In this document: positions 1 to 64,000 of the stretch, one piece after another
How the letters are laid out: each line of letters opens with the position of its first letter
Position numbering within the stretch: the first letter of the stretch is position 1
Assembly: GCF_009674825.1 (NCBI RefSeq)
Contig: NZ_WKJH01000001.1
Span: 310,001 to 374,000, forward strand
DNA from: Maribacter luteus
Lineage (GTDB): Bacteria; Bacteroidota; Bacteroidia; Flavobacteriales; Flavobacteriaceae
Direction of reading: 5' to 3'
DNA: 64,000 nt
The notes under the pieces: model-generated
What the model was told of the DNA's origin: nothing
The model's database searches: none
What the model saw: the letters and a program-made list of their open reading frames with translations, nothing else
Position numbers and translations under genes: made by a program

Positions 1-1
1 A

Positions 2-739
2 GATGTAAATGGTTGTGAGATATTCTCATTACCAACTTCCAATTTCTCGGTTAAATCCGGCAGTGAAACATGTCGCTCTAGCAACAATGGCAGCATTTCA
101 ATTTCCGCTGTGGAAAATTACAATTATTCGGCAACCCTTTCCGGCACTACAGATGCCACAAATGCATTTACATCGGAAACGGAATTTTCCGGACTTTCCG
201 CGGGCAATTATACGGTATGCATCACCATTGAAGGGCAAACCGATTATGAACAATGTTATGACCTCACCATCACAGAACCTGAGGACCTATCGGTAAGTTC
301 TAAGGTAGATACAAGTACTGGTAAGGTTTCACTTAGCTTAAAAGGAGGTAAGATCTATACCATAAACCTGAACGGTGAAGTTTTTACTACGACCCAAAAC
401 GAAATTACCCTGAATCTGGAAGCACAAACAAACACCATGAGTGTTTCTACAGATAAGGATTGCCAGGGGTACTATGAGGAAACCATTGTTTTGGCGAGTG
501 AAATTTCGGTATATCCGAACCCTGTAAAAGATAGTCTGTTGTATTTAGAACTTGGAACTATTAGCGACCCTTCTGTAAACGTTGAAATCTATACATTTTC
601 GGGCAGACAGATTTCCATATCGGATCATTATGTCAACAATGGTCAGGTACAGATCAATGTATCGAACATTCCTAACGGATTGTTTGTTTTAAAAATACAT
701 ACAGCCCAAAAAACCTATCACTACAAAATCGTAAAATGA
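2..739 (+). CDS. T9SS type A sorting-domain protein, 3' end only
   Basis: The reading frame is open from the first bases of the window, so the true start lies upstream and only about 245 C-terminal residues are seen. The GTG at 110 is an internal valine codon, not a start. The visible part is Ser/Thr/Asn-rich beta-type sequence with a few cysteines, followed by a C-terminal type IX secretion sorting domain. That domain begins near VYPNPVKDSL and ends in the usual basic tail YHYKIVK. Such domains direct proteins through the outer membrane for surface attachment or release. Upstream catalytic modules cannot be seen. The placement before a lipoprotein and an amylase suggests the last exported enzyme or binding protein of a polysaccharide locus. 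The stop overlaps the next gene's start by 4 bases, indicating translational coupling. Confidence 0.85.
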   Translation, partial: DVNGCEIFSLPTSNFSVKSGSETCRSSNNGSISISAVENYNYSATLSGTTDATNAFTSETEFSGLSAGNYTVCITIEGQTDYEQCYDLTITEPEDLSVSSKVDTSTGKVSLSLKGGKIYTINLNGEVFTTTQNEITLNLEAQTNTMSVSTDKDCQGYYEETIVLASEISVYPNPVKDSLLYLELGTISDPSVNVEIYTFSGRQISISDHYVNNGQVQINVSNIPNGLFVLKIHTAQKTYHYKIVK

Positions 740-1440
740 TGAAAACCGTAAAATATACTCTTTCAATACTACTCTTTGGCATTTTGATTTCCTGCGGAGG
801 TGGTGGGGATGATGACAATCCGGACCCTGTGATAATAACACCCCCCGATGCGGCAACATTGGTGTTTCCCGAAAACAATACCGAATGCTTGGAAGGTACC
901 AATATATCGGACACCGAAAGCAGTGTTACCTTCTTATGGAATCCTTCCGACCATACGGATTCCTATATCGTAAATCTCCGGAATTTGGATACCAATACTT
1001 CGCAGACATTGAATGCAAGCACCAATGAACTGGAAATTACCCTACTCAGGGGAACCCCTTATTCTTGGACAGTAACCTCCAAAGCCAACGATACGGATGA
1101 TACTGCGGAAAGTGACCTTTGGAAATTCTATAACGCAGGACCGGCCGTAGAGAATTACGCCCCATTCCCAGCAGATGTGGAGTTCCCTACAATGGGAGCC
1201 AGCATCAACGCAGGGAATACAACTTTAAGTTGGACTGGAAGTGATGTGGATAACGATATTATTTCTTATGACATTTACATTGATGAAAGTAATCCACCAA
1301 CCACCTTATTGGGGAATACCTCCTCGAACGGCATTGCTTTTGATGCCGTGTCCGGAAAAGTATACTATTGGAAAGTAGTAACGAATGACACGGCCGGAAA
1401 TACATCAACCTCTGAAATTTTCCAATTTAAGGTGAATTAA
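736..1440 (+). CDS. FN3-like two-domain surface lipoprotein
   Basis: A 234-residue lipoprotein. The signal peptide ends in a lipobox with Cys at about residue 20 (LISCGGGGDDD), followed by a Gly/Asp-rich linker. Two similar beta-sandwich units follow, at about residues 36-135 and 140-234. Each has the SWTV/YYWKV pattern of fibronectin type III-like domains, and both repeat a core like F-x-W. The acidic tether after the cysteine fits export to the cell surface. No catalytic motif is visible. It overlaps the T9SS gene by ATGA and precedes a GH13 enzyme by 48 bp, so it probably belongs to the same transcript and binds glycan in the manner of SusE/SusF-type accessory lipoproteins. That role is inferred from context. 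Confidence 0.75.
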   Translation: MMKTVKYTLSILLFGILISCGGGGDDDNPDPVIITPPDAATLVFPENNTECLEGTNISDTESSVTFLWNPSDHTDSYIVNLRNLDTNTSQTLNASTNELEITLLRGTPYSWTVTSKANDTDDTAESDLWKFYNAGPAVENYAPFPADVEFPTMGASINAGNTTLSWTGSDVDNDIISYDIYIDESNPPTTLLGNTSSNGIAFDAVSGKVYYWKVVTNDTAGNTSTSEIFQFKVN

Positions 1441-1488
1441 AGGTTTAAAATATTCAATACATCATCAAATCAGTTAAAATCGGACCAA

Positions 1489-3345
1489 ATGAAAAGGATT
1501 CTATTTATACTAACAGTAGTTCTACTACAAAGTTCAACGAGCTACGGGCAGCAACCTATAAATCGCGTTGAGCCACCCAACTGGTGGATTGGAATGCAAT
1601 ACAATGAGGTAGAATTAATGGTCTACGGACAGGATATCGCTTCCTATTCCGTTTCCCTGGATACCTACGAAGGGGTAACCTTAAAACAGATCAAACAAGT
1701 CCCGAACGAAAATTACCTGTTTATAGATTTGAAAATCGATGAGCGTACGCTACCTGGAAACCTTACTCTCCGTTTCACTAAAAATGGAACCGAACCCGTT
1801 ATTCACTCCTACCCATTATTGAAAAGAGACCCGGAAAGCAAAAGAGTGGCAGGTTTCAATACCTCAGATGCTATTTACCTGATCACACCTGATAGATTTG
1901 TAAATGGTGATACTGGTAACGATACTGTCGACGGACTCAAGGAAAAAGCGGATAGAACCTTTAAGGGAGGAAGACATGGCGGTGATGTACAAGGCATCGT
2001 AAATAGTTTGGACTACATCAAAGACCTAGGTTTTACTGCTATTTGGATCAATCCAATTCTGGAAAACGACATGCATACCTATAGTTACCATGGTTATTCC
2101 ACCACCGATTTTTACAAAGTAGATCCAAGGTATGGCAGTAATGAATCATTTAAATCATTGTGTAAGGAAGCCAGCGACAAAGGCATGAAGGTCATTATGG
2201 ATATGATTGCCAACCATTGTGGATTAGACCATTGGTGGATGCAAGACCTACCATCAGAGGATTGGATCAACCAATGGCCCGAATATACCGAGACCAACCA
2301 CAAAAAAACAGTGATCCTGGATCCCTATGCCTCAAAAATAGACTACAAGCAATTCTTCGACGGGTGGTTCGTACCTAGCATGCCCGATTTGAACCAACGC
2401 AACGAATCCATGGCCAAATACCTGATACAAAACACCCTATGGTGGATTGAGTATTCTGGTATTTCCGGTATTCGAATGGACACCTATCCCTATCCCGATA
2501 TGTATTTTATGAGTGATTGGACCAAAGCGGTGATGGATGAATACCCCAATTTTAATATCGTTGGCGAAGAATGGGTAACGCGACCAACCATTGTCTCGTA
2601 TTGGCAAAAGGGAAAGGAAAACAAAAATGGATATACGTCATATTTAAAAAGTCTTATGGATTTTCCATTGCAAAATGCCTTAGTCACTTCGTTGAACAAA
2701 GAGAAAACCTGGGCATCCTCATGGACCGATCTTTATGAAACCCTAGGACAGGATTATTTATACCCCGACCCCAATAATCTGGTAATTTTCCCTGACAATC
2801 ATGATATGAGCAGGATCTACACCCAATTGAACGAGGATTTTGATAAATACAAATTGGCATTAACCTATATCGCTACCGTTCGTGGTATACCTCAAATTTA
2901 CTACGGAACTGAAATATTAATGAAAAACCCAGGAACAGAGGATCATGGAATCATTCGATCTGATTTTCCCGGGGGATGGAAAAACGACAAGATAAATGCC
3001 TTTACCGGAAAAGGCCTATCGGCTAAGGAGAAAGAAGCCCAAGAGTTCGTAAAAAAACTGATGAACTGGAGAAAGAATTCAACTTTGGTACATCATGGCA
3101 AATTAATGCACTTTGCTCCGAAAAATCAGGATGAAATCTATGTCATGTTCCGTTATGACGACAAAGAAAAAATCATGGTCGTCCTGAATAAGAATACCAA
3201 AGACATGGAACTGGACCTTAAACCATACAAAGAAATTCTTGGCGACCAATTGACTGGAAAGGATATATTATCCGGTAAGGAATTCACAGCGGCAAAAAAA
3301 ATATCGGTAAAAGCAATGGGTTCATTGATTATAGAGATCGAATAA
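1489..3345 (+). CDS. SusA-like GH13 alpha-amylase/neopullulanase (cyclomaltodextrinase type)
   Basis: A 618-residue secreted enzyme that hydrolyses alpha-1,4 (and possibly alpha-1,6) glucans. A signal peptide covers about residues 1-20. An N-terminal beta-domain typical of cyclomaltodextrinases spans about 25-115, the GH13 barrel about 125-525, and a C-terminal beta-domain about 535-618. The GH13 motifs are readable: DMIANH at 238, GIRMD with nucleophile D331, GEEW with acid/base E360, and FPDNHD with the third acid D439. The length and N-domain match the periplasmic SusA/neopullulanase group. It is followed convergently by a LacI-family regulator and then a SusC/SusD pair, the usual setting for starch or maltodextrin genes in flavobacteria. 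The exact substrate cannot be read from sequence. Confidence 0.93.
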   Translation: MKRILFILTVVLLQSSTSYGQQPINRVEPPNWWIGMQYNEVELMVYGQDIASYSVSLDTYEGVTLKQIKQVPNENYLFIDLKIDERTLPGNLTLRFTKNGTEPVIHSYPLLKRDPESKRVAGFNTSDAIYLITPDRFVNGDTGNDTVDGLKEKADRTFKGGRHGGDVQGIVNSLDYIKDLGFTAIWINPILENDMHTYSYHGYSTTDFYKVDPRYGSNESFKSLCKEASDKGMKVIMDMIANHCGLDHWWMQDLPSEDWINQWPEYTETNHKKTVILDPYASKIDYKQFFDGWFVPSMPDLNQRNESMAKYLIQNTLWWIEYSGISGIRMDTYPYPDMYFMSDWTKAVMDEYPNFNIVGEEWVTRPTIVSYWQKGKENKNGYTSYLKSLMDFPLQNALVTSLNKEKTWASSWTDLYETLGQDYLYPDPNNLVIFPDNHDMSRIYTQLNEDFDKYKLALTYIATVRGIPQIYYGTEILMKNPGTEDHGIIRSDFPGGWKNDKINAFTGKGLSAKEKEAQEFVKKLMNWRKNSTLVHHGKLMHFAPKNQDEIYVMFRYDDKEKIMVVLNKNTKDMELDLKPYKEILGDQLTGKDILSGKEFTAAKKISVKAMGSLIIEIE

Positions 3346-3366
3346 AATATTCAGTCAAAAGTTTGA

Positions 3367-4407
3367 TTATAGAACGGTAATTCCATTTATGGTGGACTCC
3401 CGTTCTATAATCGTAGACTTAATAATCTCTGTACGGTATGGTTCCTCCTCTTCATCCTGTGTGTTTTCTATCCTGTGAATCAGCATTTTTGCAGCAACTT
3501 GTCCCATCTTAAATCCGTGCTGTGCCATTGAAGTAAGACCAGGTTTGGCATATTTGGACAGAATGCCATCCGTGAATCCGATGAATTCCATTTCTTCAGG
3601 TACCTTAACCCCTTTTTGTTGTACTAGGTTCATGCAATGGACAGCGAAAATCTCATTTACACAAATAACCGCATCAATCCCATGAGTGTTAAAAAATTCG
3701 TCTACCTTACCATTATCCAAATCGGTAAATGGTAATCTTAAAATTAATTTTTCATCAACGGGCAACCCGAAGGTTTCCAGTGCCTGTCTATATCCTGATT
3801 CTCGACCCTTACTAACACTGAAATAATCTTCAGTAGTAATCAAGGCTATTTTTTTTCTACCATTTTCAATGAACTTTTTCACTGCCAAAAAAGCCGCTTC
3901 TTGATCATTGATCAAAACTTTATCACATTCTATCTCATCGGTAACGCGATCAAAAAGAACGAACGGAATCCCATAATCCCTCACTTGACTTAAATGATCA
4001 AAATGGTTCTTTTTTTGTGTTTCTGCCGATAAGGCCATAATAAAACCATCAACACTGCCATTTGCCAAAAGCTCCATATTTATAACTTCCTTTTCAAGGG
4101 ACTCATCCGAAACGCAGGCAATAACATTATATCCCCTTTCTTTGGAGTAATGCTCAATACCCCTGAAAACCGTAGTAAAAAAATAATGTACAATATCGGG
4201 TATGATCACCCCTATATTATTGGTACGCCTACTCTTAAGGCTTATCGCAAGATTGTTCGGCCTGTAATTATAAAGTTTGGCGAATGCCTGCACCTTTTCT
4301 ATCGTATCGGCGCTAATTTCACTACTGTTTTTTAGAGCTTTTGAAACTGTTGAGATAGAAACCTCCAACTCCCGGGCAATGTGTTTTAATGTAATCTTAG
4401 TTTTCAT
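3367..4407 (-). CDS. LacI-family transcriptional regulator
   Basis: A 346-residue DNA-binding regulator. The N-terminal LacI helix-turn-helix covers about residues 5-24 (ITLKHIARELEVSISTVSKA). A hinge helix lies at about 52-60, and a periplasmic-binding-protein-like effector domain begins at NNIGVIIPDI and fills the rest. Full-length for the family. It is convergent with the GH13 gene (21 bp apart) and divergent from the SusC gene. The 333-bp space between it and susC carries a LacI-type palindrome at 4633-4648. It probably controls susCD, perhaps the amylase and possibly itself, in response to a sugar such as a maltodextrin. The inducer is inferred from neighbours only. Confidence 0.93.
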   Translation of the reverse strand: MKTKITLKHIARELEVSISTVSKALKNSSEISADTIEKVQAFAKLYNYRPNNLAISLKSRRTNNIGVIIPDIVHYFFTTVFRGIEHYSKERGYNVIACVSDESLEKEVINMELLANGSVDGFIMALSAETQKKNHFDHLSQVRDYGIPFVLFDRVTDEIECDKVLINDQEAAFLAVKKFIENGRKKIALITTEDYFSVSKGRESGYRQALETFGLPVDEKLILRLPFTDLDNGKVDEFFNTHGIDAVICVNEIFAVHCMNLVQQKGVKVPEEMEFIGFTDGILSKYAKPGLTSMAQHGFKMGQVAAKMLIHRIENTQDEEEEPYRTEIIKSTIIERESTINGITVL

Positions 4408-4632
4408 GATGTGGTGCTTAATTTAAGTTTTACCACTGCATTTAAAGGTCTTGATCCTTCTTTTTAAAATTAAGATTTTTTTAGGATAAAGAGAAACAAA
4501 AACCGACCTAAAAAAAATCTACTTCAGATTAACATAATTACCATTTCAATATTTTTTTAGTATAATATATATGTTATTAATAATTATTGTAAATTGATAT
4601 TTATTATTTCCTATTTCAATTAAGTTATTAAC

Positions 4633-4648
4633 ACGCAAACGTTTTCGT
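4633..4648. promoter_or_regulatory. LacI-type operator upstream of susC
   Basis: The 16-bp element ACGCAAACGTTTTCGT is a palindrome centred on the CG at 4640/4641, with 7 of 8 base pairs complementary (only 4636/4645 mismatched). It matches the AAACGTTT-type core bound by LacI/CcpA-like regulators. It sits in the divergent AT-rich region (4408-4740), 93 bp before the susC start and 226 bp from the regulator start. No convincing flavobacterial -33/-7 promoter pair could be assigned around it, so activation or repression cannot be decided. Confidence 0.7.
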
Positions 4649-4740
4649 TGTATTTAGATGCCAACAGGCCTATTTTTTAACATTTATTTATATATTTTTA
4701 GATACTAGAACAAAATTAACTCAACTTAAATCAATTCTTT

Positions 4741-7700
4741 ATGAAGATTTCATTACTACGAAGCTTCTTGCTTATCGGGGCATTTTTATGCTTTGGATGG
4801 GCACAAGCTCAAGAGGTATCGGGAACTGTTTCCGATGCCAATGGTCCCTTACCGGGAGCAAGTGTTGTCGAAAAAGGGACAACCAATGGAACGCAAACCG
4901 ATTTCGATGGCAATTTTACCATTAATGTTGGTGAAAATGCCACACTGGTAATTAGCTATGTAGGGTTCAGTACTACAGAAATAGCCGTTAACGGTAAAAC
5001 CAATATCGCTGTTACGCTAACTGAAGATGCCCAGGCATTGGAAGAGGTAATAATAATCGGTTACGGAACTACAACGGTTAAAGATGCAACCGGCTCCGTT
5101 TCCTCGGTTACCTCTAAAGATTTCAATCAAGGGGTCATATCCTCGCCCGAACAGTTGATTCAAGGAAAAACATCAGGAGTCCAGATATCCCAGTCAAGTG
5201 GTGAACCTGGTGCAGGTATCGCCTTAAGAATCAGGGGTACTGGATCAGTGCGAGGCAACAACAGCCCATTATTCGTAATCGATGGGGTTCCTGTCTCCAA
5301 TGAAAGTGTATCTGCTTCTGCTGCTGATGTCGGCGTTGGTTCTGGTGGTGCTAAAAACCCATTAAACTTCCTGAATCCAAGCGATATTGAAAGTATGAGT
5401 ATTTTAAAAGATGCCTCTGCTACCGCCATTTATGGTTCTAGAGGGGCTAATGGTGTAGTAGTTATTACCACAAAATCCGGAAAAGGCGGCGGAACAGATG
5501 GACAATGGGGCTTTTCGAGCACCCTGAATATTTCCAAGTCCGCAGACCGCTATGACCTGTTAACCTCTGAGGAATTTGTTGCCAGAGGTGGTGCCAACCT
5601 AGGTGGCTCAACTGATTGGCAAGACTATTTATTTAGGACTAGCGCGTCAACAGACAATAACTTGTCTTATTCCAGAAATTACGGATCTGGAAACATAAGG
5701 GCCACATTCGGTTATTCTAAACAATTTGGTATTATTGAAAATACAGATTTAGAACGTATTACGGGTAGGGTCAATTGGAATCAGAGATTTTTAAATGATA
5801 AGTTAAAAGTTGGTCTTCAAACAACGGTTTCAAGAATTAATGATAAGGCACCTTTTATAAGTAGAACTTCTGGAAGTACTGGCGATTTATTAGCTGCCAC
5901 CTATTACTCCAATCCTACTAGGAATGCTGATCCAAATTCAAGTGCCGCACCGGATAGAAACCCAGCGAACCTTTTGGCCTATTACGATGACAATACCCAT
6001 ACCGACAGATTTCTTGGAAATTTATCTTTAGATTATTCCTTTACAGACGAGCTTTCCGCTAAATTAAATTTAGGGATTGACACATCAGAATCTACTAGAG
6101 GTCAGGTTGCAGGACCTCAAATTTTAGCTTTGGATAATGGTGCGCAAGATAACGGAAGGGCATCGGTCAGTAATTTGGACACCCAAAATAATTTGATGGA
6201 AATCACTGTGAACTACAATAAAAAATATGACAATTCCCATTTGGAAGCACTTGTAGGTTATTCATTTCAAGACTTCAATAGAAAAGGTCAAAATATTCTT
6301 GGACAAGGCTATAACACATCTGATTTAAACGGTATCGTCAGTACTACAGAGCAAACATATAATGCCACCCGAAATCTTGCTAGCAACTATCAGGGCTATG
6401 GCATAGGAACCTTTCAGGACGAACCGGATGCAGGAGATCAATTTAGAATATTAGGTCTTTTCCCTGACATTAATCAGAGTACCGGAAATTTACCTAACAT
6501 TCCTATTAACGCTTTTTCTGTAGACACTTTTGATTATACCGACGAGTTACAGTCTTTCTTTGGTAGATTGAATTACACCCTTTATGACAAATACTTGTTT
6601 ACGGCAACTTTTAGGGCAGATGGCTCTTCAAAATTTGGTGGCAATAACCAATATGGATATTTTCCATCAGCAGCATTTGCTTGGAAACTAAATCAGGAAG
6701 ATTTTGTAAATGAAGAAGTTTTCTCCACTTTAAAACTAAGATTAAGTTGGGGTATAACCGGTAACCAAGACGGACTTGGTTATGGTAATTTTGTAAATAG
6801 GACAAGATGGGATGCGCTAGGTATTGATGCAGGATCACAATTATCATCACCCGCTACTTCCGAGGTCGCTTTTGCCAATCCTGATCTTAAATGGGAAGAG
6901 ACCGCACAATACGGCTTAGGTATTGATTTTGGTTTCGGAAATGACAGATTTACAGGTAATATCGATGTTTATAGAAAAGAAACTACGGATATCCTTTTGA
7001 ATTTACCCGCTGTACAACCAGCCACTTCACCTTTCGTATTCCAAAATGTTGATGGAACCATTCTTAACCAAGGAATTGAATTGGGGCTGGATTATGACAT
7101 TGTACGTAAAGAAAATTTTACATGGAACACCAATTTCAACATCTCGTATAACCAAAATGAACTTCAGGATTACAATGGACCAAACCTACAGGCCGGTAAT
7201 TTATATGGCCAAGGTCTTTCAGGTAGTACTTCCCAAATCTTGACTAACGGCAAACCCTTATATACGTACAACTTACGTTTAGTCGACGAAAACTACAATG
7301 TAGACGCTAATCCTACAATACTGGATAAATCAGGACTCCCCAAAGTTATAAGTGGTTTATCTACTAGTGTAAATTACAAAAACTGGGATGCTTCCTTGTT
7401 TTTTTCAGGTCAATTTGGCTTTTATGTCTACAATAATACAGCCAATGCACTTTTTGCATCGCCACAGATTGGAAGTAGGAATAATCTAAAAAGTGTTGTC
7501 GATAACGGGATTACATTATCTGCAACGAACCCAAGTACATTCTTCTTGGAAAAAGGGGACTTCGTAAGACTACAAACGGCGTCGATTTCTTACAACGTTC
7601 CATTAAGCGGAGACGGATTGTTCAAAAGTATGCGTTTTAGTGCCATTGGACAGAATCTATTTTTGATTACGGATTACAGTGGACTCGATCCAGAGGTCAG

Positions 7701-7803
7701 TACTTCGGACATCCCAGCAAATGGATTACCATCCGCTTCAATAGATTATCTATCCTATCCAAGACCAAGAACTATTAGTTTTGGATTTAACGTTACCTTT
7801 TAA
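4741..7803 (+). CDS. SusC/RagA-family TonB-linked outer membrane transporter
   Basis: A 1020-residue outer-membrane importer for oligosaccharides or other nutrients, energised by TonB. A signal peptide runs to about residue 24 (ends AQAQ). A CarboxypepD_reg-like beta-domain covers about 25-100. The EEVIIIGYGTTTVKDATGSV segment, characteristic of SusC proteins, starts at about 104 and leads into the plug (to about 240, with DASATAIYGSRGANGV). A 22-strand-type barrel follows and ends in a terminal phenylalanine (FNVTF). No N-terminal STN domain is present, so signalling to an anti-sigma factor is unlikely; the adjacent LacI regulator takes the control role. The SusD partner starts 18 bp downstream. 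The substrate is unknown. Confidence 0.95.
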   Translation: MKISLLRSFLLIGAFLCFGWAQAQEVSGTVSDANGPLPGASVVEKGTTNGTQTDFDGNFTINVGENATLVISYVGFSTTEIAVNGKTNIAVTLTEDAQALEEVIIIGYGTTTVKDATGSVSSVTSKDFNQGVISSPEQLIQGKTSGVQISQSSGEPGAGIALRIRGTGSVRGNNSPLFVIDGVPVSNESVSASAADVGVGSGGAKNPLNFLNPSDIESMSILKDASATAIYGSRGANGVVVITTKSGKGGGTDGQWGFSSTLNISKSADRYDLLTSEEFVARGGANLGGSTDWQDYLFRTSASTDNNLSYSRNYGSGNIRATFGYSKQFGIIENTDLERITGRVNWNQRFLNDKLKVGLQTTVSRINDKAPFISRTSGSTGDLLAATYYSNPTRNADPNSSAAPDRNPANLLAYYDDNTHTDRFLGNLSLDYSFTDELSAKLNLGIDTSESTRGQVAGPQILALDNGAQDNGRASVSNLDTQNNLMEITVNYNKKYDNSHLEALVGYSFQDFNRKGQNILGQGYNTSDLNGIVSTTEQTYNATRNLASNYQGYGIGTFQDEPDAGDQFRILGLFPDINQSTGNLPNIPINAFSVDTFDYTDELQSFFGRLNYTLYDKYLFTATFRADGSSKFGGNNQYGYFPSAAFAWKLNQEDFVNEEVFSTLKLRLSWGITGNQDGLGYGNFVNRTRWDALGIDAGSQLSSPATSEVAFANPDLKWEETAQYGLGIDFGFGNDRFTGNIDVYRKETTDILLNLPAVQPATSPFVFQNVDGTILNQGIELGLDYDIVRKENFTWNTNFNISYNQNELQDYNGPNLQAGNLYGQGLSGSTSQILTNGKPLYTYNLRLVDENYNVDANPTILDKSGLPKVISGLSTSVNYKNWDASLFFSGQFGFYVYNNTANALFASPQIGSRNNLKSVVDNGITLSATNPSTFFLEKGDFVRLQTASISYNVPLSGDGLFKSMRFSAIGQNLFLITDYSGLDPEVSTSDIPANGLPSASIDYLSYPRPRTISFGFNVTF

Positions 7804-7821
7804 AAAACATAAAATATAATT

Positions 7822-9411
7822 ATGAAAAAAATAGTAAATTATTTGTGTCTAACGCTTCCAATTGTCTTGATTTTTTCTTGTACAGATTTGGAAATAGAAG
7901 CAACAGACTCGTTGATTAGCGATGGTTTTGCAGGGGTTGCCAATATTGAAGGTGAAGTTGCGAATATTTCCAACATAGTTGCTGGGGGTGACTTGGCAAA
8001 TTCCGGAGGTCTTTTTGGACTGAACGAGGTTTCTTCAGATGAATACTTAGTAGCCACTCGTGGAACAGATTGGGGAGACAATGGTAGATGGTTGGCTATA
8101 CATCAACATACATGGAATGCAGAACTTTCCGATATTATCAATGCTTGGCAACAGTTAAATAGTATCACCATCAATGCTACTCGTGTTATAAACGACAAAA
8201 GTGTAAATACAGCCAGTGGAGAGGTTTCCGAATTAAAAGCAGAAGCCAGATTTTACAGGGCTTGGGCCATGAATTGGATTTTAGATATGTGGAGGCAAGT
8301 ACCCTTAAGGGATGTTGACCTACCAAACAGTGCCGTTCCAGAAGTGCTAACAGGGCAAGCTGCCATAGATTATATTGTTGCAGACCTAAATGCGGCCATT
8401 GCCGACCTACCTGCTGTAACTGCTGGGGATGCTATTGGTCTAAAGTCATCCCCTACTAAAGCTGCTGCCAGACATTTATTAGCAAAGGTTTATTTAAACA
8501 AACATGTATATTTAGGTGAGGAGCCAGCTACTTCAGATATGCAAGCGGTAATAAGTGCTGTAGATGAAATTTCCGCTGATGGCTATTCCTTAGCTGCTTC
8601 TGGAGATTTCTTTGATATTTTTAGACCAAGTAATGATGTTGAAACAATTTGGTGGTCCCCTAGTGACGCTGGGGAAAGAATGTGGTCTACCTTACATTAT
8701 AGTCAAAACGCCCCCGGTAATGACGGTGGTGGTTGGAATGGTTTTGCCACGCTTTCAGAATTCTATCAATCATTTGAAGGGGATCCCGATACAAATTATG
8801 TAGGTGACGGGCAAGAAGAAAGAAGAGGATGGGTACCGGATGCCACTACGGCCAATGCAGACAACCTAGGTATCGGTTACGGCTTCTTGATCGGTCAGCA
8901 ATATGAACAAGACGGAACGCCACTAAACGCCAGAGCAGAAGTTGGTAGTGTGCCTTTGGTATTTACCAAAGAAGTTGAAAAAGCAGAATATTCAGGCCCT
9001 ACAGATAATGCCGTGTTGGAAACAGCTGGAACAAGAATGTTAAAGTATCACCCTAATGAAGAGGGAGGGGATAGAAGAAGACACGTTATTAAGTATAGGT
9101 ATGCCGACGCTTATTTAATGAAAGCAGAGGCTATGTTCAGAATGGGAGATGACCCCACAACAATGATCAACAGCCTAAGAAGTATACGAGGAGCTGAAGA
9201 TTTGATTTCAGTTGGTGAAACAGAATTGTTGGCAGAAAGAGGTAGGGAATTGTATCAAGAATTGGCAAGAAGACAAGATCTAATTAGATTTGGTCAATTT
9301 ATAAGGGCATGGAACTTAAAAGATGCAGGTGATTCTCATTTACAGATATTTCCCATACCGAATTCGGACGTGTTAGCCAATCCAAACTTGGTACAAAACC
9401 CAGGGTATTAA
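7822..9411 (+). CDS. SusD/RagB-family nutrient-binding lipoprotein
   Basis: A 529-residue surface lipoprotein that acts as the lid of the SusC channel. The signal peptide ends in a lipobox with Cys20 (VLIFSC). SusD-like sequence follows, with a helical TPR-type core (for example EARFYRAWAMNWILDMW at about residues 140-160 and AARHLLAKVYLNKHVYL around 215). The family-typical C-terminus contains YRYADAYLMKAEAMFRMGD, ERGRELYQE and RRQDLIRFGQF, and ends in an IPNSDVLANPNLVQNPGY-type tail. It is 18 bp after the SusC gene and shares its transcript, which ends at the terminator at 9431-9464. No glycosidase follows directly, so the imported compound is not revealed by the operon. Confidence 0.95.
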   Translation: MKKIVNYLCLTLPIVLIFSCTDLEIEATDSLISDGFAGVANIEGEVANISNIVAGGDLANSGGLFGLNEVSSDEYLVATRGTDWGDNGRWLAIHQHTWNAELSDIINAWQQLNSITINATRVINDKSVNTASGEVSELKAEARFYRAWAMNWILDMWRQVPLRDVDLPNSAVPEVLTGQAAIDYIVADLNAAIADLPAVTAGDAIGLKSSPTKAAARHLLAKVYLNKHVYLGEEPATSDMQAVISAVDEISADGYSLAASGDFFDIFRPSNDVETIWWSPSDAGERMWSTLHYSQNAPGNDGGGWNGFATLSEFYQSFEGDPDTNYVGDGQEERRGWVPDATTANADNLGIGYGFLIGQQYEQDGTPLNARAEVGSVPLVFTKEVEKAEYSGPTDNAVLETAGTRMLKYHPNEEGGDRRRHVIKYRYADAYLMKAEAMFRMGDDPTTMINSLRSIRGAEDLISVGETELLAERGRELYQELARRQDLIRFGQFIRAWNLKDAGDSHLQIFPIPNSDVLANPNLVQNPGY

Positions 9412-9430
9412 TATCTATCCTAAACAATAA

Positions 9431-9464
9431 AAAAACCCTGACGTTTCTCGTTAGGGTTTTTTTT
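9431..9464 (+). terminator. Intrinsic terminator after the susCD operon
   Basis: A 13-bp stem (9431-9443 with 9449-9461, one G-T-type mismatch) closes a 5-base loop and is followed by a run of T. It is GC-rich at its centre (ACCCTGACG / CGTTAGGGT) and starts 20 bp after the SusD stop codon. Confidence 0.85.
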
Positions 9465-9971
9465 GCTAGTGGCCATCTTACCGGAACAGATTTCTTATAA
9501 TGTGAAACCAGTGATTCCTTCATAAACCCATAGCATCGATTGATGTCTTATAGCGCAGGATCTTTGATCTTGGATTGTTTGAAAGATGATAAAAAAAGAC
9601 CTGATTGCACTACCTTAGTATAATGCATGAACATTTAATCGCCCTTTTAACAAAACCAAAATACAATTACTCCTAATTTTTTATTTAACAAGGCATGTAT
9701 CGGATTCTAACACCGTAACACCTTGTAGGTTCTTTGACTTGAATATTGGGATTTTACATAAAATTAAGGTCTTTACAAGTAGGATAAAAACCTTAATCAC
9801 AGTAAATTTACGTAATGCCTAAAATAAGAATTCATTAAATTTCAGTTCATGATTTTGATGAAATCGGACCCTATGAAAAAACTTCAATATCTTTAAAGTA
9901 AATATTATTAATGGTCATCAAAACACCTTTGAACATCAAAACCATTTATTTAAAAAGCGCAAATAACAAAC
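9465..9971. other. 507-bp AT-rich intergenic region, no gene seen
   Basis: The stretch between the susCD terminator and the first FG-GAP lipoprotein gene holds no convincing reading frame on either strand. A 7-bp inverted repeat (TTAAGGT 9764-9770 with ACCTTAA 9790-9796) is the only small structure noticed. It probably contains the promoter for the downstream pair, but no clear TTG/TAnnTTTG pair at correct spacing was identified. Confidence 0.5.
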
Positions 9972-12900
9972 ATGACAAAACAAAAAATCATTAAAGTAAT
10001 AACTCCCTTAATATTGCTTTTTTTATATGTTTCTTGTAACACCAAGGAAAAAATGGATCTAGGTCAGGATAGCAAGGACGATACACTATTCTCATTACTT
10101 TCCTCTGAAAAAACTGGAATTGATTTTATAAATGAAGTGAAAAACCAGAAAGACTTCAACATCTTCAAATATCGCAATTTTTATAACGGGGGCGGAGTTG
10201 CAATTGGCGATATCAATAATGATGGTCTCGTAGACATTTACATGACCGCCAATATGGGAGACAACAAACTATATCTGAATAAAGGCAATCTTAAATTTGA
10301 GGATATCTCATTGGCAGCAGGTGTCGTAGGCAATAAACCATGGTCTACGGGTGTCGCCATGGTCGACATTAATCAAGATGGCCTTTTGGATATTTACGTC
10401 AGTAATGCGGGAAACATGAAAGGTAATAACCATGATAATGACCTTTACATCAACAATGGGGACTTGACATTTACTGAAAAAGCCAATGAATACAACTTAG
10501 CCAAAACAGGTTTTTCAACACATGCCACTTTTTTTGATTACGACAAAGATGGGGACCTTGATGCATATATCCTGAATAATAGCAATATTCCGGTCAGCAG
10601 CTTGGGATATGCAGAACAACGCGAGGTTAGGGCACAGGATTGGGAAGGCGTACCCGATATTTTTAAAGGTGTTGGTGACATGCTATTAAGAAATGACGAT
10701 GGTAAATTCGTTGATGTCAGTGAAAAAGCAGGGATTTATGGCAGCCTTATTGGGTTTGGACTGGGAGTTGTCATAACCGACCTGAACAAAGACCTATACC
10801 CTGACATTTATGTATCCAACGATTTTTATGAAAGGGATTATCTATACATAAACAATCAAGATGGGACATTCAGGGAAGAAATCAAGGAATGGACCTCCCA
10901 TTTATCATTGTCGGCAATGGGTGTGGACATGGCTGATATCAATAATGATGGCAATGTTGAGATTTTCATTACGGATATGTTGCCAGAAGCGGACAAACGC
11001 GTAAAGGCCGTGATGGAGTTCGAAGGATACAATGTTTATAAGTTAAAGCAGAGCAAGGATTTTTATCAGCAATACATACAAAATACCCTTCAATTGAATA
11101 ATGGAAATGGTTCGTTTTCAGAGGTGGCCTATTATAGTGGCATTGATGCCACTGATTGGAGTTGGGCAGGATTGTTGTTCGATATGGACAATGATGGATT
11201 GCGGGATATTTATATTACCAATGGCATTAATCACGATCTTACCGACTTGGATTTTATTGATTTTTTTGCGAATAAAATTATTCAAAAGATGGTATTGACC
11301 GGTAAAGAGGAATCAATAGATTCCATTATCAATAAAATGCCCATTAGACCCCAACCAAATTACGCATATAAAAACAATGGTGATATTACGTTTACCAATG
11401 CCAATTCCGATTGGGGTTTTGAAATACCCAGCATGTCCAACGGAGCGGCTTATGGGGACCTTGATAATGATGGGGACCTCGATATTGTAATCAACAATGT
11501 TAATATGCAAGCATTTATATATGAGAACAAAACAAATGAAAAGCTAAAGAACAAATATTTAAAAATTCACTTTGAAGGGTCAGACAAAAATAAATTTGCC
11601 GTCGGCACTTCAGTTCTGCTCTATTCTGATGATAAGGTATTTATTCAAGAACTACATCCATTTAGAGGATTTCAATCCTCAATGGATTATGGAATGACCA
11701 TAGGTTTAGGAAGTATTTCGGTATTGGACTCCATCAGGGTTATTTGGCCAGATGACAGTACACAAAAATTACTTTCGATAAATACGAATCAAACCCTTAA
11801 TCTAAAAATTTCAGAAGCTACCGGAAAGTATACTCCAATAAAGGAAAAAAACACCAAACCTCTAATAAAGGAACTGTCAAATACACCCTTGGTTACCCAT
11901 AAGGAAAACAATTACCGCGACTTCGACAATGAAGGCCTAATCAATAAGTTACTCTCACAAGAAGGCCCCTCACTAGCCGTTGCCGATGTTGACGGGGATG
12001 GAAATGAAGACGTTTTCATAGGAGGTGCCAAAGGCCTTCCAGGTGTCGTATACAAACATTCTGGTGACGGAAGATTAAAACCCAGTAAGCAACCCGCCAT
12101 ATCATCCGATTCCTCGTATGAAGATACTGCTGCTGCTTTCTTTGACGTAGATGGGGATAATGATATGGATTTAATGATCGGGTCCGGTGGCAATCAAGTT
12201 GGCGAAGAACAAACCTATCGTACCAGGCTGTATATAAACAAGGGCAACGGTGTTTTTGAAAAATCAACGCAAACACTTCCCTCTACATTTAAGAACATAT
12301 CGACAATAAATCCATTCGATTTTGATGCTGATGGAGATATTGATGTGTTTATTGGCTCAAGAAGTGTTGTAGGAACATATGGGGTTGACCCCAATCATCT
12401 TTTCTTGGAAAACAATGGCGATGGCACCTTTACTGATGCTTCAGAAAGATTGGCGTATGACTTAAAGGATGCCGGAATGATTACAGATGCTTCATGGGCC
12501 GATATTGACGGAGATACCATAAAAGACCTTATAACCGTTTCAGAATGGGGAACCCCTAGAATCTATAAAAACTCAGGTCGACGCTTGTCCCTATTAAAGA
12601 CTTCATTGGATAGCCTTTATGGAATGTGGAATGTTATTGAAACCGAAGATCTAGACGGTGATGGCGACCAAGATCTGATTCTAGGCAACCAAGGAAATAA
12701 CCTGCACTACAGACCTTCTTTTCAAAATCCAATGAAAATGTGGATCAACGATTTTGACAATAATGGAACCATCGAGCAGATCGTAACGCAAAACATCGAT
12801 GGTAAGGATTACCCCATTCATCAGAAAAAAGAATTGACCCAGCAAATAACATTGTTAAAGAAGCAGAACTTAAAGGCATCGGAATATGCGGCCAAAACTA

Positions 12901-13331
12901 TCAACGAATTGTTCTCAAATGAAATAATTGAAAATTCAATCGTAAAATTATCTTCTATTTCCGAATCCGTAATCGCCGTGAATGATGGTGGGGGCAAATT
13001 TACGATTATCGAACTCCCGTATAGGGTACAACTTTCCTGCGTTTGCGGTATAACATGTACAGACGTCAATAATGATGGTAATTTAGATTTAATATTGGGA
13101 GGCAACAACTTTGAGTTTAAACCACAATATTCCAGATTGGATGCCAATTATGGCAGTATCCTATTAGGCGATGGCCATTTAAATTTTGAATGGCAAGACT
13201 ACGACATGAGCGGATTATTCGTTCGGGAGGAAATAAAACATATAAAGCAATTCAAGGATAAAAAAGGTAAAATCTTCCTAATTGCTGCTATAAATGATAG
13301 TAAACCCAAAATCTTTACCCTGAATGAATAA
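9972..13331 (+). CDS. FG-GAP/VCBS repeat lipoprotein with ASPIC/UnbV domain (CRTAC1 family)
   Basis: A 1119-residue surface or periplasmic lipoprotein (lipobox ending at Cys22, FLYVSC). It is built of FG-GAP beta-propeller repeats with about 13 DxDxDG-type calcium loops, such as DINNDGLVD, DYDKDGDLD, DMDNDGLRD, DVDGDGNED and DLDGDGDQD. An ASPIC/UnbV module lies in the middle (about residues 530-620, FAVGTSVLLYSDD through DSIRVIWPDD), and a second propeller half follows. No catalytic residues are known for this family, which is abundant in marine Bacteroidota next to SusC/SusD genes. The next gene is a paralogue that overlaps it by 8 bases, so the two are translated together and probably form a pair. 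Binding of a polymer or partner through calcium-stabilised propellers is an inference. Confidence 0.9.
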   Translation: MTKQKIIKVITPLILLFLYVSCNTKEKMDLGQDSKDDTLFSLLSSEKTGIDFINEVKNQKDFNIFKYRNFYNGGGVAIGDINNDGLVDIYMTANMGDNKLYLNKGNLKFEDISLAAGVVGNKPWSTGVAMVDINQDGLLDIYVSNAGNMKGNNHDNDLYINNGDLTFTEKANEYNLAKTGFSTHATFFDYDKDGDLDAYILNNSNIPVSSLGYAEQREVRAQDWEGVPDIFKGVGDMLLRNDDGKFVDVSEKAGIYGSLIGFGLGVVITDLNKDLYPDIYVSNDFYERDYLYINNQDGTFREEIKEWTSHLSLSAMGVDMADINNDGNVEIFITDMLPEADKRVKAVMEFEGYNVYKLKQSKDFYQQYIQNTLQLNNGNGSFSEVAYYSGIDATDWSWAGLLFDMDNDGLRDIYITNGINHDLTDLDFIDFFANKIIQKMVLTGKEESIDSIINKMPIRPQPNYAYKNNGDITFTNANSDWGFEIPSMSNGAAYGDLDNDGDLDIVINNVNMQAFIYENKTNEKLKNKYLKIHFEGSDKNKFAVGTSVLLYSDDKVFIQELHPFRGFQSSMDYGMTIGLGSISVLDSIRVIWPDDSTQKLLSINTNQTLNLKISEATGKYTPIKEKNTKPLIKELSNTPLVTHKENNYRDFDNEGLINKLLSQEGPSLAVADVDGDGNEDVFIGGAKGLPGVVYKHSGDGRLKPSKQPAISSDSSYEDTAAAFFDVDGDNDMDLMIGSGGNQVGEEQTYRTRLYINKGNGVFEKSTQTLPSTFKNISTINPFDFDADGDIDVFIGSRSVVGTYGVDPNHLFLENNGDGTFTDASERLAYDLKDAGMITDASWADIDGDTIKDLITVSEWGTPRIYKNSGRRLSLLKTSLDSLYGMWNVIETEDLDGDGDQDLILGNQGNNLHYRPSFQNPMKMWINDFDNNGTIEQIVTQNIDGKDYPIHQKKELTQQITLLKKQNLKASEYAAKTINELFSNEIIENSIVKLSSISESVIAVNDGGGKFTIIELPYRVQLSCVCGITCTDVNNDGNLDLILGGNNFEFKPQYSRLDANYGSILLGDGHLNFEWQDYDMSGLFVREEIKHIKQFKDKKGKIFLIAAINDSKPKIFTLNE

Positions 13332-16300
13332 TTCCTTATTTAGAATAGTTGTAATCTTGTTACTTTTCGTAGGATGTACCGATAAAGAAGGGACATTATT
13401 CAATACTCCCGACAAGCAACAAACCGGCATTACTTTCACGAATGACCTGACCGAAACAGAGGATCTGAATATTTTGGATTATTTATATTTCTATAATGGT
13501 GGCGGTGTTACCATTGGGGATATCAACGGGGATGAACTTCCCGATATATTCTTCACAGGTAACCAAGTGAAAAATAAATTGTACCTAAATAAAGGAAACC
13601 TGCAATTTGAGGATATTTCCCAGTCTGCCGGGGTAGATGGAAATAGTACATGGAACACTGGGGCTATAATGGGCGATGTTAATGGTGATGGATTATTGGA
13701 TATTTATGTTTGTGCGGTTGTGGGTATTAAAGGATTCAATGGCCATAATGAACTTTATATAAATAATGGCAACGAGACCTTCACCGAAAGTGCATCAAAA
13801 TATGGTCTCGATTATGACACCTACAGTTCTTCCGCAGCTTTTCTTGATTATGACATGGATGGTGATTTGGATATATACTTACTTAACCATGCGATACACA
13901 CCCAAGAATCTTTCGGAAACTCAAACATACGCCTTAAAAGAAACTTTCAAGCCGGTGACAAGCTCCTTCGCAATGATAATGGCAAGTTCACCGATGTCAG
14001 TGAAATTGCAGGTATTTATGGTGGTATTAATGGTTATGGGCTTGGTATCGCCGTAGCGGACTTCAACCAAGATGGCTTTCCTGATATTTATGTTGGTAAC
14101 GATTTTCAAGAAGATGACTATTATTATCTGAACAACACTGATGGCACGTTCACTGAAAGCTTAAAGAAGTATTTTGGGCATACTACCCGGTCTTCTATGG
14201 GTAATGACGTTAGTGATATAAATCATGATGGATGGCCAGATATCATTTCACTGGATATGCTTCCAGAGGACGAAAAAGTATTGAAATCTTCAGAAAACAG
14301 CACAGATATGCAAATACAGAAAATGAAGGTTGAACGCTTTGGATATCACTATCAATTTGAACGAAACATGCTATTTTTGAACCAACCACATAGTACCTAT
14401 ACGGAAATTGCCTTAATGTCAGGTGTGGCAGCTACAGATTGGAGTTGGAGTGCCTTGTTTGGGGATTACAACCAAGACGGTGAACAAGATATTTTTATTG
14501 CCAACGGCATTCCTAAACGGCCTAACGATCTTGACTATATTAATTTCGTCTCCAATGACCAAATCAGGAGTAAAATCAATAATACAAAATTAGTTGACCC
14601 CATAGCATTGGATATGATGCCCTCAGGTGCCGTACATAATTATATATTCAAAGGGAATGAAAATCTACATTTTGAGGATATGTCGGCCAATTGGATGACG
14701 AACGATACCATAATTTCCGGAGCGGCCGCCATTGGCGATCTGGACCTGGATGGTGACATCGATATTGTAACCAATAACATTAATCGCCCTGCTACGGTAT
14801 ATGTCAACAAGACAAATGAAAATGCAAATTACCTTAAAATAAAATTCAATTATAAAAACCCAAATAAGTTCGGGATTGGGACAAAAGTCTTTTCATACCA
14901 TCAGGGAAAATTACAATATAAAGAACTTTATACCGCTCGGGGATTTCAGGCCTCCTCAGAACCTATAATCCATTTCGGGTATGGTAAAACAAACAAAGTC
15001 GATTCACTGAAAATAATATGGCCAGACAAGTCTTATCAGATGGTAAAAAACGTAAGCCTGAACAAAACGATCACAATAACGCCAGAAAACACAGATCCTT
15101 TTGATTATGCCTCTTTAAAACCAAAGGTAAAACCCCTATTCAATAAAATAGAAGACAACCTAGGTATAGATTTTGTCCATATCGAGGATAACTACATAGA
15201 TTTCAACAGACAGAAATTAATCCCATACCAACTATCCGATCGGGGCCCTGCCACGGCTATTGGCGATTTAAACAATGACCATAAAGACGACCTCTTTTTT
15301 GGAGGGTCCAAGTTCCACTCTTCTAAAATTTATTATCAAACAGATTCCGCTTATGTAGAAAGCAGGATAACGGACATCTCTAAGGATTCTATCAAAGAAG
15401 ATGTTAGTGCCGTTATAGCGGATTTTAATTCGGATCACAAACCAGATTTATTTATTGGAACCGGTGGAGCTGATTTTTATGGTAAAATGAAACCTTTGAG
15501 TGATAGTTATTACACTCAAAAAAACGAGGGTTTTGAGTCTCAACCATTGCCTGGATATTTTGAGAACGCTTCTACATTAAAACCTTATGATTATGATGGG
15601 GACGGGGATTTAGATCTTTTTGTGGGAAATCAAGTGATTACCAATGATTTTGCAAAAATCCCTAATTCCTATTTATTGAAAAATGACAAAGGTAACTTTA
15701 CCATTGTCGATAATCCAGAGCTTCAACATGCTGGTATGATTACCGATGCAGTATGGGACGACTTTGATAATGATGGGGTAAAAGACCTTATTGTAGTAGG
15801 TGAATGGATGTCTCCAAAATTTTTCAAAAACAAGAATGGGGAACTTACCCAAGTGACTATACTAGACAAGAAATTGAATGGGCTTTGGCAGAGTATCGCA
15901 CCTTTTGACATCGACCACGATGGCGATATTGATTATCTTCTGGGAAATTGGGGGTGTAATAGTAAATTTAAAGCTTCGGAAAAATCCCCCATGAAAATGT
16001 ACTACGATGATATGGATGATAATGGAAGTACCGAAACTATTGTTGCCATAGAGAAAAATGGAAAATACTATCCTCTTGAAGGTCTGGATGCTTTAGCTAC
16101 CCAAATGGAGTATCTTAGAAAAAAGTTTGTTACCTATTATAGTTTTGCAGGAAAATCGATTGATGAAATCTGGGACGGCAAAACTTTAAGTAAAGCAACA
16201 GTTCTTGAGGTCAATGAATTGCGTTCCGGATATCTCGAGAACAACAACGGCAATTACTCCTTCGTCCCCTTTACGGACAAGCTACAAGTCTCCCCAATAA

Positions 16301-16575
16301 CCGCCATGATAATATTCGATTTTGATTACGACGGCAAAAAAGAAGCTCTTTTGGCCGGTAACTATTTTGGCGTTAAACCCTTTCATGGCAGATTCGATTC
16401 ATTTTCCGGAGCCATGGTAAAAAGCAAAAATGATATTATATTAGGAGATAATCTTGGCTTGGACCTAACCCTGAAATCGGTACGACATCTCAATATCATA
16501 AACCTGAATAATAGGGATTATTTAATGGTAACCATAAATAATGACAGTGTTCAAGTATACGGTTTGACAAAGTAA
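13324..16575 (+). CDS. Second FG-GAP/VCBS lipoprotein with ASPIC/UnbV domain (CRTAC1 family)
   Basis: A 1083-residue paralogue of the preceding gene, with the same architecture: lipobox ending at Cys18 (LFVGC), FG-GAP repeats with about 13 calcium loops (DINGDELPD, DVNGDGLLD, DYDMDGDLD, DLDLDGDID, DYDGDGDLD and others), a central ASPIC/UnbV segment near residues 520-600 (KFGIGTKVFSYHQ through DSLKIIWPDKSYQ) and a C-terminal propeller. The shared opening pattern (KTGIDF or QTGITF, then YFYNGGGV) shows the two arose by duplication. The start codon lies inside the 3' end of the upstream gene (shared bases ATGAATAA), a sign of coupled translation. No enzyme motif is seen. Confidence 0.9.
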   Translation: MNNSLFRIVVILLLFVGCTDKEGTLFNTPDKQQTGITFTNDLTETEDLNILDYLYFYNGGGVTIGDINGDELPDIFFTGNQVKNKLYLNKGNLQFEDISQSAGVDGNSTWNTGAIMGDVNGDGLLDIYVCAVVGIKGFNGHNELYINNGNETFTESASKYGLDYDTYSSSAAFLDYDMDGDLDIYLLNHAIHTQESFGNSNIRLKRNFQAGDKLLRNDNGKFTDVSEIAGIYGGINGYGLGIAVADFNQDGFPDIYVGNDFQEDDYYYLNNTDGTFTESLKKYFGHTTRSSMGNDVSDINHDGWPDIISLDMLPEDEKVLKSSENSTDMQIQKMKVERFGYHYQFERNMLFLNQPHSTYTEIALMSGVAATDWSWSALFGDYNQDGEQDIFIANGIPKRPNDLDYINFVSNDQIRSKINNTKLVDPIALDMMPSGAVHNYIFKGNENLHFEDMSANWMTNDTIISGAAAIGDLDLDGDIDIVTNNINRPATVYVNKTNENANYLKIKFNYKNPNKFGIGTKVFSYHQGKLQYKELYTARGFQASSEPIIHFGYGKTNKVDSLKIIWPDKSYQMVKNVSLNKTITITPENTDPFDYASLKPKVKPLFNKIEDNLGIDFVHIEDNYIDFNRQKLIPYQLSDRGPATAIGDLNNDHKDDLFFGGSKFHSSKIYYQTDSAYVESRITDISKDSIKEDVSAVIADFNSDHKPDLFIGTGGADFYGKMKPLSDSYYTQKNEGFESQPLPGYFENASTLKPYDYDGDGDLDLFVGNQVITNDFAKIPNSYLLKNDKGNFTIVDNPELQHAGMITDAVWDDFDNDGVKDLIVVGEWMSPKFFKNKNGELTQVTILDKKLNGLWQSIAPFDIDHDGDIDYLLGNWGCNSKFKASEKSPMKMYYDDMDDNGSTETIVAIEKNGKYYPLEGLDALATQMEYLRKKFVTYYSFAGKSIDEIWDGKTLSKATVLEVNELRSGYLENNNGNYSFVPFTDKLQVSPITAMIIFDFDYDGKKEALLAGNYFGVKPFHGRFDSFSGAMVKSKNDIILGDNLGLDLTLKSVRHLNIINLNNRDYLMVTINNDSVQVYGLTK

Positions 16576-16586
16576 TTAATAGAAAT

Positions 16587-16778
16587 ATGAAAAACATAAA
16601 TGATCAATTAACAACATTCTTAGCTTGTATCAATAGTAGCAAGTCGTTGTTTATCACTAAAAAAGGACAACAACCTTACATAAGAGATTTGATGGGGTTT
16701 ATAGTAACACCAGCAGCATTTATGAATGGCATTAAACCATTAAAATATAATATTCCCGAATACTATGGTTTCTGTTAA
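16587..16778 (+). CDS. Unrecognised short ORF (63 aa)
   Basis: A 63-codon ORF begins 11 bp after the second FG-GAP gene. It has no signal peptide, no transmembrane segment and no motif I recognise; a hydrophobic stretch DLMGFIVTPAAFMNGI lies in the middle. It is followed on the same strand by another unexplained open stretch. It could be a real small gene at the end of the operon or the remains of a longer gene. Low confidence that it is expressed. Confidence 0.3.
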   Translation: MKNINDQLTTFLACINSSKSLFITKKGQQPYIRDLMGFIVTPAAFMNGIKPLKYNIPEYYGFC

Positions 16779-16787
16779 CCATCTTAA

Positions 16788-16982
16788 ACCACCATCCCCA
16801 TTTTCAATGAAAAAGGAACAGTTTTTAACGAAGAATCCAAGGATGTCCATGACTTGGGAATGAATTTTGCCAAAAACAATGACAATTCCTTCCCTAAGAA
16901 AATCCATAAACATAAAAACCCCACAATAACGACATTAAATGTTGGGATCAAAAACACAGGAATTCAGGAATATTCGAGATGA
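16788..16982 (+). pseudogene. Possible decayed coding sequence
   Basis: An open stretch of 64 codons follows a TAA at 16785. It has no ATG until 16860 and ends at TGA 16982. Its translation (TTIPIFNEKGTVFNEES...) has balanced, protein-like composition, unlike the surrounding AT-rich spacers. Together with the ORF just before it, this may be the remnant of one disrupted gene. No family is recognised. Confidence 0.25.
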
Positions 16983-17032
16983 AAAATCCTAAAATAAATT
17001 CAAATCAATATTATAAAACATCTTAAAAGGAA

Positions 17033-17932
17033 ATGAAGAAAATCATTTTTTATATAGGGATCATCCTCATTGGTGGCAGTATTTGGTATTTGTTCGTAAA
17101 ACCTCACGATTATCAAGTTAATTTCAAAGCAAAAACATTTCCTGGTGCAATTAATCAAATGATCAAGACATGGAGCAATACAAATGAAAATTCGGAATTA
17201 CTGGAAAATGAAAAAGAAGATTTACTGGAGTTAAGACAGCGATTTCAATTCGGGGACTCTACCCATATTTATACATGGCATATTATCCCTGAAACAGATT
17301 CTACTTCAAATGTGAAGGTATATGCAAAAGATTTTGAACATAGCTTTAAAAATAAACTGACCATACCATTTTCAGATACCGATTTTGAAAAGCGTACTAG
17401 AAAAAACTTAACTGAATTCAATAAACTATTGAACGAACATATTTCCCAATTCAAAGTAAAGATAATCGGTGAGGAAGAAATCAAATCAACATATTGCGCT
17501 TGTACTACACAATCAACGACCCAGTTTGGTAAAGCGAGAGGCATGATGAAAGACTTTCCGCTGTTAGATGGTTTTCTTGTTAAAAACGGACTGAAATTAA
17601 ATGGCAGACCCTTTTTACAAATCACTAATTGGGATAAAGTAAAAGACAGTATTACATTTAACTTTTGTTATCCTGTTGTACGACCCGAAACATTACCACA
17701 ACATCCAGAATTAATCTACAGGAACTTCCCTTCAACAAAAGCTATCAAAGCTGAATACTACGGAAATTACATTACTTCTGACAGGGCATGGTATGCTTTA
17801 TTGGATTATGCCCAGGACAATAATTTAAAAGTAGAGGCACTACCTGTTGAGGTTTTCCATAATAACCCCAATATGGGAGGAGATGCATTAAAATGGAAAA
17901 CCGAGGTATTTTTACCGTTAATCAAACAATAG
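17033..17932 (+). CDS. Membrane-anchored GyrI-like/AraC effector-binding domain protein
   Basis: A 299-residue protein with a good ribosome-binding context (AAAAGGAA just before the ATG). One N-terminal transmembrane segment covers about residues 4-23. A middle region, about 25-150, resembles the SRPBCC-type halves found with such proteins. The C-terminal part, about 165-299, looks like a GyrI-like/AraC effector-binding domain, with AIKAEYYGNYITSDRAWYAL and the conserved tail VEVFHNNPNMGG and TEVFLPL. No DNA-binding domain is present. Such domains bind small hydrophobic ligands or hydrolyse small toxic compounds; the role here is unknown. It stands alone between the lipoprotein pair and a symporter. 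Confidence 0.65.
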   Translation: MKKIIFYIGIILIGGSIWYLFVKPHDYQVNFKAKTFPGAINQMIKTWSNTNENSELLENEKEDLLELRQRFQFGDSTHIYTWHIIPETDSTSNVKVYAKDFEHSFKNKLTIPFSDTDFEKRTRKNLTEFNKLLNEHISQFKVKIIGEEEIKSTYCACTTQSTTQFGKARGMMKDFPLLDGFLVKNGLKLNGRPFLQITNWDKVKDSITFNFCYPVVRPETLPQHPELIYRNFPSTKAIKAEYYGNYITSDRAWYALLDYAQDNNLKVEALPVEVFHNNPNMGGDALKWKTEVFLPLIKQ

Positions 17933-18060
17933 TAGGGTCTTCCCTAAAATGTAATTCAAATTTTTAAAACATAAACCTTAGGCAGAATACTAAAAAAACG
18001 GTTAATTTAGTAGAACAGTACAACTTTATACACGAAGTACCACGACCAACCACAACCAAT

Positions 18061-19713
18061 ATGACTTCTGCTTTCGGATTTTGGGATTATTTTATTTTTA
18101 TCGTATACGCATTTTTAATTTTAGGGGTGGGCCTTTGGGTTTCTAGGGACAAAAAAGGCCATCAAAAAAATGCGGAGGATTATTTTCTGGCCAGTAAATC
18201 CTTACCCTGGTGGGCCATTGGAGCCTCTTTGATTGCTGCAAATATCTCCGCAGAACAGTTCATTGGTATGTCGGGCTCGGGTTTTGCGTCAGGACTGGCC
18301 ATTGCCTCGTATGAATGGATGGGGGCCTTGACCCTCATAATCGTAGGTAAATTTTTTCTTCCCATCTTCATAGAGAAAGGTCTATACACCATTCCTGAAT
18401 TTGTCGAAAAAAGATATTCAACCAACCTTAAGACCATATTGGCCGTTTTTTGGATAGGCCTTTATGTTTTTGTGAACCTTGCATCTGTTCTCTATCTAGG
18501 GGCATTGGCCCTGGAAACCATTATGGGCATTCCCATGCTCTACGGCATTATAGGCCTTGCCCTCTTCGCAGCGGCTTACTCGCTTTACGGCGGACTTTCA
18601 GCGGTTGCATGGACGGATGTTATCCAAGTAGTTTTCTTGATTCTCGGTGGATTGGTCACAACGTATTTAGCCTTGAACACCGTTTCTGGCGGGGAAGGGA
18701 TTATTGCCGGTTTTAAAAAAGTTTATGAAACCGCCCCCGAGCGTTTTGTGATGATTTTGGACGAATCCCATCCAGAATACAAAAACTTACCGGGCATCGC
18801 GGTTTTAGTAGGTGGCCTTTGGGTGGCGAACTTATATTATTGGGGTTTCAATCAATATATCATTCAACGTACCCTTGCTGCAAAATCATTAAAAGAGGCA
18901 CAGAAAGGTATTTTATTGGCCGCGTTTTTAAAACTGATACTTCCTTTGATTGTGGTCATTCCAGGAATTGCCGCCTATGTTATCATTAATGACCCTGAAA
19001 TAATGGCCCACTTGGGTGATGTGGCCCAGCAAAACCTACCTTCATTAGAACAAGCTGATAAGGCCTACCCGTGGCTTCTCCAATTTCTACCTACAGGATT
19101 AAAGGGTATCGCGTTTGCAGCCTTGGCAGCCGCCATTGTCTCTTCCTTGGCTTCTATGCTCAACTCTACTTCCACTATTTTCACCATGGATATCTATAGG
19201 CAATATATCAATAAAAATGCAAGTGATAAGGCAACGGTGACAACAGGAAGAATCTCGGCGGGTATCGCATTGTTGATTGCAGGGATAATGGCCCCATTAT
19301 TAGGAGGTATTGACCAAGCTTTTCAATTTATACAAGAATATACGGGGGTTGTAAGTCCCGGTATCCTAGCCGTATTCCTTTTAGGTCTTTTCTGGAAAAA
19401 AACCACCAACAAAGGCGCTATTGTCGGCGCATTGGTTTCCATTCCGATTGCCATGTACTTTAAAGTAGCCCCGAAAGGATGGTCAACAAGTGCCTTGTTC
19501 GTAGACATCCCTTTTATGAATCAAATGGGTTACACCATGATTTTTACCATGCTTGTCATTATATTGGTCAGTCTTATTCAACATAATGGTAAAGATGATG
19601 AAAAAGGAATTCCTTTGACAAAGGCTTTGTTCAAAACCAACCCAATATTCAATATTGGTGCGTTCGCGGTAATGCTCATCCTAGTCGCCTTATACAGCCT
19701 CTTTTGGAAATAG
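18061..19713 (+). CDS. Sodium:solute symporter (SSS/SGLT family)
   Basis: A 550-residue inner-membrane transporter that couples sodium entry to uptake of a sugar or similar solute. About 14 transmembrane helices can be traced along the whole length. Family signatures include WWAIGASLIAANISAEQFIG near residues 56-75, the core AYSLYGGLSAVAWTDVIQV near 176-195 (matching the SGLT-type GG..AV.WTD motif), and AAIVSSLASMLNSTSTIFTMDIY near 357-380. The length fits vSGLT-like proteins. It has its own 128-bp leader region and is followed 211 bp later by a PAP2-like lipoprotein gene. The substrate cannot be read, but its position suggests it takes up the product of the neighbouring lipoproteins. Confidence 0.92.
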   Translation: MTSAFGFWDYFIFIVYAFLILGVGLWVSRDKKGHQKNAEDYFLASKSLPWWAIGASLIAANISAEQFIGMSGSGFASGLAIASYEWMGALTLIIVGKFFLPIFIEKGLYTIPEFVEKRYSTNLKTILAVFWIGLYVFVNLASVLYLGALALETIMGIPMLYGIIGLALFAAAYSLYGGLSAVAWTDVIQVVFLILGGLVTTYLALNTVSGGEGIIAGFKKVYETAPERFVMILDESHPEYKNLPGIAVLVGGLWVANLYYWGFNQYIIQRTLAAKSLKEAQKGILLAAFLKLILPLIVVIPGIAAYVIINDPEIMAHLGDVAQQNLPSLEQADKAYPWLLQFLPTGLKGIAFAALAAAIVSSLASMLNSTSTIFTMDIYRQYINKNASDKATVTTGRISAGIALLIAGIMAPLLGGIDQAFQFIQEYTGVVSPGILAVFLLGLFWKKTTNKGAIVGALVSIPIAMYFKVAPKGWSTSALFVDIPFMNQMGYTMIFTMLVIILVSLIQHNGKDDEKGIPLTKALFKTNPIFNIGAFAVMLILVALYSLFWK

Positions 19714-19924
19714 GAAGGAACTAAAACCCCACACGGTTTAAAAAGGGAACATCTCCCAACCCTTCTAAATGGATTGCCTTTATCATTGATTTTTAAGATA
19801 CTTACCCATAAGGTTCGACCAAAATATTAACATTTTCTATATATCAAGTCCATTGGGTTTTTTTAAATTGCTAGACTATTAAAATTCAATATCACTAAAG
19901 ATCCTAATTGAAAATTGAAAAACA

Positions 19925-21274
19925 ATGAATAAAATTTTTTCCTTGATGCTCATTATCGCTCTTTTTTCCTGTAGTGATAAAAAAACGGAAGAGCCATTGG
20001 TCATAAGCCCAGAAGAGCTTCATACCGCAGTGGACAAGGTCGTTGAAATAATGATACATGATATTTTCTCGCCTCCTGTTGCAAGCCGGGTTTTTGCCTA
20101 CCCGAATGTTGCCGCTTATGAAATCATTGCCCTAAACAATGAAAAGTATATTTCTTTGGAAGGCCAGGTAAATGAACTTACTGCCATTCCCAAACCTGAT
20201 GCCAACAAACCCATAAACTATCAACTAGCTGCATTAGTGGCCCATATGGAACTAAGTAAAAGATTGATTTTCTCCGAACAGGATTTAGAAGTCTTTAGGG
20301 ATAGCCTATATAGTGTTTGGAGTGCAAAAAACGAAACCACCTTTTTAGCATCAAAGGATTATGGTTTAGAAGTTGCCGAACATATTGGTAAGTGGATGAG
20401 TGAAGACAATTACAACCAAACCCGTACCATGCCAAAATTCACGGTTGATACCGATGACGAGACACGATGGCAACCCACCCCACCGGCGTACATGGATGGT
20501 ATAGAGCCCCATTGGGACAAAATACGTCCTTTTGTGATAGACTCTGCTCAACAGTTCAAACCCATTCCACCTCCGGCATTTTCATTGGAAGAGGGCTCCG
20601 ATTTTTATAAAGAACTGAAAGAAGTCTACGATAAAGGAAATGAAATAACCAAAAAGGGTGATGAATCCGAGGAAATTAAGATAGCCCAATTCTGGGATTG
20701 CAACCCATATGTTTCGGTAACCCGTGGTCATTTGATGTTTGCGACTAAAAAAATCTCTCCTGGGGCGCATTGGATCGGCATTACCAAAATCGCCAGTAAA
20801 AAGAGTAAAAGTGATTTTGACAAAACAGTTTATGCCTACACCAAAACTTCCTTGGCAATAGCAGATGCCTTTATAAGTTGTTGGGCCGAAAAATATCGCA
20901 GTAACCTTATTCGTCCAGAAACCCTTATCAACCAACATTTAGATGAAAATTGGAAGCCCGTATTACAAACACCTCCTTTTCCGGAATATACCAGTGGACA
21001 TAGCGTCGTCTCCGGCGCCGCAGCTTCTGCCTTGACCGATATTTTTGGCGATGATTTTGCATTTGACGATGATTCTGAAGTACCGTACGGACTTCCAATT
21101 AGGAGTTTTTCCTCATTTAACCAAGCGGCCAATGAGGCAGCCATCAGTAGAATGTACGGTGGTATACATTATCGTTCGGCTATCGAGGTAGGTATTAAGC
21201 AGGGCCGGGACCTTAGCCAGTTCTTGCTTACGAATTTAAAGATGACCACAGAAAAGGACTTAGCATCAAATTAA
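19925..21274 (+). CDS. PAP2 / vanadium-dependent haloperoxidase-like lipoprotein
   Basis: A 449-residue lipoprotein (lipobox with Cys16, ALFSC) of the superfamily shared by type 2 phosphatidic acid phosphatases and vanadium haloperoxidases. The phosphate or vanadate pocket is intact in three places: K323-x6-R330-P331, S357-G358-H359 and S408-R409-x5-H415. The PAP2 signature SRx5Hx3D expects an acid at position 419, but Ala is encoded (GCT at 21179-21181). No transmembrane helices are present beyond the signal, unlike lipid phosphatases, so the soluble haloperoxidase-like branch is more likely. The activity (haloperoxidase or phosphatase) cannot be decided. The beta-propeller lipoprotein starts 5 bp downstream. 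Confidence 0.8.
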   Translation: MNKIFSLMLIIALFSCSDKKTEEPLVISPEELHTAVDKVVEIMIHDIFSPPVASRVFAYPNVAAYEIIALNNEKYISLEGQVNELTAIPKPDANKPINYQLAALVAHMELSKRLIFSEQDLEVFRDSLYSVWSAKNETTFLASKDYGLEVAEHIGKWMSEDNYNQTRTMPKFTVDTDDETRWQPTPPAYMDGIEPHWDKIRPFVIDSAQQFKPIPPPAFSLEEGSDFYKELKEVYDKGNEITKKGDESEEIKIAQFWDCNPYVSVTRGHLMFATKKISPGAHWIGITKIASKKSKSDFDKTVYAYTKTSLAIADAFISCWAEKYRSNLIRPETLINQHLDENWKPVLQTPPFPEYTSGHSVVSGAAASALTDIFGDDFAFDDDSEVPYGLPIRSFSSFNQAANEAAISRMYGGIHYRSAIEVGIKQGRDLSQFLLTNLKMTTEKDLASN

Positions 21275-21279
21275 TTATA

Positions 21280-22131
21280 ATGCAAAATTTCCCCAGGATA
21301 CTGCTCGTGCTTTTGTTGTTTACGGGTTGCTCAAATTATGGCCAACTACAATACGTTGCCAAACTCCCGAAAAAACTAAAAGAGAATTCGGGTATGACTA
21401 CTTTAAACGATTCAACGGCCTGGTTGATAGAAGATCATGGCAACAATAATGTAATCTATGAAGTTGACCTAGAAGGAAAGATTCTCCGTCAACTGGAAGT
21501 GGATAATGCCCACAATCATGATTGGGAAGATTTGACGAAGGACTCCGACAATAACATTTATATAGGGGATTTCGGAAATAACAACAATAAGAGAAAGAAC
21601 CTTACCATCTATAAAATTCCGAACCCGGATATTGAAAAAAACAAAAAAACCGAAGCCGGTAAAATCAAATTCAGTTATCCTGACCAAAAAGAATTTCCAC
21701 CTTCTGCAGCAGAAATGAATTTTGATGCGGAAGCTTTCTTTTATTATAAAAAAGCCCTTTTTATTATAACCAAGAACAGGACAAAACCTTTTAACGGGGA
21801 GGCGGCCATTTACAAAGTTCCTGCAATAACAGGGAAACATGAGGCCCAATTTATAGGTAAATTCATTACCTGTAAGGACGAGGATAAATGCCGAGTAACC
21901 GCTGCGGACATTTCCCCCGATGGGAGCACCATCGCACTACTGGGGTATGGCAATATTTGGTTGTTCACTGATTTCAAGTGGGATGATTTCTCAAATGGTA
22001 ACCTAAAAACCATAAATCTTGGAATTACCACCCAACTTGAATCTTTGAGTTTCCTAGACAACCACACCTTATTACTTTCAGATGAAAAGCAGGGTGAAAC
22101 CGGGGGCAACCTCTACTCCATTAAAATTTAA
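21280..22131 (+). CDS. Beta-propeller-like lipoprotein of unknown function
   Basis: A 283-residue lipoprotein (lipobox with Cys17, LFTGC). It consists of repeated short beta-strand motifs with Asp/Asn-rich turns (SNNNVIYEVDLEGKILRQL-like blocks, DNNIYIGDFGNNN, DGSTIALLGYGNIWLFTDF), consistent with a six-bladed propeller of the SdiA-regulated/NHL kind. No catalytic signature is seen. It begins 5 bp after the PAP2-like gene, so the two are co-transcribed; it may be a binding partner for the haloperoxidase-like protein. The 3' end is convergent with the large phosphoesterase fusion gene, 39 bp away. Confidence 0.7.
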   Translation: MQNFPRILLVLLLFTGCSNYGQLQYVAKLPKKLKENSGMTTLNDSTAWLIEDHGNNNVIYEVDLEGKILRQLEVDNAHNHDWEDLTKDSDNNIYIGDFGNNNNKRKNLTIYKIPNPDIEKNKKTEAGKIKFSYPDQKEFPPSAAEMNFDAEAFFYYKKALFIITKNRTKPFNGEAAIYKVPAITGKHEAQFIGKFITCKDEDKCRVTAADISPDGSTIALLGYGNIWLFTDFKWDDFSNGNLKTINLGITTQLESLSFLDNHTLLLSDEKQGETGGNLYSIKI

Positions 22132-22170
22132 TTTTTATAAAACTACCTGCTTATCCCTTAAGCCTGAGAA

Positions 22171-25100
22171 CTAAAATCCAAAGCCCAATCCAAAAGTAAA
22201 ACGGGGGCCATCTTTACTATCGTACAAAGCAAAGTTCAAGGATAATATATCCGCAGCATTTAGGAAAAACCCACCACCGTAAGAGGTATGCCAAATATCG
22301 GAATCAAATTCGGGCGTCCAGACACGTCCGTAATCATAACCTCCGAAAACACCCATGTTCAATGGAAGTAAACCGGTTTTCATTCGTTTAAGGCTATATC
22401 TTAAGTCTGTATTTTGATAAAACGCCCTTTTACCTGAAAAACGTTGGTTTCTAAAACCACGAAGACCATCAAGGCCACCAATACTTGCTGCTTGGTAAAA
22501 TTCATAACCATCTCCTAAATTAAGATGCGCCTTCCATTTTGTCGCCAGGACCAATCTACCACTGGGAATCAACTTATAATCAAAGGAAAGACTGGGCACT
22601 AGATATCCAAATCCTTGTGAGCCATTTTCAAAACCGGTCTTATACCCCATAAGAAGGGAGGTCGACATCCCTAATGTAGGAAATGCAACATTATCAGAAT
22701 TCGAAAAAGAATATTGCATTTCTGCCCCGACGAAATTCTTATGGTTCTCCTCACCACTGGCAACATAAAATGTATTTATGAACCTATCACTGGTTTCTTC
22801 AACCTCTACACTTTCATAATTTACCCCAAGGCGAAATTGTGATCCAGAACCACCTCGCCAAATCACGGAAGGGGTAAATGCAATGGTTCTCAGTTTTACA
22901 CGGTTGAAATCCTTACCGAGATCATCATCTAAATTCTCGGTTTCGTTTCCCCAACCAAAGAAATTAATGCTGTAGTTCGGACTTGTGAATTTTGCTCCTA
23001 AAACTAAATTGGCCTTGCCAAAAACACGGGCAAACTCTCCCTTATAACTAAAATCATAACCACTTGTTGCAAAATAGAAAGCTGCATTGAATGTATGTTG
23101 ACTGGTAAAAGGATGCTGTTGAAAACCATTGAAGGTATATATATTCGTAAAGCCCATCTTAAAACCATCATCAGGATTTGATCCTATTGAAGGAATTATC
23201 ATATTATTGCTCTTTTTGTATTTAATGGGTTGGTACGTATTGGTCTCATAATCATTTGCCAAACGCAATTTTGCCCCATCAATATTTTTCAAGGTATTCT
23301 TCTTGGCCTTCTGGTCATAAATATATACGCCTCGACTATCAATAATATCATATACATCATTGTTCTGACCACCTACCAATCGCAATTTTATTTTGCCTTT
23401 TTTTCCCTGTACTACAAACTGGTCATCATCATCCAAGCCATAGACCCATATCTCTTTGGTAGTTTCAGGATTAAAATCCTTCTTATAAAAAACTTCCCCT
23501 TTGTCTCCTTTTATAATACGCTGCCCTACAACTTGGGTGTTTCCATTCGATAATTGGGTAATGGTAAAAAAATCATCCTTATCAGTACCTGTGACCATGG
23601 CATATTTATTCAACAGCCCATAGTACTCGTCCGCAGTTTTCTGCAGGTTACTTTTTCTTGCCAATAACACTTTTTTTATTCTATCGACCCCCTCATCCTG
23701 TACGGCCTTGGGGAAAAACCCGAAAGCCTCATCCAGAACATCTTCCGTAATATTATTTTGTAGAAAAAGGGCTTGTTGTTGCCATTGTTCCTTTGTAGTT
23801 TCAGAGAGGACAACCATATCCAAAGCGTAAGCCTTAGGAGAGCCATTAAACCCTTTAACGCTTCGAATTTCCTCATTAAATCCTTCCATCAGGGTCAAAC
23901 CTGGTACAATGCGGGTTATCAAGTTCATTAACGGTCCATCGCCCATTATCGAGAATACTTGGTCACGATCCCTAGGTACCGGCCTATAAACCACCTTACC
24001 TTTCTCAATTTTTTTAAAACGGGCCCATCGCCATTGGTCGGTATGGCGATCCCAATCCCCGATCAACATATCGAATAGGCGTGCCTTTATATAGGCTTCC
24101 TTGTCTACTTTGTATTTTTCATCCTTTCGAAGGTTTAAAAGCATGTCGTCCGTACTATCCATTTTATTGGCATACCCAAAACTTTTTTGGTCACCATGTC
24201 CGTCATCGGTACGTTCCTCTATCATATATAACTCATCACCGAATTCATCGGTATAATCTTTTATTGCATCTTGTTTTGGAATGTAATAAAGTTTTGGATT
24301 GGTATGATAAATACCTACCGCATCTGATAAAGTACCTACGGTCAAGGAGGCATACGGATGTGATCCGGTGTAAAAATCCTCCAAAATACTTTCTGTGACG
24401 GTACCATCAAAATCACCAACGACATATTGCTCCTTAAAAGCCATTGCCTGTAAATAAATCTCGGCACTTTTACGTAATGCCCTCATTACATATTCCTTCC
24501 CTTCTTTGTTGACCAGCCTAAGGGACCTTGATTGGTGGCCCCCACCTTTTCTAATTACTTTTAATCCTCCGAATAATGTATCAAGATCCACCGTGGGAGC
24601 CTTAACTTTTTTCGCGTATAAATCACGATACCTTTCCCCCCATATGGTTTTGAACAATTTACTTTTGTCCACTTCTTCTGCAGTATATATAGAGGCTTCT
24701 ACCTCTGGCGGAAAGGATTTTGGATACGTCTTCGTATTATCTTCTTTTTCTGCAGGCAATACCTCGGTTGTGAACAAAAACTCCTCTTCACCATTGTTCC
24801 CAATACCATAGTATCTTATTCCTGAAGAGCCATCGGTATAGACCTCAAGTACCGCATAACCCATTCTACCCGTTGAGAACTTACTACCGTTCATTAACCT
24901 TGTTGCACCTTCCTTGGCCCCAGCACCACTAATGATTTGCGGTGTGTTGTCCTCAAAAATGTATTGAAGGGAATGTTCATGACCCGAAGCCAAAATCACC
25001 TTTTCGGAATATTGCGCCAATGTCATAATACGTTTTCTAAGCTCTCGATAGTTCTTATTGTTCAAATCCTCTGGAGAAGCACCTGTAGTTTTTCTCAATA

Positions 25101-25881
25101 GATTGATAATGGTGCCGATTACCGGTAAAGGCAATTTGGTTCCTGTAGGGTACAATTGACTTTTTAAGGAAAACTGTCCGCCATGCTGTCCATAACTGGA
25201 CATTGGGTGATGCAGGGCAATAAGTGTGGTCTTACCCATATTTTTTTTGATAAGCCCTTCTAATTCCTCAAAGAATTTTTCCCTATCCTTAATTTCACAA
25301 TTATCGTTCATCGTTGGGTTTTTATCCCAATTGGCTAGGTACCATTCGGTGTCAATAGCAATTACGACGACATCGTCACTAACATCAATTTTTTGAATGG
25401 CACAGCCATCCTCAGGAAAAAACACGTGTTTATTATCCAGTTTTTTTTCAATGTACTTTTGTTCCCTTTCCAAACCTTTAAGTCCTTCATTGTACCAATC
25501 ATGGTTTCCTGGAATGAAAATAGGATTGCCTTTAAAACCATCAAGCGTTTTCAGCTGGGCTTTAATATGGTTTTTGGCCAAAAGGTATGCCTCAGTGGAG
25601 TCTTTCTTATCCGGCATTCCCGCAGGGTATATATTATCGCCCAAAAAAATCGCCGTACTGTTCTTCCCCGCCTGATCCAATCTTTTTTTGAAAAGTTTGA
25701 GTACCGGGTTCATATCGCCCATTGGTGACTTGCCGGCATCTCCTATTAAATAAAAAGTATGGGAAACTTTTTTTTGATCTTTAACATCTTGCTTACCCAC
25801 TTCTTCTGCATATTTGGGTTTATAGGTAGCACAACTGCTTCCTATCATCAACAAAGCGATCAAAAGGTAATATTTATGCAT
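22171..25881 (-). CDS. Metallophosphoesterase / kinase-like / outer-membrane barrel fusion lipoprotein
   Basis: A 1236-residue protein when started at the ATG at 25881; an upstream in-frame start would add 17 residues before the signal peptide. The lipobox is MIGSSC. A calcineurin-type phosphoesterase spans about 40-360 (GDAGK at 47, GDN at 81, GNHDW at 125, HH at 224, GHEH at 300). A middle domain, about 430-680, has kinase-fold hallmarks: EYVMRALRK near 463, IGDWDRHTDQW at 607-617 and PRDRDQVFS at 636. An Omp85/D15-like barrel follows from about 890, with GLRGFR near 1139 and a terminal Phe. It is therefore predicted to sit in the outer membrane with its soluble domains in the periplasm. 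The kinase-like reading is my inference. It diverges from the HD-Pycsar gene with 53 bp between. Confidence 0.8.
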   Translation of the reverse strand: MHKYYLLIALLMIGSSCATYKPKYAEEVGKQDVKDQKKVSHTFYLIGDAGKSPMGDMNPVLKLFKKRLDQAGKNSTAIFLGDNIYPAGMPDKKDSTEAYLLAKNHIKAQLKTLDGFKGNPIFIPGNHDWYNEGLKGLEREQKYIEKKLDNKHVFFPEDGCAIQKIDVSDDVVVIAIDTEWYLANWDKNPTMNDNCEIKDREKFFEELEGLIKKNMGKTTLIALHHPMSSYGQHGGQFSLKSQLYPTGTKLPLPVIGTIINLLRKTTGASPEDLNNKNYRELRKRIMTLAQYSEKVILASGHEHSLQYIFEDNTPQIISGAGAKEGATRLMNGSKFSTGRMGYAVLEVYTDGSSGIRYYGIGNNGEEEFLFTTEVLPAEKEDNTKTYPKSFPPEVEASIYTAEEVDKSKLFKTIWGERYRDLYAKKVKAPTVDLDTLFGGLKVIRKGGGHQSRSLRLVNKEGKEYVMRALRKSAEIYLQAMAFKEQYVVGDFDGTVTESILEDFYTGSHPYASLTVGTLSDAVGIYHTNPKLYYIPKQDAIKDYTDEFGDELYMIEERTDDGHGDQKSFGYANKMDSTDDMLLNLRKDEKYKVDKEAYIKARLFDMLIGDWDRHTDQWRWARFKKIEKGKVVYRPVPRDRDQVFSIMGDGPLMNLITRIVPGLTLMEGFNEEIRSVKGFNGSPKAYALDMVVLSETTKEQWQQQALFLQNNITEDVLDEAFGFFPKAVQDEGVDRIKKVLLARKSNLQKTADEYYGLLNKYAMVTGTDKDDFFTITQLSNGNTQVVGQRIIKGDKGEVFYKKDFNPETTKEIWVYGLDDDDQFVVQGKKGKIKLRLVGGQNNDVYDIIDSRGVYIYDQKAKKNTLKNIDGAKLRLANDYETNTYQPIKYKKSNNMIIPSIGSNPDDGFKMGFTNIYTFNGFQQHPFTSQHTFNAAFYFATSGYDFSYKGEFARVFGKANLVLGAKFTSPNYSINFFGWGNETENLDDDLGKDFNRVKLRTIAFTPSVIWRGGSGSQFRLGVNYESVEVEETSDRFINTFYVASGEENHKNFVGAEMQYSFSNSDNVAFPTLGMSTSLLMGYKTGFENGSQGFGYLVPSLSFDYKLIPSGRLVLATKWKAHLNLGDGYEFYQAASIGGLDGLRGFRNQRFSGKRAFYQNTDLRYSLKRMKTGLLPLNMGVFGGYDYGRVWTPEFDSDIWHTSYGGGFFLNAADILSLNFALYDSKDGPRFTFGLGFGF

Positions 25882-25893
25882 AATGAATAAAGT

Positions 25894-25926
25894 GAAATGT
25901 AAATTTTGTAATTTGGCTTTATCAAA
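25894..25926 (-). promoter_or_regulatory. Candidate flavobacterial promoter for the phosphoesterase fusion gene
   Basis: On the minus strand, TTTG (25923-25926) and TACATTTC (25894-25901) are separated by 21 bases. This fits the Bacteroidota -33 TTTG / -7 TAnnTTTG pattern with one mismatch in the -7 box. It would leave a very short leader before the ATG at 25881, so this is only a suggestion. Confidence 0.3.
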
Positions 25927-25934
25927 CCTCACAT

Positions 25935-27116
25935 ATGTCGGATATAATCGATAAAACTAAATCTTTTGCGACTGATTTATTAACCCGGAAATTAGCCCCT
26001 GAGTTTCTGTACCACAATCTTACACATACCCAACGGGTTGTCAAAAGTACTAAAGAAATCCTAGATTCCCTCAAGCTTGAGGACAAAGAGACGGAACATC
26101 TAATCCTCGCCGCATGGCTGCACGATACTGGATACACCAAAGGAAGTGAGGACCATGAAGAAACCAGTACGGTAATTGCCAAGGAATTTCTTGAAAAGCA
26201 AGGATATAGCCAAGAGGGCATAAAAAAAATATGTTCGATTATCCTAGCTACGAAAAAGAAACACAAACCTATAAATATTGCTGAAGAAATAATCAGGGAC
26301 GCCGACGCCTCTCATTTTGCACAGAGCAGTTATATGGACACCTGTGAGTTTTTAAGGGAAGAGCTATCCCTTTTAGGTATTGCCGAATATAACCAAAAGG
26401 AATGGTTAAAAACAAACCTTGAGGTTTTAGGAAAAGAACATGATTATTACACTGATTATGCCAAAGAGCATTGGCAACCCAAAAAGGAAAAAAACCTAAA
26501 AAGGCTTAGCAAAGAATATAAAACAATAAAGTCCATAGTAAAAAAAGAAGCCCTAAAGGCAAAATTTAAGAGTGATAGTCCGGATCGGGGCATACAAACA
26601 TTATTTCGTGTTACCTTAAAAAACCACTTAACCCTGAGTGACATCGCCGATACAAAAGCGAATATCCTTTTATCGGTGAATGCCATTATAATTTCCATGG
26701 CTTTATCGAACTTAATTCCCAAGCTTGATAATCCTTCTAACCACTACCTGATCACTCCTACCGTAATTTTCATCTTCTTTTCCGTAGCATCTATGATTTT
26801 AGCGGTTTTGGCCACTAGGCCAAATGTTACGAGTGGGGAATTCACTAAAGAAGATGTGAAAAACAAAAAAGTGAACCTTCTGTTCTTTGGCAATTTCCAC
26901 AAAATGAAATTATCGGAGTACGAATGGGCCATTAATGAATTGGTCAAGGACAAGGATTACATCTACTCTAGCTTAACCAAGGACCTTTACTACTTGGGGT
27001 TGGTCTTGAACCGAAAATATAAGATCTTACGTTGGACGTATACCATTTTCATGATCGGCACCGTAATTTCGGTCATTGCATTTGCGGTTTCCTTCCAACT
27101 TTATGGTACAAAATAA
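25935..27116 (+). CDS. HD-domain phosphohydrolase fused to a Pycsar-type (PycTM) membrane effector domain
   Basis: A 393-residue fusion. The N-terminal HD domain (about residues 15-185) has candidate metal ligands H31, H63-D64 (WLHDTGY) and D122 (RDAD), typical of enzymes that cleave nucleotide phosphates. After a charged linker, the C-terminal part (about 218-390) matches the PycTM effector family: LTLSDIADTKANILLSVNA, then transmembrane helices at about 243-262, 270-293 and 367-387 with a soluble segment between the second and third. In Pycsar anti-phage defence, such effectors respond to cCMP or cUMP made by a neighbouring cyclase. No nucleotide cyclase gene is seen nearby, so this may be a self-contained nucleotide sensor or a housekeeping relative. 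It is convergent with the GAF gene (24 bp apart). Confidence 0.8.
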   Translation: MSDIIDKTKSFATDLLTRKLAPEFLYHNLTHTQRVVKSTKEILDSLKLEDKETEHLILAAWLHDTGYTKGSEDHEETSTVIAKEFLEKQGYSQEGIKKICSIILATKKKHKPINIAEEIIRDADASHFAQSSYMDTCEFLREELSLLGIAEYNQKEWLKTNLEVLGKEHDYYTDYAKEHWQPKKEKNLKRLSKEYKTIKSIVKKEALKAKFKSDSPDRGIQTLFRVTLKNHLTLSDIADTKANILLSVNAIIISMALSNLIPKLDNPSNHYLITPTVIFIFFSVASMILAVLATRPNVTSGEFTKEDVKNKKVNLLFFGNFHKMKLSEYEWAINELVKDKDYIYSSLTKDLYYLGLVLNRKYKILRWTYTIFMIGTVISVIAFAVSFQLYGTK

Positions 27117-27140
27117 AAGCTATTCAAGATTTGGTTTGAA

Positions 27141-29513
27141 TCAAGCCTTCAACTCATCCATTAAATCATCATAGGTATAGGTCTTTCCTGACTCGTTATC
27201 CTTATTATAGAGAATTTCGGCACGTATGGCTTTAAGTCCGGTTACCCCTTGCAATCCTTCTAACTCAACAATTTCAATATTGTTGGTGAAATACCCTTTA
27301 GATTTTAAGAAGCTGATGTATCTTAAATATTCCAACTCCTCTTTTTTCTGTGAATATACGATGGAAAGCTTCCCAGTTTGGGTAAGACGTTCGTTGGTTC
27401 CTTTTATAAATGATTTATCAATACGTTTCTTTATCACCTCATAACGGGCATTATAGGTGCCATCTACATCAAAACGTTTCTCATCTAACCTAAAACGTAT
27501 AGAGAGCGATGTACTGTAAACCAATAATAAAGAAGCCACATCCAAAGCTACGGGTAATTTAGACTTTAGCTTATAGTGCGTATTTTCCATATCGCACATA
27601 ACCTGTAATTGCCATAATCTCAGGTTGTTCAAATAGAGCATATTAAAGGGTAACTGACCGGCAATGGATTGCCCCACATACATATTGTGTTCAACCCCAT
27701 CGGTCTTATACCTTTCAAAATAATGGGGGAACATAGCTTGGGCATCCTCTTGTTTCCTATCAATTACAGAAGCAAGTTTTTTATTGATAGTCATTACACT
27801 ATCATCATATTCCTTACGGTGATTGTAATAGGTCTCGGTTTTGGGATCTATCTCATCCTCATAGGCCAAGATCATCTTTTCCAATTGTTTATCCGAGCTT
27901 TTCAAATAATCGAAAATCGGTATTACTTCCGCCTTTATAAAATCAAATATAGCTTGCTCACTATTGGTATTCAAAACTTCCTCGATTTCTTCCAATAGAT
28001 TGTTTATCCTGAAAATCAACTCTTCATAAATAGGCAACTTTTGCTTTTCCCAAGCTATCGTTGTTATTTTATTGATTTTCGAAAGTTGTATGATCAAATC
28101 TTTCTGAATGGATAAATTCCTAGCCTTTGAAGAATCCTTAATGTCTATCTGACCATATAAAGGGTGTACATCCTTGAAAACGATATCATTGAACGATGGC
28201 TGTTTTCCATCGGATTCTTCCCATATGAACTTTTTCGCCTGTTCTTTGAACTTCCAATAAACCGATGAGTGTACCGTGGTACATTCCTTTTGTATAACGG
28301 CATCGATCAAATTCTCCTCCTCGGCTGCGGAACGCATTACGGCAGTAACGATATAGGGCATTATGTCCCCTAATTTTTGTGCATTGACACTGTTCAGCGC
28401 ATTCACTTTGGTAGAAACCAACTCTAAAATACCCAAAAGCTTGCCTTCATTAGAAATTGGTGCGAATATGGCACTTTTTATACCTTGTTTCTTTAAACTT
28501 TTTGCGGGTAGTTCCCCATCGCACATTTCATAATACTTGTCCACATTGGCAACCGCAAAGTAATCGTGTTGGTCCAATAGTTTACTGTATGACCTTTTAC
28601 ACAAAGCAGCGGAACAGGTTTCCATGATTTTATCATGCAGTAAGTAACTGGTCATTTCCTTATTATGAAGCTTCTCGAATAAATCCTCATCAGGATTATA
28701 GCTTACAAACCCCACTCTTAAATCTTTCATATTAAAGAAAGATCTAAATACATCCTGTAGGTTGTTGATGAAATTATCACTTACCTTTTTATCCCTGGAA
28801 ATAAGGCTGGATTTAATCTCGGAAATGGAATGTTCGGTTGTGGCATCGAACATATTTGAAATCACAAATCCCCTTGCGATGAAACTGCCCGGAGGAATCT
28901 TATCCTTCCATACCTCAACATTGTCGAAATTATCCAATAACTCGTCAACATCTTCCGGAGTAAGATCTTTAGCCTTTTCTGTTGGAATCAATTCCATAAA
29001 ATCGGCATTATAAAGTATGCGGTAATGCTTCATTACCCCATTTTCATCAGGAATATCATAAAAAAGCGGACGTTTAAAATCGAGATTGAAACCGTAGTAA
29101 AAACTAAGGATTATGGTACACCCCATGATATAGGAAAGATGTTCAGGAACCCCTCTCGCCTTCAATTCAAAATCATCCCCCGCCGCTGCCAATATTTTTT
29201 TAAATCTTTGGGAGCCACTGAAGATCAAATCATAATAGGGTAAAGAAGCGACTTTGATCTCGTTATGGGTCAATACCTCTGAAAAGGAATCCTGTAAGAT
29301 AATCTCAATGACCTTTTCATACTTTTTAAGGAGTGAAGGATCCTTAAATCCTTCCCGAAGCTCAGGATATGGTGCCTGTGCCTCTAAAACGTATTTAGCT
29401 TTGGCCGCAATAAACTCATCATTGCTCTCTGCCATACGATCATACATCTCCAACAACTTGTTGAAGCTGATCAAACGGTCTAAAGGAAATTCATCATCGT
29501 AATATTGTCCCAT
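27141..29513 (-). CDS. GAF-domain protein of unknown function
   Basis: A 790-residue cytoplasmic protein, started at ATG 29513; an in-frame TTG two codons upstream is less likely. There is no signal peptide or transmembrane helix. The N-terminal third is helical. A GAF-like ligand-binding domain lies around residues 255-400 (ETCSAALCKRSYSKLL, then IKSAIFAPISNEGKLLGILEL). A striking block FKDVHPLYGQIDIKDSS follows near 445, and then long helical and coiled regions. No output domain such as a kinase, cyclase or HTH is recognised. Relatives occur in other Bacteroidota as uncharacterised GAF proteins. It converges on the HD-Pycsar gene and diverges from the metallophosphoesterase gene, so it may belong to the same signalling neighbourhood. 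Confidence 0.7.
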   Translation of the reverse strand: MGQYYDDEFPLDRLISFNKLLEMYDRMAESNDEFIAAKAKYVLEAQAPYPELREGFKDPSLLKKYEKVIEIILQDSFSEVLTHNEIKVASLPYYDLIFSGSQRFKKILAAAGDDFELKARGVPEHLSYIMGCTIILSFYYGFNLDFKRPLFYDIPDENGVMKHYRILYNADFMELIPTEKAKDLTPEDVDELLDNFDNVEVWKDKIPPGSFIARGFVISNMFDATTEHSISEIKSSLISRDKKVSDNFINNLQDVFRSFFNMKDLRVGFVSYNPDEDLFEKLHNKEMTSYLLHDKIMETCSAALCKRSYSKLLDQHDYFAVANVDKYYEMCDGELPAKSLKKQGIKSAIFAPISNEGKLLGILELVSTKVNALNSVNAQKLGDIMPYIVTAVMRSAAEEENLIDAVIQKECTTVHSSVYWKFKEQAKKFIWEESDGKQPSFNDIVFKDVHPLYGQIDIKDSSKARNLSIQKDLIIQLSKINKITTIAWEKQKLPIYEELIFRINNLLEEIEEVLNTNSEQAIFDFIKAEVIPIFDYLKSSDKQLEKMILAYEDEIDPKTETYYNHRKEYDDSVMTINKKLASVIDRKQEDAQAMFPHYFERYKTDGVEHNMYVGQSIAGQLPFNMLYLNNLRLWQLQVMCDMENTHYKLKSKLPVALDVASLLLVYSTSLSIRFRLDEKRFDVDGTYNARYEVIKKRIDKSFIKGTNERLTQTGKLSIVYSQKKEELEYLRYISFLKSKGYFTNNIEIVELEGLQGVTGLKAIRAEILYNKDNESGKTYTYDDLMDELKA

Positions 29514-29625
29514 ACGCAACGTTAGTCTCTACTTGACTTGCAAAATTACAAAATAGCCAGCAATTTTTATCGTACACCTCCTTTGTCATTCCTTGTTTTT
29601 TAAGATATTTATAGAAATTTCAGGT

Positions 29626-30558
29626 ATGTCATCGAATTTTAGATTAACAAGAGCTTATAAGAATGCCAAAGTGGTCCCGTTCGACGACACATCAAAATTC
29701 ATTCTTTTTAGTGATTGCCATAGGGGCGACAATAGTTTTGCCGATGAATTTGCCAACAATCGCAACATCTACTTCCATGCCTTAAAGCACTATTATAACA
29801 ATGGTTTTCAATATTGCGAAATCGGTGACGGTGACGAACTTTGGGAAAACCGTTCCTTTGAACCTATATTCGAAGCCCATAAAAATGTTTTTCAATTGCT
29901 TAAGCAGTTTCACCTAGAAAACAGACTGCACATGCTTTGGGGCAACCATGACATGGTATATAAGGATGAGGCTTACGTAAAGAAATATCTTTCCAGTTAT
30001 TTTGAACCTATAGACAATAAGGATAAAGAATTATTCGAAGGCATTACCTATGATGAAGGTGTTATATTGAAACATAAAGAAAATGAACAAGAGCTCTTTT
30101 TAACCCATGGCCACCAAGCCGATTGGTGGAATTATACTTTTTGGCGTTGGGGTCGATTTTTGGTCCGCATATTATGGAAACCATTACAGGTATGGGGAAT
30201 TGCCGATCCTACTAGTCCGGCTAAAAACTATAAAGAACTGATAAAGGTCGAAAAGCGAATAAAAAAATGGATATTGAACAACAGTAATCTAATCACGATC
30301 GTTGGTCATACCCATAGGCCTCGATTCCCGGAACCAGGCGATATTCCTTTTTTTAATGATGGTAGCTGTGTTCACCCACGGAGTATAACGGGAATTGAAA
30401 TCGAAAACGGAACCATATCCCTTATAAAATGGCAAATTGCCACCAAGGATGATGGCACTTTGCAAATTGTACGTATACTGCTGGAAGGGCCTCAGAAATT
30501 AATCGACTATCAAAAGGCGATCAACGATCAACCCTCCCAACAGTTCCGCCGTCATTAG
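29626..30558 (+). CDS. Calcineurin-like metallophosphoesterase
   Basis: A 310-residue cytoplasmic phosphoesterase, started at ATG 29626; a TTG at 29593 in frame is disfavoured. All motifs of the two-metal family are present: D30-x-H32 (FSDCHRGD), G67-D68, G106-N-H-D109, H161/H163 (THGHQ) and G227-H-T-H230. It lacks the lipid-associated N-terminus of LpxH, and residues 165-195 are rich in Trp and aromatics (WWNYTFWRWGRF), which may give membrane contact. The substrate is unknown; cyclic nucleotides, nucleotides or phospholipid precursors are all possible. It diverges from the GAF gene and converges with tonB. Confidence 0.85.
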   Translation: MSSNFRLTRAYKNAKVVPFDDTSKFILFSDCHRGDNSFADEFANNRNIYFHALKHYYNNGFQYCEIGDGDELWENRSFEPIFEAHKNVFQLLKQFHLENRLHMLWGNHDMVYKDEAYVKKYLSSYFEPIDNKDKELFEGITYDEGVILKHKENEQELFLTHGHQADWWNYTFWRWGRFLVRILWKPLQVWGIADPTSPAKNYKELIKVEKRIKKWILNNSNLITIVGHTHRPRFPEPGDIPFFNDGSCVHPRSITGIEIENGTISLIKWQIATKDDGTLQIVRILLEGPQKLIDYQKAINDQPSQQFRRH

Positions 30559-30576
30559 AGGAACTTTTAATATTGT

Positions 30577-31305
30577 TTACTGATCAGCTAACTTAAAGTT
30601 CACTGGAATACTGTAAGGCACGGTTACCGCTCTACCTCTTTGCATTCCCGGGGTCATTTTTGGCAAGGAAGATACGATTCTACTTGCTTCTTTTTCCAAT
30701 CCTGGATCTGGACCTCTTGTTCTGATTCCGTCGATATATCCTTTGGAATTGATGGCGAACTGTACGAACACCCTACCTTGAATACCCATTTCTGCGGCTA
30801 TCTGTGGATATCTGAATTCTTTTTTGATATGATCTTGGATTTTCTTTTGAAAACATGCCTTACGCTCAGCATTTCCTTTGGCACTCTCACAACCTGGGAA
30901 TACCGGAACGTTTTCGATAATTGCAAAGGGAACTGAAATTTCCTCTTCTTCTTCACCTACCTCTACATCATCAACATCAACTACTTCCTCAACTACTTGA
31001 TCTTGACTGGATTCTGTACTTTCGATTACGGTTTCTTCAATCTCCGCAGCATCTTCAACGATTTCTATAATCTCGGGTGCTGATGGTGGTGGTGGTGGTG
31101 GTGGAGTTTTGATCTGTTCAGTAATAGGAACATCTTCTTTAAGATCCTCAACCACGTTCAACATTTCTACAATCTTATCCTGTTTCGGGTATGATTTAAA
31201 TTCCAATGCCCTCCAGGTAAGAAAAAGGACAAGGGTCAAGCCTATTACAAAGTAGAGGCCACTATTTTTATTTAAATCGGCACTAGGGTTTTTCTTTACT
31301 TCCAT
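30577..31305 (-). CDS. TonB-family energy transducer
   Basis: A 242-residue protein that transmits proton-motive force to TonB-dependent outer-membrane transporters such as SusC. One N-terminal transmembrane helix covers about residues 14-31. A Pro-rich stretch (PPPPPPPSAPEI near 67-78) and a very acidic Glu/Val linker (about 80-125) follow. The C-terminal TonB domain, about 150-242, has YPQIAAEMGIQGRVFVQFAI and ends in VTVPYSIPVNFKL. It is monocistronic as far as the sequence shows, without ExbB/ExbD nearby. Confidence 0.92.
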   Translation of the reverse strand: MEVKKNPSADLNKNSGLYFVIGLTLVLFLTWRALEFKSYPKQDKIVEMLNVVEDLKEDVPITEQIKTPPPPPPPSAPEIIEIVEDAAEIEETVIESTESSQDQVVEEVVDVDDVEVGEEEEEISVPFAIIENVPVFPGCESAKGNAERKACFQKKIQDHIKKEFRYPQIAAEMGIQGRVFVQFAINSKGYIDGIRTRGPDPGLEKEASRIVSSLPKMTPGMQRGRAVTVPYSIPVNFKLADQ

Positions 31306-31613
31306 GACGTTTGTATTATGAATTACTCAAATGTACGTCTGATTTGGAATTTCAAACATGATAATTATCAGTTTATCCCTATTTTTTTTAAAAATTCACA
31401 ATTTAATCCCGTTTTTTTAAGGATGTGGAAATTGAAACCCATTAAAATCGATGATTTTCTATAAAAAATCTTGCTTTTAAGTCATATAACGGTAGAAAAC
31501 ATCGATAAAACACCACCTATAATTCTTCCTTTACCCCGAACCAAATGAATAAAATTATCGCCTAAAGGCATTTTTTTATCCTATTTTCAATCTAAAATAT
31601 TTAGAATATGAAT
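31306..31613. other. Intergenic region upstream of tonB, no gene seen
   Basis: This AT-rich spacer of about 300 bp contains no convincing reading frame. It should hold the tonB promoter. The terminator hairpin of the oxidoreductase operon borders it at 31614-31647. Confidence 0.5.
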
Positions 31614-31647
31614 AAAAAAAATAACGGACCCAAAAAGGGTCCGTTAT
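31614..31647 (-). terminator. Intrinsic terminator of the Gfo/Idh/MocA-DoxX operon
   Basis: A perfect 11-bp stem (ATAACGGACCC at 31621-31631 with its complement at 31637-31647) encloses a 5-base loop. On the minus strand it is followed by seven T, placed 40 bp after the oxidoreductase stop codon. Confidence 0.88.
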
Positions 31648-31686
31648 CATCCAATTCAACAAAAGTCATAAAACGCCACCTTATAC

Positions 31687-33273
31687 CTACATTGGTGCAA
31701 GCAACGCCTCATCAAAATCAATTCCTTCAATAGGTTTTAATTGTTCCGTTTCTTTATCCCACTCAATACGTCTTCCCAACTTATACGATAGTCCGGCCAT
31801 ATGAGATGAAATGGCTTCTTCAAAACCTTCCTTGACCCCACAGCTTACCTTACCCCCATTTCGTGCACAGCTCAACCATTCCCGCATATGTAAGAAAGTA
31901 GAATCTACCCTAGCACCGTTAATGTAGGTCCACATCAATCCTTTATCAGCAAAATATTGTGAAGTGGCCGAAGCGACCCCGTCCGGAGTAGAAGCTCCCG
32001 GGTCGTATTGGTAGATCGGCACCCCTGGACTCATTTTTTCATTTTCAATATTATCGGCATATCGCGTAGACTGCCTATCTGGCCAAATGGTCAATTGATT
32101 CCCAAGTTCCAAGGTACCATCATGTCCCATTAAGATCGTAGGGCGGTTAAAACCGTTTCCCAAGGTTGCACTATACACAAAGGTCATTCCTTGCTCTTTC
32201 CCTTTTGCCTGGCTGCTTCCGGTAGAGAAGTTCGGATACTCCATATTTACTTGTAGCACATCGGGTACATTACGACCATCCCTATGGGTATAGATACCCC
32301 CTGAGGTCATTACCGAATCCGGGATTCCCATATTCAAGACACAATTCAATCGGTCATAATCGTGCGACAATAGATCGCCCGAAAGCCCTGAACCATAAGC
32401 CCACCATTTACGCCATCTAAAGAAATGGTTCTTGTTAAAGGGGACTTTCGGTGCAGAACCCAAAAACATATCCCAATCTATGGTCTGCGGACTTGCATCG
32501 GGATGAATATCGTACATCCAAGCCCCATTGTCGTCATTTCGGTTGGTATTGGTCTGTATCAATGAAACGTGCCCTATGGTTCCTTTTTCGATAATATCTT
32601 TCGCCGTCTGAAAACTCAAGGTTTGCCTATGTTGGTGACCTACTTGTAAAGTGGCTTTGGAATTACGCGCCGCCTCCCTTAAACGATAGGTTTCCTCCAC
32701 GTTATGGGTCATCGGCTTTTCAACATACACATGTATATTATTTTCCAAGGCATCAATGGTCATAGGAGCATGCCAATGGTCTGGAGTGGCAATTACCACT
32801 GCATCGACCTTTCCTGAACGTATCATCTCTTGATAAGTACGAAAACGCTCCATTTTATTATCTGGGGTGTTAAAGGAGTTCAAAGCCTTATTTGCCCTGT
32901 AATCGAAAATATCGCAGATACCTGCTAAATGTACATTCAATTTATCCTGGGCTTCAAAATCCGCCAAAGTGGAATTATTGGGGTTTTCCTCTGCTGCCAA
33001 GCGCATTTCCTCTTTCCATTCATTCGTAGCAAAACCTAATGCACGACAAAGCTGCTCCCCTCTTATTCCAAAACCTATAATACCGACCCTGATCGGATCA
33101 CCTCCAATACCTGGCACGGCAGCTGGCAATGAGGGTTGTATGTTCAGTTGTTCCAAAATGGCGGAACGTTCTTTTTTCTTAGCAACGGTACTGGCCGCCC
33201 CGGCCCACCAAACTGCCCCCATGAGGGGAATACCACCTAAACCTTTTAAAGCGTCTCTTCTTGTAAATTTCAT
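31687..33273 (-). CDS. Gfo/Idh/MocA-family oxidoreductase with Tat signal
   Basis: A 528-residue exported NAD(P)-dependent sugar or polyol oxidoreductase. The N-terminus carries a twin-arginine signal (TRRDALKGLGG, Arg5-Arg6, then a hydrophobic stretch ending AGAAST), so the enzyme folds with cofactor before export. The Rossmann motif GFGIRG lies at residues 67-72. The family lysine motif EKPM follows at about 188. The C-terminal dimerisation/substrate domain contains GSGLSGDLLSHDYDRLN, where D-x3-H replaces the usual catalytic region. The length is long for the family, as usual for the Tat-exported Bacteroidota group. The DoxX gene lies 31 bp upstream in the same operon. The substrate is unknown. 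Confidence 0.9.
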   Translation of the reverse strand: MKFTRRDALKGLGGIPLMGAVWWAGAASTVAKKKERSAILEQLNIQPSLPAAVPGIGGDPIRVGIIGFGIRGEQLCRALGFATNEWKEEMRLAAEENPNNSTLADFEAQDKLNVHLAGICDIFDYRANKALNSFNTPDNKMERFRTYQEMIRSGKVDAVVIATPDHWHAPMTIDALENNIHVYVEKPMTHNVEETYRLREAARNSKATLQVGHQHRQTLSFQTAKDIIEKGTIGHVSLIQTNTNRNDDNGAWMYDIHPDASPQTIDWDMFLGSAPKVPFNKNHFFRWRKWWAYGSGLSGDLLSHDYDRLNCVLNMGIPDSVMTSGGIYTHRDGRNVPDVLQVNMEYPNFSTGSSQAKGKEQGMTFVYSATLGNGFNRPTILMGHDGTLELGNQLTIWPDRQSTRYADNIENEKMSPGVPIYQYDPGASTPDGVASATSQYFADKGLMWTYINGARVDSTFLHMREWLSCARNGGKVSCGVKEGFEEAISSHMAGLSYKLGRRIEWDKETEQLKPIEGIDFDEALLAPM

Positions 33274-33304
33274 TTGTAACTCTTTATTGTATTAAGGATC
33301 GTAT

Positions 33305-33793
33305 TTAATTTGATTGGGTCAACACTTCTTTCTTATCGAAGAATCTTTGAAGTCCAAAATACCGGGAAGTTGGCAATTGATAAATGACCACACAGACCAT
33401 AAGTTCAATCAGGTTTTTGTTCACAAACCAATAGCTGCCTTCAACACTAACCTCTGTTAACCAAGGAAAAGAAGGATGTGCCAAATAATACATGGCCAAT
33501 AATACCGCCCCGACAATTGCCCCACATTTTTCAAAAATGCCCAACAAAAGGGTAAGGCCAACAAAAACCAACGCTATTTTATTACCCCAATCGGCAATGC
33601 CGATCATCGCATCACTGGTCATCCATATAAAAAAGGAACGAAAAGGGCCTTGGGCAGAAGCAAGGTACCCGACAGAGGTCCAATCTGGGTTATACAATTT
33701 TATAATACCTTCATAAAGAAAGTGCCAGCCTACAAACAGCCGCAAGAGCACCATACTGTTTGTCAACCATTTTTCATTTCTAATCGTAAGCAT
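33305..33793 (-). CDS. DoxX-family membrane protein
   Basis: A 162-residue inner-membrane protein with four predicted helices (about residues 12-30, 57-80, 87-106 and 124-143). The DoxX-like opening is LLRLFVGWHFLYEGIIKL, and conserved acidic and glycine positions lie in the helices. Proteins of this type often accompany periplasmic redox enzymes and may pass electrons to or from the quinone pool; that role is inferred here from the co-transcribed Tat-exported oxidoreductase 31 bp downstream. Confidence 0.85.
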   Translation of the reverse strand: MLTIRNEKWLTNSMVLLRLFVGWHFLYEGIIKLYNPDWTSVGYLASAQGPFRSFFIWMTSDAMIGIADWGNKIALVFVGLTLLLGIFEKCGAIVGAVLLAMYYLAHPSFPWLTEVSVEGSYWFVNKNLIELMVCVVIYQLPTSRYFGLQRFFDKKEVLTQSN

Positions 33794-33996
33794 ACTTTGA
33801 AATTCTGTTTGGTTATACGTTTGGTTAGTCCCTGAAGTAATTCAGACTCGTAAAAATATCGAAATTACCCCAATAGTCCAGTGATTAATATGATTTTTAT
33901 CAGGTTAGATAAATGGTTTTACACCCTTTTACGACCCAAGATCATGAAATTGCCCAAAATCATTATTTTAGCGCAAATTTGATTAAACACTATACC

Positions 33997-34644
33997 ATGA
34001 AAAGAATTCCACTTTTGGCCTTAATGGCCCTATTGTTCGTTTCCTGTTGGAAGGATAAAAGCCCAGAAGACCTGATCCGATTAAAAGAACAGTTTAAATC
34101 GCAGGTAAACGACTTTGAAAAGAAAAAGGAAAATGCCAATAAAAACGTTACCAAAGGCCTAAAAACGCTCAATGCCCTCAAAAGTGCATTGGAAGACACC
34201 AAGAATGAAGACAAAGAATTTGCAAAAGTCTATGGCGATTGGGAAAAAGTGGACAAACGCGTAAAGAACCTGAACAAGGAATATGAAGACCTAAAAGAAA
34301 AAGCCGCCAATCTTTTTACGGCCATGGAAACCCAAACCAACAGCCTTAGCGACGAAAAAGCCAAAAAAACCCTTTTAAAGGCAATAAACAAAGCACGCAC
34401 CAAATACAATGGCACCTTGGCCAATACTTCAAAAGCCATTGACAAACTTAAGTTGCTCCATGGTGATGCCGTCGAAGTTGTAAAAGCACTGGAGGTAGCT
34501 GCCGCCCTAAATTCTTTCGATAATATAAATGACCAAATGAAAAGTATCGAAGGACGTGTTGACGGAATTATGCAAGAGCTGAACATAGCCGTTGTGGAAA
34601 GTAAAAAACTATACGAAAAAAAGATTACGGACCTAGGCGTTTAA
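33997..34644 (+). CDS. Coiled-coil lipoprotein of unknown function
   Basis: A 215-residue lipoprotein started at ATG 33997, which directly begins a signal peptide with lipobox LLFVSC (Cys15). An upstream start at 33913 would place 28 odd residues ahead of it and is rejected. The mature part is very rich in Lys, Glu and Leu with heptad-like spacing over most of its length (about residues 20-200), indicating long coiled coils. No enzyme motif is seen. It probably faces the periplasm from the outer membrane as a structural or scaffolding protein. Confidence 0.7.
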   Translation: MKRIPLLALMALLFVSCWKDKSPEDLIRLKEQFKSQVNDFEKKKENANKNVTKGLKTLNALKSALEDTKNEDKEFAKVYGDWEKVDKRVKNLNKEYEDLKEKAANLFTAMETQTNSLSDEKAKKTLLKAINKARTKYNGTLANTSKAIDKLKLLHGDAVEVVKALEVAAALNSFDNINDQMKSIEGRVDGIMQELNIAVVESKKLYEKKITDLGV

Positions 34645-34669
34645 ATACGACCGTTCTTAATTGAGCACA

Positions 34670-34707
34670 AATACCTTCACTTTATTTAGTTACATCGTGA
34701 AGGTATT
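34670..34707. terminator. Hairpin between convergent genes (bidirectional terminator)
   Basis: A perfect 11-bp stem (AATACCTTCAC 34670-34680 with GTGAAGGTATT 34697-34707) has a 16-base loop and a TTTTT run shortly after on the plus strand. It lies between the convergent coiled-coil lipoprotein and the small secreted protein genes and could serve both. Confidence 0.55.
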
Positions 34708-34748
34708 ATAGCTTTTTGGAAGAATTGGACTTATAACGAAAAAACCCA

Positions 34749-34967
34749 TTACGCCATTTTGGCTTTGTTTCTTTTCGTGGTGAAAGACAATGCTTTCTTT
34801 ACCCTAGAGTTTTTGAATTTATATAAACGCGCAACTGTATTCTCATTACTTGCAGAGGTCATTATCGTTTTTTCAACGGTTTCAACTTTAACATCGGCCT
34901 TGACATCTTGAGCTTGCGCAGTGATTCCGATCGTAAGAACAAATATTAAAGTTAAGATAGTTTTCAT
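34749..34967 (-). CDS. Small secreted basic protein, unknown
   Basis: A 72-residue protein with a clear signal peptide (MKTILTLIFVLTIGITAQAQ, cleavage after about residue 20). The short mature part is rich in Lys, Val and Arg (RLYKFKNSRVKKALSFTTKR). It has an independent ATG and is bounded by a terminator-like hairpin. Similar tiny secreted proteins are common in flavobacteria; the function is unknown. The 230 bp upstream to the next gene hold nothing else recognisable. Confidence 0.6.
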   Translation of the reverse strand: MKTILTLIFVLTIGITAQAQDVKADVKVETVEKTIMTSASNENTVARLYKFKNSRVKKALSFTTKRNKAKMA

Positions 34968-35197
34968 GACTTGCGTTTTTATATAATAAAAACGCAGCAG
35001 AGCGTATCCTGCAGGGTTGTAAAACGTTCAAAACCCCTTATTTTTCGGTAACTGACAAAAACACGGATGAAGTGTAAAAAATGCTCGATGAACGCAACGA
35101 ACCCCTAAAACACCTTAACGAAGGTATGTGCATTTAATCGGGATAAATAGTTTATAAATTCCCGGAATAACGTTAGACCCTCGAATACCAAGGGTGA

Positions 35198-36202
35198 TTA
35201 TTTTTTGTAATCTCCCTGAGCATAAGAGGCTACAATACTACTATTAGGTGTCTTACAATTAGACGGAAAGTCAAAAAAATACATACATTCGGGCAACCCA
35301 TCAACAAAGGTTATCTGTACCCAACCATTAGAACTGTTGCCAAATCCTTTAAAACTGTAATTTGCCCTAACGGACTTTGGCCTTCCCTGGTTATCGGTCG
35401 ATTCTATACGAACACCAGAGACACTACTAGGCACATATTTATTAAAGGCCCATGTCTTCGCTTGATTTACTATAAGGTCATTGATCAATGCGCCAAGATT
35501 CTGAGCTCCGGTGGGGCCGCCGGATTTTTTCATAACCGCGAACTTGCTACTTTCTTGCATACGAATCCCTGGTTTTTGCAATGCGAATAATTTCAGGTTT
35601 TCCTCAAACCGCTTTATTCCCGCACTATTTCCTGGATTCAAGGTGAACATACGCGCCATATCATTTTTTAGACCATTGGCTTTATGTATCATATCAACTG
35701 AATTCCCCATGGCATTTGGGTCCATTATCATAGACATAACGGTTTGTAAGCCCATAGACCTCTGAATTCTATCAACCTCCATTTTAGCATTATAAAGATC
35801 GGGCTTGGCATATAGACCGGATGGCACCCAAGTATATTCAACACAAACACTACTTAGAAGATCTCCATACATATTAAAACTCTCCTCTTTCCTAGCGCAA
35901 ACCTCATCCATGATCTTCACCTTATTTGCTGGTAAATAGTCATCACATTGCCGTCCATATGCTCTTAGATATTGCTCAAAAATCATAAGGAAATCGGTAT
36001 CTTCCCGTTTCATTTCAATATTCTCAAAATGGCCCCTAAAGATGTAATCATAGAACTCGGCAAAATAAAGACCATCGGTATTGAATACCATGTTTTGCGT
36101 CAAATTGCCATATGATTCAAATACATTCTTTTTTGGGGAGAACGAAGTGCTTAGGAATGCTATCAACCCTAAACCTAGGAGCGATGTTACGTAGTCTTTC
36201 AT
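35198..36202 (-). CDS. Uncharacterised secreted protein
   Basis: A 334-residue protein with an N-terminal hydrophobic signal segment (about residues 5-22). It has four to six cysteines in the first half (CDDY, VCARKEE, SVCVEYTW) and in the C-terminal strand region (PECMYFFDFPSNC) that could form disulphides. No known domain is recognised. The C-terminal quarter (about 255-320) looks like a compact beta-domain. It stands alone. It is probably periplasmic or surface-exposed. Confidence 0.6.
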   Translation of the reverse strand: MKDYVTSLLGLGLIAFLSTSFSPKKNVFESYGNLTQNMVFNTDGLYFAEFYDYIFRGHFENIEMKREDTDFLMIFEQYLRAYGRQCDDYLPANKVKIMDEVCARKEESFNMYGDLLSSVCVEYTWVPSGLYAKPDLYNAKMEVDRIQRSMGLQTVMSMIMDPNAMGNSVDMIHKANGLKNDMARMFTLNPGNSAGIKRFEENLKLFALQKPGIRMQESSKFAVMKKSGGPTGAQNLGALINDLIVNQAKTWAFNKYVPSSVSGVRIESTDNQGRPKSVRANYSFKGFGNSSNGWVQITFVDGLPECMYFFDFPSNCKTPNSSIVASYAQGDYKK

Positions 36203-36278
36203 AGAGTTAGTTGTTATTAAGTTTTTTTAGGTCAAACGACATATGTAAACCATTGTTTACCTAGTAAACACAAAAAAC

Positions 36279-36304
36279 ATCCTGTTCATAACAAATCACA
36301 GGAT
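36279..36304 (-). terminator. Weak candidate terminator
   Basis: A 7-bp stem (ATCCTGT 36279-36285 with ACAGGAT 36298-36304) and 12-base loop is followed on the minus strand by a GTTTTTTG run. It lies about 200 bp downstream of the TlpA-like gene. The rest of the 297-bp spacer (36203-36499) contains nothing recognised. Confidence 0.3.
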
Positions 36305-36499
36305 TCTTTTCAATTTCAAGTATATAAGTTGGGAATATTCCCTAATAATACCTTGTTCTTATTATAATATGGGGGATGCCTTTAGCTAGGTCAAAAATTT
36401 CCCATGGATGAAAACCCATAACCTTTGAAGCGTTTAACTAAAATAAAAAATAATGAAGACCTATTTAATATTTCGATAAAAAATTCATCGTACTGCTTT

Positions 36500-37066
36500 T
36501 TATTCTTCTACAAGAACATCTAAAGTTTTACGCACCTTATCACTGTACCAATCCGTTGCTCCTTGTTCTTTAATTACAACCTTCCCTTTTTTATCGATTA
36601 TATAATTGGTTGGAATGGTTCGCTCAAAAAGTGAGGCGGGAGTTTCCATTTGAGGCAGAACAACGGGAAGATTATATTGCTTTTTGTCCAAAAATGTTTG
36701 AATTACTTCGGGATCTTCATGGGTAATGAGTACAAAATCCATCTTATCACCATAATCATTGTACAATTCTTGTATACTAGGAAGTTCTGCCCTACAAGGA
36801 GGACACCAAGTAGCCCAATAACTAAGGAAAGTCACATTGCCATTTCCGATTTCAACATTCGCAGCAGAACCATCCAAATGGGACAACCGGTAGGTAAAGG
36901 GCTCTAATTGTATTTGTTCTTCTTCATCCATTTTAGAAGGAGAGAACAATACCATACGAATCTTACTTAAACCCTCCTGGATAGGCATTCGTGTTTGTGG
37001 CACGATCATTAAAATAATGACTATCGCAAAAATAATCGTACTTAGGTCTGGCTTCTTCTTTTTCAT
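36500..37066 (-). CDS. TlpA-like thioredoxin-family protein
   Basis: A 188-residue membrane-anchored periplasmic thiol-disulphide oxidoreductase. The N-terminal transmembrane helix covers about residues 10-22, and the thioredoxin fold about 50-188. The redox motif is C88-P-P-C91 (ATWCPPCRAELPSIQ), and the cis-Pro region is RTIPTNYIIDKKGKV. Such proteins keep cytochrome c apoproteins or other cysteines reduced, which fits a genome with multiheme cytochromes, though no partner is adjacent. The class V aminotransferase gene lies upstream on the same strand, 107 bp away. Confidence 0.9.
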   Translation of the reverse strand: MKKKKPDLSTIIFAIVIILMIVPQTRMPIQEGLSKIRMVLFSPSKMDEEEQIQLEPFTYRLSHLDGSAANVEIGNGNVTFLSYWATWCPPCRAELPSIQELYNDYGDKMDFVLITHEDPEVIQTFLDKKQYNLPVVLPQMETPASLFERTIPTNYIIDKKGKVVIKEQGATDWYSDKVRKTLDVLVEE

Positions 37067-37173
37067 CTTAACAAAGATAACGAAAGAGGTAGGTTCTTAT
37101 AAAACCATTTTTTTTATTTAACCTTGTATTAAGTGCGCAAATATTCGAACAAGAAGGCCAATAAATAAAAAGT

Positions 37174-38433
37174 TCACGTCCTGAGAGCCAAAGTTTTCAT
37201 GGTCTCGACAAACTTATCCAACTCCACTATGGTCGTATAGATATTTGGTGTTATCCTACAGCCTTGCACATTGGCATGATCAATGGCCACGGTAAAAATT
37301 TGGAATTCATCTAACAGAATCTTGGCCAAATCAGCTGGCCTAATATGACTTATACCCACATTTGCTATTCCGCAAGACCTATGTTCTTCTTTTGGTGTAT
37401 TAATTACAATATTTTTGACTCCACGCAATTGATCACTCCAATATCTTTGCAAATGCCTCATTCTTTTCTCTTTTCGTTGAATACCGATTATCTCAAGATA
37501 GTCAATAGCATCATTAATGGCCAAATCTGAATGTACAGGATGTGTTCCTGTATGGTTCAGACGTTGTATTTTGGATTCGTCTTTACCATAATCGGCCAAT
37601 AAGGGCCAAATTTTGGGAATTTTCTTTTCGGCCACATAAAGTAACCCGGTCCCTAATGGCGCACTCAACCATTTATGAAGACTTGACCCATAATAATCAC
37701 AATGCAATTCTGAAATATTTACCTCAAAATGACCGATACAGTGAGCTCCATCAACCAGCACCTCAACCCCATATTTATGGGCCATATCACAGATTTTTCG
37801 AATGGGTAATATATGCCCTGTGATATTGATCATATGACTCACCATCAACAATTTGGTTTTTGAAGTGATCTGATCTTCGTACAATTTCACCAATTCCTCA
37901 TCATTCTCAGGGTAATTGGGAACAGAGACCACTTTATTGACGATACCATAACGTTTTGAAATTAGATTGAAATGATCCTGCATCGACCCATAATCCTGTA
38001 CTGCAAAAAGTGCCTCATCCCCTTTTTTCCAAGGAAATCCTCCTATTACCATATCCAAAGATTCCGTTGCATTTCTTGTTATTATTAATTCTTCTGTCTT
38101 AACCCCAACCATTTTTGCCAGTCTGGCAGCAACGTTTTTCTTATTATCCCATTGAACCGTTCGCATATAATACGACCCTTCATAATTCACCATTTTCAAA
38201 TGTTCTACATATTTTGATAGAATTGGCCGGGGAATAAAATTATAGTAACCGTTCTCAAGATTTATATAATCCGGTTTTAAGGCATAATCTTTTCGGATAC
38301 GTTTCCAAAACCCTTCATCATCCACAGGATAAGGTCTATTGCAAACCGTGGGTAACGCATGTAATTGCATTGGCAAAAACGGGGTTACAATTGCCGCTTG
38401 TCCAAAACGTTTTAAAAACTGTCTTTTTTCCAT
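37174..38433 (-). CDS. Class V aminotransferase-fold PLP enzyme (isopenicillin N epimerase-like)
   Basis: A 419-residue pyridoxal-phosphate enzyme of fold type I. The active-site lysine is K254 in SSLHKWLSAPLGTGLLY. D228 in VDGAH contacts the pyridine nitrogen, and NATESLDMVIGGF (about 121-133) forms the phosphate cup region. The N-terminus (KRQFLKRFGQAAIVTPFLP) looks like an export signal with a Tat-like KR pair, so it may act in the periplasm. The group includes cysteine desulphurases, epimerases and uncharacterised aminotransferases; the exact reaction is open. It is next to a D-amino-acid catabolic operon on the opposite strand. Confidence 0.82.
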   Translation of the reverse strand: MEKRQFLKRFGQAAIVTPFLPMQLHALPTVCNRPYPVDDEGFWKRIRKDYALKPDYINLENGYYNFIPRPILSKYVEHLKMVNYEGSYYMRTVQWDNKKNVAARLAKMVGVKTEELIITRNATESLDMVIGGFPWKKGDEALFAVQDYGSMQDHFNLISKRYGIVNKVVSVPNYPENDEELVKLYEDQITSKTKLLMVSHMINITGHILPIRKICDMAHKYGVEVLVDGAHCIGHFEVNISELHCDYYGSSLHKWLSAPLGTGLLYVAEKKIPKIWPLLADYGKDESKIQRLNHTGTHPVHSDLAINDAIDYLEIIGIQRKEKRMRHLQRYWSDQLRGVKNIVINTPKEEHRSCGIANVGISHIRPADLAKILLDEFQIFTVAIDHANVQGCRITPNIYTTIVELDKFVETMKTLALRT

Positions 38434-38530
38434 AATTCAACTTTTTTTGGTCGTTCTTGTCTTAACGGGCATTATCACGGTATATATTAAAAATATTATG
38501 ACCATACCCGTTCATTTACACTAATTATCA

Positions 38531-38840
38531 CTACATAAAAGGTGGGGGCCCGGCATTGACCAATACCTTTTCAATCCTAGGAACATCGTCATCCAAGAAT
38601 TTTCGTAGCTGAACTTGCAGTTCGGCATATTGTTTTTTTTGCCAATTCAGGACTTTCCATCTGCATTTTGTTGGTCCATAACTGTTTTTATAGAAACCGC
38701 GTTGGGCTATCCTTAAACGATCGCTTATGGTAGGGTCGTCTTTTTCCCACCCCATCGTTATGAAAAAAATATCCAAATATGGCCGTTTACAAATCTTTCA
38801 TCGCCATATAGCGTACCTGGCCCTACAGGTAAAAACAAGC
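38531..38840 (-). pseudogene. Frameshifted 3' remnant of a BNR/sortilin-like (VPS10-type) protein gene
   Basis: An 81-codon frame (38531-38776) ends in FLDDDVPRIEKVLVNAGPPPF, the tail style of BNR/WD40-like sortilin proteins of about 1000 residues. Just upstream, in another frame, LPVGPGTLYGDERFVNGHIW is encoded and joins this frame across a 7-base homopolymer (38763-38769). Inside it, reading MQMESPELAKK in the alternative frame makes better sense than CRWKVLNWQKK, implying two more shifts at A/T runs (38666-38669 and 38633-38640). No start codon is kept and the rest of the gene is absent, so this is a decayed fragment. The family assignment is by resemblance only. Confidence 0.6.
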
Positions 38841-38988
38841 TACAATATAATCAAAACCTGTTATTTCTTGTAGAAACCAAAGGGAGAATCGCTAAAAAAG
38901 GCCCTTATACTTAGAAAGTAAAACACACTTTAATTTTTCATACCTTAGGCATCACTAACATTATTTATCATTAACTAAAACATTGAAA

Positions 38989-39675
38989 ATGAAAAAATTA
39001 GTAGCAGAATTTATCGGTACCTTATGGCTGGTACTTGGTGGTTGTGGAAGCGCTGTTTTGGCAGCAGGTTTCCCTGAATTGGGAATCGGGTTTGTCGGCG
39101 TGGCACTTGCCTTTGGTTTAACAGTGGTTACCATGGCTTATGCCATAGGACATATTTCGGGCTGTCATCTGAATCCGGCCGTATCAATCGGATTATGGAT
39201 GGGAGGTCGTTTTAGCGGAAAGGAACTTGTCCCATACATCGTTGCCCAAGTTATGGGCGGAATCGCTGGTGCAGGTATTCTTTACACCATCGCTTCGGGA
39301 CAACCCGGTTTTGAACTTGGCGGATTCGCTGCCAATGGATATGCGGAGCACTCTCCTGGAGGATATAGCGTAATGGCAGCGTTGGTGACCGAAATAGTAA
39401 TGACGTTCATTTTCCTTTTCGTCATTTTGGGGGCAACCCATTCCAAGGCACCAAAGTATTTGGCCGGTTTGGCCATTGGTCTATGCTTAACCTTGATACA
39501 CCTTATTAGTATTCCCGTTACGAATACGTCGGTAAACCCTGCCAGAAGTACAAGCCAAGCCCTTTTCGTTGGGGACTGGGCCTTAGGTCAACTATGGTTG
39601 TTCTGGGTCGCCCCAATTGTTGGAGCACTACTTGCCGGTATGGTTTACAAATATTTATCCCCAGAAAAGGAATAG
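38989..39675 (+). CDS. aqpZ: Aquaporin Z-type water channel
   Basis: A 228-residue MIP-family channel, started at ATG 38989; a TTG two codons earlier is rejected. Six transmembrane helices and the two half-helix NPA motifs are present: HLNPAVSIG near residue 63 and [12 protein letters not shown] near 183. A small residue and His occur at the selectivity positions typical of water-selective aquaporins rather than glycerol channels (no DPAR-type D in the second loop). It has its own terminator, so it is probably transcribed alone and helps with osmotic adjustment. Confidence 0.95.
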
Positions 39676-39708
39676 AAAAAAGGGGGCTTTCATTAGCCCC
39701 TTTTTTTT
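39676..39708 (+). terminator. Intrinsic terminator after aqpZ
   Basis: Immediately after the stop codon, an A-run and GGGGGCT pair with AGCCCC (39695-39700) and a run of eight T around a short TTCATT loop, forming a strong hairpin and U-tract. Confidence 0.9.
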
Positions 39709-39755
39709 ACAAAAAGAGTATATTTAAAGGTTATCATTTCCTAAAATGACCCTTT

Positions 39756-41072
39756 ATGCCTTTATTCATTGTAATTATCGGAATACTACTTCTCTTTTTA
39801 CTTATTGCCCAATTTAAACTCAATGCCTTTATTTCATTTATCATTGTTTCCCTTGTAGTCGGAGTAGCCGAAGGAATGGAATTTCTTTTGGTGTTAGATG
39901 CAATTCAAAAGGGAATAGGCAAGACCTTAGGAAGTTTGATCATGATTCTCGGGTTTGGAGCCATGCTAGGAAAATTGGTGGCCGACAGCGGTGCTGCCCA
40001 ACGCATAACAACCAAATTGGTAGACAAGTTCGGTAAAAAAAACATTCAATGGGCCGTAGTTCTCACAGGGTTCATTGTAGGTATTCCCATGTTTTATACG
40101 GTAGGTTTCGTGATTCTCATTCCACTGGTGTTTACGGTAGCGGCAACCACCGGCCTACCCTTAATTTATGTAGGACTTCCCATGTTGGCTTCATTATCGG
40201 TTACACATGGTTATTTACCACCTCATCCCGCACCAACAGGAATCGCGGTAATGTTCAATGCGGATATAGGCAAAACCCTATTATACGGTTTAATTGTAGC
40301 CGTACCAGCAATCATAATAGCAGGCCCCTTATTTTCGAGAACCATAAAAAATATAAAAGCTACCCCGTTACAGGAATTCGTAAATACAAAAGTACTTTCC
40401 GATGAAGAAATGCCCAGTACGGCAACTAGCATTATAACTGCCTTATTCCCTGTCATTTTAATAGGAATCGCAGCACTGGCAAACCTGATATTACCCGAAA
40501 AAAGCATTTTACTACAAATTACTTCAATTATTGGCAATCCCGTTTTTGCCATGCTTCTTTCAGTTCTACTGGCAATTTTCACCCTCGGTTTGAATCGAGG
40601 AAGAACCATGAAAGAAGTTATGGATTCCGTTTCCCATGCAATTGCAGGTATTACCATGGTATTATTGATCATTGCAGGTGCAGGCGGATTAAAAGAGGTT
40701 TTGATTGATAGTGGTGTAAGTGATTATATAGGGAATTTAATGAAAGGCTCTACTATTTCGCCATTGATCTTGGCATGGTTGATAGCAACGGTCATACGTG
40801 TCTGTGTAGGTTCTGCCACGGTAGCAGGTTTAACGGCTGCAGGCATTGCAATGCCCCTTTTATCATCTTCCGGTGTTAGCCCGGAATTAATGGTATTGGC
40901 AATAGGCTCGGGTAGTTTAATGTTGTCCCATGTCAATGATGGGGGATTTTGGTTGTACAAAGAATATTTTAACCTATCGGTTAAAGACACTTTACGCACT
41001 TGGACAGTTATGGAAACCACAGTCGGTATTATGGGGCTTGTAGGAGTATTGATATTGGATATATTCATTTAA
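39756..41072 (+). CDS. GntP-family gluconate/organic acid:proton symporter
   Basis: A 438-residue inner-membrane transporter with about 12 hydrophobic segments. GntP-family signatures include MILGFGAMLGKLVADSGAAQ near residues 63-82, SLSVTHGYLPPHPAPTGIA near 146-164, VGSATVAGLTAAGIAMPLL near 350-368 and the terminal SHVNDGGFWLYKEYF near 390-404. GntP transporters carry gluconate and related acids, but members next to D-serine dehydratase-type genes carry D-serine or similar amino acids; here the RidA, D-TA and dipeptidase genes follow with 1-10 bp gaps. The amino acid role is inferred from that context. Confidence 0.9.
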   Translation: MPLFIVIIGILLLFLLIAQFKLNAFISFIIVSLVVGVAEGMEFLLVLDAIQKGIGKTLGSLIMILGFGAMLGKLVADSGAAQRITTKLVDKFGKKNIQWAVVLTGFIVGIPMFYTVGFVILIPLVFTVAATTGLPLIYVGLPMLASLSVTHGYLPPHPAPTGIAVMFNADIGKTLLYGLIVAVPAIIIAGPLFSRTIKNIKATPLQEFVNTKVLSDEEMPSTATSIITALFPVILIGIAALANLILPEKSILLQITSIIGNPVFAMLLSVLLAIFTLGLNRGRTMKEVMDSVSHAIAGITMVLLIIAGAGGLKEVLIDSGVSDYIGNLMKGSTISPLILAWLIATVIRVCVGSATVAGLTAAGIAMPLLSSSGVSPELMVLAIGSGSLMLSHVNDGGFWLYKEYFNLSVKDTLRTWTVMETTVGIMGLVGVLILDIFI

Positions 41073-41082
41073 AAACAAACAT

Positions 41083-41550
41083 ATGGATAATTTACCTTCG
41101 GAAAGAATAAAGGCTTTAGGATTACAACTTCCACCCGCCCCACCACCTGCGGGTTTATACAAACCCGTATTAGTAGTTGACAATTTTCTCTACGTTTCTG
41201 GTCAGGGTCCTATGCAAATGGATGGTTCCCTGATGACCGGCCGTGTAGGTGATGACCTGAATTTAGGTCAAGGTAAATTGGCCGCAGAGCAGGTTGGCCT
41301 TACCATGCTTTCCACGATTATTACACATTTCGGTTCTGTTGACAAGATAAAACGGGTAGTCAAAGTTTTGGGAATGGTGAATTCAACGCCGGAATTTAAA
41401 CAACACCCCCTAGTCATCAATGGTTTTAGCGAACTTATGGCAGACGTTTTCGGTAATGACAAAGGTGTTGGTGTACGCAGCGCAGTGGGAATGATGCTTC
41501 CCGGAAATATTCCCGTAGAGATTGAAGCAATGTTCGAAATTCATCAGTGA
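41083..41550 (+). CDS. RidA-family (YjgF/YER057c/UK114) protein
   Basis: A 155-residue protein of the RidA superfamily. The core has LVVDNFLYVSGQGP, DLNLGQGKLAAEQVGLTMLS, and the end VRSAVGMMLPGNIPVEIEAMFEI, where the Arg (about 137) corresponds to the catalytic arginine region of RidA. Classic RidA hydrolyses the reactive 2-aminoacrylate or 2-aminocrotonate enamines released by PLP dehydratases. Its gene sits 3 bp before a D-threonine aldolase/D-serine dehydratase-like gene, so it probably clears the enamine made by that enzyme. Confidence 0.88.
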   Translation: MDNLPSERIKALGLQLPPAPPPAGLYKPVLVVDNFLYVSGQGPMQMDGSLMTGRVGDDLNLGQGKLAAEQVGLTMLSTIITHFGSVDKIKRVVKVLGMVNSTPEFKQHPLVINGFSELMADVFGNDKGVGVRSAVGMMLPGNIPVEIEAMFEIHQ

Positions 41551-41553
41551 TTT

Positions 41554-42666
41554 ATGCAACGTTTAAAATGGTATGAAATAAATGATACTACCAAGGTGAT
41601 TTCCCCGTCACTATTGGTATATCCGGATAGGATAAAAAAGAATATTCAGCTCATGCTGAAAATAGCGGGTGGCACGGAGTTTCTTCGACCTCATATCAAA
41701 ACCCATAAAATGGCCGAAATAATCCAAATGCAAATGAAACTGGGCATTTATAAATTTAAATGCGCAACCATTGCCGAGGCCGAATTATTAGCCGACTGCG
41801 GGGTACAGGATATACTTTTGGCCATGCAACCGGTAGGGCCCAACATTTCACGTTTTTTTAGCTTGATGGAGACCTATCCAAATTCGAAATTCTCGACATT
41901 GGTTGATAATGCAAATACCTTGGATACATTCATTGTAACGGCAAAATCAAAGAAAATCACAATTGATCTTTGGGTAGATATTGACAACGGTATGCATCGC
42001 ACGGGTATACCTGCCGGACCCATGGCTGAAACCCTTTATGAAAGAATGGTCGGCAGCACCTATATAAACGCAAGAGGACTACACGCCTATGACGGCCATA
42101 TTAACCAATCTGATTTCGATGAACGAAAAATAGCATGTGATCTAGCTTTCGAACCTGTATCAATATTAAGGATGAAATTGGAAAATAAAGGCTTAGGACC
42201 TATTAAAATGGTCATTGGGGGAAGCCCAACTTTTCCTATACATAGCAAAAGGGCAAATATCGAAACATCGCCCGGCACAACATTATTATGGGATGAACGT
42301 TATAGTACTATATTAAAAGATATGTATTTTCTTACATCTTCTGTGTTGATAACCAGAATCATCAGTAAGCCTGGATCCGACTTACTTTGTTTTGATTTGG
42401 GACATAAATCTATTGCTCCCGAAATGTCTTTCCCAAGGTTGAAAATCCTAGGATTGGAAGATTGTCCACAAATAGCCCAGAGCGAAGAGCATTTGGTAGT
42501 AAAGTGTAATGATGGCAATAAACACAAAATTGGAGATGTCTTTTACGCTATTCCCATGCATATTTGCCCTACGGTGGCAAAATACCAAAGTGTTTCCACT
42601 GTTGAGGACCACAAAATAAGCGGCTCTTGGAAGGTCGTTGCAAGAAACCAAAAATTAACTATCTAG
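41554..42666 (+). CDS. D-threonine aldolase / D-serine dehydratase-like PLP enzyme
   Basis: A 370-residue fold type III PLP enzyme (alanine racemase-like N-terminal barrel). The PLP lysine lies in RPHIKTHK (K49 or K52; the first is expected). The C-terminal beta-domain holds the metal-binding pair H336-x-C338 in PMHICPT. In this family a His-x-Cys pair is known from eukaryotic-type D-serine dehydratase, whose ligands are His and Cys, while characterised D-threonine aldolases use His-x-Asp; this points to dehydration of a D-hydroxy amino acid. The RidA gene directly upstream agrees with an enamine product. The substrate is not proven. The next gene begins 1 bp after its stop. Confidence 0.85.
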   Translation: MQRLKWYEINDTTKVISPSLLVYPDRIKKNIQLMLKIAGGTEFLRPHIKTHKMAEIIQMQMKLGIYKFKCATIAEAELLADCGVQDILLAMQPVGPNISRFFSLMETYPNSKFSTLVDNANTLDTFIVTAKSKKITIDLWVDIDNGMHRTGIPAGPMAETLYERMVGSTYINARGLHAYDGHINQSDFDERKIACDLAFEPVSILRMKLENKGLGPIKMVIGGSPTFPIHSKRANIETSPGTTLLWDERYSTILKDMYFLTSSVLITRIISKPGSDLLCFDLGHKSIAPEMSFPRLKILGLEDCPQIAQSEEHLVVKCNDGNKHKIGDVFYAIPMHICPTVAKYQSVSTVEDHKISGSWKVVARNQKLTI

Positions 42667-42667
42667 T

Positions 42668-43732
42668 ATGTTCATATTCGATGCCCATTTAGATCTCGCT
42701 ATGAATGCCATGGAATGGAACAGGGACTTAACATGGTCTGTAGAATCTATACGCACGGGTGAAATAGGAATGTCGGATAAACCGGACCGTAATAAAAACA
42801 CAGTTTCGTTACGAGCCATGAGAAAAGGGAATATAGGACTTTGTGTTGCTACCCAAATTGCCCGTTTCACGAAAAAAACCAATCCGCTTCCCGGTTGGAA
42901 ATCCCCACAACAGGCATGGGCACAGACCCAAGGGCAATTGGCATGGTATAAAACAATGGAAGATTTAGGGGAAATGGTTCAAATTCGTAATTATGAGCAA
43001 TTAAATGCCCATTTGGAGCTTTGGAACACTTCCCAAGAAAAGAAACCTATTGGTTACATTTTAAGTTTGGAAGGTGCCGATTCAATCATAACAATGGACT
43101 ACTTGGAGAAATCCTATGAACAAGGATTACGGGCCATTGGTCCCGCTCATTATGGTCCTGGCACTTATGCCCAAGGTACGAATGGCACAGGCGGATTGGG
43201 GCTCAAAGGAAAGGAACTCTTAAGGGAAATAGAGCGTTTAGGACTAATTTTGGATATGAGCCACCTCAACGATAAATGTTTTTGGGAAACCATGAAGTTT
43301 TATGACGGACCAATGTGGGCCAGCCATACCAACTGCCGTACTTTAGTGGACCATAATAGACAGTTCTCAGACGAACAGATCAAGGAATTAATCAATAGAG
43401 ATGCCGTAATCGGAATGGTCATGGATGCTTGGATGTTGGCATCTAATTGGATCAGGGGTATGTCATCGCCCGGTGGTCTTGGGATTACCCTTCATACTGT
43501 AATAGACCATATTGATCATATTTGCCAATTGGCCGGGAACTCCGATCATGTGGGTATAGGTACTGACTTGGACGGTGGTTTTGGAACGGAACAATGTCCT
43601 TCAGATATCGATACTATTTCCGACTTACAAAAAATTCCTAAAATGCTTCAAAAAAGAGGGTATTCCACAAAGGATATTGAAAATATAATGCATAAAAATT
43701 TCTTGCAGTTCTTACAAAAAACTTGGAAGTAA
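42668..43732 (+). CDS. Membrane-type dipeptidase (peptidase family M19)
   Basis: A 354-residue zinc dipeptidase of the renal dipeptidase family. Zinc ligands are readable: H7-x-D9 at the start (FDAHLDLAM), the bridging Glu in LSLEGAD at about residue 138, His in MSHLND at about 199 and His in SHTNCR at about 220, with GIGTDLDGGFG near 297. No signal peptide, so it acts in the cytoplasm. Family members cleave dipeptides, including those with a C-terminal D-residue, which would feed the D-amino acid enzyme encoded just upstream. It is the last gene of the operon. Confidence 0.92.
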   Translation: MFIFDAHLDLAMNAMEWNRDLTWSVESIRTGEIGMSDKPDRNKNTVSLRAMRKGNIGLCVATQIARFTKKTNPLPGWKSPQQAWAQTQGQLAWYKTMEDLGEMVQIRNYEQLNAHLELWNTSQEKKPIGYILSLEGADSIITMDYLEKSYEQGLRAIGPAHYGPGTYAQGTNGTGGLGLKGKELLREIERLGLILDMSHLNDKCFWETMKFYDGPMWASHTNCRTLVDHNRQFSDEQIKELINRDAVIGMVMDAWMLASNWIRGMSSPGGLGITLHTVIDHIDHICQLAGNSDHVGIGTDLDGGFGTEQCPSDIDTISDLQKIPKMLQKRGYSTKDIENIMHKNFLQFLQKTWK

Positions 43733-43754
43733 ATAACTTCTTGCCAAAAATAAA

Positions 43755-43837
43755 AATGTCCTGTCGAGCTCAGTAGAAATCCATGATTACCATTGTAATC
43801 GGATTTAGGGGGTATCTACTGTACGCGCCAAGACATT
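43755..43837. repeat. Imperfect palindromic repeat element between convergent genes
   Basis: Outer arms of 23 bases (43755-43777 and 43815-43837) are complementary at 18 of 23 positions. An inner stem (AAATCC at 43777-43782 and GATTAC at 43785-43790, pairing with GTAATC at 43795-43800 and GGATTT at 43801-43806) closes a 4-base loop. The whole could fold into one long hairpin of about 83 bases. The left arm, with CTGTCGAGCTCAG, resembles dispersed palindromic repeats known in flavobacterial genomes. It may also act as a bidirectional terminator. Confidence 0.5.
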
Positions 43838-43866
43838 ATTAAAGCAATATTAATAACACAACTGTT

Positions 43867-44244
43867 CTAGCTTATGATTTTCTCGCGCCTTAAAAAGGTA
43901 TCCAAACTATCGGCAATATCAAAGCATCTACTAAAACGTGTGCTTTCATTACAGAATCTGGATTCGTCTTTGTGCGCATTGCACTCAAAACCTGTCAAGT
44001 GTACTTCTGAAAAATGATCATTGATTATCTTACATTGTTCATAAAGACTATCTATTGAATCTTTTGAACTTGACTCAATCCCATTTTCAAGAAGAAAACC
44101 CCTTAAATAGTTTGAAATAGCACTTTGTGCATTGCTACATACCAATTGAGCGACCACATCTTCCTCTGGTCTGCACAACTCAAAATTGGCTTCTTTAAGC
44201 TTAAGTACCGCTTCCTCGTACAGCTTTTTGGCTTTTTCTTCCAT
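43867..44244 (-). CDS. Small HEPN-like helical protein
   Basis: A 125-residue, all-helical, cytoplasmic protein with six cysteines (C24, C36, C71, C88, C98, C107). The pattern of long amphipathic helices (EEKAKKLYEEAVLKLKEA, AQSAISNYLRGFLLENGI and a C-terminal SLDTFLRREK) suggests a HEPN-type bundle. The RNase motif R-x4-6-H of active HEPN toxins is not obvious, so an accessory or nucleic-acid/nucleotide-binding role is more likely. It lies 128 bp downstream of the NifJ gene on the same strand. The cysteine number hints at redox or metal sensitivity. Assignment tentative. Confidence 0.45.
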   Translation of the reverse strand: MEEKAKKLYEEAVLKLKEANFELCRPEEDVVAQLVCSNAQSAISNYLRGFLLENGIESSSKDSIDSLYEQCKIINDHFSEVHLTGFECNAHKDESRFCNESTRFSRCFDIADSLDTFLRREKIIS

Positions 44245-44372
44245 TATTGATACGATTTTTTATAGTTAAACTTTTGAACTTTGTTCCATACATCCTGAAC
44301 CTTTTACAACCCAGAATGTATGGTTTCAAAAAACAAAGTCAATCTTCAGATAATTTCACTTACTATTTAAAA

Positions 44373-47300
44373 TTACATTCCTCTATAAAGCTCCAATTTC
44401 TCCCATCTAGAGTCTACTTCTTCCTGTGCCTGTTTAAGGAGTTTAGCTCCTAGTTCGGCATTTTCCTTAGCAACTCTTGAGAAACGGGTTTCCATGTACA
44501 TGAACTCTTCTAAAGGTGCAGATGGTGCTTTGGAATCCAATCTAAATTTCTTGCCTTTTGGTTTGGCAGGGTCAAATCTAAATAATGGCCAGTAACCGGT
44601 TTCAACGGCTTTTTCCTGATGCATGGCCCCATCCCTTAGATTGTAACCATGGTCACCACAATGGGAATAAGCAATGATCAATGAAGGACCATCATAAGCT
44701 TCTGCTTCTTCAATGGCTTTCAGTGTTTGCAAATCCTTAGCCCCGATAGCTATTTGGGCAACATATACATTTTCATAGGAAACAGCCTGTAAGGCCAAGC
44801 TTTTCTTACTTGTACGTTTGCCAGCAACAGCAAATTTAGCACTTGCACCTAATGGTGTGGATTTAGACATTTGACCACCTGTATTGGAATAGATTTCTGT
44901 ATCCAATACCATTATATTGATATTTTCACCAGATGCCAATACATGGTCTACACCACCATATCCTATATCATAGGCCCATCCATCACCACCTAGGATCCAA
45001 ACTGACTTCTTACGTAGGTATTCGGTCAATTGTGATAGCTTTTTCGCTTCAGGTGTATTGATAGTTGCCAACTTTTCTTTTAGCTTTTTAAGATTCAAAA
45101 AGTTTTCTTCTTTTTCAGCTTCCGTTTTTTCAGGATTGTTCAAAATGGCATCTACCAATTCGGTACCGACCTCTGCTTCCAAACCTTTTAAAAGACCAGC
45201 GGAAATCTCTTGTTTTTTAGATAATGCCAATTTCATACCTAAACCGTATTCGGCGTTATCCTCAAACAATGAGTTGGCCCAAGCCGGTCCTCTACCGAAC
45301 TTGTTCTTTTTATATGGTGTAGTTGGTAAATTACCTCCATAAATAGAAGAACAACCCGTAGCGTTGGCGATTAAAATACTATCACCATATAATTGGGTCA
45401 ATAATTTTATATATGGTGTTTCACCACAACCTGAACAGGCTCCCGAGAATTCGAACAAAGGTTCTAAGAACTGTGATCCTTTTACATTGGTCAACTGCAA
45501 TTCTGTTCTGTCATAATCGGGAAGGTCTATAAAGAAATCCCAATTTGGATCTTCCACAGCTTCAACGGCAAGTTTTTCATGCATATTGATGGCTTTGAAA
45601 TCTGGATCTTCTTTACTGACAGCAGGACAAACAGCTACACAAAGATCACAACCTGTACAATCCTGTGCGGATACTTGTAATACATAAGATTCTTCTGCAC
45701 CATTAAAAGGCCTACCTTTTGCAGGAACGGATTTTAAAGTTGAAGGGGCTCCTTCCAATTCTTCATTGGAAACCACCTTCGCGCGAATTGCGGCATGTGG
45801 ACAAATGGCCACACATTTATTACATTGTGTACAAATATCTTCGCCGTCCCAAACCGGAACATTGATCGCTATACCACGTTTTTCAAATTGGGTTGTTCCT
45901 GTTGGGAACGTACCATCAACAGGGAACGCACTTACAGGAAGTTCATCTCCGTTACCTGCCAATATTTTCCCAAGTACTTCTTTCACAAATGGATCGGCAT
46001 CACCGGTCATCATTGGTTTAAGTTCCGTATCACTTGTAATTTGTTTAGGATAATCTACCTTTTGAAGGTTTTCCAATGATTTATCCACTGCATTAAAGTT
46101 CATCTGAACCACGGCATCTCCTTTCTTGGAGTAAGATTTAACGATGGCCTCTTTTATTTTGGCAATTGCCTCATCTTTTGGAAGTACACCTGAAATAGCG
46201 AAGAAACATGTTTGTAAGACCGTATTGGTTCGTTTACCAAGATTGGCTTCTTGTGCTACTTTTGTGGCATCGATTACATAAAAATCCAATTCATTTTCAA
46301 CGATTTGCTCTTGCATTTTTTTAGGAAGAACATCCCAAATGGCATCTTTATCGAAAGGAGAGTTCAAAAGGAAGGTTCCTCCTTTTTTAACACTCTTTAA
46401 AATGTCATATTTTTCAATGAAGTTAAATTGATGGCAAGCGATGAAGTTGGCTTTGTGGATCAAATATGAAGAATAAATGGGCTCAGGACCAAAACGTAAA
46501 TGCGAAACGGTCTGTGCCCCGGCTTTTTTAGAGTCATATACAAAGTATCCCTGTACATAATTATCCGTTGTTTCACCGATAATCTTGATCGAGTTTTTAT
46601 TTGCGCCTACCGTACCATCGGAACCTAATCCGTAGAACATGCAGTTAAAGGTATTTTTAACTGTTTGCAATCTACCACCCAATGGAAGACTTTTGAAAGA
46701 AACATCATCATTGATACCAACTGTAAAGTGATTTAATGGTTGTTTTCTGTCTAACTCATCATAAACAGATTTTACCATTGCTGGATCAAACTCTTTTGAA
46801 GACAAGCCGTAACGGCCACCTATGATCTGTGGCATTTCCCTTTCACTTTCCATAAATGCGGTAACAACATCCTGGTAAAGTGGCTCACCTAAACTACCTG
46901 GCTCTTTGGTCCTATCCAAAACAGCGACTTTGGTAACGGTTTCTGGTAATGCATCAACAAAATGACTTATAGAGAACGGTCTGAATAAACGTACGATAAT
47001 GGCACCTACTTTTTCACCATTTTTAACCATGGTATCAACAGCTTCCATGACAGGGCCTTGACCAGAACCCATGATTACAATAACCTTTTCGGCTTCAGGA
47101 TGGCCTACATAATAGAACAAGCTGTATTTACGTCCAGTATGTTCGTAAAACTCATCCATTGTTTTCTCGACTATACCTGGAACTTTATCATAATAAAGGT
47201 TGGCAGCTTCCCTTGCTTGGAAGAATACATCAGGGTTTTGTGACGTACCTCTTAATACGGGATTATCTGGATCCAACGAACGTTTTTTGTGAGCCATTAT

Positions 47301-47903
47301 TTCATCTTCCGGCATCATGGCCTTAATGGTCTCATCAGAAATTGAATCGATTTTGGAAATCTCATGAGAAGTCCTGAATCCATCAAAAATATTCATGAAA
47401 GGAATCCTTGATTTTAAAGTTGCTACTTGTGAAATCAAGGCCATATCTTGGGCTTCTTGCACCGAACCCCCGAACAACATGGCAAATCCTGTTTGCCTCG
47501 CGGCCATTACATCTGAATGGTCGCCGAAAATGGACAATGCATGGGTGGCAATGGTTCTTGCCGCAACATGAATTACAGAGGGCAATAATTCCCCTGCCAT
47601 TTTATACATATTAGGTATCATTAGCAGCAACCCTTGGGAAGCCGTGAACGTTGTTGTCAAAGCACCTGCTTGCAAAGAGCCGTGTACTGCCCCGGAGGCG
47701 CCCCCTTCACTTTGCATTTCAACAATCCTGGGAACATTATCCCATATGTTCTTCAGTCCTTTAGAGCTATACACATCAACATGCTCGCCCATTGGCGACG
47801 CAGGAGTGATGGGATAAATGGCACAAACCTCATTGGTCTTATGCGCCACTCTTGCAACCGCTTCATTTGCGTCACAAATTAACTTTTTGGATTTTTTTTC
47901 CAT
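44373..47903 (-). CDS. nifJ: Pyruvate:ferredoxin (flavodoxin) oxidoreductase, single-chain NifJ type
   Basis: A 1176-residue cytoplasmic enzyme that converts pyruvate and CoA to acetyl-CoA and CO2, reducing ferredoxin; the full length is that of the homodimeric enzyme. In order: the pyrimidine-binding domain (NEVCAIYPITPASPMGEHVD at the start), domain II (about 260-400), the gamma-like domain (about 430-640, GLGSDGTVGANKNS), two [4Fe-4S] motifs (CTQCNKCVAICP and CTGCDLCVAVCP, about 693-760), and the TPP domain with the extra cysteines FSGACSGCGETPY (about 830) and GGDGWAYDIGYGGVDH with YSNTGGQ (about 975-1020). A ferredoxin gene lies upstream on the same strand. Nitrogen fixation is not implied. 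Confidence 0.95.
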   Translation of the reverse strand: MEKKSKKLICDANEAVARVAHKTNEVCAIYPITPASPMGEHVDVYSSKGLKNIWDNVPRIVEMQSEGGASGAVHGSLQAGALTTTFTASQGLLLMIPNMYKMAGELLPSVIHVAARTIATHALSIFGDHSDVMAARQTGFAMLFGGSVQEAQDMALISQVATLKSRIPFMNIFDGFRTSHEISKIDSISDETIKAMMPEDEIMAHKKRSLDPDNPVLRGTSQNPDVFFQAREAANLYYDKVPGIVEKTMDEFYEHTGRKYSLFYYVGHPEAEKVIVIMGSGQGPVMEAVDTMVKNGEKVGAIIVRLFRPFSISHFVDALPETVTKVAVLDRTKEPGSLGEPLYQDVVTAFMESEREMPQIIGGRYGLSSKEFDPAMVKSVYDELDRKQPLNHFTVGINDDVSFKSLPLGGRLQTVKNTFNCMFYGLGSDGTVGANKNSIKIIGETTDNYVQGYFVYDSKKAGAQTVSHLRFGPEPIYSSYLIHKANFIACHQFNFIEKYDILKSVKKGGTFLLNSPFDKDAIWDVLPKKMQEQIVENELDFYVIDATKVAQEANLGKRTNTVLQTCFFAISGVLPKDEAIAKIKEAIVKSYSKKGDAVVQMNFNAVDKSLENLQKVDYPKQITSDTELKPMMTGDADPFVKEVLGKILAGNGDELPVSAFPVDGTFPTGTTQFEKRGIAINVPVWDGEDICTQCNKCVAICPHAAIRAKVVSNEELEGAPSTLKSVPAKGRPFNGAEESYVLQVSAQDCTGCDLCVAVCPAVSKEDPDFKAINMHEKLAVEAVEDPNWDFFIDLPDYDRTELQLTNVKGSQFLEPLFEFSGACSGCGETPYIKLLTQLYGDSILIANATGCSSIYGGNLPTTPYKKNKFGRGPAWANSLFEDNAEYGLGMKLALSKKQEISAGLLKGLEAEVGTELVDAILNNPEKTEAEKEENFLNLKKLKEKLATINTPEAKKLSQLTEYLRKKSVWILGGDGWAYDIGYGGVDHVLASGENINIMVLDTEIYSNTGGQMSKSTPLGASAKFAVAGKRTSKKSLALQAVSYENVYVAQIAIGAKDLQTLKAIEEAEAYDGPSLIIAYSHCGDHGYNLRDGAMHQEKAVETGYWPLFRFDPAKPKGKKFRLDSKAPSAPLEEFMYMETRFSRVAKENAELGAKLLKQAQEEVDSRWEKLELYRGM

Positions 47904-48199
47904 GATGATAATCGCTTGTTTTTAAGATACCTGAACAAATTTGGGAAAAGAACCCTGCATAAAAGAAGTCGCGAATTGCCGAGGTATCGGATTTAAATAT
48001 GGATAAAGCTAAAAAGACTTCAACGGCCAGACTATGACATTTGTCAGGTTAACGGTTTAAGGAACTAAAGAAAAAACAAGAGAAAAAAAAAGAATAATGA
48101 AGAAAAATAACAGTCCTTATAATAACATAATGAAAGACCTCTCCGTTTTTCGGCTTTGAAGAATGGTTGCCAAAATATGAAAACGGATATTTAAGACAT
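47904..48199. other. Spacer upstream of nifJ, no gene seen
   Basis: About 300 bp, A-rich, with no convincing reading frame. It must contain the nifJ promoter; no clear flavobacterial -33/-7 pair was assigned. Confidence 0.45.
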
Positions 48200-48243
48200 A
48201 AACTGACAGGGGCACCTCATAACTGAAATACCCCTGTCAGTTT
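48200..48243 (-). terminator. Candidate terminator hairpin after the ferredoxin gene
   Basis: A perfect 13-bp stem (AAACTGACAGGGG 48200-48212 with CCCCTGTCAGTTT 48231-48243) and an 18-base loop, 23 bp after the ferredoxin stop on the minus strand. The U-tract after it is poor, so attenuation or mRNA protection is also possible. Confidence 0.5.
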
Positions 48244-48266
48244 TAAAACATTTGAAGAGGAATTTG

Positions 48267-48617
48267 TTATTCCCCGTGTAGCCAAGCCTTTTTAGCTAGC
48301 AAGGCATCTTCTGTCTCGACATGGTTCTCATCAGGAACACAACAGTCAACAGGACAAACTGAAGCACATTGCGGCTCATCATGAAACCCTTTACACTCGG
48401 TACACTTGTCGGCAACGATAAAATAGAATTCATCTGAAATAGGTTCGTTTTCCTCATCAGCATCAACCTCCCTACCATCGGGGGTTGTAACCGTGCCACT
48501 TAATTCAGTTTCATCAGAATAGCTCCATTCTTGATCTGGTTCATAAATCGCATTGTTGGGACACTCAGAAATACAAGCATCACAATTAATGCATTCATCT
48601 GTAATTATTATAGCCAT
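48267..48617 (-). CDS. Two-[4Fe-4S] ferredoxin with acidic insertion
   Basis: A 116-residue electron carrier. Cluster I ligands are C9, C12, C15 and C19 (ECINCDACISECPN). Cluster II uses C72, C75, C84 and C88, with the longer CxxC-x8-CxxxCP spacing (CTECKGFHDEPQCASVCP) seen in Alvin/YfhL-type ferredoxins. Two further cysteines, C92 and C93, follow. About 50 mostly acidic residues separate the two cluster motifs, more than in clostridial ferredoxins. Divergent from korA (150 bp) and upstream of nifJ, it is the likely electron acceptor for the neighbouring 2-oxoacid oxidoreductases. Confidence 0.92.
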   Translation of the reverse strand: MAIIITDECINCDACISECPNNAIYEPDQEWSYSDETELSGTVTTPDGREVDADEENEPISDEFYFIVADKCTECKGFHDEPQCASVCPVDCCVPDENHVETEDALLAKKAWLHGE

Positions 48618-48767
48618 TTTGCTTAATTTTATTTAGGTAACGAAGTTATCATATAGACCATCATATTTTAATGATAAATATCATATTTCGAAACTTAAGG
48701 TGAATTAAATTTTAGTCCCTAAATTTACCGAAAAATAATAGAACTCTTCCTAGAAAAATAAAATCTT

Positions 48768-50624
48768 ATGATTACAGCTATAGAAAAGAAAAAGCAAAAA
48801 GTTTTAGAAGCCGTAGTTATCCGTTTTGTTGGTGATTCTGGAGACGGTATGCAGTTGACCGGTACCCAATTCTCCGATACCTCCGCAATGTTCGGTAATG
48901 ATGTATCTACATTTCCGAATTATCCTGCTGAAATCAGGGCCCCTCAAGGTAGCTTATACGGCGTTTCAGGTTTTCAGGTACATATTGGTAGTGTTGAGGT
49001 CAACACCCCTGGCGACAATGTAGATTTACTCGTTGCTATGAACCCTGCAGGCCTTAAAACAAATCTACATGCCTTAAAACCGGGTCATACGGTTATTGTG
49101 GATACGGATTCCTTCACGAAAAAAAACTTGGAGAAGGCCCTTTACGAAAACAATCCTCTAGAAGATGGCAGTCTGGCAAACTATAGGGTAATTGAAGTCG
49201 CCATGTCTTCATTGACAAAAGAGGCCTTGAAGGAAGTGGATGGACTGGACAATAAAGCCATTACCCGTAGCAAGAATATGTTCGCCTTGGGAATGGTTTA
49301 TTGGATGTACGGTAGATCTAGGGAACATACTATAGACTTCTTTAATACAAAATTTAAAAAGAAACCTCAGCTCATCGAAGCCAATACCAAGGTCTTGAAT
49401 GCAGGCTTCTATTTTGCCGAAACTTTGGAATTGATTCCAAACGCATATACCATAGCCCCTGCCAAAATGAGGCCTGGCACCTATAGGATCATTATGGGAA
49501 ACAAAGCCACTGCATGGGGATTTTTAGCGGCTGCGGAAAAATCCGGACTGGAATTATTCTTGGGTTCATATCCCATTACGCCCGCATCAGACATTTTGCA
49601 CGAATTGGTAAAACACAAACACTTTGGGGTAAAGACTTTACAGGCCGAAGACGAAATTGCGGGCATAAGCTCTGCAATTGGAGCTTCTTTTGCCGGTGAT
49701 TTGGCCATAACAACTACTTCTGGTCCCGGATTGGCCTTAAAGGCTGAGGCCTTAGGACTCGCCATGATGATAGAATTGCCTTTGGTCATAGTGGATGTAC
49801 AACGTGGTGGACCTTCTACAGGTCTACCGACAAAAACGGAACAGTCGGACCTATTACAGGCCATGTACGGCAGAAACGGAGAGAGCCCGATTATAGTTAT
49901 TGCGGCAAGTACCCCGGCCAACTGTTTCGAGTATGCCTATGAAGCGGCTAAACTTACCTTGGAACATATGACACCGGTTCTACTCTTGACCGATGGTTAT
50001 ATTGCCAATGGATCGGCCCCATGGAAAATACAATCCGTTACCAATATGCCGGAAATAAACAACAACCTTATCAAAGAGGCCAGTGAAAATTGGCATCCAT
50101 ATGACCGTGATGAAGAAAGTTTGGCAAGAAATTGGGCCATTCCCGGCACATCAGGATTGGAGCACAGGGTCGGAGGATTGGAAAAAGACCGTGTTTCGGG
50201 CAACGTATCTTACGTTCCAGAGAACCACGAATACATGACAAAAATACGAGCCGAAAAGGTGAAAAGGGTACAAAACTATATTCCGGATATTACAACGGAA
50301 TTTACTGATGAAGGCGATCTTCTGGTTGTAGGCTGGGGAGGAACCTACGGTAGTTTACATTCCGCTGTGAAGGAATTGAACGAAGACGGGTATAACACTA
50401 TCGGACTCGCTCATTTCAACTATATTAACCCCTTACCGAAAAACACCAATGAGGTCTTAAAAAAATTCAAGAAAATAATCGTCTGCGAACTCAACAGCGG
50501 ACAATTCGTAAATGTATTGAAAATCAATTGCAGTGAATTCGACTTCCTACAATTCAACAAAATACAAGGCCTGCCATTCGCAAATAATGAATTGGTAGAA
50601 AAGTTTAAATCTTTAGTGAAATAA
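48768..50624 (+). CDS. korA: 2-oxoacid:ferredoxin oxidoreductase, fused gamma-alpha subunit
   Basis: A 618-residue subunit. The N-terminal gamma domain, about 15-195, opens with VIRFVGDSGDGMQLTGTQFS and has YPAEIRAPQGSLYG near 61-74. The alpha domain, about 235-618, contains SYPITPASDILHELVKH near 268-284, EDEIAGISSAIGASFAGD and TTSGPGLALKAEALGLA. Together with the beta subunit encoded 2 bp downstream it decarboxylates a 2-oxoacid to its acyl-CoA and reduces ferredoxin. The two-subunit form fits 2-oxoglutarate oxidoreductases of aerobic Bacteroidota, but substrate choice cannot be read from sequence, so the gene name is provisional. Confidence 0.92.
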   Translation: MITAIEKKKQKVLEAVVIRFVGDSGDGMQLTGTQFSDTSAMFGNDVSTFPNYPAEIRAPQGSLYGVSGFQVHIGSVEVNTPGDNVDLLVAMNPAGLKTNLHALKPGHTVIVDTDSFTKKNLEKALYENNPLEDGSLANYRVIEVAMSSLTKEALKEVDGLDNKAITRSKNMFALGMVYWMYGRSREHTIDFFNTKFKKKPQLIEANTKVLNAGFYFAETLELIPNAYTIAPAKMRPGTYRIIMGNKATAWGFLAAAEKSGLELFLGSYPITPASDILHELVKHKHFGVKTLQAEDEIAGISSAIGASFAGDLAITTTSGPGLALKAEALGLAMMIELPLVIVDVQRGGPSTGLPTKTEQSDLLQAMYGRNGESPIIVIAASTPANCFEYAYEAAKLTLEHMTPVLLLTDGYIANGSAPWKIQSVTNMPEINNNLIKEASENWHPYDRDEESLARNWAIPGTSGLEHRVGGLEKDRVSGNVSYVPENHEYMTKIRAEKVKRVQNYIPDITTEFTDEGDLLVVGWGGTYGSLHSAVKELNEDGYNTIGLAHFNYINPLPKNTNEVLKKFKKIIVCELNSGQFVNVLKINCSEFDFLQFNKIQGLPFANNELVEKFKSLVK

Positions 50625-50626
50625 AT

Positions 50627-51637
50627 ATGGAAACAGCAGTAAAAGAATATACATATAAAGATTTTGCAAGTGACCAGGAAGTAAGATGGTGCCCTGGTTG
50701 TGATGACTACGTCATTTTACGATCCATGCAGAAGGCACTTCCTGAAATGGGGGTGAAAAAAGAAGATGTCGTATTTATTTCAGGAATTGGGTGTTCTTCC
50801 CGTTTCCCTTATTATATGGATACTTATGGCATGCATAGTATTCATGGTAGGGCCCCGGCCATTGCAACAGGTGTAAAATTGACCAATCCCGAATTAAGCG
50901 TTTGGGTCATTACAGGTGATGGGGATTCCATGGCCATTGGCGGCAACCATTTCATACATGTATTAAGAAGGAATATTGACCTAAACATCGTTTTGTTCAA
51001 CAATGAGATTTACGGACTTACAAAAGGACAATTCTCCCCGACCTCATTAGTGGGTCAAAAAACGAAATCATCACCTTACGGAAACACACAACCCCCGTTT
51101 TCCGCTGGGGAACTGGCCTTAGGGGCACAAGCTCGATTTTTCGGAAGAATATCCGGGAACACCCCTAAAGAAATGACCCAGATTTTTATCGATGCCGAAA
51201 AGTTCAAAGGTACCTCCCTGATTGAAGTACTTCAGAACTGCCCAATATTTAATGATGGGGCATATGCTAAATATACCGATAAGGCGATTCGCGCCGACCG
51301 AACCCTATTTGTAGAACATGGCCAACCCATGATTTTCGGAAAAGACCGGGATAAAGGACTTGTTCTTAACGGTTTGAAATTAGAGGTTGTGACCATTGGT
51401 GAAAACGGAATATCCGAAGCTGATTTACTGGTACACGATGCCAAGGAACAAGACCCAACGTTACATCAAATGTTGGTACGTATGGAATACCCTTTGGTTA
51501 CAGGTATCATTAGGGCTTTTGACGACGTTACTTTGGAAGAAAGGGAAGATGCCCTTACCGCACAGGTGAAAAAGGATTCGAACTTCAAAAAAACCGATGA
51601 CTTATTTTTCTCAGGAGATATTTACAATGTTTTTTAA
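50627..51637 (+). CDS. korB: 2-oxoacid:ferredoxin oxidoreductase, beta subunit (TPP and FeS)
   Basis: A 336-residue subunit carrying thiamine diphosphate and one [4Fe-4S] cluster. The cluster motif starts with WCPGCDDYVILRSM (CPGC at about residues 22-25), with a further conserved Cys in ISGIGCSSRFPYY. The TPP motif is GDGDSMAIGGNHFIH through LFNNEIYGLTKGQ, about 101-137. The C-terminal third forms the family tail. It is translated together with korA (2-bp gap) and ends at a very strong terminator. Confidence 0.94.
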   Translation: METAVKEYTYKDFASDQEVRWCPGCDDYVILRSMQKALPEMGVKKEDVVFISGIGCSSRFPYYMDTYGMHSIHGRAPAIATGVKLTNPELSVWVITGDGDSMAIGGNHFIHVLRRNIDLNIVLFNNEIYGLTKGQFSPTSLVGQKTKSSPYGNTQPPFSAGELALGAQARFFGRISGNTPKEMTQIFIDAEKFKGTSLIEVLQNCPIFNDGAYAKYTDKAIRADRTLFVEHGQPMIFGKDRDKGLVLNGLKLEVVTIGENGISEADLLVHDAKEQDPTLHQMLVRMEYPLVTGIIRAFDDVTLEEREDALTAQVKKDSNFKKTDDLFFSGDIYNVF

Positions 51638-51666
51638 GTAGTAACATTAGATTATAAAAATCGGAC

Positions 51667-51719
51667 AACCTCAATAAAATATTCCCGTTCATGGGAATAT
51701 TTTATTGAGGTTTTTTTTG
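51667..51719 (+). terminator. Perfect 20-bp stem terminator after korB
   Basis: The arms 51667-51686 and 51693-51712 are perfectly complementary over 20 bases around a 6-base loop (GTTCAT), followed by eight or more T. It lies 30 bp after the korB stop. The remaining 300 bp to the GH31 gene (to 52014) hold no gene and should contain its promoter. Confidence 0.92.
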
Positions 51720-52014
51720 TTCAACATAATTATTTCAACTTCACTGCCCTTAAAAGGCAAAAAATACGATATCACCGTTTTCATACATTCCTCCTAATTG
51801 GCCATTACCAAATTATGGTTTCAACATCTCTTGCATGGGTCTAATTTTCATAAGACCTGTTCCTAAAACCAATGAACACTATTTCAACATTCTACCTAAA
51901 TACCCATGAATAGAGCCGATTAATGAGTAAATTTACACCAAGTATATTTCACTTTTATCGCACGGAAAATTGCTCCACGGAATATTCTCAATGAACCATA
52001 AACCAACCAATACT

Positions 52015-54879
52015 ATGAAGAGAACTACAATCTACCAAGCACTTCTTGTTGTATTACTGTTCGTATCATGTTCTCCAAAACAGTATGAAAAAACCGCAAA
52101 TGGCATAGTTCTGGAATTTGATCAAAATGATGATACGGAAACAAAAAAACTACTTGTCAGTGTTCTAGGAGAAGAATTGATTCATGTATCCGCCTCACCT
52201 GAAAAAGAATTCCCCAAGGATTCCAGTTTAATCATTGTCCCGAAAAATTCAACTGTACCTTTTACCGTTGATGAGCAAGGGGACTCCATACTTTTGGCCA
52301 CCAAAAAATTGAATGTTCTGATTTCAAAAATAAATGGTGGTATAAAATTCAAGGATAAAGATGGGAATCTCATTCTATCGGAAAAAGCTGGTGGTGGAAA
52401 AACATTCATTCCCATAGAGGTTGAAGGAACAAAAGGATTTACAACTCGTCAAATTTTTGACTCACCAGAGAATGAGTCTTTCTATGGTTTAGGGCAACAT
52501 CAATCAGATGAATTCAACTACAAAGGGAAAAGTGAGGAATTATATCAATACAACACTAAGGTTTCAGTTCCCTTTATCGTTTCAAATAAAAATTATGGTT
52601 TATTATGGGACAGTTATTCTCTAAGTAGATTTGGAGACAGCCGACCTTATCAACAGTTGGGTGCCATTTTCAAATTATATGATAAAAATGGTGAGCCCGA
52701 TGATTTAACAGGGACATATACCTCCAGCGATAATAACACACAAACTTTGGTGCGTAAAGAGCCTTCCATTTTCTTTGAGGATATAAAAAGCATTAAAAAT
52801 TTGCCCCAAGATTTCCCGTTAAAAAATGCCCATATAACTTATGAGGGTGAAATTGAGGCTCCGGAAACCGGAGAATTTAAATTCATTTTATACTATGCCG
52901 GATATACCAAGGTATATCTCAACAATGAATTAGTAGTACCGGAACGATGGCGCACCGCATGGAACCCTAATAGCTTTAAATTTTCATTCAACATGGATGC
53001 CGGCAAACGAGTCCCAATCCGAATCGAATGGAAACCGGACGGGGGAACATCGTATTGTGGATTGCGGGTTAGAAAACCACAACCTCCCAATGAAAAGAAC
53101 AATCAGGTTTGGTGGAGCGAAATGGATAAAAAATTGGACTATTATTTCGTACATGGAAATTCTATGGACGAAGTAATCAAAGGTTACCGCACACTAACCG
53201 GAAAATCACAGATTATGCCCAAATGGGCCATGGGATACTGGCAAAGTCGGGAACGTTACAACACCCAAGATGAAATTTTGGGAGCCCTTAAAGGTTTTAG
53301 AGATAGAAAAATTCCAATTGACAATATAGTTCTAGACTGGAACCACTGGGAAGAAGACCAATGGGGCAGTCATGAGTTCGACAAAAACAGATTCCCCGAT
53401 CCTAAAGAAATGGTTGATTCCATTCATGCCATGAACGCAAAAATGATGATTTCCGTTTGGCCTAAATTCTATCAAAATACCGAGCATTTCAAAGAATTCG
53501 ACGAAAAGGGCTGGATGTACCAACTCGCCATAAAAGATAGCATTCGGGATTGGGTGGGCCCTGGTTATATAGGGTCGTTTTATGACCCCTATGCCGCTGG
53601 GGCCAGAAAATTGTTCTGGGAACAGATTTATGAGCACTATTACCCCTTGGGCATAGATGCTTGGTGGATGGATGCCAGTGAACCCAACGTTCGTGATTGT
53701 ACCGATATGGAATACCGAAAAGCACTGTGCGGACCAACAGCCTTAGGACCTTCTACGGAGTATTTCAATACATATGCCCTCATGAATGCCGAAGCAATAT
53801 ATAACGGTCAGCGCAATGTAGCTCCCAATAAAAGGGTCTTTTTATTGACCAGATCGGGATTTGCAGGCTTACAACGTTATTCCACAGCTACCTGGAGCGG
53901 CGATATAGGTACGCGTTGGGAAGATATGAAAGCCCAGATATCCGCAGGTCTTAATTTTGCTGTCAGTGGTATCCCGTATTGGACCATGGACATTGGTGGT
54001 TTCTGTGTAGAAGACCGCTACGTAAGCGCCCAAAAACATTATGATGAAAATGGCAAGGAAAATGCAGATTATAAAGAATGGCGCGAATTGAATACACGTT
54101 GGAACCAATTTGGGGCCTTTGCCCCGTTGTATAGGTCGCACGGTCAATTCCCTTTTCGGGAACCATGGCATATTGCCCCAGAAGGTCACCCAGCATACGA
54201 ATCCATGTTGTATTATACCAATTTAAGATACAGGCTAATGCCCTATATCTACACTTTGGCAGGAATGACCCATTTTAATGATTATACCATAATGAGGCCT
54301 TTGGTAATGGATTTTCCTTTGGACAAAAAAGTAGAGCATATAAGTGACCAATTTTTATTTGGCCCATCGATTATGGTAAGCCCTGTTTATGAATATGAAG
54401 CCCGTAATCGCGATATTTATTTCCCTCTAGGTTCAGACTGGTATGATCTATATACTGGTGAGGCTATACGCGGAGGTCAAACCCTGAATGTAGATGCCCC
54501 ATATGATCGTATTCCATTGTATGTAAGCTCAGGATCCATCATACCTGTAGGCCCGGAAATTCAGTACACCGATGAAAAACCTGCTGACACCTTGATCATT
54601 TATATTTATAAAGGCAAGGATGGTAAATTTACTTTATATGAGGACGAAGGTGTCAATTATAATTATGAAAAAGGTAAATATTCAAAAATCGAATTTACAT
54701 ACAACGATAGTAAAGGAACACTATCCATTACAAAAAGACAGGGAACATTTGACGGTATGATAAAGCATCGAAAATTTATATTTGTCACTGTGGGTAAAGA
54801 CCATCCAAAATCTTTTATAAATAACACTGAAGGTAATACCATCGAGTATGATGGAACAGCACAAACCCTTAAATTATAA
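52015..54879 (+). CDS. GH31 alpha-glycosidase lipoprotein with PA14 insert (alpha-xylosidase-like)
   Basis: A 954-residue enzyme, started at ATG 52015 because a lipobox (VLLFVSC) follows directly; upstream in-frame ATGs would bury it. An N-terminal beta-domain covers about 20-260, and a PA14-like domain is inserted at about 265-360 (ITYEGEIEAPETGEFKF to LRVRKPQ). The GH31 barrel follows, with nucleophile D553 in WWMDASEPN and acid/base D630 in SGDIGTRW. Beta-domains close the protein. PA14-bearing GH31 enzymes include alpha-xylosidases acting on xyloglucan oligosaccharides, and the GH3 gene 37 bp downstream fits such a pathway; alpha-glucosidase remains possible. It is predicted to be attached to the outer membrane. 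Confidence 0.9.
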   Translation: MKRTTIYQALLVVLLFVSCSPKQYEKTANGIVLEFDQNDDTETKKLLVSVLGEELIHVSASPEKEFPKDSSLIIVPKNSTVPFTVDEQGDSILLATKKLNVLISKINGGIKFKDKDGNLILSEKAGGGKTFIPIEVEGTKGFTTRQIFDSPENESFYGLGQHQSDEFNYKGKSEELYQYNTKVSVPFIVSNKNYGLLWDSYSLSRFGDSRPYQQLGAIFKLYDKNGEPDDLTGTYTSSDNNTQTLVRKEPSIFFEDIKSIKNLPQDFPLKNAHITYEGEIEAPETGEFKFILYYAGYTKVYLNNELVVPERWRTAWNPNSFKFSFNMDAGKRVPIRIEWKPDGGTSYCGLRVRKPQPPNEKNNQVWWSEMDKKLDYYFVHGNSMDEVIKGYRTLTGKSQIMPKWAMGYWQSRERYNTQDEILGALKGFRDRKIPIDNIVLDWNHWEEDQWGSHEFDKNRFPDPKEMVDSIHAMNAKMMISVWPKFYQNTEHFKEFDEKGWMYQLAIKDSIRDWVGPGYIGSFYDPYAAGARKLFWEQIYEHYYPLGIDAWWMDASEPNVRDCTDMEYRKALCGPTALGPSTEYFNTYALMNAEAIYNGQRNVAPNKRVFLLTRSGFAGLQRYSTATWSGDIGTRWEDMKAQISAGLNFAVSGIPYWTMDIGGFCVEDRYVSAQKHYDENGKENADYKEWRELNTRWNQFGAFAPLYRSHGQFPFREPWHIAPEGHPAYESMLYYTNLRYRLMPYIYTLAGMTHFNDYTIMRPLVMDFPLDKKVEHISDQFLFGPSIMVSPVYEYEARNRDIYFPLGSDWYDLYTGEAIRGGQTLNVDAPYDRIPLYVSSGSIIPVGPEIQYTDEKPADTLIIYIYKGKDGKFTLYEDEGVNYNYEKGKYSKIEFTYNDSKGTLSITKRQGTFDGMIKHRKFIFVTVGKDHPKSFINNTEGNTIEYDGTAQTLKL

Positions 54880-54916
54880 TATCAAAGCAATTATCAACAC
54901 AAACAATATTTAAACA

Positions 54917-57154
54917 ATGAAAATAAATTTGATCGTTTTGTCACTGGCAACACTAATACTATTTAACATTTCATGTAAAGATGCGACAAAGCTAACCAAG
55001 GATGTAAAAACCGAAAAAACACTATTCCCAAGCGAAGAAATCTCCTTGGACAACGAAACGAAAATTGACGCTCTCATTGCCGAAATGACTTTGGAAGAAA
55101 AGGCGGGAATGCTGCATGGGAGCAGCAAATTCGCCACAGAGGGTGTAGAGCGTTTGGGTATCCCAAAAATGAATATGACAGATGGCCCCTTGGGCATTCG
55201 CGAAGAAATATCAAAAGATAGCTGGGCACCTGCAGGCTGGGACAATGACTTCGCCACATATTATCCTGCAGCAGGCAGTGTTGCCGCAACTTGGAATCCT
55301 GAACTGTCTTACAAATTCGGGAACAGTGTTGGGCAAGAAGCCCGGGCCAGAGACAAAGACGTACTACTTTCACCAGCGATCAACATTATCCGAACACCAC
55401 TAGGAGGGCGCACCTATGAATATTTTACCGAAGACCCTTTTTTAAATAAAAAGCTAGCTGTTCCTTTTATTGTAGGTATACAGGATAATGATGTTATGGC
55501 CTGTGTAAAGCACTTTGCGGTAAACAACCAAGAAACCAACCGCGATTTTGTCGATGTGAATACCGATGAACGCACTTTACGTGAAATTTACCTCCCTGCA
55601 TTTAAGGCCTCTGTTCAAGAAGCCAATGCCTATAGCGTAATGGGAGCCTATAACAAGTTCCGTGGGGATTTTCTTTGCGAGAACGATTATATGCAGAATA
55701 AAATCCTAAGGGATGAATGGGGTTTTAAAGGAATCGTGATTTCCGATTGGTCCGCCGTTCATTCCACCGTAAAAACGTTAGTTAACGGTTTAGATATTGA
55801 AATGGGAACCCGTAAACCGGCCAATGAGTTTTTCTTGGCAGATAAGTTAATTGCAGCGTTAAAGGACGGGGAAATTTCCGAAGAAGAAATAGACAAACAT
55901 ATTCGAAGAATCTTAAGGGTCCTTTTCCAAGTTAAGGCCATAGACGGCACCGATAGAACAGAAGGAAGTTTGGCCACGGAAGAGCACTACAAAGATGCCT
56001 ACGACATTGCCGAAGAATCCATTGTATTGTTAAAGAACGAAAAAAACTTATTGCCCCTGCAATTAGAAGGAATCAATTCAATTGCCGTAATAGGCAATAA
56101 TGCCACTAAAAAGAATGCCTTGGGCGGTTATGGTGCCGGAGTTAAAACAAAACGCGAAATAACCCCATTAGACGGACTCAAAAATAGACTGCCGGAAAAT
56201 ATTAAGATCAATTATGCTGAAGGATATTTGGAAAGGTATTCCAAGAACGATAATGACCAAAAGATAGAAGTTACACTGAATACCCCAACTACCATTACCG
56301 AATTGGATCCAGAGAAACTTAAGGAAGCATTGGAAGCAGCTAAAAAGTCGGATTTAGCCATTATCTTTGCGGGATCCAACCGAGATTATGAAACCGAAGC
56401 CTCTGACCGTAAAGACCTTTCCCTTCCTTTTGGACAGGAAGAATTAATACAAAAAGTACTGGCGGTTAATCCTAATACTATCGTGGTAATGATAGGTGGT
56501 GCCCCTTTTGACCTTAATACGATCAAAGAGAAATCATCATCACTTATCTGGAGTTGGTTCAATGGCTCTGAAGGAGGCAATGCTTTAGCCGATGTTATTT
56601 TAGGTAAAGTAAATCCTTCCGGTAAATTACCTTGGACCATGCCCAAAAGAATCGAAGATTCCCCCGCTCATGCCACAAATAGTTTTCCAGGTGATGAGTC
56701 GGTTACCTATGAAGAAGGGATAATGGTAGGCTACCGTTGGTTCGATACTAAAAATATTGAACCATTATACCCCTTTGGTTTTGGTCTTTCCTATACTGAT
56801 TTCGAGTTTTCCAATATTTCTACCAACAAGGATTCTTATTCAGAGGATGAGGACATCCAAATAAATTTAACAATCAAAAATACTGGAATCCGCGACGGGA
56901 AAGAAGTTGCCCAAGTTTATGTTTCACACCCAGGATCATCTATTGAGAAGGCTGCCAAGGAATTGAAAGGATTCAAAAAAGTCTTTATAAAAAGTGGTGC
57001 TACCCAAGATGCCATAATAAGCATTCCCGTTAAGGAATTGGCCTATTACCAAGTATCGACAAAAAAGTGGGTTGTGGAAAAAGGAACGTATATCTTGAAA
57101 ATCGGAAACTCATCTAGAAATATTCTAGGGGAAGTTTCAATCAAAATAAACTAG
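54917..57154 (+). CDS. GH3 beta-glycosidase lipoprotein
   Basis: A 745-residue lipoprotein enzyme (lipobox FNISC, Cys17). The GH3 N-terminal barrel (about 45-330) has the nucleophile D277 in GIVISDWSAVHST, and substrate-site residues RGDF and KHFAVNNQE precede it. The GH3 C-domain (about 360-590) has GGAPFDLNTI and SEGGNALADVILGK. The fibronectin-like C-domain (about 640-745) ends in GEVSIKIN. Family members remove terminal beta-glucosyl or beta-xylosyl units. It is co-transcribed with the GH31 gene, so the two probably trim side chain and backbone of the same oligosaccharide. Confidence 0.93.
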   Translation: MKINLIVLSLATLILFNISCKDATKLTKDVKTEKTLFPSEEISLDNETKIDALIAEMTLEEKAGMLHGSSKFATEGVERLGIPKMNMTDGPLGIREEISKDSWAPAGWDNDFATYYPAAGSVAATWNPELSYKFGNSVGQEARARDKDVLLSPAINIIRTPLGGRTYEYFTEDPFLNKKLAVPFIVGIQDNDVMACVKHFAVNNQETNRDFVDVNTDERTLREIYLPAFKASVQEANAYSVMGAYNKFRGDFLCENDYMQNKILRDEWGFKGIVISDWSAVHSTVKTLVNGLDIEMGTRKPANEFFLADKLIAALKDGEISEEEIDKHIRRILRVLFQVKAIDGTDRTEGSLATEEHYKDAYDIAEESIVLLKNEKNLLPLQLEGINSIAVIGNNATKKNALGGYGAGVKTKREITPLDGLKNRLPENIKINYAEGYLERYSKNDNDQKIEVTLNTPTTITELDPEKLKEALEAAKKSDLAIIFAGSNRDYETEASDRKDLSLPFGQEELIQKVLAVNPNTIVVMIGGAPFDLNTIKEKSSSLIWSWFNGSEGGNALADVILGKVNPSGKLPWTMPKRIEDSPAHATNSFPGDESVTYEEGIMVGYRWFDTKNIEPLYPFGFGLSYTDFEFSNISTNKDSYSEDEDIQINLTIKNTGIRDGKEVAQVYVSHPGSSIEKAAKELKGFKKVFIKSGATQDAIISIPVKELAYYQVSTKKWVVEKGTYILKIGNSSRNILGEVSIKIN

Positions 57155-57247
57155 AAAAGTCAAGTTATGTAAATTCGAAATTGATTGAAAATCCCAAAAC
57201 AAAATTAGGATTTACATTATTTCTTTTCTTCAATAGTATGCTTTACA

Positions 57248-59503
57248 ATGAACATTTTTTTACGCATAATTACAATACTCGCCCTAATAGGTTTTATATC
57301 CTGTAAAGAGGACAAAAACCCGGAGTACGTTGAAATTCCCCCTGAAAACCTGGGCGATATTTTTGCATCGACCGATCAGATTCCCGATGCTGATTTTTTG
57401 GGGGATGATGCTTGTAAAAAATGTCATGCCAAAGAGTATAAAGATTGGGAAGGGTCCCATCACGATAAAGCTATGCAATTGGCCAACAGGGAAACCATAT
57501 TGGCCGATTTCAAAGGAGAAAAATTCACAAGTCAGGGGGTTACATCAAGGTTTTATACCAAAGGAGATGATTTTTTCGTGAATACGGAAGGCCCCGATGG
57601 AAAGTACCATGAGTATAAAATAATCTATACTTTCGGGCTTACCCCTTTACAACAGTATATCGTTGAATTTCCAAAAGGCAGATACCAATGTCTTAGAACT
57701 GCGTGGGACTCAAAAAAGAACAAATGGTTTGACCTATACCCCGATTTTAAGGTAGTTCACTCAGAATGGTTGCATTGGTCCCGGGGCGGACTTAACTGGA
57801 ATACCATGTGTTCCGATTGCCATTCGACCAATGTTAGGAAGAATTACGATCCGAAGACCAAATCCTTTGACACCAAATATGCCTTGATCAATGTTAGTTG
57901 TGAAGCCTGTCACGGACCTGGAAAACAACATGTAGATCAAGCTACCCGACTAGGGGAGAATTACAAGGCCATGGGTACCATGCAGATGACCGCAAAAACG
58001 AAACCCAAAGAACTGGTGGATCAATGTGCCAGATGCCATATGCGCAGGGAACAAATCTCGGAACAGTTCAATTTCGAGGGGACTATGCTAGACCATTACT
58101 ATCCTCAATTAATTAACGACAGGTTCTATTTCACCGATGGCCAAATTCTGGATGAAGATTATGTCTATGGTTCCTTTGTACAAAGTAAAATGTACCAGAA
58201 TAATGTAAAATGTTCCGATTGCCATAATTCACATTCCCTTGAATTAAAGTTTAAAGGAAACGACTTATGTGCCCAATGCCATTTTCCTGATAAATACGAT
58301 ACTCCAGAACATCATTTTCATGATGCTGATTCTGAAAGCGGACAATGCATAAACTGCCATATGCCCGGGCGTTATTATATGGTTAATGATTTTAGAAGAG
58401 ATCATAGCTTTAGGATCCCGAGACCCGATTTAAGCCTAAAATATGATACCCCGAATGCCTGCGTTGGCTGCCATAAGGACAAGGACAATGAATGGGCCTG
58501 GACAGCTTTCAAAGAACAGTACGGTGAGCCGGATTATGAACACTTTTCCGAATTATTGGCACCGGGCCTTCACGGCGACCCAGATGGTAAGGAAGCCCTT
58601 TTAAAACTAATGCATGACACCCTTCAGCCTGAGATTGCACGGGCATCCGCGATAAACGGAATTCAATATTATATCAATGCGAACGACCTGAACGACCTAA
58701 TGACCTTTTTAGAGGACTCCTCCCCTATGGTCAGAGGTGCAACCCTAGACGTTTTAAGCAATATCAACACAACGGAATATGCCAGTTACCTATACCCTTT
58801 ATTGAAAGACCCAAAAAGATCGGTACGTGTTAAGGCCTTTTATGCCCTGGGTGACCTAAAGGAAAATCAAATTCCGGCATCCTATAAAACAGTATATACC
58901 AGAGTGAAGGAAGAATTTACCTCCTACTTGAACGCTACTTCCGATTTTGTTGGGGGATTGGCAAAAAAAGCCAGTTATTACCTTAAACAAGGCGACTTGG
59001 CACAGGCAATAGTAAACTATGAAAAAGCATTGGAAATGGATCCCTTGAACAATATGGTCAGAACCAGTTTGGCCAATCTTTATTATAGAAATGGAGAAAT
59101 GGAAAAAGCTGAAAGTGCATTTAAAACCATAATAGACCAAGAACCGACATACGGCCCAACTTATTATTCTTTAGCCCTTTTATTGGCCGAACAAGGAAGA
59201 AATAAAGAAGCGATTTCTGAGCTTGGGAAAGCCATTGAATATATGCCACAAAACATGCGGGCATATTATAATCTGAGTTTACTTTATGACAAGGGAAATG
59301 AACGGGTTAAAGCCAAAAATACATTGTTGAAAGGACTGGAAGTTGCCCCCACAAATGAAGACTTATTATACACCTTGGCATTTTTCTATTCTAAATATGG
59401 GGAAACCCAGAAAGCTAAAGAAATTGGCGAACGACTGATTCAATATTACCCAAATAATTCAAATTACAAGGCATTCATGCAACAATTGCAAGCCGTAAAT
59501 TAA
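57248..59503 (+). CDS. Octaheme c-type cytochrome lipoprotein with TPR repeats
   Basis: A 751-residue lipoprotein (lipobox FISC, Cys19) with eight CxxCH heme motifs at residues 56, 188, 218, 260, 322, 341, 367 and 405. After them comes a helical region (about 440-545, HEAT-like) and then four or more tetratricopeptide repeats (about 575-740, for example GDLAQAIVNYEKALEMDPLN). The heme part resembles the cytochrome c554/hydroxylamine-oxidoreductase class of multiheme proteins. The combination with TPR suggests electron transfer in a complex at the outer membrane or periplasm. The electron donor and acceptor are unknown. It stands alone between GH3 and a secreted protein gene, transcribed in the same direction. 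Confidence 0.88.
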   Translation: MNIFLRIITILALIGFISCKEDKNPEYVEIPPENLGDIFASTDQIPDADFLGDDACKKCHAKEYKDWEGSHHDKAMQLANRETILADFKGEKFTSQGVTSRFYTKGDDFFVNTEGPDGKYHEYKIIYTFGLTPLQQYIVEFPKGRYQCLRTAWDSKKNKWFDLYPDFKVVHSEWLHWSRGGLNWNTMCSDCHSTNVRKNYDPKTKSFDTKYALINVSCEACHGPGKQHVDQATRLGENYKAMGTMQMTAKTKPKELVDQCARCHMRREQISEQFNFEGTMLDHYYPQLINDRFYFTDGQILDEDYVYGSFVQSKMYQNNVKCSDCHNSHSLELKFKGNDLCAQCHFPDKYDTPEHHFHDADSESGQCINCHMPGRYYMVNDFRRDHSFRIPRPDLSLKYDTPNACVGCHKDKDNEWAWTAFKEQYGEPDYEHFSELLAPGLHGDPDGKEALLKLMHDTLQPEIARASAINGIQYYINANDLNDLMTFLEDSSPMVRGATLDVLSNINTTEYASYLYPLLKDPKRSVRVKAFYALGDLKENQIPASYKTVYTRVKEEFTSYLNATSDFVGGLAKKASYYLKQGDLAQAIVNYEKALEMDPLNNMVRTSLANLYYRNGEMEKAESAFKTIIDQEPTYGPTYYSLALLLAEQGRNKEAISELGKAIEYMPQNMRAYYNLSLLYDKGNERVKAKNTLLKGLEVAPTNEDLLYTLAFFYSKYGETQKAKEIGERLIQYYPNNSNYKAFMQQLQAVN

Positions 59504-59632
59504 ACCCTTTCGATAATCTATCAAGATAAATATCACACATACCGATTAACAACTTAACGAAATTAACAGGCCTTTAAGTCCCTATGGCAGGGTAATTGCT
59601 ATCTTTATTCCAAAATTTACGGTATAACAACA

Positions 59633-60289
59633 ATGAAGATAAGGCCTGTACTATTTTTTGCTTTTTTAGTGATGCTGTCTTTGAACATGGCCGCACAGAC
59701 CGATATTCCAAATACCACCCCTTTGGAAATAGGTGCCATAACCACCCCTGACAACAACAATAATACATCGCAAGGAGCTGCGTTGAACATTCCATCGATT
59801 ATCGACCCAAAACCAAATTTTAATCTTAGGGACTCATTGACGACCGTACCGGTTAATATGAATCTTGATAATGGAATGCTACAAGCAGGCCATGATTTGA
59901 AGATCGATCCAAAAGTTGGCCGTTCGGAACAACAGGGTGGATCAAAAGAAAAATTCGGGGATCAATATTTGGGAGATATCAAAAACAATGGAAAATTTGT
60001 AGGTATCGTTTGTCGTGACCATGAATATGTTGATGGTGACCGGGTAAAAATCTCAATGAACGGCGAAATCGTAGACTACAATGTGCTTTTAACCGCCAGC
60101 TATAAAGGAATAAACGTAGACTTGGAAAAAGGTTTTAACCGTTTGGATTTTGAAGCACTTAATGAAGGATCCGCCAGCCCTAATACCGCACAAGTAGATG
60201 TTTATGATGATCTAGGCAACCTTATTTACTCTAACAAATGGCTATTGTCAGAAGGCTCTAAAGCTACTTTGATAATTACAAAAGAGTAG
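59633..60289 (+). CDS. Secreted protein of unknown function
   Basis: A 218-residue protein with a signal peptide of about 21 residues (ends NMAAQ). A low-complexity Pro/Asn/Thr linker covers about 22-110. A compact C-terminal beta-domain follows, about 115-218 (GDQYLGDIKNNGKFVGIVCR then DHEYVDGDRVKISMNGEIV and LEKGFNRLDFEALNEG). The pattern resembles surface or adhesin-type beta-domains, but no family is recognised with confidence. It is convergent with the helicase gene (70 bp). Confidence 0.65.
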   Translation: MKIRPVLFFAFLVMLSLNMAAQTDIPNTTPLEIGAITTPDNNNNTSQGAALNIPSIIDPKPNFNLRDSLTTVPVNMNLDNGMLQAGHDLKIDPKVGRSEQQGGSKEKFGDQYLGDIKNNGKFVGIVCRDHEYVDGDRVKISMNGEIVDYNVLLTASYKGINVDLEKGFNRLDFEALNEGSASPNTAQVDVYDDLGNLIYSNKWLLSEGSKATLIITKE

Positions 60290-60359
60290 TCTTGGGCAGT
60301 CCTTGATTCACGAACCATTGGTAATTAGGTTACAGCGCTCACTGCAAAACACATTTCTT

Positions 60360-62036
60360 TCATTTACAAAAAGCCAATGCCAATTTAATATCCTCATAAT
60401 CAACTTTTCCATTGAGTGCAGCATGTAGCGGTTTTAAACTTGTGGAATCCTCTTTTAGTTTCTTTTTGGCTTTCGCGACCTTTTCAATTAACTCGGCATC
60501 CGGTTTGTAAAAATCAAGATCTTCGTTCGGAAAATCTTTTCGCAATCGGATTAAATGACCAGCAATGGTCCCTTGTGACAATCCACGTTCTTCTGCGATT
60601 TTTTCCAATAGCATTTTTTGTTTTAGATATCCCAAGGTAACTTCATAGGTAGATTGTTTTTTTACCTTCTTCCCATTCAGTTTTTTGGCGTGTTTTTTTA
60701 TTTCCTCAATATTCGTAAGTCCACCACAGGCCTTTATAAAATCCATCGTTTCCACTTCCAAAGATTCAAAATCATTCTCGTCATCTACGATTTGTGAAAG
60801 TTCCTGAAAACGTAAATCGGCCTTAAGCGCCAATCCATCAACCTTTAGGGCCATTTCATTAAATCCTGAAAGTTGTAAATTTTCAATATCCCTTAATCGG
60901 GAAAGTGCAACATAACCCTGCCCTCTTTCAAAGGTTTTCGATAGATCTATCAATGCGCTGTCCAGAGTCATACCCTGACATTTATGAACGGTAATGGCCC
61001 ATGCCAATCGTAGCGGTATTTGGTCCAAGCTTGCCAACACCTTTCCAAAATCGTCATGTATGCCCCAAGTCTCTTGTTTTACGGTTATTCGCTTTTTATC
61101 GAATGTCATTACAATAGGGAATCCCTCGTCAGTAAAATCGATAACCGTGCCCAAAGTACCATTTACATAGCCTTGCTCAGGATTGTTGCGGACGAACATG
61201 ACCTTAGCATCTATCTTTAACTCAAGAAGTTCATGGGCCAAAACGGATTTCTTCAAAGTCTCTACCAACTTTTTATTGCCTTTGGTAGAGGCCTTGAACT
61301 TTCTGACACGCCCTGTCAATTTATCGAGTTCTATATTATTCAGCTGGTCTACATCGGCATTATGGGTAAACAATTTGGTCGGTGTTTCCTTTTTATCCAA
61401 AACATTTGTCCCCGCTTTTTTTAGTAGTTCTATACTCCGTGTCGAAATAGTTGCTGATCTAATCTCACCTAAGATTCCGTTTAGGACATTATCTTCTTCT
61501 TGGCGATATTGCTCGGTCAAATAACAGATTTTTAAATCTGCAGAAAGCCATGCCTGGGACATGAACGAAAATTTGTCCTTACTTTTCTCATCGTAATTTC
61601 CAATAGGAGGTAATTGGAAAAAGTCGCCGCATAAAACAATCTGAATACCCCCGAAAGCCCGATCGTCCTCTTTAAAAAAACGAAGCACCTCATCGACCAT
61701 ATCCAATTGGTTTTTATGCAACATTGAAATCTCATCAATGATAAGGATCATGGACTCTTCCAAATGTTTTTTAAGATACTTCTTCGTACGCATTGTCACC
61801 AAATTGGCCCTAGTTAATCTTTCCTTAATGCCAAATCCCGCCCATGAATGTATGGTCATTCCGTTCATATGGGTAGCGGCAATCCCCGTAGATGCGGTAA
61901 TTGCTACAGGCACCTTACGCTCCTTTAAATAAGAGATATATTTATTGAGCACATAAGTCTTTCCCGTACCGGCAGAACCTGTAAGGAAAACATTTTTGCC
62001 CGATTTTAAAAGAGCCAGCGCTTTTTCTTGTTGCAT
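60360..62036 (-). CDS. PIF1-like DNA helicase with C-terminal HTH
   Basis: A 558-residue cytoplasmic ATPase of the superfamily 1B PIF1 type. Walker A is LTGSAGTGKTYVL (about 18-30) and Walker B is LIIDEISMLHK (about 97-107). Further motifs are VLCGDFFQLPPIG and, near the end of the helicase core, LAWAITVHKCQGMTLDSALID. A C-terminal helix-turn-helix-like domain (about 465-520, LGYLKQKMLLEKIAEERGLS then TIAGHLIRL) follows, a common addition in Bacteroidota PIF1 proteins. It probably unwinds structured DNA in repair or replication. It stands alone. Confidence 0.9.
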   Translation of the reverse strand: MQQEKALALLKSGKNVFLTGSAGTGKTYVLNKYISYLKERKVPVAITASTGIAATHMNGMTIHSWAGFGIKERLTRANLVTMRTKKYLKKHLEESMILIIDEISMLHKNQLDMVDEVLRFFKEDDRAFGGIQIVLCGDFFQLPPIGNYDEKSKDKFSFMSQAWLSADLKICYLTEQYRQEEDNVLNGILGEIRSATISTRSIELLKKAGTNVLDKKETPTKLFTHNADVDQLNNIELDKLTGRVRKFKASTKGNKKLVETLKKSVLAHELLELKIDAKVMFVRNNPEQGYVNGTLGTVIDFTDEGFPIVMTFDKKRITVKQETWGIHDDFGKVLASLDQIPLRLAWAITVHKCQGMTLDSALIDLSKTFERGQGYVALSRLRDIENLQLSGFNEMALKVDGLALKADLRFQELSQIVDDENDFESLEVETMDFIKACGGLTNIEEIKKHAKKLNGKKVKKQSTYEVTLGYLKQKMLLEKIAEERGLSQGTIAGHLIRLRKDFPNEDLDFYKPDAELIEKVAKAKKKLKEDSTSLKPLHAALNGKVDYEDIKLALAFCK

Positions 62037-62209
62037 TATAGTCAGATTTGAACTACTTCTTAATAAGCGATTTTTGACGTATTCATTTTTTGAAGATATC
62101 CATTAAATCACTAAAAACAAACCACTTTATACATTTGTATTGTCTACGGTCGATTTCTATATTTCGTATCTAGCTGTATTCATAACAATTCCTTAGATAA
62201 ATACGGTGA

Positions 62210-64000
62210 TTACCTCTTTTCACCTGGCTTATAAGTCTCTTTTGAGTTCTTCAATACATCAGCCTTATAAAAAGAAACCTCTTTGAACTGCATATCAGCA
62301 TACCGTTGGGCCTGATCATTGAAATGAGGCGAATTGGGATCACCACTCTGCCCACCGGCCAAAATACTTTTGGCCTTTACCTTTTCACCAAATTCCACTA
62401 CGGCAACAAAACTATTGCCCCGTGTACCATATATTTTCTTGGTATTATTGGTATACCTAGCCCCGTAAGCCGCCAATGCCCCCCAACGTCCGGAGGCGAA
62501 CCCGATCGGAATACTGGGTTTAGCATCATCAAAAGGTTGGCGAATAGCTCCATTAATTCGTTGATAACGGTTCACTTCTCCCCATGGCATTTCCCAAGTA
62601 CCAAAATCTTTTTCCAATCCAGATATCACAGAATCGAATAGGTTCAGAATTTCCTCTTTCGGAACGTACTTTTTTAATTGATCGAACAATTCCATTTGAG
62701 TAGGTTTGTTTTCCATCATAACCGAACTTCTCCAATTCAAAACTTCAGTACCGAAATAATGGGCCAAAGTCATGGCTTTTGATTCTTTAGATGTTTTAAA
62801 ATCCCACTTGCGAAAAACATCAATAGCTTCCCCTAGACCAGGATGTTTTTCTTGCTGTTCATCATAAGTCTTAATCAAGGCCGGAATCAATTTCTCAAAA
62901 GCGGGTAAATAAGGATCATGGGCTAAATCGATCAAGCTGTCCAAAGTAAAGTCTTTTTTATCCTTTAAAAGGTTTATGGCGTGTACGCCTCGAAAGTTCT
63001 CCCGGTCAATTGACATATAATCGGGATAATTTTCTTTTTTAGGACTAAACTCCATCGCAGCCGTAAAAGGTGTTGAATTACAATTTTGAAGCCAACCGTT
63101 TTCAGGATTAAGCAATAGGATATTCTCATCTACGGTATGCAAACCTTGCCAATCGGTTTTAGGGTTACTACCATCAACAGGCCGTGAATAATTAAATCGC
63201 GTATCTCGTTTAGGCACGAAATTACCATGAAAATAAGCAATGTTACCTTCTGCATCGGCATAAACGGTATTGTTGGATGAGTTGGTTCTAATATCCATCA
63301 TTTCCCGAAAGCCTTTATAACCATCCTGTTTGGTTCTGATATAGGATTGCTCCAAGGCCTTGACCGGTTGCCACATCATGGCAGAGGCCGTCCATTGCCC
63401 AGCAACCATGTGGGTAATAGGGCCATGGTGCGTATGATATGCTGGAAAGGTTTTCTCCTTTATGGCATCGCCCTCTTTATATTTCAAGGTTATCCCGGAT
63501 TCCTTTACGGACCGCAATTCTTCCCCATATTGGTAAAGGAGGTTGTCATCGATTTTAACAATAGACTCCTTAAATTCGTCCATTACATCGGTATAGGTAG
63601 AGGTATGCATCCAACCAGTTTTTTCATTAAAGCCTTGATAAACGAAAAATTGTCCCCATGTAACCGCGCCGTAAGCATTGAGTCCTTCTTCACTGACCAC
63701 ATGTACTTCACCCCGAAAATAAAACGAGGTATGTGGATTAATAAGAAGCATTGCATTACCGGATTTTGTCAACTTCCCTGAAATGGCTATTCCGTTAGAA
63801 CCCTGTGGTTCGGCCATTTCCTTTTCCTTTTTTATTTGCAGTTCCTCTGATTCGGGAATCTGCATACCGCTTTCATAAAAGGCCTTTATTTTTGAAGTGG
63901 AAATACGTTCAATATCACCTCCGATAGAACCTTCACTGAAATACATAGGCATCCATGGTTCAAAATGGGTCAATAATCTAGGTTGCACTTCTGGGTGTGT
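62210..64000 (-). CDS. Penicillin acylase family protein (Ntn hydrolase), 5' part outside the window
   Basis: The frame is open to the end of the window, so the N-terminal part is missing; 597 codons are visible. A self-cleavage site gives a Ser nucleophile in EPQG-SNGIAISG (codon 63797-63799), followed by PHTSFYFRGE and GAVTWGQFFVYQG. The downstream beta-subunit includes AQRYADMQF and YKPGEKR near the end. Such enzymes hydrolyse amides, for example acyl-homoserine lactones, penicillin G or other N-acyl compounds; which one cannot be told. The GTG at 63988 is not a start. Confidence 0.88.
   Translation of the reverse strand, partial: THPEVQPRLLTHFEPWMPMYFSEGSIGGDIERISTSKIKAFYESGMQIPESEELQIKKEKEMAEPQGSNGIAISGKLTKSGNAMLLINPHTSFYFRGEVHVVSEEGLNAYGAVTWGQFFVYQGFNEKTGWMHTSTYTDVMDEFKESIVKIDDNLLYQYGEELRSVKESGITLKYKEGDAIKEKTFPAYHTHHGPITHMVAGQWTASAMMWQPVKALEQSYIRTKQDGYKGFREMMDIRTNSSNNTVYADAEGNIAYFHGNFVPKRDTRFNYSRPVDGSNPKTDWQGLHTVDENILLLNPENGWLQNCNSTPFTAAMEFSPKKENYPDYMSIDRENFRGVHAINLLKDKKDFTLDSLIDLAHDPYLPAFEKLIPALIKTYDEQQEKHPGLGEAIDVFRKWDFKTSKESKAMTLAHYFGTEVLNWRSSVMMENKPTQMELFDQLKKYVPKEEILNLFDSVISGLEKDFGTWEMPWGEVNRYQRINGAIRQPFDDAKPSIPIGFASGRWGALAAYGARYTNNTKKIYGTRGNSFVAVVEFGEKVKAKSILAGGQSGDPNSPHFNDQAQRYADMQFKEVSFYKADVLKNSKETYKPGEKR

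What the first reader, a model, noticed from the sequence alone, without database searches (positions are those of the whole stretch)
22171..25881. Metallophosphoesterase, kinase-like domain and outer-membrane barrel in one chain
One lipoprotein joins a complete calcineurin-type phosphoesterase (GDAGK, GDN, GNHDW, GHEH) to a middle region with GDWDRHTDQW and PRDRDQVF and then to an Omp85-like barrel with an RGF motif and terminal Phe. The middle motifs resemble the catalytic loop (D-R-H-x-x-N/Q) and metal-binding Asp of atypical kinases such as CotH, HipA and PI4K. A phosphatase and a kinase fold on one outer-membrane protein suggests reversible phosphorylation outside the inner membrane, where ATP is normally absent.
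Basis: partly seen in the sequence, partly recalled or inferred. Interest (0 to 1): 0.7.

Follow-up and report, generated by a model that had tools for sequence, protein, structure and literature searches.

The report
Outer-membrane protein with kinase and phosphatase folds
This bacterial outer-membrane lipoprotein carries a phosphatase fold, a kinase fold and a membrane barrel in one chain, and its kinase site was found broken only in species without a clear copy of one inner-membrane protein, which suggests that the two work together.

Summary

The kinase-like domain is in 111 of 296 Bacteroidota genomes, in four architectures. Strong hits to the PycTM membrane domain occur in 96 of the 296; 93 of these carry it, 81 within 16 kb. 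Of the 111, 93 have an intact site plus strong PycTM, 7 intact without, 11 degenerate without, 0 degenerate with. Polyphosphate kinase adjoins in 16 of 80 loci, 0.39 expected.

Known: Omp85 proteins with PF00149, published as 'metalloproteases' (PMC4104836, passages). Not found in my searches: the kinase domain and the PycTM coupling. Catalysis, substrate and donor are untested.

The parts
22171..25881 (-). Whole gene, 1236 aa outer-membrane lipoprotein: PAP-type phosphatase, kinase-like domain, beta linker, Omp85 barrel
   Evidence: open frame; single copy in its genome
25831..25881 (-). Lipoprotein signal peptide up to Cys17; no acidic run after the Cys (ATYKPKY)
   Evidence: sequence; Cys before the phosphoesterase in 79 of 79 close relatives examined
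24748..25773 (-). Purple-acid-phosphatase-type metallophosphoesterase, aa 37-378
23608..24600 (-). Atypical kinase-like domain, aa 428-758
   Evidence: AlphaFold model of aa 394-769, pLDDT 89.2, pTM 0.90; PI4KII, CotH, CtkA, HipA, Fam20 matches
24538..24546 (-). Gly-rich loop G446-G448 between the first two sheet strands
   Evidence: G446 in 74 and G447 in 76 of 86; strand positions
24469..24471 (-). Conserved Lys471 (R467 also conserved); candidate phosphate-binding residue, role inferred
   Evidence: K471 in 80 and R467 in 76 of 86
24031..24060 (-). Catalytic-loop motif GDWDRHTDQW, aa 608-617
   Evidence: in register with CtkA and HipA motifs
23953..23982 (-). Metal-binding motif, aa 634-643, with D638 and D640
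   Evidence: opposite the IPYDYD-type motif of CotH in the profile alignment (motif seen in 4 of 6 CotH sequences printed)
23260..23604 (-). All-beta linker, aa 760-874, regularly spaced short strands; no POTRA-like helices
   Evidence: secondary structure of the full-length model
22174..23208 (-). 16-stranded Omp85-type barrel, aa 892-1236
22453..22461 (-). RGF motif of the barrel, aa 1141-1143
   Evidence: RG[FYW] in the barrel part of 62 of 71 barrel-bearing relatives
25935..27116 (+). Divergent neighbour: HD domain plus PycTM membrane domain; proposed inner-membrane partner
   Evidence: Pfam; linkage and co-occurrence
21280..22131 (+). SdiA-regulated / phytase-like propeller gene, convergent here
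   Evidence: Pfam; in 24 of 80 loci, and in 19 of 25 gene pairings directly upstream on the same strand

Best explanation
A lipid-anchored outer-membrane enzyme. A periplasm-facing atypical kinase domain (PI4KII/CotH/HipA-like) transfers a phosphoryl or nucleotidyl group to an envelope target. In the long form, a purple-acid-phosphatase domain on the same chain reverses or edits that reaction. A 16-strand Omp85-type barrel fixes both at the outer membrane. It is the outer half of a two-membrane system whose inner-membrane partner carries the PycTM domain (in the window fused to an HD hydrolase). Polyphosphate kinase Ppk1, SixA and a phytase-like protein are recurrent companions. Shown by computation: the three folds, conservation of catalytic residues, architectures, gene linkage, and that degenerate-only genomes all lack a strong PycTM hit. 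Inferred: facing the periplasm, catalysis, opposition of kinase and phosphatase, physical partnership with PycTM. Unknown: substrate and phosphate donor.
Against: No assay exists. ATP is not expected in the periplasm (established knowledge). Sequence evidence alone is weak: the next PDB hits after CtkA are unrelated (ATP synthase gamma, E 0.069), HipA profile-profile P is 0.2, and no credible Pfam kinase match was listed for 40 members. Seven genomes are intact without strong PycTM, five of them in family f31 (G106, G155, G260, G272, G307), so an intact site does not require it. Counting weak PycTM hits down to 1e-5, three degenerate genomes have one: 93/7/3/8, P 2e-6. Genomes share ancestry, so the P values overstate certainty, and both the PycTM threshold and the intactness rule were chosen after seeing data. 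The 11 loci with a stand-alone or barrel-less copy have none of the neighbours. In the window's own genome ppk1 is on another contig. The low-phosphate table of F. johnsoniae (PMC8115612, section 14) lists no protein of this architecture.
Confidence: 0.5

Rival explanations
1. A kinase fold used for other chemistry or for small targets: a lipid, inositol or sugar kinase, or an AMP/UMP-transferase, acting on an outer-membrane lipid or glycan rather than on protein.
For: The top structural match is a lipid kinase, PI4KII, tied with CotH. PAP2 phosphatase genes lie near it in 33 of 80 close loci. PKL folds with non-kinase chemistry are known (SelO, recalled).
Against: Rows within 1 Z are tied, so the choice of PI4KII over CotH means nothing. 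Among the recurrent neighbours none is an evident lipid or glycan synthesis gene.
Confidence: 0.25
2. Mainly an Omp85-type assembly or translocation factor; the kinase-like and phosphatase-like domains are binding scaffolds, as their decay in some lineages suggests.
For: TamA/BamA-like barrel and RGF motif; 11 of 111 genomes carry only degenerate kinase-like domains, still followed by a barrel in the 10 whose loci were examined; phosphatase ligands are lost in 5 of 37 distant long forms.
Against: In most lineages the catalytic residues are kept as a set (62 of 86); barrel-less and stand-alone forms mostly keep the core residues (10 of 12 rows); no POTRA-like helices are predicted in the linker.
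Confidence: 0.2
3. A phosphorus-scavenging outer-membrane protein: the PAP domain releases phosphate from organic esters, the barrel takes it in, and the middle domain binds the phosphorylated ligand.
For: PAP fold; phytase-like and Ppk1 neighbours.
Against: About half of the barrel forms lack the PAP domain (34 without, 37 with) and still have such neighbours; Omp85 barrels are not known nutrient porins (recalled); not in the low-phosphate table of F. johnsoniae.
Confidence: 0.12
4. Omp85 metalloprotease, as the published 'Metallo' subfamily label says.
For: Heinz and Lithgow 2014 use that label for Omp85 proteins with PF00149 (passages).
Confidence: 0.01

Closest known systems
Omp85 'Metallo' subfamily (Heinz and Lithgow 2014, PMC4104836; passages read)
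   Same: Omp85-type barrel with an N-terminal PF00149 domain; very probably the same proteins as the long form here
   Different: They call PF00149 a metalloprotease; in the passages read, no kinase-like domain, no barrel-less forms and no partner genes are mentioned
CotH protein kinases (PF08757; B. cereus 5jda/5jd9)
   Different: CotH is not among the Pfam families listed for 40 members (25 of 28 families shown); 11% identity; no Omp85 or PAP fusion of CotH is known to me
Type II phosphatidylinositol 4-kinases
   Different: 9% identity; eukaryotic lipid kinases; tied with CotH
HipA / CtkA bacterial kinases
   Different: Not outer-membrane proteins; profile similarity not significant for HipA (P 0.2)
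Purple acid phosphatase (ACP5/TRAP)
   Different: Here fused to a kinase fold and a barrel
TamA / BamA
   Different: No POTRA-like helices before the barrel in the model; NCBIfam score 50.6 against a cut-off of 200
Pycsar (PycTM effectors)
   Same: The neighbour gene carries the PycTM domain (PF18967, E 3.8e-38)
   Different: Fused to an HD domain in the window; no cyclase among the nine neighbours scanned

Membership tests
Atypical protein-kinase-like (PKL) fold group | Two-lobed kinase fold | tested here: met
Atypical protein-kinase-like (PKL) fold group | Catalytic Asp loop with N/Q and metal-binding Asp | tested here: met
   D611 76, Q616 77 (N in 4), D638 78, D640 76 of 86; the window has all
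Atypical protein-kinase-like (PKL) fold group | Nucleotide-binding Lys and Gly loop in the right place | tested here: inconclusive
   G446-G447, R467 and K471 conserved, but no coordinates were available to measure geometry
Atypical protein-kinase-like (PKL) fold group | Phosphoryl transfer | not testable with these tools
   needs an assay
CotH family PF08757 | Reaches the family model | tested here: not met
   no CotH hit for the window protein nor among the 25 of 28 families shown for 40 members; profile-profile P 7e-4 only
HipA_C family PF07804 | Reaches the family model | tested here: not met
   no hit for the window protein; 3 of 40 members, best E 0.19
Purple acid phosphatase | Five motifs with seven metal ligands | tested here: met
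   window has all; 32 of 37 distant, 77 of 80 close relatives; motif list recalled
Purple acid phosphatase | Fold | tested here: met
Purple acid phosphatase | Phosphatase activity with a two-metal centre | not testable with these tools
   needs an assay
Omp85/TpsB superfamily | 16-strand barrel with RGF-type motif | tested here: met
Omp85/TpsB superfamily | POTRA domains (typical of BamA/TamA, absent from some subfamilies) | tested here: inconclusive
   the linker aa 760-874 is all-beta in the model; it was not folded or searched alone
Omp85 'Metallo' subfamily | PF00149 domain plus Omp85 barrel in one chain | tested here: met
   the paper's own sequence lists were not seen
Pycsar defence system | Nucleotide cyclase gene next to the PycTM effector | tested here: not met
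   no cyclase among the nine window neighbours scanned, 17033-33273; a class III cyclase does lie close in family f37

The most novel reading that the evidence does not exclude
A two-membrane phosphotransfer circuit of Bacteroidota: the PycTM domain lets a phosphate donor (nucleotide or Ppk1-made polyphosphate) or a nucleotide signal reach the periplasm, where the outer-membrane kinase domain uses it and the fused purple acid phosphatase resets it. This would answer how a kinase can work where ATP is absent, and would explain why genomes with only a broken kinase site all lack a strong PycTM hit.
Probability: 0.12. Interest if true: 0.93.

Novelty: new variant of a known kind. Interest (0 to 1): 0.74.

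Why it matters
Kinases that would act outside the inner membrane of Gram-negative bacteria raise an open question: what is their phosphate donor? A kinase fold found in 111 of 296 genomes of a phylum, fixed to the outer membrane and tied in evolution to one membrane domain and to polyphosphate kinase, makes that question directly testable with two gene deletions and an in vitro donor screen. It also gives the PycTM domain a context other than phage defence, and corrects the published enzymatic label of an Omp85 subfamily.

Tried and rejected
Sequence routes that gave little for the middle domain: Pfam on the protein and on 40 relatives (scattered hits, best E 0.0021 to an unrelated family, HipA_C 3 of 40 with best E 0.19), NCBIfam, phmmer against the PDB. 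Profile-profile comparison with HipA was not significant (P 0.2), so kinship with HipA rests on fold and motif register only. The phosphoesterase and barrel profiles gave low P values (0.007 and 1e-8), but they share flanking residues with the domain alignment and are not fair controls.

Considered and dropped: metalloprotease (contradicted by PF00149 and fold); frame or assembly artefact (homologues of similar length in many genomes); co-occurrence with ppk1 as evidence (ppk1 is in 267 of 296 genomes, so only its position is informative); phosphate starvation (not in the table of PMC8115612; the F. johnsoniae locus tag was not identified and supplements were not read).

Rows dropped before counts: one search left out copies whose domain match was under 270 aa and reduced 101 rows to 47 at 60% identity; A1 used 40 of those 47, leaving out seven mostly degenerate or partial rows; the profile for searches used 71 of 86 rows, those with a DxDR[HR] motif; HipA and CotH domain sets were 29 of 30 and 28 of 30; the tree used 84 of 86 rows, those over 250 aa; searches left out genomes G018 and G024, which are not in the 296; A2 used 66 of the 80 loci and A3 49 of 80. 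The 80 stretches were picked by hand to cover protein sizes and genera, not at random. L096 matches the domain only in part. Each neighbour cluster was named from one member scanned against Pfam.

Correction made in checking: one search covered 66 genomes. One search extended it to all 111 and first showed two degenerate genomes with strong PycTM (G040, G265); one search showed that my script had cut those two rows wrongly and that both are intact. It also added five intact genomes without strong PycTM and one more degenerate genome.

Literature: ten searches. 'Not found' means not in these. Papers: PMC4104836, PMC12611786, PMC12045153 and PMC10281475 passages only; PMC8115612 section 14 and passages; all others listings only.
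Full report
WHAT IS THERE. The gene is on the minus strand, 25881 to 22171, 1236 codons. It is a single copy in its genome. Pfam recognises only the phosphoesterase (E 1.7e-9) and, just under its cut-off, an ShlB-type barrel stretch; the middle has no credible family. NCBIfam gives Omp85_fam E 2e-13, well below its cut-off.

SEQUENCE SUPPORT. A profile of 40 relatives finds CtkA as its best PDB sequence, E 0.029, aligned on the catalytic loop; the next hits are unrelated, from E 0.069. The loop is also in register with HipA, though that comparison is not significant (P 0.2). CotH domains give profile-profile P 7e-4 (whole CotH proteins 0.005), with the IPRDRDQAF stretch opposite CotH's IPxDxD motif; three unrelated families gave 0.16 to 0.7. 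Alone these are weak; with the fold they agree. Over 86 sequences, 62 keep all 18 diagnostic residues. Purple-acid-phosphatase ligands are kept in 32 of 37 distant and 77 of 80 close relatives.

DISTRIBUTION AND ARCHITECTURES. The domain is in 111 of 296 phylum genomes, its own included. In 80 loci, from 68 genomes of 23 families, there were 85 copies: 37 phosphatase-kinase-linker-barrel, 34 kinase-linker-barrel, 8 kinase-linker and 6 kinase alone. The stand-alone copies begin with a single hydrophobic stretch and form one clade; the phosphatase-bearing label needs 9 changes on the tree. All 80 close relatives fetched by pattern have the four-part form. The kinase-like domain is thus the common core, with barrel and phosphatase attached or lost around it.

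WHICH WAY IT FACES. Cys17 is conserved and in the window is not followed by an acidic run. In Bacteroidota, lipoproteins without the export signal are assigned to the periplasmic face (PMC12045153, passages). Domains before an Omp85 barrel normally lie in the periplasm, though patatin-type Omp85 proteins are said to export theirs (PMC4104836, passages). Periplasmic orientation is therefore an inference.

NEIGHBOURS. In the 80 loci a gene of the HD-PycTM cluster occurs in 35 (17 families), an SdiA-regulated or phytase-like gene in 24 (12 families), Ppk1 in 16 (9 families) and SixA-like phosphatase in 10 (5 families) (one member of each scanned). Runs HD-PycTM, Ppk1, phytase-like, target in one direction occur in L181, L183, L187, L188 and L093. 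Chance would put Ppk1 in 0.39 loci. The 11 loci with a stand-alone or barrel-less copy have none of these neighbours. In the window the HD-PycTM gene is divergent at 25935-27116 and the phytase-like gene convergent at 21280-22131; ppk1 is on another contig.

THE COUPLING. Strong PycTM hits (E up to 1e-26) occur in 96 of 296 genomes; 93 of them are among the 111 with the domain, and in 81 of the 93 a PycTM hit lies within 16 kb. With every PycTM hit down to 1e-5 the overlap is 96 genomes, with 15 and 16 discordant. I called an active site intact if D609, D611, Q or N616, D638 and D640 are all present. Of all 111 genomes, 93 have at least one intact copy and strong PycTM, 7 are intact without it, 11 have only degenerate copies and no strong PycTM, and none is degenerate with it (Fisher P 7e-11, with two wrongly cut rows corrected). 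The 7 exceptions are G106, G155, G260, G272 and G307 of family f31, G273 and G341. With weak PycTM hits counted the table is 93, 7, 3, 8 and P 2e-6. Families f30, f31, f33 and f48 each contain both states, and the nine degenerate rows that were in the tree fall in five places, with long branches that make placement unsure. L201 and L211, both degenerate, have a neighbouring HD protein of 205-214 aa without PycTM (G072, the genome of L211, has a weak PycTM hit elsewhere), while in family f37 strong PycTM hits lie in ORFs of about 200 aa. So the membrane domain, rather than the HD domain, seems to go with the active site. Caveats: genomes are not independent, and thresholds were set after looking.

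HOW IT MOST LIKELY WORKS. I read it as an outer-membrane-anchored phosphotransfer enzyme with a built-in phosphatase, working with an inner-membrane PycTM protein. Donor and substrate are unknown. Polyphosphate is a lead from gene neighbourhood only. Confidence is about 0.95 that the domain has the kinase fold, about 0.65 that it is catalytic in intact lineages, and 0.5 for the statement as a whole.

WHAT IS KNOWN. Heinz and Lithgow (2014) already defined an Omp85 subfamily with PF00149 and called it metalloprotease (passages). That label disagrees with family and fold. Neither the passages read nor ten literature searches (listed under Tried and rejected) showed the kinase-like domain or the PycTM link. 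I file it as a new variant: each fold is known; the combination and the coupling I did not find described.

Noticed in passing
L195:10072-11205 and L192:4502-5680: CotH-family genes lie close to the kinase-linker-barrel gene in family f30 (genomes G128 and G077, positions), so two different atypical-kinase families share a locus.
   Followed up: partly
window 27144-29519 (-): A 792-aa protein with no credible Pfam match, with relatives near the gene in 54 of 80 close loci; an unknown ~800-aa family recurs in 10 of 80 distant loci.
   Followed up: no
window 29593-30555 (+): A second calcineurin-like phosphoesterase gene nearby, sub-threshold Pfam score, present in 33 of 80 close loci.
   Followed up: no
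L193, L197, L199, L214, L215 (family f37): A class III nucleotide cyclase with TPR repeats sits between the gene and short PycTM genes, which points to cyclic-nucleotide signalling in that lineage.
   Followed up: partly
L061-L066: Stand-alone kinase-like proteins of about 430 aa with one N-terminal hydrophobic stretch, in genomes that also carry the long form.
   Followed up: partly
L067:5129-10148 and L068:5436-8775: Three and two neighbouring kinase-linker genes without barrel in family f23, two of them with an altered catalytic loop.
   Followed up: no
L219 and L220: Second paralogues in the window's family that have lost phosphatase ligands.
   Followed up: no
window 19925-21274 (+): A PAP2 phosphatase gene precedes the phytase-like gene and is present in 33 of 80 close loci.
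   Followed up: no
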